Shown: positions 1 to 40,616 of the stretch, piece after piece
Layout of the letters: every line of letters begins with the position of its first letter
Position numbering within the stretch: position 1 is the first letter of the stretch
Assembly: GCF_000337415.1 (NCBI RefSeq)
Contig: NZ_AOJD01000067.1
Location: 1 to 40,616 of the forward strand
Source of the DNA: Halorubrum tebenquichense DSM 14210
GTDB taxonomy: Archaea > Halobacteriota > Halobacteria > Halobacteriales > Haloferacaceae
DNA: 40,616 nucleotides
Reading direction: 5' to 3'
Program-made: the position numbers and the translations under genes
Notes under the pieces: generated by a model
Databases searched by the model: none
Told to the model about the DNA's origin: nothing
The model's input: the letters and a program-made list of their open reading frames with translations, nothing else

Positions 1-162
1 CGCCGGCTGCCAGAGAATCTTCGATTCTCGCGGCTGGGGCTTCGGAGGTATTCGTGTCGATCGGCAATTTATAAACGAGGACGTACAGCCTCGCGGCTGG
101 GGCTTCGGTGGGCGTGTCGCCGGAAACGACTGTTTCGTATCGAGCGGTCGGGGCTTCGGCGG
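1..162 (+). repeat. 3' part of a structured interspersed repeat, with extra modules
   Basis: The 15-base module CTGGGGCTTCGGNGG occurs at 34-48 and 97-111, with a variant starting TCGGGG at 148-162. Positions 89-162 match 29513-29586 over 74 bases with 6 substitutions and no gaps, so this is the tail of the element seen in full near 29.3 kb and 36.8 kb. A short hairpin lies at 13-29 (GAGAATC, loop TTC, GATTCTC). The 5' part of the element, if present, is outside the window. A TATA-like stretch lies between modules at 69-75. One plus-strand frame is open from position 2 to a TAG at 224-226 and reads the modules as RGWGFGG or GRGFGG. It has no start inside the window and overlaps the end of the aIF1A gene by 9 bases. 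I treat it as repeat DNA rather than a gene. Confidence 0.7.
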
Positions 163-217
163 TGTCGGCTGCGGAGGCGCTCGCGGCGAAAAACTCGACC
201 GCTACTCTGTGGCCGAC

Positions 218-508
218 TTATTGTAGGTGGCCTTCCTCGCGGAGCTGTTCGGCCTCGCTCTTCTCGTAGCGCCACGAGATGTCGGCCTTCTCGTCCTGCC
301 AGTCCCACGGCTCGACGAGGACGATGTCGTCTTCGCGGATCCACACGCGCTTTTGCATCCGGCCGGGGATGCGCGCGGTCCGCTCGGTCCCGTCCGCACA
401 GCGCACTTTGACGCGGTTCGCGCCGAGCATCTCGACGACCTCCGCGAACACCTCGTCGTCGTCGGGCATCCGGAGGTCGTTCCGACCGCTGCCGTCTCCG
501 TTGCTCAT
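218..508 (-). CDS. eif1a: translation initiation factor aIF1A
   Basis: This is the archaeal homologue of eIF1A/IF1, an OB-fold protein that binds the A site of the small ribosomal subunit during start-codon selection. The 96-residue length is normal. After a short acidic N-terminus comes the diagnostic core [18 protein letters not shown], then the basic stretch [16 protein letters not shown] and the [13 protein letters not shown] segment typical of the family. The ATG at 508 fits a leaderless transcript, with an A/T-rich box at 536-545. The gene stands alone, with a divergent small membrane-protein gene upstream and a structured repeat downstream. Confidence 0.95.
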
Positions 509-535
509 GCGTACGCGGCCATACGCACTCGCCGA

Positions 536-545
536 AATAAAAGGG
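536..545 (-). promoter_or_regulatory. TATA-like box for aIF1A
   Basis: On the minus strand this reads CCTTTTATTT. It lies 28-37 bases upstream of the ATG at 508, the spacing expected for a haloarchaeal promoter with little or no leader. The diverging gene at 605 has its own TTTTAC-type box at about 573-578, so the two promoters sit back to back within 100 bases. Confidence 0.6.
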
Positions 546-604
546 CCGCTCTCCGTCGGGACCGAAACGGCCCTTTTACTTCACCGGACCGCGGACCCGA
601 GCAC

Positions 605-784
605 ATGCGCGACACGCTCGGACTCGAAGGCATCGTCGGCGTCCTCGTCGTCTTCGCCGGAATCGGCATCCTGACCCTCCACGACCCGGTCGTCGCCGGC
701 GCGCTGATGGTGGTTCTGGCCGGCCTCGCGCTGATCGCCAAGGGGCTGGCCGACACGGTCATGCGGTCGTTCGGACTGAAGTGA
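605..784 (+). CDS. small two-helix membrane protein
   Basis: A 59-residue protein made almost entirely of two hydrophobic segments (about residues 9-26 and 32-48), with a charged N-terminus (MRDTLGLEG) and a basic C-terminus ending SFGLK. It resembles small conserved haloarchaeal membrane proteins of unknown function (I recall DUF7470, unchecked). The frame is open further upstream, but the ATG at 605 is preferred because a TTTTAC promoter box lies about 30 bases before it and the upstream translation looks like the reverse of aIF1A. No catalytic motif is visible. Confidence 0.7.
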   Translation: MRDTLGLEGIVGVLVVFAGIGILTLHDPVVAGALMVVLAGLALIAKGLADTVMRSFGLK

Positions 785-847
785 GTCGGGCGCGGCGTTC
801 ACCGTTCTCTCGAAAGAGTCATACTGATCGACCGTCCCTCGTCGGGT

Positions 848-1093
848 ATGGTCGAAGTACCCGCCGTCGCGGTCGAACTCGCCGAACTCCTCGTCGTCAC
901 GCTGGGTGCCGGCGTCGCGTCCGTGCTCGGCGTCGTGCTCGAACAGTTCGGACTCTCCGCCGTCTCGGGCGGCGACCTCGTGCTCGGCGCGTGGGCCGTC
1001 GGGATGGGCCTGATCGCGCTGTACGTCGGCCTCGTCGGGCTCGGCTACGAGCAGGCGATTCCGCGGCTGCGGCGGCTCGCGAGCGGCGAATAG
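848..1093 (+). CDS. small hypothetical membrane protein
   Basis: An 81-residue hydrophobic protein with two probable helices (about residues 8-30 and 42-66) rich in Gly, Ala, Leu and Val, ending in a basic tail (PRLRRLASGE). A weak promoter-like CATACTGA lies about 28 bases upstream. It follows the 605-784 membrane protein by 63 bases and converges on the photolyase gene, whose stop is about 40 bases away. I do not recognise a named family. Confidence 0.6.
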   Translation: MVEVPAVAVELAELLVVTLGAGVASVLGVVLEQFGLSAVSGGDLVLGAWAVGMGLIALYVGLVGLGYEQAIPRLRRLASGE

Positions 1094-1132
1094 GCGGTCC
1101 GACCGTTCCGATAGAACGTCTCTCTCTCCCAG

Positions 1133-2845
1133 CTATAACTCGCCCTCCGCCGCGAGTTCGCGCACTCGGGCCGCGCGCTCGCGGATCTCCGCCCACTCAG
1201 CGTCGTCTTTCCCGTCGACGTGCGAGTACATCAGCCCCATCCGCCCGGTGCCGCGGAGCGTCTCCTCGTTCTCCTTCAGGAAGTCCCAGTAGAGCGCGTT
1301 GAACGGACACGCGCCCTCGCCCGTCGTCCGCGAGACGGCGTACGGGCAGTCGGCGCAGTGGTCGCTCATCCGGTTGACGTAGCTCCCCGAGGAGGCGTAC
1401 GGCTTCGACGAGAGCACGTCCGTGCCGAACGACCCCATCGCGACGACGTTCGGCGTCGTCACCCAGTGGTAGGCGTCGACGAAGCCGAGGTGGAACCACT
1501 CGTTCAGGTCGGCGGGGTCCGCGCCGTAGATCAGCGCGAAGTTCGACAGCACCATCAGCCGCTCGATGTGGTGCGCGTAGCCGTACTCGCGGACGTGACC
1601 GACCGCCTCGGAGAGACACGCCATGTCGGTCTCGCCGTCCCAGTAGGCCGGCGGGAGCGCTCGCTCCTGTTCCAGCCGGTTCGCGTCGGCCAGTTCCGGC
1701 ATCGCCTCCCGGTAGACGTGGCGCACGAACTCCCGCCAGCCGATCACCTGCCTGATGAACCCCTCCGCGGCGTTGAGCGGGACCGGGGCGGGGTCGTCGG
1801 CCGACGCGTCGGCTCCCCCGTCCTCCGAGCCGCGACCGTCCGTCGCGCCGTCGCCGAACTCGTCGAGCGAGGTCGCTCCGGCGTCCGCGCCGCCGCGCTC
1901 CGTCGGGTCGTACCCGCCCGGCTCGACGCCGCGCTCCTCGTAGGCGCGCTCGACCGCCCGCACCGGCTCGTGCGGATCGAGCAGCCCGAGGTTGATCGCC
2001 GGCGAGCACAGCGAGTGCGAGCAGAACGGCTCCCCGCCGACCATCGCGTCCTGATACCGGCCGAACGCGGGCAGCCCCTCGCGGACGAACCGGTCGAGCG
2101 CCTTCAGCGCGTCCTCGCGGGTGACCGGCCACGCGAACCCGTCGAGCGAGTCGTTCCCCCACGTGTCGAACCGCTCGCGGACCCACGCGTGCGTCTCGCG
2201 GGTCAGGTCGTCCGGCTCGAACGTCGGCCGCGCGGGCGGCTCCCAGCCGTCGGGCGGCGTCTCCTGGTTCGCGTCGTCGTAGTTCCACTCCCCGCCGACG
2301 GGGTCGCCGTCGTCCATCAGCACGCCCGTCTCCCGGCGGACGTGCCGGTACCAGTTCTCCTGTCGGTAGCTCCGGTCGGCGGCCCCGTCCGGACCGATCT
2401 CGGCCTCCTCGCCGCCGGCCCACGACCGCCAGTCGGCCGGGGTCGTCCAGAACAGCTCGTTGTCGACGAGTTCGAGGGTCCCGCCGCGCTCGGCGACCAG
2501 TTCGCGGAGCCGGTCGCCGGCCCCGTGGCTCGCGGGGCGCATGAGCCGCAGGTCGGACGCGTCGCCGTCGCCCCCCGTCTCCGCCGAACGCTCCGCGAAG
2601 AACTCGTCGAGGCCCTCGCCGAACGACGCGGCCCGCACGTAGGTCACGTCGTGGCCCCGCTCGCGCAACTCGTCGCGGAAGTGCCGCATCGCGGAGAACA
2701 CTAAGGTTAGCTTGTGCGCGTGGTACGGCTTCCGGTCGGCGAAGCCGTGCGCCTCGATCAGTAGCACGTCGTCGGCGTCGTCGAGGACGTCGAGGTCGGG
2801 GTTGAGCTGGTCGCCGAGCAGCCAGCAGGTCGTCCGGTCGCTCAC
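1133..2845 (-). CDS. iron-sulfur photolyase/cryptochrome (FeS-BCP, PhrB-like)
   Basis: A 570-residue member of the cryptochrome/photolyase group related to Agrobacterium PhrB, flavoproteins that repair (6-4) photoproducts and carry a [4Fe-4S] cluster. The N-terminus (TTCWLLGDQLNPDLDVL) is the usual start of the antenna domain. Four cysteines at about 410, 497, 500 and 513 have spacings of 87, 3 and 13, almost identical to the PhrB cluster ligands at 350, 438, 441 and 454. FAD-domain signatures include FSHSLCSPAINLG-type sequence, GWREFVRHVY, and AYHWVTTPNVVAMGSFG. An acidic, Gly/Asp/Ala-rich low-complexity insert lies at about residues 308-355 and is absent from bacterial relatives I remember. 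UV repair suits a sunlight-exposed halophile. The weak box CTATGA lies about 25 bases upstream of the ATG. Confidence 0.92.
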   Translation of the reverse strand: MSDRTTCWLLGDQLNPDLDVLDDADDVLLIEAHGFADRKPYHAHKLTLVFSAMRHFRDELRERGHDVTYVRAASFGEGLDEFFAERSAETGGDGDASDLRLMRPASHGAGDRLRELVAERGGTLELVDNELFWTTPADWRSWAGGEEAEIGPDGAADRSYRQENWYRHVRRETGVLMDDGDPVGGEWNYDDANQETPPDGWEPPARPTFEPDDLTRETHAWVRERFDTWGNDSLDGFAWPVTREDALKALDRFVREGLPAFGRYQDAMVGGEPFCSHSLCSPAINLGLLDPHEPVRAVERAYEERGVEPGGYDPTERGGADAGATSLDEFGDGATDGRGSEDGGADASADDPAPVPLNAAEGFIRQVIGWREFVRHVYREAMPELADANRLEQERALPPAYWDGETDMACLSEAVGHVREYGYAHHIERLMVLSNFALIYGADPADLNEWFHLGFVDAYHWVTTPNVVAMGSFGTDVLSSKPYASSGSYVNRMSDHCADCPYAVSRTTGEGACPFNALYWDFLKENEETLRGTGRMGLMYSHVDGKDDAEWAEIRERAARVRELAAEGEL

Positions 2846-2974
2846 GCCCGATGTACGGGTGCCGGCGTCATAGCTCCGGCGGCGCGTCCGCGCACGGGAC
2901 CGCTCGCGACGCCCCGTGACCCTCCGGATCGCCGCCGCGCGTAGCTTTTTGTCCCGCCTCGAACTGATCCGCGT

Positions 2975-3952
2975 ATGGAGTACACGACGCTCGGGAACAC
3001 CGGCACCACCGTCTCGAAGATCTGTCTGGGCTGTATGAGCTTCGGGGACCCCGACTGGCGCGAGTGGGTCCTCGACGAGGAGGCGGGGAAGGAGCTGATC
3101 GAGCGCGCGATCGACCTCGGGGTGAACTTCTTCGACACCGCCAACATGTACTCGAACGGCGAGAGCGAGCGCGTCCTCGGCGAGGCGCTCGACGGGTACG
3201 ACCGCGACGAGTACGTCCTCGCCACGAAGGGGTACTTCCAGATGGACGAGTCGAACCCGAACTCGGGCGGACTCTCGCGGAAGGCGATCGAACAGGAGCT
3301 ACAGCACAGTCTCGACCGCCTCGGCGTCGACGCGATCGACCTCTATCAGATCCACCGCTGGGATTACGAGACCCCGATCGAGGAGACGCTCGCCGCGCTC
3401 GACGACGCCGTGCGGCGCGGCGACGTGCGGTACGTCGGCGCGTCCTCGATGTGGGCCCACCAGTTCGCGGACGCCCTCCGCACCAGCGAGCGCGAAGGGT
3501 ACGAGCGGTTCGCCACGATGCAGAACCACTACAACCTCGCGTACCGCGAGGAGGAGCGGGAGATGCTCCCGTTATGCGAGAAGGAAGGGATCGGCGTGAT
3601 GCCGTGGAGTCCGCTCGCCCGCGGCTACCTGACGCGCCCCCACGAGGACGTGGACGCGACGCTCCGCGGCGAGACCGAAGAGCACCTCTACGCGCACCCC
3701 TACCGCGAGGGCGGCGGGCTCGCGGTCAACGAGCGCGTCGAGGAACTCGCCGCGGAGAAGGGCGTGAAGATGGCCCAGGTCGCGCTGGCGTGGCTGTTCC
3801 ACAAGGAGTGGGTCGACACGCCCATCGTCGGCACGACGAGCGTCGAGCACCTCGAGGACGCGGTCGAGGCGCTGGACATCGACCTGTCCGACTCGGACAT
3901 GGAGTGGCTCGAAGCGCCATACGAGCCCGTCCGCGTCTCCGGCCACGAGTGA
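2975..3952 (+). CDS. aldo/keto reductase
   Basis: A 325-residue NAD(P)H-dependent oxidoreductase of the AKR superfamily with an (alpha/beta)8 barrel. The catalytic tetrad is recognisable: Asp in FFDTANMYSNGESE, the Tyr of the same segment, Lys in VLATKGYF, and His in LYQIHRWD. The nucleotide-binding C-terminal part includes GVMPWSPLARGYLTRP and TPIVGTTSVEHLEDA. The N-terminus MEYTTLGNTGTTVSKICLG is a standard full-length start, and a GCTTTTT box lies about 28 bases upstream. The substrate cannot be told from sequence. The flanking genes do not suggest a pathway. Confidence 0.93.
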   Translation: MEYTTLGNTGTTVSKICLGCMSFGDPDWREWVLDEEAGKELIERAIDLGVNFFDTANMYSNGESERVLGEALDGYDRDEYVLATKGYFQMDESNPNSGGLSRKAIEQELQHSLDRLGVDAIDLYQIHRWDYETPIEETLAALDDAVRRGDVRYVGASSMWAHQFADALRTSEREGYERFATMQNHYNLAYREEEREMLPLCEKEGIGVMPWSPLARGYLTRPHEDVDATLRGETEEHLYAHPYREGGGLAVNERVEELAAEKGVKMAQVALAWLFHKEWVDTPIVGTTSVEHLEDAVEALDIDLSDSDMEWLEAPYEPVRVSGHE

Positions 3953-3987
3953 GCCGCCGGAGCCCCGACTCGGGCGCGTCGCGCCGC

Positions 3988-3997
3988 TTATAAACGC
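3988..3997 (+). promoter_or_regulatory. TATA box upstream of the Gly/Met-rich protein gene
   Basis: CTTATAAACG is a strong haloarchaeal TATA-type element 36 bases after the aldo/keto reductase stop. It is about 55-64 bases before the ATG at 4052, which would give a leader of about 30 bases. A second weaker element, CCCTTTTCGG at about 4020-4029, is at leaderless spacing, so either or both may be used. Confidence 0.5.
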
Positions 3998-4051
3998 ACC
4001 GTCGCGGACGCCACGACAACCCTTTTCGGCAGCGCCGCCGAACCGTGGCGC

Positions 4052-4486
4052 ATGGCAGACGACGACGCCACAGACGGCGGAGCCGACGAACAGGGCGACG
4101 CCCCCGAGGGCGACGACGGCGAGGAGAAGTCCTTCCGCGAGCGCGTCGAGGAGATCCGCGAGCGACGCGAGGAGGAGCGCGAGGAGGGCGACCGCCCCGA
4201 CCCAGAGGAGATGATGGGCGGCGGCGGCCCGCCGGGGATGGGCGGTGGCGGCGGCGGCAACCCCTTCGCGCAGATGATGTCCGGCATGATGGGCGGCGGC
4301 GGCCCCGGCGGCGCGGGCGGCCCGCCCGGCATGGGCGGCGGCCCCGGCGCGCAGGGCGAGCGCGGCGGCCGCGGCGACGACGGCGGCAACGAGGAACTGG
4401 TCCGCGAGGTGCGCCAGCTCCGCGACGAGGTCCGCGACGCGACCCGCCAGCTCCAGCGCATCGCGCAGGCGCTCGAAGACGACTGA
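4052..4486 (+). CDS. acidic protein with a Gly/Met-rich central region
   Basis: A 144-residue protein of unknown function in three parts. Residues 1-52 are acidic, with a charged helical stretch of Glu and Arg. Residues 53-105 are dominated by Gly, Met and Pro (MMGGGGPPGMGGG, QMMSGMMGGGG). The last 35 residues form a predicted coiled coil (VREVRQLRDEVRDATRQLQ). The middle resembles Gly/Met-rich tails of chaperonins, but nothing else chaperonin-like is present. Coding is supported by the ATG, upstream promoter elements, and a regular heptad pattern at the C-terminus. A plausible role is a scaffold or oligomeric adaptor, which is inference only. Confidence 0.75.
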   Translation: MADDDATDGGADEQGDAPEGDDGEEKSFRERVEEIRERREEEREEGDRPDPEEMMGGGGPPGMGGGGGGNPFAQMMSGMMGGGGPGGAGGPPGMGGGPGAQGERGGRGDDGGNEELVREVRQLRDEVRDATRQLQRIAQALEDD

Positions 4487-4674
4487 CTGACCCGTCGGCG
4501 ATTCTCTCTCCGCTTTTCGACCCCCAGAACCCGCGTGTCCGCCGATCGACGGGAGATTACCACCCCGTTCCCGTCGAACCGCGACGTTCGCCCCCGACAG
4601 CCGTCGCTTCCGAACCGATCTGAAAAGAACAGCCGCGTCGCCGACCGCTCGTTACCGGCGTCGATCCGGCCCGT

Positions 4675-7600
4675 CTAACACTCCGACCAGCCGCACGACT
4701 CGCACGTCTTACAGCCCTCGGAGTAGTAGAGGTTCATGCCGCCGCAGTCCGGACACTCGGGCGACTCGCCCGCCGCGATGAGCTCCTGCATCGCGTCGTC
4801 CGCGCCCGCCGCGTCGTCCTCTGCCGCCGGTCCGGGTCCGCTCGGGGCGTCGGTCGCCGTGGCCGCGTCGACCGCACCGCCGTCGGTCTGGCTCGGGCGG
4901 CCCGCGGACTCGCTCGCCGCGCTCTCTTCGACGTCGTCGAGGCTCTGCTGTTGGGGGATCCCCTTGTCGACGTCGTCGTCGAGGTAGCGGCGCAGGGCCG
5001 TCCCGATCGCGTCCGGGATCGACTGGATCTGCTCGCCCTTGTCCCACGCGACCTTCGGGCTCCGGGTGCCCTGTAGCTCGTCGACGATCTCCTCGGGGTC
5101 GACGCCCGAGCGGAGCGCCGTCGAGATGACCTTCGCGAGCGCCTCCGTGAAGGAGTTGGTGTAGCCGCCGGAATGGCCGATGTTCGCGAACAGCTCGAAG
5201 GGCAGCCCCTCGTCGTCCTCGTTGATGGTGACGTACAGCTTGCCGTAGCCGGTCTCGACCCGCTGCGTGACGCCGTTCAGGGAGTCGGGACGCGGACTGC
5301 GCTCGCTGTAGTCGATCCGGGGCTGTTCGGTGGCTTCGAGCAGACCGTCGACCTCGGCGTCGATCGCGGTCTGGACGTCCTCGTTGTCGAGGAACGCCTC
5401 GACGCCGCCGAAGACCTCGTTGATCTGCTCGACGATGGTCTCCGCGGCCTCGCTCTCGTCGGCGAACTCCGTGTTCTGCGCGCGCGTCGTGAGCACCTGC
5501 TTCGAGCGGGTGCCGTCGCGGTAGTAGGTGACGCCCTTCCCGCCGTTCTCGTAGATGTACTCGAAGACCTCCTTCGCGTCGCCGAGCGTGGAGTCGTTCG
5601 GCGCGTTGACGGTCTTCGAGATGGCCGAGTCGACGCCCTTCTGACAGGCGACCTGAACGCCGGCGTGGTCCTTCGCCGTGAGGTCGCCGGTGACGACGAA
5701 CAGCTCGCCGATCGCGTCCGGCACCGTCTCTAAGCCGTCCACGCCGTCGAACTCGTTTTCGGCCATCTGGGCCTGCGCCTCCTGCTTGACGGCCTCGACG
5801 TCGATGTCGTTGGCCTCCAGCGTGCGGAGGAAGTAGTCGTCGAACTCGACGAGCATCTCGTCGCCCTGGACGTCGTCGGAGACGTTCTTGTAGTAGGCGA
5901 CGTTGTAGATGGGCTCACAGCCGCCCGTCGTGTTGCCGATCATCGACGTCGTGCCCGTGGGCGCGATCGTCGTCGTGTTGTGGTTGCGGATCGGGAACCC
6001 GTCCGCCCACTCGTCGGCGTCGAGCCCGGTGTAGTGTTCGAACCAGTCGCGGTACTCGGTCGGGTTCGCGTACTTCGAATCGCCCCAGTCGTTGAACGTC
6101 CCGCGCTCCTCGGCGAGCTCGTGGGAGGCCAGCTTCGACTCGTGGTTGATGTGAGTCATCAGCTGGCGGGCGATCTCGTTGCCCTCCTCGGAGCCGTAGC
6201 GGACGCCGAGCTGGATGTACAGCTGCGCGAGCCCCATGATCCCCAGCCCGATCTTCCGCATGTCGCGGACCTTCTGCTCGATCTGGTCGACCGGGAAGTC
6301 GGACATCGTGACGACGTTCTCGAGGAAGCGGGTGCCGTACGCGATCCGGTCGTCGAACTCCTCGAAGTCGATCGCCTCGTCGAGGAAGGCGTCGATCGCG
6401 TCGGCGCGCGTCTCGTACTCGTCGCCGTGCTCCTCGGACCAGACGCGCCAGTCGGGCGCGTCGAAGTCGGCGAGCGTCGAGAGGTTGATGTGCCCGAGGT
6501 TACACGCCTCGTACTCCTCTAGGGGCTGCTCGCCGCAGGGGTTCGTCGCGAGGATCCGGTGGTCCGGGTTCTCCTCGACGTCGAAGGAGTGCTCCTTGTT
6601 GATCCGTTCGAGGTAGACGACGCCCGGCTCGCCGTTCTCGTGGGCCCCCTCGATCATGTCGTCCCAGATCTCGGCGGCCGGGATCGAGAGCTCCTCGCCG
6701 ACCTCGACGTGCTCGCCGAGCCCGAACATGTCGTACAGCTCCTTCGTCTCCGGCGTCGCGACGTGGGCCTCACCGGTGCGGGGGTTGGTGAAGGTGAACT
6801 CCTCGTCGTTCCGCAGCGCGTCCATGAAGTCGTCGGTGACGCCGACGCTGATGTTGAAGTTCGAGAGGTGTCCCTCGACGGCGTTGCGGAGGTGCTCGGG
6901 GACCTTCCCGTCCTCGTCGATGAGGTCGCGGGCCTCCTCTAGGGCGTCCGCGAAGGAGTTGTGCGTGAAGTCGTCGGGGTCGTTGAGCCGCAGCGAGTGG
7001 GCCAGCGAGACGTCCTTGTTCTTCGCGTGGATGAACTGGATGACGTCCGGGTGCGAGATGCGCATGACGCCCATCTGCGCGCCGCGGCGCGCGCCGCCCT
7101 GCGCGATCGTCTCGCACATCTGGTCGAACGTCCGCATGAACGTGATCGGTCCGGAGGCGATGCCGCCGGTCGAGCCGACGGAGTCGCCGTAGGGACGGAG
7201 CTGCCAGAAGGCGTACCCCATGCCGCCGCCGGACTGGAACACCTCGGCCGCCTCCTTGGCGGTCTGGTGGATGTCGGTGATGTCGTCGCCGGGGGAGTCG
7301 ACGAAGCAGGCGGAGAGCTGCTGGAGCTCGTCGCCCGCGTTCATCAGCGTCGGGGAGTTCGGCATGAACGACAGCGACTCCATCCCGTCGCGGAACGTGT
7401 CGGCGGTCTCCTCGACGTGCCCGCGCACGCCGTCGGGCAGCTCGGGCACGACGGTCTCGTACGCGAACTTGTTGACGTTGTGCTCCGTCAGCGTCGTCTC
7501 GATGTCGTCGTCGGCCGTGACGCCCGCGCCGAAGACCTCCTCGGCGAGCTCGTCGCGCCGCGGATGGTCGGGCTTCAGCTGGTCGGGCGTGACGGTGACG

Positions 7601-7836
7601 TCGACGCCCTGTCGCTCGGCCTCGAAGACCGCCTCCGCGAGCGCGACGTTGCGCGCGACGCGGTCGAACAGCTCCTCTTGATCTTCGTCCGGTTCCCCGT
7701 CCGCGTTCTTCCGGAGGTAGCGCGCGGGCAGAATGTTGTGGTAGGCGTTGCCCGTGAGGCGCTCCTCCATCGTGTCGCCCGTGGTGCGTTTGATCGGCAG
7801 TTCGAGGTCGTCCGCGGTGACACCGTCGCTGCTCAT
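4675..7836 (-). CDS. nrdJ: adenosylcobalamin-dependent (class II) ribonucleoside-diphosphate reductase
   Basis: A 1053-residue class II ribonucleotide reductase that makes deoxyribonucleotides with a B12-derived radical, so it works with or without oxygen. Seen directly: redox cysteines C177 (LQQLSACFVDS) and C445 (EYEACNLGHINLS); the active-site triad N432, C434 and E436 (TNPCGEQ); and the phosphate-binding TGTTSMIGNTTGGCEP region. The C-terminal tail has a zinc-ribbon-like CPDCGG and CKTCESCGWSEC, whose last cysteines probably shuttle electrons. An N-terminal ATP-cone-like region precedes the catalytic core. No intein is present, although this gene carries inteins in many haloarchaea. I chose the ATG at 7836 because upstream codons look non-coding and a tiny ORF overlaps it as ATGA. 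An acidic linker at about 975-1015 separates the core from the zinc tail. Confidence 0.95.
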   Translation of the reverse strand: MSSDGVTADDLELPIKRTTGDTMEERLTGNAYHNILPARYLRKNADGEPDEDQEELFDRVARNVALAEAVFEAERQGVDVTVTPDQLKPDHPRRDELAEEVFGAGVTADDDIETTLTEHNVNKFAYETVVPELPDGVRGHVEETADTFRDGMESLSFMPNSPTLMNAGDELQQLSACFVDSPGDDITDIHQTAKEAAEVFQSGGGMGYAFWQLRPYGDSVGSTGGIASGPITFMRTFDQMCETIAQGGARRGAQMGVMRISHPDVIQFIHAKNKDVSLAHSLRLNDPDDFTHNSFADALEEARDLIDEDGKVPEHLRNAVEGHLSNFNISVGVTDDFMDALRNDEEFTFTNPRTGEAHVATPETKELYDMFGLGEHVEVGEELSIPAAEIWDDMIEGAHENGEPGVVYLERINKEHSFDVEENPDHRILATNPCGEQPLEEYEACNLGHINLSTLADFDAPDWRVWSEEHGDEYETRADAIDAFLDEAIDFEEFDDRIAYGTRFLENVVTMSDFPVDQIEQKVRDMRKIGLGIMGLAQLYIQLGVRYGSEEGNEIARQLMTHINHESKLASHELAEERGTFNDWGDSKYANPTEYRDWFEHYTGLDADEWADGFPIRNHNTTTIAPTGTTSMIGNTTGGCEPIYNVAYYKNVSDDVQGDEMLVEFDDYFLRTLEANDIDVEAVKQEAQAQMAENEFDGVDGLETVPDAIGELFVVTGDLTAKDHAGVQVACQKGVDSAISKTVNAPNDSTLGDAKEVFEYIYENGGKGVTYYRDGTRSKQVLTTRAQNTEFADESEAAETIVEQINEVFGGVEAFLDNEDVQTAIDAEVDGLLEATEQPRIDYSERSPRPDSLNGVTQRVETGYGKLYVTINEDDEGLPFELFANIGHSGGYTNSFTEALAKVISTALRSGVDPEEIVDELQGTRSPKVAWDKGEQIQSIPDAIGTALRRYLDDDVDKGIPQQQSLDDVEESAASESAGRPSQTDGGAVDAATATDAPSGPGPAAEDDAAGADDAMQELIAAGESPECPDCGGMNLYYSEGCKTCESCGWSEC

Positions 7837-7877
7837 TCGACGGTCACCCCGCTGGCTTGGCGTGGGATCTGGATCAT
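7833..7877 (-). other. possible 14-codon leader ORF overlapping the nrdJ start
   Basis: An ATG at 7877 opens a 14-codon frame (MIQIPRQASGVTVE) whose TGA overlaps the nrdJ ATG in the sequence ATGA. This is the arrangement of translationally coupled genes. No Shine-Dalgarno sequence is visible before either start. It could be a leader peptide coupling translation of nrdJ, or chance. A TATA-like element for it is weak (CTACAAGG at about 7908-7915). Confidence 0.3.
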
Positions 7878-8262
7878 TCGTAGTGTTGGTGTACTGGCGA
7901 GGCGGGCCCTTGTAGGTTCGGATGTCCGGACCCGACCGGCGTCTACGTGTCCGATTCGATATGTAACGGCTGTGCCGCGCGTCTGACGCTAACTCCGGTA
8001 CGTCGGCAACGAACGGACTCCGGACACATAAGCGTAGCCAGACCGCGGTGAAACTGATCGTCGCTCGCGGAAAACGCGGGACAGAAGCGGCTTCCCACCG
8101 GAACAGAAGGGGGGTTGGCCGTCGGCGATTCTCGGAGTCAGGATGGCCAGTAGCACCGTCTTGATCCCCGAGTCGGCGTGCGTACGTCCGGATTTCCCGC
8201 AGTTCTTGTCGCGTACATATCAGATTCCGATAACTGTTGCCGCGGCCCGGTCCCACAAGCTT
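7878..8262. other. intergenic stretch between nrdJ and a small membrane-protein gene
   Basis: About 385 bases without a convincing gene. It holds the promoter region of nrdJ on the left; possible TATA-like elements are at 7957-7966 (minus strand) and 8034-8041 (ACATAAGC, plus strand). The sequence GTCCGGAC at 7924-7931 is a perfect 8-base palindrome. The open plus-strand frame from 8143 into the next gene has no coding character before about 8263. I found no cobalamin riboswitch that I could draw with confidence. Confidence 0.4.
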
Positions 8263-8289
8263 ATGCCCGGCCTCGCCATGGTCCCGGAC

Positions 8290-8505
8290 ATGACCGCTTC
8301 ATCCCTCGCGCTCGCCGGCCTCGCCGTGCCGGCGCAGGCCGCGCTCCTCGGTAGCCAGGTCGGGCAGTTGCTCGTCGCACTGGTCGCCGTCGCGCTCGTC
8401 ATCGTCGTCGGGAAGTTCGTCCTGAAGCTGGCGTGGCGGCTCGTCACGATCGGCATCGTCGTCGTCGCCGCGTTCTACCTGCTGTCGACGGTCGGACTGA
8501 TCTGA
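8290..8505 (+). CDS. small two-helix membrane protein
   Basis: A 71-residue protein. The first segment (about residues 5-24, ALAGLAVPAQAALLG) may be a signal-like or amphipathic segment. The next two segments (about 27-45 and 50-69) are strongly hydrophobic, with FVLKLAWRLV between them. The start is set by an AAGCTTATG promoter box at about 8257-8265, 25-33 bases before the ATG at 8290; an in-frame ATG at 8278 is an alternative. It converges on the CDC48-like gene. The family is unknown to me. Confidence 0.6.
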   Translation: MTASSLALAGLAVPAQAALLGSQVGQLLVALVAVALVIVVGKFVLKLAWRLVTIGIVVVAAFYLLSTVGLI

Positions 8506-8535
8506 AAAACGCAGTCAGAAGGCCGGCGAAGCGTT

Positions 8536-10803
8536 CTACTGGAACGCCGCGCCCGGCTCCGCCTCGGTGCGGTCGACGTCGGACCGCTTGAACTGCTTTT
8601 CAATCTCCTCGTAGCGCTCGCGCGTCTCGGGGGTGACGCTGGGGTTCACCTCGCTCAGCGCGTCCTCGAAGTGCTCCATCGTCACGCGGACGTTGCCGAC
8701 GGACTCGCCGACCTCCTCGCGGGAGACGCTGCCGATGAACTCCCGGGAGGCGTTCATCGAGGCCTCGCGGGCGACCGCTTCGATGTCGGCACCCACGTAG
8801 CCGTCGGTCTTGCGGGCCAGCGCGTCGAGGTCGACGTCGTCGGCCAGCGGCTTGTCGCGCGTGTGGACCTCGAAGATCCGGCGGCGCGCCGTCTCGTCGG
8901 GGACGGGCACGTGGACGTGCCGGTCCAGCCGACCGGGACGCAGCAGCGCGGAGTCGATGAGGTCGGGCCGGTTCGTCGTCGCGATGACGACCACGTCCTC
9001 CAGCGATTCGAGCCCGTCGAGCTCCGTCAGCAGCTGGGAGACGACGCGCTCGCCGACGCCGGAGTCGCCGGAGTTCTTCCCGCGCTCGGTCGCGATCGAG
9101 TCGATCTCGTCGAAGAACACGATCGTCGGCGCGTTCTCGCGGGCCTTGCTGAACACCTCGCGGACGCCCTTCTCGGACTCGCCCACGTACTTGTTCAACA
9201 GCTCCGGGCCCTTGATCGAGATGAAGTTCGACTCGCTCTCGTTTGCGACGGCCTTCGCGAGCAGGGTCTTCCCCGTGCCCGGCGGGCCGTACATCAGGAC
9301 GCCCTTCGCGGCCTGCATGTCGAGCTCCTCGAACACCTCGGGGTACTCCAGCGGCCACTGGATCGTCTCGCGGAGCCGCTCTTTGGTGCCTTCGAGACCG
9401 CCGACCTGATCCCAGGTGACGTCGGGGACCTCCACGAACACCTCCCGCAGCGCGGAGGGTTCGATCCCCTTGATCGCCTGCTTGAAGTCGTCCTCGGTCA
9501 CCTGGATGCTGTTCAGCACGTCGGCGTCGATCTCGTCGCTTTCGAGGTCGATCTCCGGGCGGATGCGCCGCAGCGCGTGCATCGCCGACTCCTTCGCGAG
9601 CGACTCGAGGTCCGCCCCGACGAAGCCGTGCGTGTTCTCGGCGTACTCGTCCAAGTCGATCCCGTCGGTCAGCGGCATGTTCCGCGTGTGGACCTGAAGG
9701 ATCTCCTTGCGGCCGTCGCGGTCGGGGACGCCGACCTCGATCTCGCGGTCGAAGCGGCCGCCCCGTCGGAGCGCCTGGTCGATTGCGTCGACGCGGTTCG
9801 TCGCCCCGATGACGACGACCTCGCCGCGCTCTTCGAGCCCGTCCATCAGCGAGAGGAGCTGGGCCACGACGCGGCGTTCCACGTCGCCGCCGGCCTCCTC
9901 GCGTTTCGGCGCGATGGAGTCCAGCTCGTCCATGAAGATGATCGAGGGCGCGTCCTCCGCGGCCTCCTCGAACACGTCGCGGAGCTGTTCCTCGCTCTCG
10001 CCGTAGTACTTCGACATGATCTCCGGGCCGGAGATCGTGTGGAAGTTCGCGTCGATCTCGTTGGCGACGGCCTTCGCGATCAGCGTCTTCCCCGTGCCCG
10101 GCGGGCCGTGGAGCAGGACGCCCTTCGGCGGGTCGATGCCGAGCCGTTTGAACAGCTCCGGATGCCGCATCGGCAGCTCGATCATCTCGCGGACCTGTTC
10201 GAGCTCGTCGTCGAGCCCGCCGATGTCCTCGTAGGCGACGTCCGGCCCCTCGCCGGTCCCGCCCGCCGCCTCGCCGCGGTCGGCGATCTCCTCGGCGGAG
10301 ATCTCGGAGATGCTGATCTCCGTCTCGTCGGTGATGACCACCGTGCCGCCGGGGCTGGTCTCCGCGATCTTCATCGGGACCGCCTGCGACTGGCCGCCCA
10401 TCAGCCCGAAGCCGAGCGACGTGCGGATCGTCTGGCCCTCGGTCACCGGCTGGCCGGAGAGCTTGTCGCGGATGAACGGGGCGATCTGCCCCCGCACCCG
10501 CAGCTGGCTGGGGAAGGCGATCGTCACCGCGTCCGCCCGCGAGACGTCCACGTCCTCGACGGTCACGCGGTCGTCGATCCCCACGTCGGCCTCCTGCCGG
10601 AGGCGGCCGTCGATGCGGATCACGCCCGTGCCGTCGTCCTCGGGGTAGCCGGGCCAGACGCGGGCGATCGCCGCCCCGTCCGAGCCCTCGACGCGGACGA
10701 TGTCACCGCCGGAGAGCCCCAGCTCGTCGGCCGCGACGCGGTCGATCGCTGCGAGGCGACGGCCGGCGTCCTTCTGTTTCAGCGGCTTGACGGTGAGCTT
10801 CAT
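8536..10803 (-). CDS. CDC48/VCP-family AAA+ ATPase (CdcH)
   Basis: A 755-residue double-AAA ATPase, the archaeal p97/VAT homologue that unfolds proteins and feeds the proteasome. Domains in order: an N-terminal double-psi barrel substrate/adaptor domain (about 1-185, with [10 protein letters not shown] and IRIDGRLRQ); D1 with Walker A GPPGTGKT at 233-240 and Walker [11 protein letters not shown] at about 288; and D2 with Walker A at 506-513 and Walker [11 protein letters not shown]. Arginine-finger regions follow each. The ATG at 10803 overlaps the stop of the upstream gene as ATGA, so the two are one transcription and translation unit. An acidic C-terminal tail ends AEPGAAFQ. I saw no intein. 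Confidence 0.95.
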
Positions 10804-11051
10804 CGCTCGCCCTCCACGGTGAGAACGCCGTTGTTCACGGCCGCGGACGCGGCCGTTCCGGGCAGTTCGAACTCCGTTTCGACCGGCTCGTCCGGTCCCT
10901 CGACGACGACGATCGCCGTCTCGCCGACGGTGTCGATCGCGACGGTCTCGTCGTCGACGCCCAAGTCGGCGGCGACGATCCACCCGTCGTCGTACTCGTA
11001 CCGGCGCAACAGCGCGCCGTCGCCGGTCGATTGGGTCTGTATGTGATCCAT
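10800..11051 (-). CDS. small Hsp20-like protein coupled to CDC48 (I recall DUF7127)
   Basis: An 83-residue beta-rich protein with the feel of an alpha-crystallin/Hsp20 core: [15 protein letters not shown] near the start, alternating Val/Ile strands, and a final [13 protein letters not shown] that resembles the last strands of the Hsp20 fold (NGVLTV). It lies immediately upstream of the CDC48-type ATPase and overlaps it by 4 bases (ATGA). A role as a small chaperone or adaptor delivering substrates to the unfoldase is inference from the coupling. A strong TATATAAAC box lies 26-34 bases upstream and an inverted repeat covers the probable transcription start, so the pair may be regulated. Confidence 0.8.
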
Positions 11052-11052
11052 C

Positions 11053-11067
11053 CTAACTACGAGTTAG
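11053..11067. promoter_or_regulatory. inverted repeat at the start of the DUF7127-CDC48 operon
   Basis: CTAACT, three bases, AGTTAG: a perfect 6-base inverted repeat placed between the TATA box (11077-11085) and the ATG at 11051. It covers the expected transcription start, where a bound repressor would block RNA polymerase. The cognate regulator is unknown. Confidence 0.5.
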
Positions 11068-11076
11068 TCGCACAGA

Positions 11077-11085
11077 TATATAAAC
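11077..11085 (-). promoter_or_regulatory. TATA box of the DUF7127-CDC48 operon
   Basis: On the minus strand it reads GTTTATATA, one of the clearest TATA elements in the window. It lies 26-34 bases before the ATG at 11051, so the mRNA is probably leaderless. Confidence 0.65.
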
Positions 11086-11205
11086 TTGTCGCAGAAAACC
11101 GCATGACGTGAGTGTTTCGCCGACGTACCGGTAGTGTAGCGGTTCGGGTCGGATCGACGACGATCCCGGCCCTCGTTCCCGACCCCGCGTCCGCTCCCTC
11201 CGGCG

Positions 11206-11211
11206 TTTATT
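11206..11211 (+). promoter_or_regulatory. TATA-like box of the alpha/beta hydrolase gene
   Basis: TTTATT preceded by GCG lies 26-31 bases before the ATG at 11237. This spacing is the main reason for choosing that ATG over the in-frame ATG 27 bases upstream, which would lie within the promoter. Confidence 0.5.
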
Positions 11212-11236
11212 GCCCTCCGCGTCGAACCGGTCCGCC

Positions 11237-12007
11237 ATGGAACGGCTCCCCCACGACGGCCGCGCGACGGCGTACCGGCGCTTCGACCGCGGCGGCGACG
11301 GACCGACGGTCTGTTTCGTCCACGGCAGCGGCGGCACGTTGGACGTCTGGAAGTCGCAGGCGCGGCTCGCCGACCGGTTCCCGGGCGTCGCCGTCGACCT
11401 CTCGGGGCACGGGGACAGCGACGACGTCGCGACGCCCGCCGGCCCCGAGACGCTCGACGCGTACGCCGACGACGTGGTCGCGGTCGCCGAGGCGACGGGC
11501 GCGACCGTGCTCTGCGGCAACTCGCTGGGCGGCGCGGTCGCGCTGCGGATCGCCTTGGAGCGCGACCTCGCGCTCGACGGGCTCGTCCTCGCTGGCACGG
11601 GCGCGAAGCTCGCGGTGGCCGAGCCGCTCCGCGACGCGCTCGCGAGCGACTTCGACCGGGCGGTGTCGACGCTCCACGAACCCGACCGGCTGTTCCACGA
11701 CGCGCCCGCCGAGTACGTCGAGCTCTCGGAGGCGTCGATGCGGGCGTGCGGTCGCGAGGTGACCGAACGGGACTTCCTGACCTGCCACCGGTTCGACGCG
11801 CGGGACCGGCTCGACGCGGTCGACGTCCCGGCGCTCGCGGTCGTCGGCGAACACGACGAACTCACCCCGCCGGCGTACCACGAGTACCTCGCCGACCGGA
11901 TCCCGGACGGGGAGTGGACCGAACTCCCCGACGCCGCCCACCTCGCGATGCTCGAACGGCCGGCCGCGTTCAACGAGGCGCTCGCGGAGTTCCTCGATCG
12001 ACTGTAG
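11237..12007 (+). CDS. alpha/beta-fold hydrolase
   Basis: A 256-residue single-domain hydrolase. The oxyanion-hole motif VCFVHGSGGTLDVW lies near residue 28. The nucleophile elbow CGNSLGGAVAL (Ser) lies near residue 97. The acid is in VVGEHDELTPP, and the catalytic His is in DAAHLAMLERP near the C-terminus. The set is complete and active-looking. The substrate is not evident; relatives include esterases, C-C hydrolases and haloperoxidase-like enzymes. The next gene on the same strand, a membrane protein, starts 83 bases later with its own promoter-like box. Confidence 0.9.
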   Translation: MERLPHDGRATAYRRFDRGGDGPTVCFVHGSGGTLDVWKSQARLADRFPGVAVDLSGHGDSDDVATPAGPETLDAYADDVVAVAEATGATVLCGNSLGGAVALRIALERDLALDGLVLAGTGAKLAVAEPLRDALASDFDRAVSTLHEPDRLFHDAPAEYVELSEASMRACGREVTERDFLTCHRFDARDRLDAVDVPALAVVGEHDELTPPAYHEYLADRIPDGEWTELPDAAHLAMLERPAAFNEALAEFLDRL

Positions 12008-12090
12008 CTCGGCGAGGGATCGCGGCGCGCGTCCGCCGTCCCGCCCCGCCGCCGGCAACGCTTTTGGGGCGCTCGCGCGTCGCGGACCAC

Positions 12091-12792
12091 ATGGTCGACA
12101 GCGACGAGCGGGACCCGGACACGGGCGCGTCCGACCCCCCGGAGCCGACGGACGCCGCGGCCCCCGACCACGGGCCCGCCGAACCGGACATCGACGACCT
12201 GCTCGCGAAGCTCGACGCGCTCAGCGACACGGTCGACGAGGGCCACGAGCGCGAGAAGGTCCGACAGACCATCTCGCTCGTCGAACGCATGCCGGGGAGC
12301 GCCGCGTTCGCCGAGCGGATCACGAAGTACACCTCCCGGGACCTGGCCGAGTCGTTCGTGGGGGCGGTGCTGTTCGCGCTCCCGCTGCTCGTCGAGGGCG
12401 GGGTCTTCGAGATCGCGGCGTGGTTCGCGGCGGTCACCGTCGCGGGCGTCCCCGTCCTCCTCCTCGCTCACGTCGGGTTCGTGTTCGTCGCGGTCGCCGG
12501 ACTCCTCTACTTCGCCGACTTCCGGCAGATCGCGATCCGCCACCCGATCCTCGGGGTCATCCCCCGGCGGTACGCCGGCGTGCTCCTCGTGTCGCTCACC
12601 ACGTCGACGGTGATGCTGCTGTTCTGGGGCCGCCTCCACGAGGGAGACCCGACGACGCTCGAACGGCTCGGCCGGATCGCGGTCGTCTGGGCCGCGGCCG
12701 CGTTCGGCGCGGGGCTCGGCGACATCCTCCCCGGCGAGTCGGAGGGCGAGGACATCGGGCCGCTCGACCTCGACATCGGCGACGAAAGCTGA
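12091..12792 (+). CDS. integral membrane protein, DUF2391-like
   Basis: A 233-residue protein. An acidic disordered N-terminus (about 1-45) leads to a charged helix (LLAKLDALSDTVDEGHERE) and then four hydrophobic segments at about 90-108, 112-140, 158-176 and 190-208. The conserved-looking signature is ERITKYTSRDLAESFVGA just before the first helix. I recall this as the DUF2391/TIGR02587 family of putative membrane proteins, function unknown. A CTTTTGGGG box lies about 22-30 bases before the ATG. Confidence 0.75.
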   Translation: MVDSDERDPDTGASDPPEPTDAAAPDHGPAEPDIDDLLAKLDALSDTVDEGHEREKVRQTISLVERMPGSAAFAERITKYTSRDLAESFVGAVLFALPLLVEGGVFEIAAWFAAVTVAGVPVLLLAHVGFVFVAVAGLLYFADFRQIAIRHPILGVIPRRYAGVLLVSLTTSTVMLLFWGRLHEGDPTTLERLGRIAVVWAAAAFGAGLGDILPGESEGEDIGPLDLDIGDES

Positions 12793-12867
12793 TTCGGGAC
12801 GACGCCTCCCCCGTTCGCCGACCCTCCTTTCCACAGCTTTTTCGCCGCGGCGACCCTACCAGCGTCC

Positions 12868-13242
12868 ATGTCAGCGCTACGCGACGCGCTCCGGGACCTC
12901 CCGGACGCGGTGTTTGCGGACTTACTCGAATCCGACGAGGGGTACGTCCTCGTCATCGACCTCCCGGGCGCGACCGCCGAGACCACCGAGGTCCTCGTCG
13001 AGGACGGCCGCATCGAGATCGAGGGCCGCCGCGAGAAGGCGGTCCCCGAGGGGTTCGAGTACGTCCGCGAGGACCGCCCGCTGTTCCTCGACGCGGAGCT
13101 CCCGCTCCCGACCGACGCCGACGGCGCGGGCGCGGACGCCGAGATCGACCGCGGCGTCCTCGAGATCTCGCTCCCCAAGCGCGAAAGCGACGTCTCCCGG
13201 ACCATCCCCGTCGATGACGCGGACGACGAGGGCGACGCCTGA
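12868..13242 (+). CDS. Hsp20/alpha-crystallin-family protein
   Basis: A 124-residue small heat-shock-like protein. The alpha-crystallin core runs from about residue 24 (GYVLVIDLPGATAETTEV) through DGRIEIEGRRE to GVLEISLPKRE. A typical A-x-x-x-n-GvL motif is seen as AEIDRGVLEISLPK. The usual C-terminal I-x-I is replaced by a short acidic tail. It lies 3 bases before the GTG of the UbiB-family gene and is probably cotranscribed with it. An ATP-independent holdase role is expected from the family. Confidence 0.82.
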   Translation: MSALRDALRDLPDAVFADLLESDEGYVLVIDLPGATAETTEVLVEDGRIEIEGRREKAVPEGFEYVREDRPLFLDAELPLPTDADGAGADAEIDRGVLEISLPKRESDVSRTIPVDDADDEGDA

Positions 13243-13245
13243 CGG

Positions 13246-14919
13246 GTGGTCACGCTGGTCAACCTTCGCGCCTACTGGCGGTTCGTCGTCGTCCTGCGGC
13301 AGTTCTCGCCGCTCATCGTCGCCTACTGGCGTGACAGGCGGCGGTACTTCCTGTTCGGCGGGAGCCGCGAGGTCGACGCCGAGACCCAGCGCGAGCGCGC
13401 CGCGGTGCTGCTCGACATCCTGCTCACGCTCGGCCCGACGTTCATCAAACTCGGCCAGATCCTCTCGACTCGGCCCGACATCCTCCCGCCGGCGTACATC
13501 GAGGTGCTGGAGGGGTTACAGGACGACGTGCCTCCGGCGTCGTGGGAGGAGTCCCGCGCCGTCCTCGAAGACGAGTTCGGCCCGGTCGACGAGACGTTCG
13601 ACGACTTCGACCGCGAGCCGATAAGCGGCGCGAGCCTCGGGCAGGTGTACACGGCCCAGTACGAGGGGGACTCCGTCGCGGTGAAGGTCCGCCGTCCCGG
13701 CATCGAGTCGCTCGTCGAGGCCGACCTCCGGACGATCCGCTGGTCGATCCCGCTCATCAAGCGGTTCACGGGTGCCGGCCGGGCGTTCTCCTTGGAGAAC
13801 CTCGCTGACGAGTTCGACAAGACGATCCACGAGGAGATGGACTACGCCCGCGAGCGGACGATGCTCGAAGAGATCCGCGACAACTTCGCGGACGAGGAGC
13901 GGATCCGGATCCCGCGCACGTACGAGGCGGTCTCCGGCCCGCGCGTGCTCACCATGGAGTACGTCCCGGGCACGAAGATCAGCGACGTCGACGCGCTCGA
14001 CGAGGCGGGTCACGACCGGACCGCGATCGCCGAGACGCTCCAGGAGGTGTACCTCCAGATGATCATCGAGGACGGCGTCTTCCACGCCGACCCCCACCCG
14101 GGGAACCTCGCGGTCGCGGACGACGGCTCCGTGATCTTCTACGACTTCGGCATGGCGGGCCGGGTCGACCCGTTCATCCAGGAGAAGATCGTCGAGTTCT
14201 ACGTCGCGGTCGCCAGACAGGACATCGACGCCATCCTCGACACGCTCATCTCGATGGGCACGCTCTCGCCGGAGGCCGACCGAGAGGTGATGGGCAACGT
14301 GATGGAGCTGGCCATCGCCGACGCCAGCGGCGAGGACATCGAACAGTACCAGGTGAACCAGATCATCGAGCAGGTGGAGTCGACCATCTACGAGTTCCCG
14401 CTGCGGCTCCCCCCGAACCTCGCGTTGGTCCTCCGGGTCGCCACCGTCGTCGAGGGGGTCTGCGTCACGCTCGACCCCGAGTTCGACTTCATCTCGACGG
14501 CGACGGACTACCTCCGCGAGGAGGGCTACTACGAGCAGACCGCCCGCGACCTCGCCGAGGACGCCGGCAGGCAGGTGCAAAAGACCACCGAGGCGCTGTT
14601 CACGGTCCCGCCGAAGGCCGACGAGTTCCTCGACCGCGCCAACCGCGACGACCTGACGGTCAACGTCGTCTTGGAGGACGACACCGACGTCTTGGAGAAG
14701 CTGGCGATGCGGATCGCCTACTCCGTGCTGCTCGCCGTCGGCGTCCTCTCGGCGACGATCCTCTACTCGTTCACCCAGCAGTGGCGGATCGCCTTGGGCA
14801 TCCTCGCGCTGTCCGCGCCGCTCGCGATCGCCTTGTACCGGTCGTTCCGCACGAAGCGCGGGCTCCGCGCCACGCCGCAGTTCACCAGACAGGGCATGAA
14901 GAACCGGCGCGACGACTGA
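13246..14919 (+). CDS. ABC1/UbiB-family atypical kinase
   Basis: A 557-residue UbiB/AarF/ADCK protein. In bacteria and mitochondria relatives support quinone biosynthesis; in haloarchaea menaquinone or lipid homeostasis is a reasonable guess. The family-specific KxGQ motif is at 68-71 (FIKLGQILSTRP). The Ala-rich nucleotide loop is in GASLGQVYTA, the ATP Lys in VAVKVRRPG, the catalytic loop is VFHADPHPGNLAV, and the metal-binding motif is YDFGMAG. One or two membrane helices lie near the C-terminus (about 487-530), as in bacterial UbiB. The GTG start at 13246 is the only sensible one after the preceding stop and keeps a full N-terminus. It converges on the FkbM gene with a one-base gap. Confidence 0.93.
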   Translation: MVTLVNLRAYWRFVVVLRQFSPLIVAYWRDRRRYFLFGGSREVDAETQRERAAVLLDILLTLGPTFIKLGQILSTRPDILPPAYIEVLEGLQDDVPPASWEESRAVLEDEFGPVDETFDDFDREPISGASLGQVYTAQYEGDSVAVKVRRPGIESLVEADLRTIRWSIPLIKRFTGAGRAFSLENLADEFDKTIHEEMDYARERTMLEEIRDNFADEERIRIPRTYEAVSGPRVLTMEYVPGTKISDVDALDEAGHDRTAIAETLQEVYLQMIIEDGVFHADPHPGNLAVADDGSVIFYDFGMAGRVDPFIQEKIVEFYVAVARQDIDAILDTLISMGTLSPEADREVMGNVMELAIADASGEDIEQYQVNQIIEQVESTIYEFPLRLPPNLALVLRVATVVEGVCVTLDPEFDFISTATDYLREEGYYEQTARDLAEDAGRQVQKTTEALFTVPPKADEFLDRANRDDLTVNVVLEDDTDVLEKLAMRIAYSVLLAVGVLSATILYSFTQQWRIALGILALSAPLAIALYRSFRTKRGLRATPQFTRQGMKNRRDD

Positions 14920-14920
14920 C

Positions 14921-15805
14921 TCAGTCCCGCGCCGACGGCCTCTCGGCCGGCCGGCAGATCCACACGTCCTCCGTGTCCTCGACCGCGTAGCCGCGCGCCT
15001 GTAGCCACTCGCGGAGGTCGGCGTCGCCGCCGGTCGCGGAACCGTCGGCCGCGGAGTCGTCCGTCTCGGGGTCGACTCCCGACTCGGGGTCGACTCCCGA
15101 GCCCGCGTCGTGAACCTCGACGACGAGCAGCGGGCGGTGGGTTTCGATCGCCGCCGCCGCCCCCCGGAGGACCGCGGCCTCGTGGCCCTCCACGTCGACC
15201 TTGATCGCGTCCGGCGGCGGGACGGGGACCCCCTCGGTCGGGTCGGACTCGCCGACCCTCTTGTCCGGTCGGCGACCGCCGACCCCCTCGACGAGGTCGT
15301 CGAGCCGCCGGACCGGGACCGACTCCGTGCCCGCGACGCTCGCGCCCCACCTCGTCGCGAGGTCGCGGTCGAACGCGGAGCACTTCGAGAACGTCGACCG
15401 GTAGAAGGTCAGCGTCGCGTCCGCGTCCCCGACGCCCGCCCGCCTGAGGTCGATCCGGTCGCCGAGCCCGTTCCGCTCCGCGTTCCGCGCCAGCCGGTCC
15501 GCGCTCTCGCCGTTCGGTTCGAACGCGACCACCCGCCGGTCGGTGTCCCGCGCCAGCGGGATCGCGTGTTCGCCGACGTGCGCGCCGGCGTCGAGGATCA
15601 CCGCGTCGTCCGGCAGGCGGTCGAGCGCGGCGAGCCCGGGGTCGTCGCCGTGGGGGTTCGTCGGCTCGTAGCTCCAGTAGGTCCCGGCGACCGTCCGCTT
15701 CGGGGTCGCGACGCCGAGCGCGTACGTCAGGTCCGCGAGGCGGTACAGCGTCCGGAAGCCGAGCCGTTCGGCCCGCGCGGACAGCAGCGGGGCGAGTCCG
15801 CTCAT
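14921..15805 (-). CDS. FkbM-family methyltransferase
   Basis: A 294-residue SAM-dependent methyltransferase. The SAM-binding motif I is VILDAGAHVGEHAIPLA, followed by the acidic loop VVAFEPNGESADRL. Motif LRRAGVGDADATLTFY and the terminal segment DAIKVDVEGHEAAVLRGA are hallmarks of the FkbM group, which often O-methylates sugars. An acidic repeat-derived linker (about 252-275) comes from a duplicated 18-base unit at about 15066-15100. The start lies 7 bases downstream of the site-2 protease stop, so it is likely the second gene of a two-gene operon. The acceptor is unknown. Confidence 0.88.
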   Translation of the reverse strand: MSGLAPLLSARAERLGFRTLYRLADLTYALGVATPKRTVAGTYWSYEPTNPHGDDPGLAALDRLPDDAVILDAGAHVGEHAIPLARDTDRRVVAFEPNGESADRLARNAERNGLGDRIDLRRAGVGDADATLTFYRSTFSKCSAFDRDLATRWGASVAGTESVPVRRLDDLVEGVGGRRPDKRVGESDPTEGVPVPPPDAIKVDVEGHEAAVLRGAAAAIETHRPLLVVEVHDAGSGVDPESGVDPETDDSAADGSATGGDADLREWLQARGYAVEDTEDVWICRPAERPSARD

Positions 15806-15812
15806 CGCGGCG

Positions 15813-16961
15813 TCACCCTCCGATGACCTGGATCGGCACGAGGAGGAAACAGAGCGCGCCGACGGCGAACGTGGCGACGCCGACGGCGAGCCGCGGCAGT
15901 CCCAGTCCGCCCTCGTCGGTCGGGTCCGCCGGGCCGTTGAACGCGATCACCGCCGCGAACACGCCCCAGAACGCCCACAGGCCGACGGACTCGTTCAGGC
16001 CGAGACCCCGCCAGAAGTAGAGGTACGCGGCGATCCCGAACAAGACGCCGGGCACGAGCGCCGCGACCGTCTCCTGTCGCGGGCCGAGCATCGCCCGGAC
16101 CATGTGGCCCCCGTCGAGCTGACCGACCGGCAGGAGGTTCAGGAGGGTGAAGAACATCCCCAGCCACCCGCCGATCACCACCGGGTGGGCGGTGAGCCGC
16201 GGGTCGCCGTAGCTCGTCGGCCGGCCGAGCGCGTCGGCGATGAGCCCCAGAAGCGGCGGGTTGTTGAACCGGATCATCGCCCCGGAGGAGGTCGCCAGCT
16301 CCGCGGGCACGCGGATCGGATCGAGCGAGAGGCCGATCGCGGTCACCGCAACCGTTGCGACCAGTCCGGCGATGGGGCCGGCCGCGCCGATGTCGAAGAG
16401 GACCTTTCGCGACGGCATGCGGCCGCGGATGCGGATGATCGCGCCCAGCGTCCCGAACGGGAAGACGAACGGGATGACGTACGGCAGCGAGACGGGGACG
16501 CCGTGGTAGCGCCCGGCGGCGTAGTGGCCGAGTTCGTGGGTCATCAGGACGCCGAGGACGGCGGCGGTGAACGGCCACGCCTGAAGCAGGGACAGCGGGT
16601 TCGACTGAATCTCCGAGAGCGGGACGTAGTACCAGCCGTACGCGCCGATGAACAGCGTCGACAGCACGGTCGCCGCGAACATGGCGACGTTCACCCAGGG
16701 GATCCCGTCGCTCCCGCGGTCGAACGGCGTCGCGACGACGACGTGGCCGCCCTCGACGGCCTCGACGTCGACCTCGTAGCCCGCCTCCCGGAAGTGCGGG
16801 GTCAGCTTCCGCAGCAGCGTCCGCTCCGGGACGTACGACTCGCCGTGGTATCGCACGCGGCCGTCCTCGCGGCGGACCTCGTCGATCCTGAAGAACGTCC
16901 GGAGGGGGTCCGGACGCGGCGCGCCGTCGTCGGGCGTCGCCGCGTCCTCGTGGTCTGGCAT
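15813..16961 (-). CDS. site-2 protease (M50 family intramembrane metalloprotease)
   Basis: A 382-residue membrane zinc protease. The HExxH motif is at 142-146 (THELGHYAAGRYHGV) within a hydrophobic helix; the third ligand is in LLNLLPVGQLDGGH, as expected for S2P enzymes. About six or seven transmembrane segments begin near residue 88. The first 80 residues form a soluble domain. S2P enzymes cleave membrane-bound substrates such as anti-sigma factors or transcription regulators in bacteria; archaeal substrates are little known. The ATG at 16961 is preferred to the GTG six bases earlier because TTTATA lies 26-31 bases upstream of it. FkbM follows closely. Confidence 0.92.
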   Translation of the reverse strand: MPDHEDAATPDDGAPRPDPLRTFFRIDEVRREDGRVRYHGESYVPERTLLRKLTPHFREAGYEVDVEAVEGGHVVVATPFDRGSDGIPWVNVAMFAATVLSTLFIGAYGWYYVPLSEIQSNPLSLLQAWPFTAAVLGVLMTHELGHYAAGRYHGVPVSLPYVIPFVFPFGTLGAIIRIRGRMPSRKVLFDIGAAGPIAGLVATVAVTAIGLSLDPIRVPAELATSSGAMIRFNNPPLLGLIADALGRPTSYGDPRLTAHPVVIGGWLGMFFTLLNLLPVGQLDGGHMVRAMLGPRQETVAALVPGVLFGIAAYLYFWRGLGLNESVGLWAFWGVFAAVIAFNGPADPTDEGGLGLPRLAVGVATFAVGALCFLLVPIQVIGG

Positions 16962-16986
16962 CGGCACGTCGTAACCGGTCGGCGAG

Positions 16987-16992
16987 TATAAA
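16987..16992 (-). promoter_or_regulatory. TATA box of the site-2 protease gene
   Basis: On the minus strand TTTATA, flanked by GGGG and CTCG, lies 26-31 bases upstream of the ATG at 16961, which predicts a leaderless mRNA. Confidence 0.6.
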
Positions 16993-17159
16993 CCCCGCGT
17001 CGGCGGGCAGGGGGACCGGAATCGGACGACCGGAATCGGACGACCGGAGCGGCCGCTCGCGGATTCGAGCGTGTCCGAAAAGCGCGGGCGGGGACCGCGC
17101 CGCGGGTCGAGCGCGGCGGGGATCGAACGGGTCGGGTTTGGTCGCGGCGCGAGACCGGA

Positions 17160-17420
17160 TCAGGCGGGCTCGACGCGCCAGGTCGTCGCGCCCGTGTACG
17201 ACCACTTCTCGACGGTCAGCTCCGTCGCGGAGTCGCGGAGCTTCACCATCAGCGCGCCGATCTCCTTCGGGGAGAGGTCGACGTCCTCGGAGATGAACTT
17301 CCCTTTGAAGTACATCTCGCCGTCCTGTGCGCGGTCGAGCAGGTAGTCCTTCAGCCGCTCTTCCTTGCTGCGGTCGTCGTTCGCGCTCGCGTTCGTGGAG
17401 GGGTTTGCAGTCGCGCTCAT
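17160..17420 (-). CDS. small winged-helix-like protein (I recall DUF7123)
   Basis: An 86-residue protein. An N-terminal low-complexity stretch (MSATANPSTNASANDD) is followed by a compact domain: EERLKDYLLDRAQDGEMYF, FISEDVDLSPKEIGALM, and strands ending in TTWRVEP. The helix-turn-helix-then-wing order suggests a DNA-binding winged helix like many short haloarchaeal regulators, but no residue proves it. The ATG at 17420 is favoured over a GTG 12 bases upstream by the TATA box at 17451-17457. The long upstream region contains a palindrome, which could be an autoregulatory site. Confidence 0.75.
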   Translation of the reverse strand: MSATANPSTNASANDDRSKEERLKDYLLDRAQDGEMYFKGKFISEDVDLSPKEIGALMVKLRDSATELTVEKWSYTGATTWRVEPA

Positions 17421-17450
17421 AGTACATCCCACGCTTGCCGCCGGAGGGTG

Positions 17451-17457
17451 TTATAAA
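17451..17457 (-). promoter_or_regulatory. TATA box of the winged-helix-like gene
   Basis: On the minus strand TTTATAA, 31-37 bases before the ATG at 17420, giving a leader of only a few bases. Confidence 0.55.
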
Positions 17458-17517
17458 GGTGACACCGTTGGGTGACGTTCAGAGGGTTTCAGGGCGTTTC
17501 ACCGAGACCGCGCGGCT

Positions 17518-17548
17518 AAAACGTGTCTGACGGACGTTTTAAAAACGT
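17518..17548. promoter_or_regulatory. cluster of AAAACGT half-sites with a perfect palindrome
   Basis: ACGTTTT at 17534-17540, one A, and AAAACGT at 17542-17548 form a perfect 7-base inverted repeat. A further direct AAAACGT lies at 17518-17524. They sit in the 335-base region 17421-17755, which is A/T-rich for this genome and holds several more TATA-like words (TTTTATAAAC at about 17567-17576, CCTTTTAATC at about 17588-17597). The arrangement resembles an operator near the promoter of the winged-helix-like gene. I see no gene here. Confidence 0.45.
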
Positions 17549-17755
17549 TTCAAACCGGCTTAGAAATTTTATAAACGGTTCTGAGACCTTTTAATCGGGT
17601 CACGACTCCGTCATCGGTTCCGTCGCCGTCGCTCCGTTCGACCGACGGTTTGCGGCAAAAATAACTCCATTCCGACCCCTCTGACCGACCGCGCGCCCCT
17701 CGCGCGGCGTCGACCGCGCCGGCGTCCGCACCGTCCGCGCGGGCCTCCGGCTCCC

Positions 17756-18619
17756 TCAGTCGCGCCGGTGAACCCAGAACGTCTCCGACTCCGTCGCCTC
17801 CTTTTTGAATATCGGCACCTCGTCCTTCAGGCGGTCGATCCCGTCCTCGACGGTCCGGAACGCCTCCCGCCGGTGGCCGGCGAGGACGACGACGAACACG
17901 ATGTCCTCGCCCGCCCCGATCACGCCCGTGCGGTGGTGCATCCGCACGTCGAAGACGCCGTCGCGGTCGGTCAGCTCGTCGGCGATGGCGTCCATCCGCT
18001 CGGCGGCGACTCCCTCGTACTTCTCGAAGGCGAGGTGCGTCGTCCGGTCGTCGTCCGGGTCGTCGCGGGCGCGCACGCGACCGGTGAAGGTGGCGATCGC
18101 GCCCGACCGGTCCGCGTCCACCGACGCCTCGACGCGCCGCACCAGCGTCTCGCGGGTGATCCACGGCTCCGCGGCGTCGAGGTCGGCGACCAGCCCGTCG
18201 AGGTCGACCGCGTCCGGGGCGGGCGCGGTCGCGAGGACGGCCCCCGGCACGCCCTCGGGGTCCGGATCCTCGCCGAGGAGGGCCGCGGGCACCCGCAGCC
18301 GCGACTCGCCGACCGCGATCAGGTAGTCGTGGTCGGGGGCGAGTCCGTCAAGCAGGTCGTCGAACCCCTCGATTTCCCCTCTCCCGGTCCAGTGCCCGTC
18401 GCCGTCGAACGCGAGCGCGGTGTCGGCCTCGGGGCGCTGTCCGGGGTCGGCGGCCCGGCCGTCGACGACCCCGCCGTCGGCGGTCGCGTCGCCCGAGTCC
18501 GGTCGGTCGCCGTCGGCAGCGTCGTCCCGCTCGACGACGGCAACGCGCCCGCCGAGCCGCGCCGCGAGCCGTCGCGCCAGCCTCGGAGCACCGTCCCCGA
18601 CGATCGATATCGGTCGCAT
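17756..18619 (-). CDS. moaE: molybdopterin synthase catalytic subunit MoaE with N-terminal MobB-like region
   Basis: A 287-residue protein. The C-terminal 140 residues are MoaE: IATFTGRVRARDDPDD, LAFEKYEGVAAERM, HHRTGVIGAGEDIVFVVV, and the lysine-rich DRLKDEVPIFKKEATE that holds the catalytic Lys residues. MoaE converts precursor Z (cPMP) to molybdopterin with sulfur from a thiocarboxylated ubiquitin-like MoaD/SAMP. The first 145 residues begin RPISIVGDGAPRLARRLAARL, like the MobB nucleotide-binding fold, but lack a Walker A GKT, so nucleotide binding is doubtful. An acidic low-complexity stretch lies at about 30-65. No other molybdenum-cofactor genes are nearby. Confidence 0.9.
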   Translation of the reverse strand: MRPISIVGDGAPRLARRLAARLGGRVAVVERDDAADGDRPDSGDATADGGVVDGRAADPGQRPEADTALAFDGDGHWTGRGEIEGFDDLLDGLAPDHDYLIAVGESRLRVPAALLGEDPDPEGVPGAVLATAPAPDAVDLDGLVADLDAAEPWITRETLVRRVEASVDADRSGAIATFTGRVRARDDPDDDRTTHLAFEKYEGVAAERMDAIADELTDRDGVFDVRMHHRTGVIGAGEDIVFVVVLAGHRREAFRTVEDGIDRLKDEVPIFKKEATESETFWVHRRD

Positions 18620-18727
18620 ACCCGAGAGCGGGACGCGACCGGCTTAGGCGTTTCCCGGTCGTCTCGGGGCGACGGCCGGGAGGTCGGCGGCTCCCCCGGC
18701 GCGACCCGCGCGTCCGGGCTTGACAAT

Positions 18728-18734
18728 CCTTAAG
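18728..18734 (+). promoter_or_regulatory. TATA-like box of the pyrH-lysS operon
   Basis: CCTTAAG, 26-32 bases before the ATG at 18760, at leaderless spacing. Confidence 0.5.
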
Positions 18735-18759
18735 ACCGCGACAGGGGTACTCGTCGGCA

Positions 18760-19479
18760 ATGAGAGTCGTCGTTTCTGTCGGCGGAAGCGTCCTCGCGCC
18801 GGACCTCGACCCCGAGCGCGTGGCCGCGTACGCCGAGGCGATCGAACGGCTGGTCACCGACGGCTGCGAGGTGGGGGTCGTCGTCGGCGGGGGCGGCGTC
18901 GCCCGCGAGTACATCGAGACGGCCCGCGACATCGGGGCCAACGAGGTCGAACTCGACCGGCTCGGCATCGGCACCACTCGGCTCAACGCGCGACTGCTGA
19001 TCGCGGCGCTCGGCGACCGCGCGAACCTCGCGCCCGCGACCGACTACGAGGAGGCCGGCGCGGCGCTCCGCCGCGGCGAGGCCGCGGTGATGGGGGGCGT
19101 CACGCCCGGCCAGACGACCGACGCGGTCGCCGCCGCGTTCGCGGAGTCGGTCGACGCCGACCTGCTCGTGTACGCCACCAGCGCCGACGGCGTGTACGAC
19201 GCCGACCCCAACGCCGACCCCGACGCGACGCAGTTCGCGTCGCTGTCGCCGGCCGAACTCGTCGATATCGTCCTCCCGATGAGCCGGAACGCGGGGGCCT
19301 CCGCGCCCGTCGACCTGCTCGCCGCGAAGCTGATCGACCGGGCGGGGATCCGGTCGATCGTCCTCGACGGGACCGACCCGACCGCCGTCGTCGACGCCGT
19401 CCTCCGCGGCGACCACACCGGGACGGACGTGGTGCCGACCGACGGCGACGAACCGAGCTACTGGGCGGGTGAGCGATGA
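18760..19479 (+). CDS. pyrH: UMP kinase
   Basis: A 239-residue amino-acid-kinase-fold enzyme that phosphorylates UMP to UDP in pyrimidine nucleotide synthesis. Seen: the N-terminal phosphate loop VVVSVGGSVLAP, CEVGVVVGGGGVAREYI, the archaeal-type GIGTTRLNARLL, MGGVTPGQTTDAVAAAF, and YATSADGVYDADPN. Length and motif set match archaeal PyrH. Its last four bases (ATGA) overlap the start of lysS, so the two are translationally coupled. Confidence 0.95.
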   Translation: MRVVVSVGGSVLAPDLDPERVAAYAEAIERLVTDGCEVGVVVGGGGVAREYIETARDIGANEVELDRLGIGTTRLNARLLIAALGDRANLAPATDYEEAGAALRRGEAAVMGGVTPGQTTDAVAAAFAESVDADLLVYATSADGVYDADPNADPDATQFASLSPAELVDIVLPMSRNAGASAPVDLLAAKLIDRAGIRSIVLDGTDPTAVVDAVLRGDHTGTDVVPTDGDEPSYWAGER

Positions 19480-21224
19480 GCGCGGACGACGCCGACCGCG
19501 ACGGCCCGGCCGACTCCTCGCCCGCCGATTCGCGGCCCGACGACTCGCCGCACATCCTCTCCGAGGAGTCCGCGCTGGACGAGGGAGCGGCGACCGACGA
19601 CCGGGCGGACGAGATGTTCCGCGCCTTCTGGGCCGATGTCGTCGCCGACGAGATCGAGGCGCGCGAGCCCGACGAGCCGATCGTGATCAAGGGCGGGGTC
19701 TCCCCGTCGGGCGTCGCCCACCTCGGGAACTTCAACGAGATCATGCGCGGCTACTTCGTCGCCGAGGTGCTCCGCGACCGCGGCCGCGAGGTCCGCCAGG
19801 TGTTCACCTCAGACGACAAGGACCCGCTCCGGAAGGTCCCGCGAAAACTGGCGAACGCGGACGGCGACATCGTCGGGCTCGGCGAGGTCGACGCCGGCGC
19901 GCTCGGCCGCAACCTCGGGAAGCCGTACACGTCGATACCGGACCCGTTCGGCGAGTCCGAGTCGTACGCCGCCCACTTCGCCGGCCTGCTGAAGGCCGAC
20001 GCCGACCGCCTGAACGTCCCCGTCGAGATGCTCTCGAACACCGAACTGTACGCCGACGGCGACTTCGACGACGCGGTCCGGACGGTCCTCGCCGACGTCG
20101 ACCGCGTCCGCGAGGTGCTCTCCGAGTACCAGGACAAAGTCGACGACGAGTACGTCCCGTTCAATCCCGTCTGCGAGGCGTGCGGGAAGGTCACGGAGAC
20201 GGTGACGGCGATCGACCTCGACCGTGAGACCGTCGACTACGTCTGTACCGACATGGACGCCGGCGGCAACACCATCGAGGGGTGCGGCCACGAGGGCACC
20301 GCGACGTTCCGGGAGGGGAAGCTCCCGTGGCGGCTGGAGTGGCCCGCCCAGTGGGGCGTCCTCGGCGTCGACTTCGAGCCGTTCGGCAAGGACCACGCGG
20401 AGGGGTCGTGGCCCTCCGGCGTCGACGTCGCCCGGAACGTGTTCGGCGAGGAGCCGCCCGTGCCGATGGTGTACGAGTGGTTCACGCTCAACGGCGAGGC
20501 GTTCTCCTCCTCCGAGGGGAACGTCGTCACGGTCCAGGAGCTGCTGGAACTGCTCGAACCCGAGGTGCTGCGCTTCTTCTTCGCGCTCCACCCGAAGAAG
20601 GCCCGCGACCTGAGCGTCGAGCGGCTCGACCAGCTCGTCGACCGCTTTGACCGGTTCGAGCGCGCCTACTTCGGCGAGATCGACGACCCGGACCTGACCG
20701 CCTTCGCCGAGCGCGCGTACCCGTTCGTCGTCGGTCGCCCCGACGACCCGCCGACGGAGAGGCCGATCCGGCTTCCGTACACGTTCGCGGCGGTCCTCGG
20801 CATGGTCGACGACCCCGACTTCCGCGAGCGCCTCGCCCGTGACGAGGGACACATCCCGGACGACGCGGACGCCGACGCGGTCGACGCCGCGCTCGCCCGC
20901 GTGGAGCAGGCCCGGAACTGGGCGGAGCGGACCGGCAACGAGTACGACTACCGGCTCCAGACCGACCTGCCCGCGGTCGAGTTCGACGACGCCGTCGCGG
21001 CCGCGCTCGACGACCTCGCAGACTTCGTCGCGGCCGGCCACGACGGCGAGGCGATTCAGGCGGAGATGTACGAGACCGCCCGCGAGCACGACGTCGAGGT
21101 GAGCGACTTCTTCGCGGCGGGCTACCGCCTGTTCTTCGACGACACGCAGGGGCCCCGGCTCGGCGAGTTCCTCGGCGAACTGGAGCGCGAGTACGTCGTC
21201 GACCGGCTCCGGCGGGAGGCGTAG
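19476..21224 (+). CDS. lysS: lysyl-tRNA synthetase, class I
   Basis: A 582-residue class I LysRS, the archaeal type unrelated to class II LysRS. After an acidic, probably disordered 45-residue N-terminus comes the Rossmann catalytic domain with the HIGH-equivalent HLGN at 82-85 (SPSGVAHLGNFNE). A zinc-binding insert has CEACGKV and later GCGHEG. The KMSKS-equivalent reads AFSSSEGN, so both usual lysines are absent. A helical anticodon-binding C-terminal domain follows. The start overlaps pyrH by 4 bases, and the next gene begins immediately after its TAG. Confidence 0.95.
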   Translation: MSADDADRDGPADSSPADSRPDDSPHILSEESALDEGAATDDRADEMFRAFWADVVADEIEAREPDEPIVIKGGVSPSGVAHLGNFNEIMRGYFVAEVLRDRGREVRQVFTSDDKDPLRKVPRKLANADGDIVGLGEVDAGALGRNLGKPYTSIPDPFGESESYAAHFAGLLKADADRLNVPVEMLSNTELYADGDFDDAVRTVLADVDRVREVLSEYQDKVDDEYVPFNPVCEACGKVTETVTAIDLDRETVDYVCTDMDAGGNTIEGCGHEGTATFREGKLPWRLEWPAQWGVLGVDFEPFGKDHAEGSWPSGVDVARNVFGEEPPVPMVYEWFTLNGEAFSSSEGNVVTVQELLELLEPEVLRFFFALHPKKARDLSVERLDQLVDRFDRFERAYFGEIDDPDLTAFAERAYPFVVGRPDDPPTERPIRLPYTFAAVLGMVDDPDFRERLARDEGHIPDDADADAVDAALARVEQARNWAERTGNEYDYRLQTDLPAVEFDDAVAAALDDLADFVAAGHDGEAIQAEMYETAREHDVEVSDFFAAGYRLFFDDTQGPRLGEFLGELEREYVVDRLRREA

Positions 21225-21485
21225 ATGTCCGAGGACCGGTCGCTCGACGACTTCGCCCCGGACGGAGCCGTCGACGACTCCGACGAGACCACGGACGCCG
21301 ACGCCCCGGACGCCGACGCCCCGGACGCCGACGCCCCGGACGCCGACGCCCCGGACGCCGCTCCCGCGACCGCCACCTCGACGTGGCACGCCGACGGCGC
21401 GGCCTGCGACCGGTGCGGCGAGCGCGTCGAGCGCCGCTGGCGCGACGGCGAGGCGTTCGTCTGTGCGGACTGCGCCGCGTGGTGA
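21225..21485 (+). CDS. small zinc-ribbon protein with an acidic repeat linker
   Basis: An 86-residue protein starting at the base after the lysS stop (TAGATG), so it is part of the pyrH-lysS unit. N-terminal SLDDFAPDG is followed by an Asp/Ala/Pro linker built from four exact 15-base repeats, then a C-terminal zinc ribbon with CDRCGERVERRW and VCADCAAW. I recall a haloarchaeal family of this architecture (DUF7573) but cannot verify it. Cotranscription with LysRS suggests a translation link, which is inference. Confidence 0.75.
   Translation: MSEDRSLDDFAPDGAVDDSDETTDADAPDADAPDADAPDADAPDAAPATATSTWHADGAACDRCGERVERRWRDGEAFVCADCAAW
21293..21352 (+). repeat. four tandem 15-base repeats inside the zinc-ribbon gene
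   Basis: GGACGCCGACGCCCC repeated four times without a mismatch, plus a partial fifth unit. The unit length is a multiple of three and encodes (DADAP)n, so copy-number change by slippage keeps the frame and only alters linker length. Confidence 0.9.
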
Positions 21486-21550
21486 CCGCCCCGCCGTTCC
21501 GGCGTCGGGCGGTTAAAGCTTAAGTCGTCGGCCGTAGATGCGTCCCGTAC

Positions 21551-21583
21551 GAGAATATTCACTTGAATATAAATTAAATACAA
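21551..21583 (+). promoter_or_regulatory. A/T-rich promoter region of the histidine kinase gene
   Basis: This short island is far more A/T-rich than its surroundings. It includes the palindrome GAATATTC at 21553-21560 and ATATAAATT at 21567-21575. GAATATTC is 24-31 bases before the ATG at 21584 and is the best-placed TATA element; the second is too close unless translation starts elsewhere. No alternative start codon is available downstream. Confidence 0.45.
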
Positions 21584-22495
21584 ATGAAATGTATATCGGA
21601 ATTCGTCTACGGCCGGTCGGCGACCGCACTCACGGCAGCGTACCTCAGTGTCGGAGCGCTGTGCGCGGTCGCGGCCGACCTCGCGGTCGCCGCCGCGACC
21701 GGGACCGCGACCGCGTGGACGCCGACGCGTCTCGTCGGCGACTGGCTGCTGATCGTCGGCTCCGGCGGCGTCCTCTACGGGGCGGTCACCTACCACCGCC
21801 GCCGGGCGGAGGTCGCCCGTCGGGACCTCGAGACCTCCAACCAGCAGCTACAAGTGTTGAGCCGGGTGTTCCGTCACAACGTCCGGAACGACCTCAACGT
21901 GATCCGCGGGTACGCGGACCTCCTCGGCGACCGGATCGACGACGACCGCAGCGAGGAGTACGTCGCGACGATCCGGGAGACGACCGACGACGTCGTCGCG
22001 ATCAGCGAGAAGCTCCGGGTGATCGAGGACGCGTCGCCCGAGCGACCCGACGGTCGGGTCAACCTCGTCGACGCGGTTCGCGAGGCGGTCGGAACCGTCG
22101 ACGCCGCCGACGCCTCGGTCACCGTCGAGGGCCCCTCGGAGGCGTGGATCCGGGCGGACGACTCCGTCGCCTTCCCGATCCGCGAGGTGTTCGAGAACGC
22201 GGTCACGCACAACGACGCGTCGACCCGACGCGTGGACGCGACGATCCGCGACGACGGGGCGACGACGTGCCTGGAGGTCACCGACAACGGCCCGGGCATC
22301 CCCTCGGACGAACGCGCCGTGTTACAGGCCGAAGAGGAGACGGCGCTCTCGCACGCGAGCAGCATCGGGCTGTGGCTCGTCAAGTGGATGTGCGAGACGC
22401 AGGGCGGCACCGTCCGGTTCGAGGCGGACGACGACGGCACCACGGTCCGGCTCCGCTTCGAGTCGACGGCCCCGCCCGCTACTCCAACTCGGTGA
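21584..22495 (+). CDS. sensor histidine kinase
   Basis: A 303-residue membrane sensor kinase. Two transmembrane helices (about 12-38 and 50-70) are followed by a short linker helix, the dimerisation/phospho-acceptor motif VFRHNVRNDLNVIRGYA with the predicted phospho-His at 98, and an HATPase domain with N box FENAVTHN, G1 DNGPGIP, and G2 SIGLWLVKWMCE. The sensor part is only a membrane anchor with a short loop, so the signal may be membrane-borne. No response regulator is adjacent. Its 3' end overlaps a small convergent gene by 17 bases. Confidence 0.9.
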   Translation: MKCISEFVYGRSATALTAAYLSVGALCAVAADLAVAAATGTATAWTPTRLVGDWLLIVGSGGVLYGAVTYHRRRAEVARRDLETSNQQLQVLSRVFRHNVRNDLNVIRGYADLLGDRIDDDRSEEYVATIRETTDDVVAISEKLRVIEDASPERPDGRVNLVDAVREAVGTVDAADASVTVEGPSEAWIRADDSVAFPIREVFENAVTHNDASTRRVDATIRDDGATTCLEVTDNGPGIPSDERAVLQAEEETALSHASSIGLWLVKWMCETQGGTVRFEADDDGTTVRLRFESTAPPATPTR

Positions 22496-22613
22496 TCGTC
22501 ACGGCGTACACCGCGCCGCAGTTGCCGCACTCCACGTGAACCCCGCGGCTGGTCTCTCCGCGGGTAAACTCGGAGATCTCCTCCGAACACGAGCACTCGA
22601 ACTGTACCTTCAT
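22479..22613 (-). CDS. 44-residue CxC/CxxC zinc-binding micro-protein
   Basis: An ATG at 22613 opens a 44-codon frame ending at a TAG (22479-22481). The product starts MKVQFECSCSEE, with cysteines at 7, 9, 29 and 32 (CSC and CGNC), and ends YAVTITELE. Four spaced cysteines in so short a protein point to one zinc site. Support for coding: a clear TATA element (TTTTAAATA) 23-31 bases upstream, and a domain that reads like the zinc micro-proteins common in haloarchaea. It overlaps the convergent histidine kinase gene by 17 bases. Confidence 0.75.
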   Translation of the reverse strand: MKVQFECSCSEEISEFTRGETSRGVHVECGNCGAVYAVTITELE

Positions 22614-22635
22614 TGGCTCCACTCCGTTCTTCTCG

Positions 22636-22644
22636 TATTTAAAA
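22636..22644 (-). promoter_or_regulatory. TATA box of the 44-residue zinc protein gene
   Basis: On the minus strand TTTTAAATA, 23-31 bases before the ATG at 22613. It is the main evidence that this very short gene is expressed. Confidence 0.6.
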
Positions 22645-22730
22645 GAAACCGATACGGAATCAGCGGCGAGAACCGGCGACCGCGTCGGCGCGGCACGGGG
22701 GACCGACCGGCGGATCCGGCGCGACCGCGC

Positions 22731-23024
22731 TCAGTCGTCGTCGACGATCACTTCGACCGGCCCGTCGTCGTCCTCGGGCGCGTCCTCGTCGAGGCCGCCC
22801 GAACCCCCGGACTGCTGTTGCTGGTAGTACAGTCCGCCCGCGACCGCCAGGACGATCCACGACCGCCAGTTGGCGAGGTTGAGCGTGTAGCCGATGCCGA
22901 ACGGCTTCTCGACGAGCATCCCCTTGTCGGGCTGCCAGTACGACGAGAGGAGCCGTCCGAGGCTCGGCCGCTCGAAGTTGTACGGAATGCCGAGAATCTC
23001 TCCCGACGACTGTTTGTCTGCCAT
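22731..23024 (-). CDS. DUF5808-like membrane protein
   Basis: A 97-residue protein. The N-terminal half contains GEILGIPYNFERPSLGRLL, WQPDKGMLVEKPFGIGYTLN and NLANW, the pattern I associate with DUF5808 (aromatic/Gly-rich motif next to a membrane helix). One transmembrane segment lies at about residues 54-69 (RSWIVLAVAGGLYYQ), followed by a Gly/Ser linker and a very acidic tail. The ATG at 23024 is set by a TTTATG-type box 24-32 bases upstream. Function unknown. Confidence 0.72.
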   Translation of the reverse strand: MADKQSSGEILGIPYNFERPSLGRLLSSYWQPDKGMLVEKPFGIGYTLNLANWRSWIVLAVAGGLYYQQQQSGGSGGLDEDAPEDDDGPVEVIVDDD

Positions 23025-23047
23025 ACGACGCACTCTGTCGGCCGGCA

Positions 23048-23056
23048 CCATAAATC
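23048..23056 (-). promoter_or_regulatory. TATA-like box of the DUF5808-like gene
   Basis: On the minus strand GATTTATGG, 24-32 bases before the ATG at 23024; leaderless spacing. Confidence 0.5.
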
Positions 23057-23100
23057 GTGGCGCAACCGGTCTCGGGTCGCGCCGCGCGGCGCGGTCGCCG

Positions 23101-24858
23101 TCAGCGGTACCGCCCGCGGTCGGCGACGTCTCGGAGCCGACCGAGGACCTCGGGGTCGCCGACGGACTCGTACCCCGCCTCGAACGCCGCGATCAGCGGG
23201 TCAGGGTCGGCCGCGGTCGCCCGGATCGACCCCTCGAACACGTGGAGGTCCATCGCGTGGTCCTCGACGTGTCCCGTGTGGTAGCCGAGTCCGAAGTCGA
23301 TGAGGTACGTCTCCGGCGTCCCCTCCGCGGTCCCATCCGATCTCGCGCCGTCCCGACCGTCCGGCGACACCCGGACGTTCCGGGTGGTCGGGTCGCCGTG
23401 GACCATCCCCGCGCGGTGGAGCCGCGCGAGGTGGCGGCCGACGCGCTCCGTCCAGCGCTCTTCGAGGGCGGCCGCGAGGTCTCGTTCGCCGACGTGCTGG
23501 AGGCTCAGCGTCGTGGTCGCGAGGTCGACGTCGTACACGAGCGGCGTCGGGACGCCCGCGCGCCGCGCCTCGCTCGTCAGCCGGGCCTCCGCGACGGTCC
23601 GGTCGCGCCTGAGCGTCCGGTCCAGCGCCGGGTATCGGTACGACTTCGCCACCCGCCGCTTGGTCACACGGCGGCCGTCGCCCGTTCCAGTAACCGTGAC
23701 GGTCGCCTCCGCGCCGCGGCGGTCGACCGTCTCCGCCTCCGCCGCCTCCGCGCTTGTCTTCCCTGCGCCCGTCGCCCCCGCGCCCGTCGACTCTCCGCTA
23801 CTGGGGACCCGCGCGACGGACTCGCCAGCCCGCCACGTCACCGGCACCTGATCCGGCCGGAAGTTCGGGTCGACCGCAGACTCGGCGACCGGGAGGGTGT
23901 CGCCCGCGGCGGCCATCTTCGCGCCAAGCACGGCGATCATCCCCGCGTTGTCCCGGAGGAAGCGCGGCTCCGGGGCGAAGAAGTCCGCGCCGCGGGCCTC
24001 GCACATCGCGGCCAGCATCTCCCGCAGGCGGTCGTTCTGCGCGACGCCGCCGCCCAACACCAGCTCGTCCGCGCCCGTCAGCGACAGCGCGCGCTCCGAC
24101 ACCTCCGCGAGCATCGCGAACACGTGTTCCTGAAGCGAAAAGCAGATCCGCTCCACGGCGACCCCGTCGTCCGCGGCGTCGTTGGCGGCCGAGCTGATCC
24201 CGGAAAACGAGAAGTCCATTCCCTTGACGACGTACGGGAGATCGAGGAGATCGGCGGGCGCTCCGGCCTCTCCGCCCCCGGCCTCGCTCGCGTCCGCGGC
24301 GAACTCCTTCGCGGCCGCCTCGACCTTCGGGCCACCCGGGTGGCTCCACCCGACGTGGCGGGTGAACTTGTCTATCGCGTTGCCAACGCCCGCGTCCATC
24401 GTCTCGCCGAGCACGCGGTAGCGCCCGTCGTGGTAGCCGAGCAGGTGGGCGTTCGCCCCCGAGGCGTTCAGGCACACCGGGTTGTCGAACCCCGACTGAT
24501 GACGACCGATCTCCAGGTGCGCCACCATGTGGTTGACGCCGACGAGCGGCACGTCGAGCGTCCCGGCCAGCGACCGCGCCGCGGTCCCGACGATCCGGAG
24601 ACAGGGACCGAGCCCCGGCCCGCGCGAGAACGCGACCGCGTCGACCGCGTCCGGACCGTGTTCCGCCTCGGCCGCCGTGAGGACCCGGTCGACGACCTCC
24701 GGGATCGCCTCGGACATGTGCTCGGCGGCCTCGCGCGGGTGAATGCCGCCGCTGTCCGGCTCGTAGGGGTCGGATTCGATGAGAACTGAATCGGCCTCGG
24801 CGTCGTACAGCGCGGCGCTCGCGCACCACGCGGTACCTTCGATGCCGAGAACGCGCAT
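23101..24858 (-). CDS. kae1-bud32: bifunctional tRNA threonylcarbamoyltransferase Kae1 / kinase Bud32
   Basis: A 585-residue fusion of the two central KEOPS subunits, which make N6-threonylcarbamoyladenosine at position 37 of ANN-decoding tRNAs. Kae1 part (about 1-330): VLGIEGTAWCASAALYD, metal-binding HMVAHLEIGRH, SGISSAANDAADD, and LGGGVAQNDRLREML. A low-complexity Gly/Ala/Glu linker follows. The Bud32 part has AKSYRYPALDRTLRRDRT, HRAGMVHGDPTTRNVRV (catalytic Asp) and LIDFGLGYHTGHVED. The fusion is common in euryarchaea. It lies 10 bases after eS24 and is probably in its operon. Confidence 0.95.
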   Translation of the reverse strand: MRVLGIEGTAWCASAALYDAEADSVLIESDPYEPDSGGIHPREAAEHMSEAIPEVVDRVLTAAEAEHGPDAVDAVAFSRGPGLGPCLRIVGTAARSLAGTLDVPLVGVNHMVAHLEIGRHQSGFDNPVCLNASGANAHLLGYHDGRYRVLGETMDAGVGNAIDKFTRHVGWSHPGGPKVEAAAKEFAADASEAGGGEAGAPADLLDLPYVVKGMDFSFSGISSAANDAADDGVAVERICFSLQEHVFAMLAEVSERALSLTGADELVLGGGVAQNDRLREMLAAMCEARGADFFAPEPRFLRDNAGMIAVLGAKMAAAGDTLPVAESAVDPNFRPDQVPVTWRAGESVARVPSSGESTGAGATGAGKTSAEAAEAETVDRRGAEATVTVTGTGDGRRVTKRRVAKSYRYPALDRTLRRDRTVAEARLTSEARRAGVPTPLVYDVDLATTTLSLQHVGERDLAAALEERWTERVGRHLARLHRAGMVHGDPTTRNVRVSPDGRDGARSDGTAEGTPETYLIDFGLGYHTGHVEDHAMDLHVFEGSIRATAADPDPLIAAFEAGYESVGDPEVLGRLRDVADRGRYR

Positions 24859-24868
24859 CCGGCGGGCG

Positions 24869-25174
24869 TTAGGCTTCCTCGGCGTCCGCCTCTTCGTCGC
24901 CGATCTTGTTGCGTTCGAGCATGTGCTCCTGTTCGACGTCTAAGGCGTCGGCGGCCGAGTCGTACACCTTCGCGTAGCCGATCGTCTTGCGCATGCCGAA
25001 CTTCGTGTCGAGCTCGTGGACGACGACTTCCTCGGAGTCTTTGTCCAGCTTGGCCGCGAGCGAGTCGCGGACCGACAGCCGCGAGGGGGTCGCCTCCTCG
25101 TGCGTCGTCTCGAAACGGATGTCCGTGCGGTGCAGCATCGGGTTCTCCTCCTCGGAGATGATATCGACGTCCAT
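24869..25174 (-). CDS. rps24e: ribosomal protein eS24
   Basis: A 101-residue small-subunit protein. Diagnostic sequence: ENPMLHRTDIRFETTHEEAT, RLSVRDSLAAKLDKD, and ELDTKFGMRKTIGYAKVYD. It is of normal length with an acidic C-terminal tail. A CTTTTAC element lies 32-39 bases upstream, so a leader of about 10 bases is likely. In many archaea the gene for eS27A follows directly; here kae1-bud32 follows after 10 bases with no room for it. Confidence 0.96.
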   Translation of the reverse strand: MDVDIISEEENPMLHRTDIRFETTHEEATPSRLSVRDSLAAKLDKDSEEVVVHELDTKFGMRKTIGYAKVYDSAADALDVEQEHMLERNKIGDEEADAEEA

Positions 25175-25323
25175 GGTTCAGTTAAGCGTATATCCCCTCG
25201 AAAGCTGTAAAAGGATTTCGAAGCGGGGGTGTCGCCGCCGAACTGCCCGCCGACCGTCGACCGAGCGCACGGTTCGGCGTCAGGGTTTCAGTCCTCCGTC
25301 CCCTGTGTCCCATTACCACGCGG

Positions 25324-25908
25324 ATGTCTGACGACGACGCCCGATTCGACCCGGCGGACCGCTCGCAGTACGACCTCGTCCGAGCGGCGAATATCATCGT
25401 CCCGCTGTCGCCGATCCGGAAGGCCCGGATCTGCGGCGTCGTCGCGCTGCTCGGCGCGCTCGCGGCCCCGCTCGTCGCGACCCTGCCCGCGGCCGTCCGG
25501 GAGGCGGGCTTCGGCGGCCCGCCGGCGACGACGCCGCTCGGCGTCGCGGCGGTCGTGCTGGCCGGGACCGTCGCGGCCGGCGGCGCGGGCCTCGGCCTCG
25601 TCGCGCTCCAGCGCCGCCTCGCCCGCGGTCCCGAGCCGACCGACGCAGACGTCTGGACGCTCCTCGCCGCGGAGGACGCGCTCACGGGCGTCGGGTTCGT
25701 CACCGGCGGGCTCGGCGTCGGCGTCGGTCTCGCGCTGCTGGCGAGCGGTCACTGGGGGGTCGAAACGCTCGACGGACTCCGGGAAAACGGGATCGAGCCG
25801 TACCTCGCGGTGTCGACGGTTCCGGTGACGCCCCGACTGACGAGCGCGGTCGCGCTCGCGGTCGGTCTCGCCGTCCTCGGTGCGACGGTCGCCGTCGACC
25901 GCGAGTGA
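25324..25908 (+). CDS. hypothetical four-helix membrane protein
   Basis: A 194-residue protein with a polar start (MSDDDARFDPADRSQYDLV) and four hydrophobic segments at about 38-58, 70-92, 118-143 and 170-190. It is Gly/Ala/Val-rich with few conserved-looking polar residues, and I do not recognise the family. It lies on the strand opposite the translation cluster, between dephospho-CoA kinase and eS24: it converges on the first (22-base gap) and diverges from the second. It therefore splits an otherwise conserved archaeal gene string. Confidence 0.72.
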   Translation: MSDDDARFDPADRSQYDLVRAANIIVPLSPIRKARICGVVALLGALAAPLVATLPAAVREAGFGGPPATTPLGVAAVVLAGTVAAGGAGLGLVALQRRLARGPEPTDADVWTLLAAEDALTGVGFVTGGLGVGVGLALLASGHWGVETLDGLRENGIEPYLAVSTVPVTPRLTSAVALAVGLAVLGATVAVDRE

Positions 25909-25930
25909 GTGCCGTCTGTCCGACGGCGGC

Positions 25931-26614
25931 CTACGCTCCCCCGGCGGCGTCGTCGCCCGAAGCGCCGCCGTCGCTCGAACCGCCGTCCCCGCCGTCCGCG
26001 TCGGTCCCGCCGACCCCGTCCGGATCGACGCCGAGGATCTCGTACGCGGCCGCCGTGTCACCCGCCAACCCATCGAACAGCTCCCTCGCCCGCCGGCGGG
26101 TCTCGGGCGTGACCGCGACGCGGACCATCCCCTCCCCGGGCTGGCCGTAGACGACGGTGGAGCCGAGCGGTGCCGCGAGCATCGCCGGCAGCGCCGCCAG
26201 GTCCTCCTCGCCGGCCACCTCGATCGTCACGGGGTCGGCGGCCGCGAGCGCCTCGGCGAGCGCGTCGAGCAGCGCGGTCGACAGCGCCGCCGCCGGGTTC
26301 TCGACGGTCGTCCGTCGCCCCTCTGTCTCGGCGAGCGCGGACGCTATCTCCTCGCGGACCGCCTCGCGCTCGGTCTTCCCGTCGACGAACGCCACGTCCG
26401 GCGCGCGACCGGCTTCCCGGAGGTGGTAGGTGACCACGTCGCCGACCGCGATCAGTCGGGGGCGACCCGTCCCCGCGGAGCCGTGCCGCTCGCGGGTCTC
26501 GTCGGCGGCCTTTAGCAGGGCGCTGGCGTCGGTCGTCACCGGTCCCAGCGGCTCTTTGAACGCGTCGCGAAGCGACTTGGGCAGCGTGAGAAGGGGGTCA
26601 GGCGAGTCGGTCAT
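25931..26614 (-). CDS. GTP-dependent dephospho-CoA kinase (DUF359)
   Basis: A 227-residue protein of the DUF359 family, shown in Thermococcus to phosphorylate dephospho-CoA with GTP in the last step of CoA synthesis. Seen: LTLPKSLRDAFKEPLGPV, LIAVGDVVTYHLREAGR, VAFVDGKTERE, and EVAGEEDLAALPAMLAAPLGSTVVYGQPGEGMV. Catalytic acidic residues lie in GDVVT and GEEDL. The C-terminal 40 residues are a Gly/Asp/Ser-rich acidic tail. Its place after Spt4 matches the conserved archaeal order. Confidence 0.92.
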   Translation of the reverse strand: MTDSPDPLLTLPKSLRDAFKEPLGPVTTDASALLKAADETRERHGSAGTGRPRLIAVGDVVTYHLREAGRAPDVAFVDGKTEREAVREEIASALAETEGRRTTVENPAAALSTALLDALAEALAAADPVTIEVAGEEDLAALPAMLAAPLGSTVVYGQPGEGMVRVAVTPETRRRARELFDGLAGDTAAAYEILGVDPDGVGGTDADGGDGGSSDGGASGDDAAGGA

Positions 26615-26642
26615 CGGGTTCCGTCGGCGGCCGCGGGAACGG

Positions 26643-26840
26643 TTATCGGACCTTGAGCGCGTACGCGCCCGCCTCGGAGACGTTCATCTCCTCGGCGATC
26701 TGGCTGTCCGCGGGCTTGGTGATGATGACGTAGCCCGCCCAGTCCTCCGTCAGCGACGACGACCCGCACAGCGCGCAGGTCTGGGCGTCGGGGTCGTTGA
26801 CGTGGTGACACTCCCGACACGCCAGGCGGTCCTCGACCAT
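26643..26840 (-). CDS. spt4: transcription elongation factor Spt4 (RpoE'')
   Basis: A 65-residue zinc protein that pairs with Spt5 and binds the RNA polymerase clamp for processivity. Cysteines at 8, 11, 22 and 25 (ACRECHH, CALCGSSSL) form the zinc site, followed by the strands EDWAGYVIITKP and SQIAEEMNVSEAGAYALKV. Its ATG overlaps the stop of rpo7 by one base (TGATG), so the two are coupled. Confidence 0.95.
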   Translation of the reverse strand: MVEDRLACRECHHVNDPDAQTCALCGSSSLTEDWAGYVIITKPADSQIAEEMNVSEAGAYALKVR

Positions 26841-27415
26841 CAGTCGGCCTCCTCACCGGTCTGTTCGCGGTGTTTCCGCTGGCCTTCGAGCCAGTCGTGT
26901 TTGCCGAGGCCGGGCTGTTTCGCCGTGAGTCCGATCTTCGAGTCGCGGGGGTTGCGCTCGTCGATGCTCTTCGTGACGACGCGGACGCGCACGGCGTCGT
27001 CGACCCCGAGCGTCTTGTCGGAGTCCGACGAGGCGAGCTGCTGGTTCGCGCCGTCGAACGTGAGGTACTCGTCGGTGATCTGCGAGACGTGGAGCAGGCC
27101 GTCCACCGGACCGATCCCGACGAAGGCACCGAACTCCACCGTCTCGACGACGGTCCCGTCGGCGACCTCCTGCATGTCGGGGTCGTAGGTGAGCGCGTCG
27201 AACTCCGCCTCGTAGTAGACGCCGGGCCGGTTGTGTAACACCGCCCCCTCGCCGATGTCGTGAACCTCGATGACGCTCACGACGCTGCCGACGTCCTCGT
27301 CCATCCGTCCTTCCAGCTTGTCTTGGAGCAGAGCTTTCACCCGCTCGTCGGTGACGTCCGCCAGGTGCTTCGGCGGGACCTCGACCGTGTCCTTGAGTCG
27401 AACTCGTTTGTACAT
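26840..27415 (-). CDS. rpo7: DNA-directed RNA polymerase subunit Rpo7 (RpoE')
   Basis: A 191-residue stalk subunit homologous to Rpb7, which with Rpo4 guides nascent RNA and helps open promoters. The start MYKRVRLKDTVEVPPKHLAD is typical. The N-terminal RNP-like domain is followed by an S1/OB domain (about 80-165) with GTVVETVEFGAFVGIGPVDG and LLHVSQITDEYL. The C-terminal GLGKHDWLEGQRKHREQ is somewhat longer than in crenarchaea. The stop overlaps spt4. Confidence 0.95.
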   Translation of the reverse strand: MYKRVRLKDTVEVPPKHLADVTDERVKALLQDKLEGRMDEDVGSVVSVIEVHDIGEGAVLHNRPGVYYEAEFDALTYDPDMQEVADGTVVETVEFGAFVGIGPVDGLLHVSQITDEYLTFDGANQQLASSDSDKTLGVDDAVRVRVVTKSIDERNPRDSKIGLTAKQPGLGKHDWLEGQRKHREQTGEEAD

Positions 27416-27436
27416 GTTGTTGGTTGTCCGCGGCCG

Positions 27437-27907
27437 CTATGGTTCCGTTATCGCCAGTGTGTTCCGACCCCTTAAACCGATTACTGGTGCGCCCGCCTCC
27501 AGCACCCGGTTCGCGAGGGGTCCGTCGACCGTGACGACGGCGTCGACCCGGCCGGCCGCGGCCAGGGCGACGAGCGCGTCGTCGGCGTACGATTCGTCCG
27601 TCTCGACCGGCTCCGCCCGCGCCGCGAGGTCCGCCCCGACGCTCGCGGCGGTCGCCTCCGCGCCGTTCCCGGCCTGGAGGCCGTCGAGCTCCGCGGTCAC
27701 CGTCGCCGGGACCACGGCCTCGTAGCCGCCGAGGACCCGGTCCAGCTCCTCGAACAGCCGGAGGTCGGCCTCGACCGGAGCCATCAGGGCGCTCGCGTCG
27801 AGCGCGACGACGGGCACGCCGCCGGCCCCGTCTCCCGAGAGCCCCTCGGCGTGGGCGTCGCCCGCGACGGTCGGCGTCCGACCGTCCGAACGGGCGTCGT
27901 CGGTCAC
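27437..27907 (-). CDS. PIN-domain protein (Fcf1/Utp24-like)
   Basis: A 156-residue predicted ribonuclease. A 30-residue low-complexity N-terminus leads into a PIN domain with the expected acidic residues: ALDASALMAPVEADLRLFEE, VPATVTAELDGL, DESYADDALVALA and DAVVTVDGPLANRVL. The gene next to aIF2-gamma in archaea is usually this COG1412-type protein, thought to act in rRNA processing. The start is a GTG at 27907, one base after the aIF2-gamma stop. Confidence 0.88.
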   Translation of the reverse strand: MTDDARSDGRTPTVAGDAHAEGLSGDGAGGVPVVALDASALMAPVEADLRLFEELDRVLGGYEAVVPATVTAELDGLQAGNGAEATAASVGADLAARAEPVETDESYADDALVALAAAGRVDAVVTVDGPLANRVLEAGAPVIGLRGRNTLAITEP

Positions 27908-27908
27908 G

Positions 27909-29153
27909 CTACGCGAGGGTCCCGACGCCGATGAGCCGCCAGCGCGCGCCGACGCGCCGGTTGATCGCGATCTGTGCGCCCTCCTCGGCGCAGACGGGCC
28001 GCTTGAGGCTCACCTCGCACTCGCCGTCGCGCGCGCTCGTCACGGCACCGACCGTCGTCGCCGTGCCGACAGTGAGCATCAACGGCTCGCCGGTGCTGAT
28101 GTCTTCGATGTCGCTCTCGCCGCTTTCGTCGTCCTCCTTCCCGACGACGCGGTCGAGGAGGTCGACTTTCATCTCGAACTCCTCGCGGGTCGGCGGGAGC
28201 GTCCCCGGCTCGCCCGCGACCTGCCCGGCGAGGGCGTCGCCCTTCGTCAGGCTCGGGTCGAGCCCGGTGCCGACGCCGAGGAGGCCGCCGGGGTGGGCGG
28301 TCTCGACGTCGTTGTTGCCCGCCTGAAGCGACCGGACGGTGGTCTCGAGGGGCCGCCACTCCGTCTGGCCCTCCTCGTCGACCTCGCGGCCCGGGCGGAT
28401 CTCCAGCCCGTCGCCGACCGACAGCTCGCCGCTGACCAGCGACCCGCCGACGACGCCGCCCTTGAGGTCCTCCGCGGTCGCGCCAGGTCGGTTGATGTCG
28501 AACGAGCGGGCCGCGTACATCCGGGCGCTCTCGCCCGGGTCGCGGTCCGGCGTCGGGATCTCGGACTCGATGGCGTCGATGAGGAGGTCGAGGTTGACCT
28601 CCTGTTGGGCCGAGACGGGGACGATCGGCGCGTCCTCGGCGACCGTGCCCTCGACGAACTCCTGAATCTGCCGGTGGTTGTCGACCGCGCGGTCGCGGTC
28701 GACCAGGTCCACCTTGTTCTGCGCGATGACGATGTTCTCGATCCCGATGAGATCGAGCGCCATCAGGTGCTCTTCCGTCTGGGCCTGCGGGACGTCCTCG
28801 GTCGCGCTCACGACGAGGACCGCCCCGTCCATGATCGAGGCACCCGACAGCATCGTCGCCATCAGCGTCTCGTGGCCCGGGGCGTCGACGAACGACACCG
28901 TTCGGACCGGCTCGCTCGCGGAGCCGTCCTCGCACTCCTCGTCGACGGTGTAGCACTCGGGTTCGTCGACGCCGGGACAGCGGCGGAACGTCGCGTCCGC
29001 GTACCCCAGCCGTATCGAGATACCGCGTTTCATCTCCTCGCTGTGCTGGTCGGTCCACGAGCCGGACAACGCCTGTACCAGCGTCGTCTTCCCGTGGTCG
29101 ACGTGACCGACGAGACCGATGTTCACCTCCGGTTGTGTGTTGGCTTCAGTCAC
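27909..29153 (-). CDS. eif2g: translation initiation factor aIF2 subunit gamma
   Basis: A 414-residue GTPase that carries initiator Met-tRNA to the small subunit. G1 is GHVDHGKTT at 16-24, switch 1 is [11 protein letters not shown], a zinc knuckle follows ([16 protein letters not shown]), G3 is DAPGHE, G4 is NKVD, then two beta-barrel domains. The start is the GTG at 29153, supported by the Shine-Dalgarno sequence AGGAGGT ending 6 bases before it and by the match of [20 protein letters not shown] to the family N-terminus. It heads the cluster aIF2-gamma, PIN, rpo7, spt4, dephospho-CoA kinase. Confidence 0.96.
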
Positions 29154-29159
29154 TGTTGG

Positions 29160-29166
29160 ACCTCCT
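29160..29166 (-). promoter_or_regulatory. Shine-Dalgarno sequence deciding the aIF2-gamma GTG start
   Basis: On the minus strand AGGAGGT, six bases before the GTG at 29153. Strong ribosome-binding sites are the exception here, where most first genes look leaderless; this one shows that the aIF2-gamma mRNA has a leader. Confidence 0.8.
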
Positions 29167-29202
29167 AACGGAGTAGTCTTACCGGAAATTCGCCCCGTGC
29201 GA

Positions 29203-29210
29203 GTGATAAA
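29203..29210 (-). promoter_or_regulatory. TATA box of the aIF2-gamma operon
   Basis: On the minus strand TTTATCAC. With transcription starting about 25 bases later, near 29180, the mRNA would have a leader of about 27 bases carrying the Shine-Dalgarno sequence. Confidence 0.5.
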
Positions 29211-29266
29211 GTTGCTGTTATCGATACAGGACGGCGACTGTTCTATTGATAAACGGTCCCGCGGTC

Positions 29267-29586
29267 GGCGCGTGCCGACGAGCGCCCGGAGGGCGCGAGT
29301 CGCACGCGCGAGGGAGTCGCGAGCGGACGGGCGACCGAAGGGAGCCCGGAGCGAGCGACGAGGCTGGGGAGGCGTGAGGTGCTGTGCGGAGCGGGGCGGA
29401 GCGGGGCGGGGCGGGACTCGAAGGGGCAGCCGCGAGGGCGACGCACGCCGCAGCAAGCACCGCAGGGAGTAAGCGGAGCGAACGACCGAGGAGCGCAGCA
29501 AGGCGCGCGAGCCCTCGCGGCTGGGGCTTCGGCGGCCGTGTCGCCGGTAACGACTGTGTCGTATCGAGCGGCCGGGGCTTCGGTGG
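29267..29586 (+). repeat. structured interspersed repeat, copy 1 (candidate ncRNA or non-autonomous element)
   Basis: Homologous to 36791-37039. Predicted hairpins on the plus strand: P1, GCGCGTGC 29268-29275 with GCACGCGC 29302-29309, inner GCGCCC/GGGCGC; P2, GTCGC 29316-29320 with GCGAC 29355-29359, inner CGGGC 29328-29332 with GCCCG 29344-29348 and a GAA loop at 29337-29339; P3, 13 perfect pairs of 29427-29439 with 29511-29523. Conserved single-stranded-looking blocks are AGGCTGGGGAGGCGTGAGG and GCGGGACTCGAAGGGGCAG. Facing GA dinucleotides inside P1 and P2 can form sheared G-A pairs on this strand but not on the other. Positions 29513-29586 repeat at 89-162. A weak TATA-like TTGATAAAC lies about 20 bases before the 5' edge. 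It occupies the divergent gap between aIF2-gamma and the DUF5810 gene. Confidence 0.75.
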
Positions 29587-29696
29587 TCCAGTCTGTAGTC
29601 GCTCCAGCCCCGACAGCACCGTTCCGATCGTTCGACACGTTTCGCTCGTACGAGGCCGACGCGGCTTTACGGCTCACCGACGAACCAACGCCCGAC

Positions 29697-30182
29697 ATGG
29701 GATACGCGTGCCCCGTCTGCGACACTCCGCAGCGCGACGGCGAACACCTCGCGCATCACCTCGCGTTCACGGCGATGCTCCACGGCGGCGACCACGAGGA
29801 CTGGCTCGACGAGCGCGTCCCCGACTGGGGCGACCGGGAGCCGGCGGGGCTCGCGGCCGAGGTGACGCCCCACGCCGACGACGCCGAGTACGAGGAGGTG
29901 TTCGAGGACACCGTCGCCCGCGGCCGCCTGGACGTGGGGATGGGGTCGGGCGCGACCGACGCCGGCCACGCCGGGCACGGCCACGCCGGCCACGACCACG
30001 GCCACGCCGACCAGAGCGAGTCCCGCGGGGTCGGCGTTCCCGACCCCGACGCGCTCGACGACCCCGCCGTCGCGGAGGCGATCCGCGAAGCGCGCGAGCT
30101 GACCCGAGAAGGGGCCGAAGACGGAGCCGCCGCGGACGACGCCGATTCCGAGGGAGGCGACCCCGCAGACCGCGACGCGTAG
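29697..30182 (+). CDS. DUF5810-like zinc protein
   Basis: A 161-residue protein. It starts MGYACPVCDTPQRDGEHLAH with Cys 5 and 8 and His 17, 20 and 21, a possible C2H2-like zinc site, then HHLAFTAMLHGGDHEDWLD. The middle has a His-rich stretch (GHAGHGHAGHDHGHAD), another possible metal site, and the end is acidic and disordered. I recall the N-terminal part as DUF5810, a halobacterial family. The ATG at 29697 has a weak CTTTAC box about 30 bases upstream. It is followed after 36 bases by a DUF5809-like gene; the two families are usually neighbours. Confidence 0.8.
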   Translation: MGYACPVCDTPQRDGEHLAHHLAFTAMLHGGDHEDWLDERVPDWGDREPAGLAAEVTPHADDAEYEEVFEDTVARGRLDVGMGSGATDAGHAGHGHAGHDHGHADQSESRGVGVPDPDALDDPAVAEAIREARELTREGAEDGAAADDADSEGGDPADRDA

Positions 30183-30218
30183 CGGAACGCCCTTGCCCGC
30201 GCCCGGTCAACGCCGCGT

Positions 30219-30656
30219 ATGGAGACCAGAGGCACGTTCGCCCCCGAGACGCGAGCCGAGGCGCTCGAACGCTACGAGGAGGTCGGTCCCGTCGCGCAGG
30301 TCGTCGTCCGCGAGGCGACCAAGGCGATGTCGTTCGACGCCGACGAGTACGACGAGCGCGTCACGCCGGAGGTCATCCGCACCGCGCGCGACGCGACGTT
30401 CGCCGAACTCCTCGCGGTCCACGTCGGCGAGGGCGACGAGTTCGACGCGTGGCTCGCCGACAGCGAGTTCGACGACGAGGACGTGGACCGGATCGGCTCC
30501 GACAACGTCGACAACGTCGTCTGGCACCCGATCCCCTTCGCCGACACGGTGATCGCCGCGACGTATCAGGACGAGCCGGACGCGGCGGCCAGCACTCTCC
30601 GGCGCAACGCCTTCGGGCGCGTGTACCGCGAGGAGTTCTACGAGTCCGGCCGGTAG
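30219..30656 (+). CDS. DUF5809-like protein
   Basis: A 145-residue acidic soluble protein beginning METRGTFAPETRAEALERYE, with AQVVVREATKAMSFD, YDERVTPEVIRTARDATFAEL and DNVDNVVWHPIPFADTVIAA. No known catalytic motif. It is the partner of the DUF5810-like gene directly upstream on the same strand. Function unknown. Confidence 0.8.
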   Translation: METRGTFAPETRAEALERYEEVGPVAQVVVREATKAMSFDADEYDERVTPEVIRTARDATFAELLAVHVGEGDEFDAWLADSEFDDEDVDRIGSDNVDNVVWHPIPFADTVIAATYQDEPDAAASTLRRNAFGRVYREEFYESGR

Positions 30657-30759
30657 GTCGACCTCCAGCAGTTCGCGGCGCTACCGCTCTCCGAAACGAA
30701 CGAAACCGCAGAACGGACCGCGAGCGTCGCGAACGCGACGCGTCAGTCGGGTCGCGGCC

Positions 30760-31026
30760 TCAGAGGCGACCGACGTTCTCGACGTTAACCGACTCGACGC
30801 CGTCGACCTCGGAGAACGCCTCCTCGACGGCCTCCGTGCCGCCCGCGCCGTCGGGAACGATGACGGTCGGGAGGAGCGCGACCAGCCCGAACGCGACGTC
30901 GTCGCGCTCGAAGCCGCGGATCTTCGCGCCCTCGGGCAGGACCTCCTCTAAGCGGTCCTGGAGGTCGTCGAGGTCGACGTCGGGGCTGTTCGGCATGACC
31001 TTGATCTTCGCGGCGACGTCCCCCAT
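30760..31026 (-). CDS. ef1b: translation elongation factor aEF1B (EF-1 beta)
   Basis: An 88-residue nucleotide-exchange factor for aEF1A. It starts [21 protein letters not shown] and contains [21 protein letters not shown] and [19 protein letters not shown], the standard archaeal form. It begins one base after the stop of the upstream zinc micro-protein gene, an arrangement also known in Haloferax volcanii (HVO_2753 and its neighbour). Confidence 0.95.
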
Positions 31027-31027
31027 C

Positions 31028-31207
31028 TTACGGCCCCCGGAAGCCGCAGTCGTGACACTCGTAGAGGTTGCTCTGCTTCCGGCACTTCGCGCACCGGTAG
31101 ATGGTCGCGCCGCAGTCCGGACAGGAGAACTGGGCGGCGTTCATGCCGGACACCTGGATCCCACAGGAGACGCACTGCGGGGTACCCTTCGAGTCGCTCT
31201 GGCTCAT
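31028..31207 (-). CDS. HVO_2753-family zinc-finger micro-protein
   Basis: A 59-residue protein with eight cysteines in four CxxC pairs: 12/15, 29/32, 39/42 and 51/54 (CVSCG, CPDCG, CAKC, CHDCG). This matches HVO_2753 of Haloferax volcanii, an NMR-characterised double zinc-finger micro-protein linked to swarming and biofilm phenotypes. It is immediately upstream of aEF1B, as in that organism, and is presumably cotranscribed. The ATG at 31207 is the only suitable start. Confidence 0.92.
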
Positions 31208-31350
31208 ACACGTACTCACCGGCGCGCGACTTTTAACCGTTGTTCTTTGCCCCGGAACGCCCGTGCGGCCCGATACCGCACCGCTCGACCGCCCGGACCG
31301 CGCCCGCCGACGGCTCTCCGGAGCCCTCCCGTAACGCCCCCGTCGCGGTC

Positions 31351-32586
31351 TCAGCCGACGATCAGCGGGCCGATCAGCACGCCCATCAGGTGGACGCGCC
31401 GGGCCCCGAGCCGCGGCGGGACGAGCCCCAGCGCGCCGGCGACGAGGAGAACGCCGACGCCGAACGCCCCGGCGAACGCGTACGAGAGGAGCGCGAGCAG
31501 TCCGAGCACGCCGAGCGACAGCCGGGTGTAGTCGGCGTCGCCGACGATCCGGAGGTACGGGTCGCCGAGCAGCACGACGAGGGCGAACCCGAAGCAGGCG
31601 GCGGTCGCGGCCGCGACGAGCAGTATCGGCAGCGCGAACGGGACCCCGGCCCGGTCGATCGCGACGGTCACGCCCGTTCGCGGCGTTCCGAGCGCGACCA
31701 ACGCGAACAGCGCGAATATCGTGTTCGCCGTGCTCGCGCCGCTCGTCGCCACGACGAACCCGCGGTCGGCCGACTCGCGCGGCACCGCGGGCATCGCGGC
31801 CGCGGCGGCGATGGCGGCCGACACGCCCGGCACGTAGCCGACCACCGCGCCCGCGAGCGAGCCGGCTCCGGCGCTCGTCCCGAGGGCGCGCGCGTCCATC
31901 GCGATCCGCGGGTCCGCCTGCGGCGGGACGCCCTCGCCGCCGACGGCGTCCACGAGGACGGGGACGCCGAACAGCCCGGCGAAGAGCGGCGCGAGGACGC
32001 CGCCGGTCGACAAGGGAGCCGCGGGGTCGGCGTCGAGCGTCGCCAGCCCGAGTGCGGCGCTCGCGAGGAACGCGACCGCTCCCCCCACCGCGGCCCGCCG
32101 CGACGACTCCGTGAGCACGAGCAGCGCGACGACGGCCCCGAGCAGGAGCGGCAGGTGCGCCCGCAGCGTCGGGTACGCCCGCACCATGACCCACGTGACC
32201 GGAACCGCCAGCGGGACCGCGAGCGCGACCGCCAGCCCGGAGCCGACCGCGGAGAGCCGGACCGCCTCCCGCCCGCGTCCCGCGATCACCAGCCGGTGAC
32301 CGGGGAGCGCGGCGACCGCGGTCGCGGCGTCGGGGACGCCGAGCGCGAGCGCGGGGACGATGTCGAGAAAGGAGTGGACGACGCCCGCGCCGAGCATCGC
32401 GACGCCGACGAACAGCGGGTCGGCCGGCACCGACGGGGCGAAGCCGGCCAGAAGCAGCGCGAAGTTGTTGGCGTGGAGCCCCGGAACCAGCCCGCTCGCC
32501 GTCCCGAGGGCGACGCCGCCGAGCAGGAACGCCAGCGCGCCCGCCGCGAACGTCGGGTCGACCACCGGTCGCACCAGCGCGTCCAT
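31351..32586 (-). CDS. TctA-like tripartite tricarboxylate transporter permease
   Basis: A 411-residue protein with about ten hydrophobic segments. The N-terminal [21 protein letters not shown] matches the GxxPGxxxN signature of the TctA family, the large membrane subunit of TTT transporters; a second such motif, [21 protein letters not shown], lies near the middle. No TctB or TctC gene is nearby, so it probably works alone, as many archaeal TctA proteins do. The substrate is unknown. Its start lies 182 bases from the eS17 stop, and the gap contains a tandem repeat. Confidence 0.85.
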
Positions 32587-32642
32587 CGGCGGCGGTGGCC
32601 GCGGCTTCCGGGATAAACGTCGGGTGAGGGGAACTACGCGCG

Positions 32643-32690
32643 GGAGAAGCGCCGGGCGGAAGAAACGCCGGGCGGAAGAAGCGCCGGGCC
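32643..32690. repeat. three tandem 16-base units upstream of the TctA-like gene
   Basis: Units at 32643-32658, 32659-32674 and 32675-32690 share GAAGAARCGCCGGGC with one or two differences. The last unit is followed by GAAAACCCGG, so CCGGG at 32684-32688 can pair with CCCGG at 32696-32700 in a small hairpin. The block lies between eS17 and the TctA-like gene and may be a transcription end for the former or a regulatory region of the latter. Confidence 0.7.
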
Positions 32691-32768
32691 GAAAACCCGG
32701 ACGGCCGTCGCCGGCGACGACTGCGGCGGTCGCTGGGCGCTGTCGAAACGAACCGGTAGAGAACCCGC

Positions 32769-32963
32769 TTACGCGTGCTGTGCCGCCTGCGACTTCTTCT
32801 GCGTGACGTAGCCCGCGATGCGGTTGCGGACGCCCTTGGACTCGACGGTGGTCAGCGCCGTGACGCTCTCCTTGTTCGTCTCGAAGTCCGTGTTGAACGA
32901 GTCGGGATACCGCTCCAGCAGGGCGTTCCCCAGCTGCTTGATGTACTTGGGCTTGATGGCCAT
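32769..32963 (-). CDS. rps17e: ribosomal protein eS17
   Basis: A 64-residue small-subunit protein beginning [20 protein letters not shown], with [35 protein letters not shown]. This is the typical archaeal short form. A CCTTTTAG box lies 26-33 bases upstream of the ATG at 32963, suggesting a leaderless mRNA. Confidence 0.96.
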
Positions 32964-33093
32964 ACCGAGCGATACCGGTGGCCCGAACTAAAAGGGTTCG
33001 TTCCGCCGCGAGCGGCCGCGAGGCGCGGTCCCCACCTCGAATCCGACCCGCGGCGTCGCTCCCGCGTCCCCACGAAAGGTCGCGGCCCTGCTC

Positions 33094-33771
33094 TCACGAC
33101 CGGTCGCGTCCCTCCCCTCGTGACCGGTCGCGCTCCCGCCACCCGGTCGCCTCGTCGATCCGCCTGAACGCCTCGCGCTCTGCCGGCCCGCCGCACCGCT
33201 CGACCACGTCCGCGAAGTAGCGGAGGCGGTCGAGCAGCTCCCCGGTGTCGAACGACGGCACGTCCAGCCGCGAGGCGGCCACCGTGGCGTCGACGACCGC
33301 GCCGAACCCCCGGTTCACGGTCGGCACGCGCTCGGCCACGACCGCCGACTCCACCGGCTCCAGCTCCCACGTTCGGATCGTGGTGTCGCCCTCGGTCTCG
33401 ACCGCGACCTCCTCGGCTTGGACCTTCACCCACGCGTCGGCGCTCGGCAGGACCGGCTGGTCGACCTCGCGGACCGTGAGCGCCGCGTCCACGAACGTCC
33501 GCGGGTCGACGGTGAACTGGACTACGCCACCCCCGCGCTCGGCGAAGTTCCGCCACGTTCGGGTGCGGCCGTAGGTGCGCGCGGTGACCGGATCCCCCGG
33601 ATCGTCCGGCGCGTGAAGCCCGAGCGCGGCGACGTTCCACCGGTCGTTCGGGCCGCGCGTCGTCACGACCGACTCGGTGACCCCCCGGAGCGACACCGGC
33701 CACCCCTCGGGCGCGACGCCCGTCGGACCGTCACCTCCGGGATCGCTGTCGCCCCCCGGATCCGCCGTCAC
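33094..33771 (-). CDS. DUF447-family protein
   Basis: A 225-residue protein. After a Gly/Asp-rich start it has the DUF447 pattern SVVTTRGPNDRWNVAALGLH, ARTYGRTRTWRNFAERGGG, FTVDPRTFVDAAL, and later ESAVVAERVPTVNRGFGAVVDATV. DUF447 proteins resemble split-barrel flavin-binding folds and, as I recall, occur near archaeal-type C1-carrier biosynthesis genes. The GTG at 33771 overlaps the upstream stop as GTGA. It is the last gene of the CofD/Dus/CitG/DUF447 operon. Confidence 0.88.
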   Translation of the reverse strand: MTADPGGDSDPGGDGPTGVAPEGWPVSLRGVTESVVTTRGPNDRWNVAALGLHAPDDPGDPVTARTYGRTRTWRNFAERGGGVVQFTVDPRTFVDAALTVREVDQPVLPSADAWVKVQAEEVAVETEGDTTIRTWELEPVESAVVAERVPTVNRGFGAVVDATVAASRLDVPSFDTGELLDRLRYFADVVERCGGPAEREAFRRIDEATGWRERDRSRGEGRDRS

Positions 33772-34805
33772 GGCGTCACCTCCGCGCCGCGCCGGAGCGC
33801 GACGAACAGCGCCGCACAGGTGAGGTCGGCGGTCGTCCCCGGGTTGATCCCCTCGTCGACGAACGCCTCGGCCAACGACTCGGCGGCGTCGCGGTCGGCG
33901 CGGTGAACGGTCTCGGCGCTGACCGCGTCGACGCTCCCGGTCGGGCCCGGCTCCGTCGCATCCACTTCGCTCGGCTCGCGCTCGTTCCTCCCGTTTTCCA
34001 AGGTCGCCCGCGCTCGCGCGCTCGCCTCGCGGGCCGCCTCGACGCCGCGGGTCGACGCGACGAGCGTGTCCGGCTCCGCGGCGAGCAGTCCGAGGAACGC
34101 CCGCGCGGCCCGGTCCGCGAGCGGCCCCTCGTCGGTCAGGATCCACTCGGCCGCGCGGAACGTCCGCGGGAACCCCTCGACCCACTCCGCGGCGTTCCGA
34201 TCGGGGACGCGGTCCGGGTCGGCGGGGTCCGCCGACAGCGTCAGCACGTCTCGCAGCGTCATTCCCCGCTCCCGGAGCGCGGGTCCGGCGTCGCCCCCGC
34301 GGCGCACGTCGAGGTCGTCGGCCCCCGCCGGCGGGTCGTCGACCGCGACGTCGACGGCCTCGAACGCCCGGTAGAAGGCGACGGCGTCGTCGACCGTCGT
34401 CCCTCGACAGACCGCGTCGACGCCGCCGGGCGAGAGGTCTCGATCGGGATCTGCGGCCGCCCGAACCAGCGGCGCGAGGAGCAGCAGACAGCCGAACTGC
34501 GTGTTCGTTCCCGCGCGCGCGGCCATCCCCCCGACGGCGCGCTCGAAGGCGTCGCCGACCGCGGGGGCCTCGTCCGCCGAGCCGCCGTTCGTCGTCTCCG
34601 CCGCCAGTTCGAGCCCCGCCCGGGCACCGACCGCGCCGCCGAGGAACGACCCGAACCGCAGGTCGTCGAGGTCGCGGTGACGGTCGACGTTCCCCGGCTT
34701 CGGCGTCCCGGCGACCTCCACGAGGAGCGCGAGCGTCGCGTCGCCGACGGGGTCGGTCGCGTCTGCCTCGCCGCGCTGGCGCTCCCGGCGCTCGCGTCGG
34801 GTCAC
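33768..34805 (-). CDS. CitG/MdcB-like triphosphoribosyl-dephospho-CoA synthase family protein
   Basis: A 345-residue protein with CitG hallmarks: LLVEVAGTPKPGNVDRHRDL (PKPG motif), ARAGTNTQFGCLLLLAPL (GTNT motif) and NPGTTADLTCAALFVALRR near the end. Bacterial CitG makes the citrate-lyase prosthetic group from dephospho-CoA and ATP, but no citrate lyase is here, so a different ribosyl-transfer reaction is more likely. GTG start and GTGA overlaps on both sides. A dephospho-CoA kinase occurs elsewhere in the window but is unlinked. The low-complexity, Glu-rich insert at about 255-285 looks like a surface loop. Confidence 0.85.
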   Translation of the reverse strand: MTRRERRERQRGEADATDPVGDATLALLVEVAGTPKPGNVDRHRDLDDLRFGSFLGGAVGARAGLELAAETTNGGSADEAPAVGDAFERAVGGMAARAGTNTQFGCLLLLAPLVRAAADPDRDLSPGGVDAVCRGTTVDDAVAFYRAFEAVDVAVDDPPAGADDLDVRRGGDAGPALRERGMTLRDVLTLSADPADPDRVPDRNAAEWVEGFPRTFRAAEWILTDEGPLADRAARAFLGLLAAEPDTLVASTRGVEAAREASARARATLENGRNEREPSEVDATEPGPTGSVDAVSAETVHRADRDAAESLAEAFVDEGINPGTTADLTCAALFVALRRGAEVTP

Positions 34806-35632
34806 GGCCGCGCCTCCGGCTCCGGGTCCTGCTCCGGTTCATACTCCCCGTCGCCGCTACGGTCGCACAGCGCCCCCGCCCGCCAGTCGGCCACGGCGTC
34901 GGCGACGCGCGCGAGGACCGGCGGGTCCTCCGTCGGGCGACCGACGCTCACCGCGTCAGCGCCGCGGGCCGCGTACTCGGCGACCGTCTCCCGGCCGCGG
35001 ACGCCGTTGTTGGCGATAAGCGTCGCGTCCGCGGGAGCGTCGTCGAGCGCGCTCGCGACCGCGCCGACCGCCGCCTCGGAGTCCATCGCGTCGACGTGAA
35101 GCCAGTCCGCGCCCGCCTCTGCGGCGACCGTCGCGGTCGCGGCGAGGTCGACGCCGGGGAGTCCCGCTCGGACCTTCACGCTCGTCGTCGCGCCCGTCTC
35201 GGCCGCGGCGGCGACGTACCGCGACAGCCGGTCGGGGTCGCGCAGCAGCGACTCGCCGCAGCCGACCGCGCGCAGCTCCGGCTGCCGGCAGTGGGCGTTG
35301 ATCTCACAGACCGCGTCGCGGTCGGCGCAGATCTCGGCGGCCTCGCGGACCGGTCCGAGGGTCGCGCTCCGGACGTTGATCCCCGGCCGAACCGGCGAAT
35401 CGTCGATGTCCGCGACCGCGTCGAGCTGGTCGGCCACGAACCCCAGCGGGTCGGTCGGGAGGAACTCCTCGCGCCCGCGGGCGACGAGGTCCCGGGCGGC
35501 GGCGCGGCTGGCCGGATCGAGCGCGACGCCGCCGAGCAGCGCGACGTCGACGTAGCCGGCCGCCCGCCGGGCCCACTCGGCGTCCGCGGCACCGCTGAGG
35601 CTCGCGGCGACGAGGAAGGGATCTCCGGTCAC
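34802..35632 (-). CDS. tRNA-dihydrouridine synthase-like TIM-barrel flavoprotein
   Basis: A 276-residue protein of the Dus/dihydroorotate-dehydrogenase superfamily. It starts [20 protein letters not shown] and has [34 protein letters not shown] (the Cys in the NxHCRQP segment is where Dus enzymes have their catalytic Cys), [48 protein letters not shown] for FMN-phosphate binding. It differs from canonical Dus around the Cys motif, so an unrelated reduction in cofactor synthesis is possible. GTG start, overlapping cofD by 4 bases. Confidence 0.8.
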
Positions 35633-36663
35633 TCCGCGCCCTCCCGCGGCGCTGCGTCCGCCGCGTCGCCGGCGACCGCCGTCAGCGCGCGTTCGCAGGC
35701 GCGGGCGACGCGCTCGGCGTCGTCCGCGTCGTCGATCCGCGCGTCGGTGCGCTCGACGTGCCGGCCGAGCTCGGTCGGGTCCGCCTCGTCGAGGACGAAC
35801 GCGTCCGCGAAGGGGTACGCGGCCGCGACGCCCGCGGTCGACGGCTCCCGGCCTGTCCCCTCCATCAGGTCGGCGGCCGGCCCGGAGAACACCTCGTCGC
35901 CGACGAACGGCGAGACGGCCACCACTGGTGTCTCGCGGAGCGCGCGCTCGAAGCCGGGCAGCGCCAGCATCGGGCCGAGGCTCGTCACGGGGTTCGACGG
36001 CCCGATCACGACCGGGTCGGCGAGCGACTCCCGGACCGCGTCGGTCGGTTCGGCGTCCTCGGCCCCCCGGAACTCCACGTCGGCGACCGGCGGCTCGCCG
36101 CGGCGCGCGACCCAGTACTCCTGGAAGTGGAGCGTCTCGCCGCCCTCGGTGTGGATCAGCGTCGCGACCGGGTCGTCGGACATCGGGAGGAGGTCGATGT
36201 CGAGGTCGAAGGCGTCCGCGAGGACGCGGATCGCCTCGGTGAGCGTGTGCCCCTCGTCGAGCAGGCTCGTTCGCGTGAGGTGGACCGCGCGGTCGCGGTC
36301 GCCGATCTCCATGAACTCGGCGACCGCCGAGAACCGCCGCCACCGCGCGATCTCGCGGCCGGCGGTCTGGGCGTCGTCGTCGAGGTACCGCGGGCCGGTT
36401 TCGAGTCCGGCCGCGTCGGCGAGCCGACCCAGTTCCTCGTGGGTCGCGGTCGTGTCGCCCTCGATCCCCCACCACGTCTCGCGGTCGAGGACCCCGCCGC
36501 CGGCGAACAGCACCGTGTCGACGTCCGGGCAGACGAGGTGGCCGCCGAGTTCGACGTCGTCGCCCGTGTTGGCGACGACCGCGGTCTCGGCCGGATCCCA
36601 CACCCGGGCCGCGCCGTCGAGGAGCTTCGGCGTGCCCGTCCCCCCGGCGAGGAAAGTTACCAT
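35629..36663 (-). CDS. cofD: 2-phospho-L-lactate transferase (CofD)
   Basis: A 344-residue enzyme that joins the lactyl-phosphate (or phosphoenolpyruvate-derived) moiety to Fo in coenzyme F420 synthesis. Signatures: [19 protein letters not shown] at the N-terminus, [40 protein letters not shown] and [17 protein letters not shown]. An ATACAAATC box lies 24-32 bases upstream of the ATG. It is the first gene of a four-gene operon in which every junction is a 4-base GTGA overlap. The other F420 genes are not in the window. Confidence 0.94.
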
Positions 36664-36790
36664 ACCGGCGCAAGGCGACGCCCGGATTTGTATCCTCGCC
36701 TCCGCGGACGACGCGGAGGGCCGGATTCGAGGCAGAATCGCGCACACCGACGTGGGAACGAACGACGACACTCGGTCGATTTTCCCAGTT

Positions 36791-37039
36791 GGCGCGTGCC
36801 TGCGAGCGGCCGACAGGCCGCGAGGAGCACGCGCGAGGGAGTCGCTGGCCCCGGAGCGAAGCGGAGGGTGCCAGCGACGAGGCTGGGGAGGCGTGAGGTG
36901 CGGTGCTGTCGCGGGGCGGGACTCGAAGGGGCAGTCGGGAGGCGGGCGCAGGCGACGTAAGCACTGGAAGGAGCGAGCGAAGCGAGCGACTGAAGCGCGC
37001 AGCGAGCGTGCGCCCGCCTCCCGACTGGGGCTTCGGAGG
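36791..37039 (+). repeat. structured interspersed repeat, copy 2 (candidate ncRNA or non-autonomous element)
   Basis: Same order of blocks as copy 1. P1: GCGCGTGC 36792-36799 with GCACGCGC 36827-36834, inner GCGGCC/GGCCGC, loop GACA. P2: GTCGCTGGC 36841-36849 with GCCAGCGAC 36870-36878, CCC/GGG, facing GGA triplets, and a two-pair stem closed by GAA (36858-36860). P3: 19 perfect pairs of 36932-36950 with 37009-37027. Inside P3, 36973-36987 reads GC-GA-GC-GAA-GC-GA-GC, again a GAA loop flanked by facing GA steps. P3 differs at many positions from copy 1 yet stays perfectly paired. It ends with CTGGGGCTTCGGAGG (37025-37039). It sits in the 516-base divergent gap between cofD and the NTP pyrophosphohydrolase-like gene, in the same orientation as copy 1. 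Confidence 0.75.
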
Positions 37040-37083
37040 AGTCCGCATCGGGGGTATCCACGAACAGACGGCCCGGCCAAAAC

Positions 37084-37115
37084 CTGATTCCCAGATATGT
37101 ACTCACCGGAATCAG
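37084..37115. promoter_or_regulatory. 8-base inverted repeat upstream of the NTP pyrophosphohydrolase-like gene
   Basis: CTGATTCC at 37084-37091 and GGAATCAG at 37108-37115 are perfect inverted repeats separated by 16 bases. They lie 38-69 bases before the TATA box at 37153 and could bind a dimeric regulator; the spacing also allows a hairpin. Confidence 0.45.
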
Positions 37116-37152
37116 CCGCGAAATGCGGGGACGAACCGGCCATAGCTACTTC

Positions 37153-37158
37153 TATAAA
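37153..37158 (+). promoter_or_regulatory. TATA box of the NTP pyrophosphohydrolase-like gene
   Basis: TATAAA preceded by TTC, about 22-27 bases before the ATG at 37180; leaderless or nearly so. Confidence 0.6.
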
Positions 37159-37179
37159 TCGCTCTTCGAACATCGAAAT

Positions 37180-37494
37180 ATGACCGAGGAGTTCGACAAA
37201 CTGGTCAGAGACGAGATTCCACGGATCATCGAGGAGAACGGAGAAACGCCGATCACACACCCCGCCGAGGGCGACGAGTACTCCGAGCGACTGGACGAGA
37301 AGTTAGCCGAGGAGGTCTCGGAATACCTGGAGAGCGGTGAGATCGAGGAGTTGGCGGACGTCTTGGAGGTGCTTCACGCCATCCGAGAGGACCGGGGCGT
37401 TTCCCGCGAATCCCTCCGGGAGAAGCGGAGACGGAAAGCCGAAGAGCGGGGTCGATTCGAAGAGGGGACCGTCCTCGAACGGGTCGAACGCTGA
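37180..37494 (+). CDS. MazG-like nucleoside triphosphate pyrophosphohydrolase
   Basis: A 104-residue all-helical protein that begins [20 protein letters not shown], then [28 protein letters not shown]. The EExxE and ExxD pattern is the magnesium site of the MazG/HisE-like superfamily; the KLVRDxIP start is typical of the COG4997-like house-cleaning group. It would hydrolyse non-canonical or damaged NTPs, although the substrate is not determined. The gene has lower GC and different codon use (AGA, AAA, ATT) from its neighbours, and flanks a repeat copy, which may mean acquisition by transfer. Confidence 0.85.
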
Positions 37495-37601
37495 GTCCTC
37501 CGTACTGACCGACAGAGCCACTAATCTCGTCAACTGTCGACGATCGCGACCAAGAGGAACAGAGCTATCCGAAGTCCCGGAGCGGGCTCCGACGCGGTTA
37601 C

Positions 37602-38513
37602 CTACCTATCGGCGACGCTCGTCTGCATCCCGTCCGTATTGTAAGCGCTCCCGGCCCTCTCGTCGCCGAGAACGATGACGCCCGCCCCCGATCCGGTGAT
37701 CTCCTCGAACTCGTCGATCGCTCGGTCCGCCGCCGCCTGCGCGTCGAGGCCGTCTTCGAGGTGCCCGACCGCCCGCCGCGAGAGCGTCACGCGGGCGATG
37801 TCCTCGCCGGCCCCCGTCGCGCTCGCGCCGCCCGCCTCGGTGCAGAAGAAGCCTGACCCGACCTGCGGCACGTCGCCGACGCGCCCGGCGAGCGCGAACG
37901 ATCGTCCGCCCGTCGAGGTCACCGCCGCGAACGTCTCGCCGTCGGTCGCGACCGCACCGACCGTGTCGTGGTCGGGGGCGGCGTCCTTCTCGCTCGCATC
38001 CCCCTCCGACCTTCCGCCCGCCTGATCGTCGCCCGAGCCGAACCGCGAGGCGAGCCAGTCGAGGTGCTCGCGCGGGCCGCCCCGGGGCGGGTCCTCCGCC
38101 TCGTACCGCTCGCGCTTCTCGTCGGTGAGCAGGTCGACGCCCGTTTCGACCCCGAACTCCGCCGCGAGGTCGACCGCGTGTTCGCCCGAGACGAAGATGT
38201 GCGGCGTCTCGGAGCGAACTATCCGAGCGACGCTCGCCGCGTGTTCGACGCCGGGCATCGAGCAGGCCGCGCCGATCTCGCGGTCCGAGGTCATCACGCC
38301 CGCGTCGGTGCGGACGACCCCGTCCGACTGGACCGCGCCGCCGACGCCCGCGTTGAACCGGTGGTCGGATTCGAGGACGCCGACCGCGGACTCCACCGCG
38401 TCGAGCGGCGTCGCGCCCGCCGCACCGGTCGCGGCCGCCTCGTCGAGGACCGCCTGTCTGGGCTCCGGGTCGTCCGGGACGCCGCCGGCACCGCCGTGAA
38501 CGATGACTCGCAT
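37602..38513 (-). CDS. isoaspartyl peptidase / L-asparaginase (Ntn hydrolase)
   Basis: A 303-residue plant-type asparaginase. It starts MRVIVHGGAGGVPDDPEPRQ. The autoprocessing site is before Thr184 (DHDTVGAVATDG), the new N-terminal nucleophile. Downstream are STGGRSFALAGRVGD, PQVGSGFF and the glycine-rich GAGVIVLGD. A short acidic low-complexity segment (about 160-180) lies before the cleavage site, in the flexible linker. A GCTTATG box lies about 24-30 bases upstream of the ATG at 38513. It would remove beta-aspartyl dipeptides or hydrolyse asparagine. Confidence 0.93.
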   Translation of the reverse strand: MRVIVHGGAGGVPDDPEPRQAVLDEAAATGAAGATPLDAVESAVGVLESDHRFNAGVGGAVQSDGVVRTDAGVMTSDREIGAACSMPGVEHAASVARIVRSETPHIFVSGEHAVDLAAEFGVETGVDLLTDEKRERYEAEDPPRGGPREHLDWLASRFGSGDDQAGGRSEGDASEKDAAPDHDTVGAVATDGETFAAVTSTGGRSFALAGRVGDVPQVGSGFFCTEAGGASATGAGEDIARVTLSRRAVGHLEDGLDAQAAADRAIDEFEEITGSGAGVIVLGDERAGSAYNTDGMQTSVADR

Positions 38514-38668
38514 ACCGGAGGCTCCCGCGGCGGCCACATAAGCGCCCGGAAGCCGGCGGCGGAGCGCGGCGTCTCACCCGTCGCCAGTCCCCCCGTTTCC
38601 GCCCCCAGTCACCGCCCCGCTCCGACGCCGCAAGACCTATTCCCGCCGCCGGGCGATTCGTGGCCATC

Positions 38669-40240
38669 GTGACGACGGCCGACCCCGCCGGCGGCGACAC
38701 CGGGCGCTCACCTCTCGCCTCCCGCTTCTCCGCCTCCCGCTTCCGCGCCGCGCTCCGTCGCCGTCTCGGGGTCGACCCCCGCGCGCTCGCCGCGTTCCGG
38801 GCCGCGCTCGGCGTCGTCCTCCTCGTCGACCTCGCGCTCCGCGCGCGGAACCTGACGGCCTTCTACACCGACGCCGGCGTCCTCCCTCGCGCGACGCTCG
38901 CCGAGACCTACCCCCTCGCGGCCCGGCTCTCGCTCCACGCCCTCTCCGGTGACCCGCGGGCCGTCGCGCTGCTGTTTCTCGTCGCCGCGGTCGCCGCCGC
39001 CGCGCTCGCGGTCGGCCACCGAACTCGGGTCGCGACCGCGGTCTCGCTGGTCCTGCTCGCGTCGCTTCAGGCGCGGAACCCGTTCGTCCTCAACGCCGGC
39101 GACGTCCTCCTCGTCCGCCTCCTGGGTGCCGGCCTCCTGTGCCCGCTCGGCGCGCGCTGGTCGCTCGACGCGGTCCGGCGCGGGGGCGGCGTCGCCGCTG
39201 CGGCCGACCGCGTCGCCTCCTCCACCGACCGCGTCGCCTCCTCCACCGACCGCGTCGCCGGGAGCGCCACGGCGCTCCCGCTGGTCCTCGTCGTCGTGGT
39301 GTACGTCTCCAACGCGGTCGAGAAACTCCGCGGAACCGCGTGGCCCGCGGGGGAGGCGGTCGAGCGCGTCTTCCGACTCACCTACCTCCACGGCCCGCTC
39401 GGCGGACTCGTCCCCGAGTGGTCGCCCCTGCTCACCGCCGCCACCTACGGTTGGCTCGCGCTGCTCGTCGCCTCCCCGCTCCTGATCGCGGCCGTCGGGT
39501 GGCTCCGCGCCGCGCTCGCCGGGACGCTCCTCGCGGCGCACCTCTCGATGGCGTTGGGGCTCCAGATCGGCGTCTTCTCCGCGATATCCGCGGCCGCGCT
39601 GCTGCCCTTCTTCCCGCCGTTCGTCTGGGACCGAGTCGAGCGGGCGGTCGCTCCAGCCGCCGACCGGCTTCGCTCCGCCGTAGGCCGCCGGTCGGTCGCC
39701 GCGACCACCGCGCCCGCGACTGAAAGCGAACCGCTCCGGGCGGTCCGCGACCGCGCCGCGGCCGCCGTTCCGGTCCTCGCCGCCGTCCTCCTCGTCGCGC
39801 TCGTCGCGTGGAACGGGATGGCGCTCGGGCTGGTCGAGACCCCCGACCCGGTCGCGTCGGTGGCGGACCCAGCCGAGGGCGGCTGGGACATGTTCGCGCC
39901 GAACCCGCCGTCGACCGACGCGTTCGTGCTGGCGACCGCGACGACCGCCGACGGCGACCGGATCGACGCGCTGTACGGGGACCCCGTCGCCCGCGACCGG
40001 CCGCCCTCCGACGCCCGCGCGTACCCCACCGCGCGCTGGCGGAAGCTCCTCGCCCTGCTCGCGGACGATCCCGAGCCGGCCCGCGTCGACCCGCTGCTCG
40101 CGCACCTCTGCGACCGGGCGGACGCGTTCGCCGGTGACGGACGCGTCGCGTCGGTGTCGCTCTCGGCGGTCGAGGTCGACGTCGAGACCGGGGAGACGCG
40201 GATCGAGACGCTCGGCTCCCGAGAGTGCCGACCCGAGTGA
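38669..40240 (+). CDS. HTTM-domain membrane protein (gamma-carboxylase-like)
   Basis: A 523-residue protein. The N-terminal half has the HTTM pattern: LAAFRAALGVVLLVDLALRARNL, FYTDAGVLPRATL, and helices through ARNPFVLNAGDVLLVRLL, which resemble the membrane part of vitamin K-dependent gamma-carboxylase. Further helices run to about residue 390, then a soluble C-terminal domain with GWDMFAPNPPSTDAFVLATAT and TARWRKLLALLADD. In haloarchaea such proteins are of unknown function. The GTG at 38669 is chosen for a CCTATTC box 26-33 bases upstream; a GTG 9 bases earlier is possible. A glycosyltransferase gene follows after 79 bases. Confidence 0.85.
   Translation: MTTADPAGGDTGRSPLASRFSASRFRAALRRRLGVDPRALAAFRAALGVVLLVDLALRARNLTAFYTDAGVLPRATLAETYPLAARLSLHALSGDPRAVALLFLVAAVAAAALAVGHRTRVATAVSLVLLASLQARNPFVLNAGDVLLVRLLGAGLLCPLGARWSLDAVRRGGGVAAAADRVASSTDRVASSTDRVAGSATALPLVLVVVVYVSNAVEKLRGTAWPAGEAVERVFRLTYLHGPLGGLVPEWSPLLTAATYGWLALLVASPLLIAAVGWLRAALAGTLLAAHLSMALGLQIGVFSAISAAALLPFFPPFVWDRVERAVAPAADRLRSAVGRRSVAATTAPATESEPLRAVRDRAAAAVPVLAAVLLVALVAWNGMALGLVETPDPVASVADPAEGGWDMFAPNPPSTDAFVLATATTADGDRIDALYGDPVARDRPPSDARAYPTARWRKLLALLADDPEPARVDPLLAHLCDRADAFAGDGRVASVSLSAVEVDVETGETRIETLGSRECRPE
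39206..39259 (+). repeat. 21-base tandem repeat in the HTTM gene
   Basis: Two full 21-base units (39206-39226, 39227-39247) and a partial third encode DRVASST, DRVASST and DRVAG. The unit length keeps the frame. It lies in a loop between helices, where length variation is tolerable. Confidence 0.85.
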
Positions 40241-40289
40241 GCGACGGCGACCGACCGTCCCACCGGCCGATCCCCTCGGCGTTCGACCG

Positions 40290-40297
40290 TTTATATT
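40290..40297 (+). promoter_or_regulatory. TATA box of the glycosyltransferase gene
   Basis: TTTATATT, 23-30 bases before the GTG at 40320; leaderless spacing supports that start and an own promoter separate from the HTTM gene. Confidence 0.6.
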
Positions 40298-40319
40298 CCC
40301 GGCGAGCGAACGGCGCGAC

Positions 40320-40616
40320 GTGACCGCTTCGGAACCGGACTCGACGGCGACGCGTTCGGCGTCCTCGACGGCGACGCGTTCAGCGCCGATATCCGTCCTG
40401 CTCCCGACCGTCAGCTGGACCGACGCCTGCGACGAGGTGGCGGAGCAGATCCGCGGTCCCGAGGCGTTCGGCGGGGACGCCGCCGGAGACGACGTACCCG
40501 ACCCCGACGGCGCGGCCGACGCGGCCGACGAACTGCTCGTCGTCTGCGACTCCCCGGACGACCCCGTCGCGGACCGCCGCGGCGACCTGCCGCCCCGGGC
40601 GCGGATCGTGATCGCC
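40320..40616 (+). CDS. glycosyltransferase family 2-like protein (N-terminal part, cut by the window end)
   Basis: The GTG at 40320 opens a frame that runs to the window end (99 codons seen). After a Ser/Thr-rich start with an internal duplication (STATRSASSTATRSA), the sequence PISVLLPTVSWTDACDEVAEQI matches the first strand and helix of GT-A glycosyltransferases, and ADELLVVCDSPDDPVADR matches the second strand with its nucleotide-binding acidic residues. A disordered acidic insert lies between them. The truncated C-terminus prevents a firmer name. Neighbour of the HTTM protein, so a cell-surface sugar role is plausible. Confidence 0.7.
   Translation, partial: MTASEPDSTATRSASSTATRSAPISVLLPTVSWTDACDEVAEQIRGPEAFGGDAAGDDVPDPDGAADAADELLVVCDSPDDPVADRRGDLPPRARIVIA

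Follow-up and report, generated by a model that had tools for sequence, protein, structure and literature searches.

The two divergent copies of a repeat in a contig of Halorubrum tebenquichense DSM 14210, each with the same three hairpins, raise the question of whether such a repeat is a new RNA family, as proposed in an earlier note on this DNA, a mobile element, or simply a product of GC-rich sequence. The analyzed window was the whole stretch of 40,616 nucleotides of contig NZ_AOJD01000067.1 (assembly GCF_000337415.1), forward strand. The parts of both copies are listed in Table 1.

Table 1. Position of the two repeat copies and their parts in the window; nhmmer E-values refer to a profile of 28 copies that included both copies listed here.
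Feature	Position	Strand	Basis or remark
Copy 1, core of the structured repeat	29264..29539	+	nhmmer, E 9.7e-46
Copy 1, P1 hairpin, GGCGCGTGCC ... GCACGCGCG	29267..29310	+	read from sequence, fold, P1 pairing
Copy 1, P2 hairpin, GTCGC ... GCGAC with G-A steps	29316..29359	+	fold, P2-arm covariation
Copy 1, linker, conserved, G-rich, GAGGCTGGGGAGGCGTGAGG ... GGGCGGGACT	29360..29418	+	alignment
Copy 1, P3 domain	29419..29531	+	sequence, covariation
Copy 1, variable tail	29540..29583	+	ends in partial P3 3'-end repeat (CGAGCGGCCGGGGCTTCGG, 29565-29583)
Copy 2, core of the structured repeat	36788..37044	+	nhmmer, E 7.4e-66
Copy 2, P1 hairpin, inner stem GCGGCC/GGCCGC	36791..36835	+	sequence, fold
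Copy 2, P2 hairpin, GTCGCTGGC/GCCAGCGAC	36841..36878	+	sequence, covariation, fold
Copy 2, P3 domain, CGAAG/CTTCG and 19-bp stem	36924..37035	+	sequence, covariation, fold

Structure of the two window copies

The coordinates of both copies and their hairpins were read directly from the sequence, and the predicted RNA fold of the + strand of copy 2 recovered all three hairpins (z −5.3, better than 200 of 200 dinucleotide shuffles). The P3 stems described in the earlier note are exact complements: positions 29427-29439 (CAGCCGCGAGGGC) and 29511-29523 form 13 pairs in copy 1, and positions 36932-36950 and 37009-37027 form 19 pairs in copy 2. The reported swap in the inner stem of P1 is likewise present, GCGCCC/GGGCGC of copy 1 being replaced by GCGGCC/GGCCGC in copy 2, which turns one C-G pair into G-C. 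Only the limits of the copies (29267-29586 and 36791-37039) had to be redrawn as the shared cores found by nhmmer, the last part of the former copy 1 being its variable tail. In the P3 domain of copy 1, a CGAAG/CTTCG helix is followed by a GGG/GGG loop, the 13-bp stem, and then short helices with internal loops.

The + strand of copy 1 also folded better than 200 of 200 shuffles (z −4.1). The reverse strands gave z −6.3 for copy 2 and z −2.7 for copy 1, where 1 of 200 shuffles was equally good. Since reverse strands of this GC-rich DNA score well too, folding energy alone cannot pick the strand.

Covariation and the selected strand

Good folding of both strands is the point in favor of regarding the hairpins as an artefact of GC-rich, palindrome-prone DNA. 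The pairing within copies refutes this explanation, which we consider scarcely conceivable. In an alignment-free comparison of 67 full-length copies from the same genome, the P3 arms paired at 12.42 of 13 positions within a copy versus 10.67 of 13 between copies; they were fully paired in 42/67 copies versus 9.7% of between-copy combinations, and the P2 arms in 27/67 versus 2.9%. The inner dinucleotides of P1 paired in 45 of 63 copies (4 of the 67 had an unrecognized end and were left out) versus 569 of 3138 combinations of unlike copies. Two of the 67 copies were excluded from the alignments for their length. In the MAFFT alignment of the remaining 65 P3 domains, 98.2% of cells were paired, versus 27–41% when one arm was slid by 1–3 columns and 85.1% after shuffling, and 22 of the 34 pairs had changed on both sides. 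Four of five covariation measures were reached by 0/500 shuffles, and the fifth, further pair types, by 17/500. The P3 domains of other genera (120 distinct sequences, one genome being used for each of 12 genera) had 95.3% of cells paired, with 28 of 34 pairs covarying (36–43% paired when slid, 70.4% when shuffled), in an alignment that was fitted to the covariance model and therefore leans toward its structure. The compensatory change predicted from selection on structure is thus seen well beyond the two window copies, and significant covariation, as in structured RNAs, was found in this genome, in other genera, and between the orthologous copies described below. The fold of the element is under selection.

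Pairs of the G-U type outnumbered A-C mismatches on the + strand, 51 versus 9 in the 65 copies and 99 versus 27 in the 120 sequences of other genera. By column pairs, the numbers were 11 versus 5 and 17 versus 7, and one column pair supplied 23/51 and 34/99 of the G-U pairs, respectively. On these counts, the strand argument is of moderate weight. The internal loops of P3 contain near-invariant G-A steps alternating with covarying 2-bp helices, and these steps would stack on the + strand only. Selection of the + strand, either as RNA or as single-stranded DNA, is therefore supported in part by the G-U excess and the G-A steps; the pairing, G-U, and G-A evidence holds alike for both kinds of molecule.

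A high-copy family in the Halorubrum tebenquichense genome

The profile detected this non-coding element of approximately 260 bp in at least 88 loci of the genome, both window copies included; 67 of the copies were full-length. With copy 2 as the query, 40 of the 194 candidates were scored, and at least 40 places, among them copy 2, matched at E <= 1e-54. A short conserved motif matched 94 times, versus 75 for the same motif read backwards, so that this word is not specific by itself and was used for picking places only; the 28-copy profile found a whole or partial element in 57 of 60 places so picked, as well as in all 30 loci collected earlier.

On the + strand, the Halorubrum copies consist of a left end with a sharp border between TGCGGT and GGCGCG, P1, GCGAGGGA, P2, the conserved G-rich linker (GAGGCTGGGGAGGCGTGAGG ... 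GGGCGGGACTCGAAGGGGC), P3 of about 119 nt, GGGGCTTCGG, and a variable tail of approximately 50–65 nt, which often finishes in a word like ACGTACAGCCGAGCG. The whole element measures about 260–330 bp. Repeats of the P3 3'-end are common after the tail, spaced by approximately 51 or 66–69 nt. Long open reading frames across the element were judged by eye to be chance frames of GC-rich DNA.

Small two-hairpin modules occur at fixed loop positions in P3, both in this genome (L041, L078) and in G054 (L118), as well as in L042, L053, and L060. The module GTGGTTCGA-stem-TCATCA-stem-CGAACGACA is present in Halorubrum and in one genome from another family, while the module TTCACGA..CCAATC.. lies at the same point in three copies of this genome. 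At two loci (L015 and L088), P3 alone is tandemly repeated behind a whole element, with an N at the joint that may mark an assembly join. An N that may likewise be an assembly join led us to drop a nested insertion at L007 as proof of the boundary. Downstream of the element at L020, there is a repeated stretch AGAGGGATTTGAACCGARATCAGACGTGCTC, which resembles tRNA gene pieces. Words of the element were also seen near the ends of contigs C11, C34, C38, C40, C52, C56, C58, and C74, so the repeat probably breaks the assembly.

According to our own simple gene finder, the 67 full-length copies occupied all gene contexts: <E< (21 copies), >E< (20), <E> (13), and >E> (10), where E is the element and the arrowheads give the direction of the adjacent genes, with 3 unassigned. 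Intergenic placement, together with the gene on the 3' side facing the element in 42 of 66 assigned copies (away in 24), could indicate a DNA or RNA hairpin that serves the host as a terminator, an insulator, or a nucleoid-protein site. There is, however, no consistent gene arrangement, since 13 of the 67 copies, including both in the window, lie between divergent genes, and the copy number varies widely within Halorubrum. Such a host function is thus improbable. The occurrence of all orientations also generally rejects a promoter or leader of the neighboring gene.

Of 64 copies (3 of the 67 with an unrecognized end were left out here and from the target-duplication analysis), 18 had a TATA-like box near position −19 relative to the left end, versus a background of 1.4% per 32 nt, which was derived from all sequence, mostly coding, and overstates the contrast. 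These boxes were not tied to a divergent gene on the left, which again disagrees with the promoter reading: the left gene ended at the element in 12 cases, was divergent in 5, and was unassigned in 1. They are of interest for another explanation, namely, that the repeat is a dispersed family of genes for a structured RNA, a candidate + strand transcript that would fold as P1-P2-P3 and function in trans or bound to protein, with mobility only spreading the copies. TATA-like boxes at the left end would suit such genes, as would the near-invariant letters of the internal loops and the G-A steps. Against this, transcription from these boxes would start about 10 nt inside P1. The tail, too, had TATA-like boxes within its first 45 nt in 20/64 copies.

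Distribution among haloarchaea

A covariance model (R1) built from P3, the E-values of which are rough, matched 50 of 52 Halorubrum genomes, the source genome included, with at least 70 matches in 20 of them. In a draw from the class, R1 matched 291 of 391 genomes, which represent 70 of the 86 genera drawn, and in a phylum-wide draw, it matched 57 of 392 genomes, all 57 listed as belonging to the same genus, family, or order; both sets are draws from larger groups. The copy numbers per genome are lower bounds, since at most 70 matches were counted in each Halorubrum genome and at most 9 in each genome of the two draws. In a motif scan of the genome collection, all 80 matches listed, of at least 120, came from haloarchaea. 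The element is rare on plasmids (7 records matched copy 2, and 8 matched the G347 element described below), and a search of phages with copy 2 gave no match. The suggestion of the earlier note that the family may be widespread is thus borne out. The range from 0 to at least 70 matches per genome within Halorubrum speaks against an RNA gene family, as does the presence of tens of copies in one genome, next to genes in all orientations.

None of the 4227 Rfam families matched the window at the gathering threshold, and the surroundings of the two copies gave no match at E <= 5; this agrees with the earlier note, where the repeat was not recognized as a named RNA family, and rejects a known family. 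No title or abstract opening returned by our searches of the open-licence PMC literature described the repeat. An overlap may exist with the 22 conserved, unassigned intergenic RNAs of Halobacteria given in PMC7002113.

The arrangement of P3 in other genera was examined at 90 loci picked from the best matches of 12 genomes. Two P3 domains were present in 31/90 of these loci, in all 31 cases head to head; the window copies are single. Reading of the sequences showed the left domain beside P3 in several other genera as well (L111, L123, L121, L130, L139, L192), and on a Halobaculum plasmid (L179), two whole elements lie head to head with a spacer that measures 27 nt by eye. At four loci of another genome (G389; L190, L191, L195, and L196), short repeats of approximately 28 bp (CGGAAGCGCTCGGTGA...) lie upstream of P3 in place of the left domain.

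Copies at orthologous sites

Comparison of the source genome with other Halorubrum genomes yielded 48 locus pairs in which both flanks matched, one being the window itself (L171) and two being duplicates. The self match was excluded from the comparisons. The two duplicates, which arose where loci came from one and the same genome, were still present in the identity comparison, and the one that entered the P3-arm comparison was removed from the counts given here. Readable P3 arms were absent in 5 of 47 pairs; among the 41 distinct pairs with readable arms, 34 differed. At least 10 of 11 base pairs were kept on both sides in 31 of these 34, and a compensated double change was observed in 27. Compensated changes were found at 16 of 20 sites of the source genome. 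The maintenance of P3 at resident sites favors a family of RNA genes, and so does the fact that the element was more alike than the mean of its flanks at 22 of 27 sites. The clearest case was copy 2: its ortholog in G039 had 94.6% identity in the element, versus 75.2% and 71.9% in the intergenic flanks; the next gene was 86.0% identical, and the 54 bases compared at the end of the other gene were 96.3% identical. Conversion from sister copies is unlikely to account for this similarity because the closest sisters in the genome are only 87% (full-length) and 92% (over 180 bases, cut by a contig end) identical to copy 2.

Copy 1, on the contrary, showed no conservation in excess of its flanks (92.5% in the element, 92.4% and 91.1% in the flanks), which is evidence against the gene explanation. 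Moreover, the median identity of orthologous elements was 79%, close to the 79–87% between full-length paralogs and copy 2, so a given copy does not behave like a single fixed gene. Many copies occupied the same site in two species; movement is thus not frequent, which counts against a mobile element.

The site of copy 1 was followed in 30 Halorubrum genomes in the region before a gene that we take, from its translation, to encode an aIF2-gamma-like protein. The profile matched this region in 18 genomes, including the source genome, all in the same direction. In seven genomes, the region was short and lacked the element, with 219–300 bp between the anchors (about 300 bp in L157). In the other five, it was masked by Ns (one), contained an apparent remnant (one), or was longer without a match (three). 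The left flanks are of three kinds by eye, which suggests more than one insertion at this site. Absence from some species at a single site also fits poorly with a family of RNA genes.

P3 inside IS6-type miniature transposons

Mobile-DNA features were evident in a genome of another genus of the same taxonomic family (G347). Nine of its 12 P3 loci lie inside the inverted ends GGTCGTGTTTAGTTAAG / GGTACTGTTTAGTTAG, with exact 8-bp target duplications in 7 of the 12 and one matching at 7 of 8 bp in another; at L188, the repeat is 9 bp if read one base over. A locus with the same end encodes a frame called as IS6 transposase by NCBIfam (E 1e-49), for which Pfam DDE_Tnp_IS240 was just below the cut-off. 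In addition, L244 (G347:C1:731246-731364) is a 119-bp IS6-type element bounded by these ends and flanked by a perfect 8-bp duplication; it lacks most of P3, which seems to have been cut out between two GGGG runs. All these features would suit a plain IS6-type miniature inverted-repeat element (MITE) with a passive inside, and P3 units within such transposons count against an RNA gene.

The other genomes provide a different picture. In G253, IS6-type ends were present in 5 of 13 P3 loci, with 7-of-8-bp duplications in two; G054 had one weak end pair without duplication; and the remaining nine of the 12 sampled genomes had no IS6-type ends. In the source genome, such ends were found in 0 of 84 loci, and no target duplication was evident in the 64 copies compared, own and swapped flanks sharing words alike; the tests looked for ends of the IS6 type and for words shared by the flanks, over distances of 110 and 220 nt. 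Furthermore, covariation of the inside extends to genera without such ends, which is not expected of a passive inside. As a general account, the passive MITE is most improbable, and it is rejected for the Halorubrum form. In one or two lineages, an IS6-type miniature transposon has captured P3, which is free of it elsewhere. The earlier note had named a MITE with transposase-recognized ends as the finding that would speak against an RNA family: such an element, as a kind and not as a named MITE, exists in G347 and partly in G253, but not in the source genome.

Nature of the repeat

The repeat family is real, widespread, and probably old. The proposal of a candidate new RNA family stands insofar as the repeat is structured, covarying, present in high copy number, widely spread, and unmatched in Rfam; its mobile-DNA behavior does not fit. 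The reading we judge likeliest, with about an even chance of being correct, is that the repeats form a family of non-autonomous, non-coding mobile elements in haloarchaea, for which the + strand fold would be a handle. It is supported by the number of loci, the wide distribution, the diversity of gene contexts, presence and absence at one orthologous site, the conserved and covarying fold with its G-U excess on the + strand, the head-to-head P3 pairs in other genera, and P3 within IS6-type elements. Over evolutionary time, intergenic copies would be gained and lost through a trans-acting transposase, and the fold could serve spread or upkeep, as single-stranded DNA or as an RNA copy. Folding of single-stranded DNA is the mode of IS200/IS605-type and palindrome-associated elements. 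Compensation between orthologs might then come from ongoing selection where each copy resides, or from gene conversion in which active copies overwrite old ones.

The enzyme moving the Halorubrum form was not found among the Y1 and TnpB loci and IS6-type ends examined. The element occurred in 3 of 27 Halorubrum loci with a Y1 (IS200/IS605) transposase, at differing distances and without common ends, and in 1 of 30 TnpB loci (30 of the 101 matches), distances again differing, which gives no support for an IS200/IS605 or TnpB end in the sampled loci. The source genome has one Y1 transposase, and 3 of 15 Halorubrum genomes have none (G009, G019, and G045, with 54, 68, and 60 matches of the element, respectively). 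No recent, cleanly bounded insertion was caught in Halorubrum. The lack of target duplications and IS6-type ends in the copies of the source genome also counts against this reading. To our knowledge, the fold and its loops are more elaborate than the hairpins of transposon ends.

The dispersed RNA gene family comes next in our ranking and may be regarded as possible, if somewhat unlikely. More doubtful is a class-wide selfish or domesticated haloarchaeal RNA, a transcript of approximately 260 nt that would have been captured by at least one IS6-type transposon. The alternation of short helices and G-A steps, the multiplication to tens of copies in a single genome, and the uptake of hairpin modules at fixed loops could be understood in this way. 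If so, the repeat would be an RNA-defined mobile element, and we know of no archaeal counterpart.

The repeat raises the question of why the fold of one strand stays, with same-site compensation across species, in an element that resembles mobile DNA; to find either a handle of single-stranded DNA or an RNA behind it would be instructive. Words like GCGAGCGAAGCGAGC are common in haloarchaeal intergenic DNA, and the repeat may account for part of them. With the covariance model, copies of this kind can be located in the genomes of haloarchaea, and a gene-knockout system has been reported for Halorubrum lacusprofundi (PMC5052560).

Comparison with known systems

Like the RNA families of Rfam, the element has a covarying secondary structure and the usual size of an RNA, and it differs from them in matching none of their covariance models. 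With IS6-type MITEs, the P3 unit of G347 shares the ends and the 8-bp duplications, both of which are missing in the Halorubrum copies. According to a table in PMC6807381, archaeal IS6 elements mostly have GG ends and, where recorded, 8-bp duplications; the same source doubts the placement of archaeal elements in the IS6/IS26 family and names MITEHarch3, one of the IS6-type MITEs of haloarchaea.

REPINs are inverted pairs of hairpins, and the head-to-head P3 pairs in other genera may be set beside them, while the window copies are single. REPs and REPINs with their RAYT transposases (PMC3116915, PMC3733652) are also intergenic, hairpin-forming, and non-autonomous. A REP, however, is 20–40 bp long (PMC3733652), versus about 119 nt per hairpin here, and many copies of our element exist even in genomes without any Y1 transposase.

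The closest known kind appears to be the PATEs of Haloquadratum walsbyi, set beside our element by description only. In PMC3119063, PATEs are described as lacking inverted ends and target duplication, having palindromes near both ends, being too short to code, and reaching a high copy number with a conserved terminal word; they are most variable in the last 20–50 bp past the palindrome, carry smaller repeats inside palindromes, and are tied to IS605-type ends. Our element likewise has no IS6-type ends or target duplication, is too short to code, and is present in high copy number. Its near-terminal palindromes are P1 on the left and P3 on the right, with a variable tail past P3, the terminal word ..ACGTACAGCCGAGCG, and smaller repeats within P3; the modules in the P3 loops are reminiscent of SMR-A, a Haloquadratum repeat directed at the palindromes of PATEs (PMC3119063). 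The differences are the long P3 fold with short helices and G-A steps, the occurrence in many genera, and the failure of kinship with IS605 ends in the sampled Y1 and TnpB loci. Because of the latter, we do not file the element as a PATE, although it would work in a PATE-like manner.
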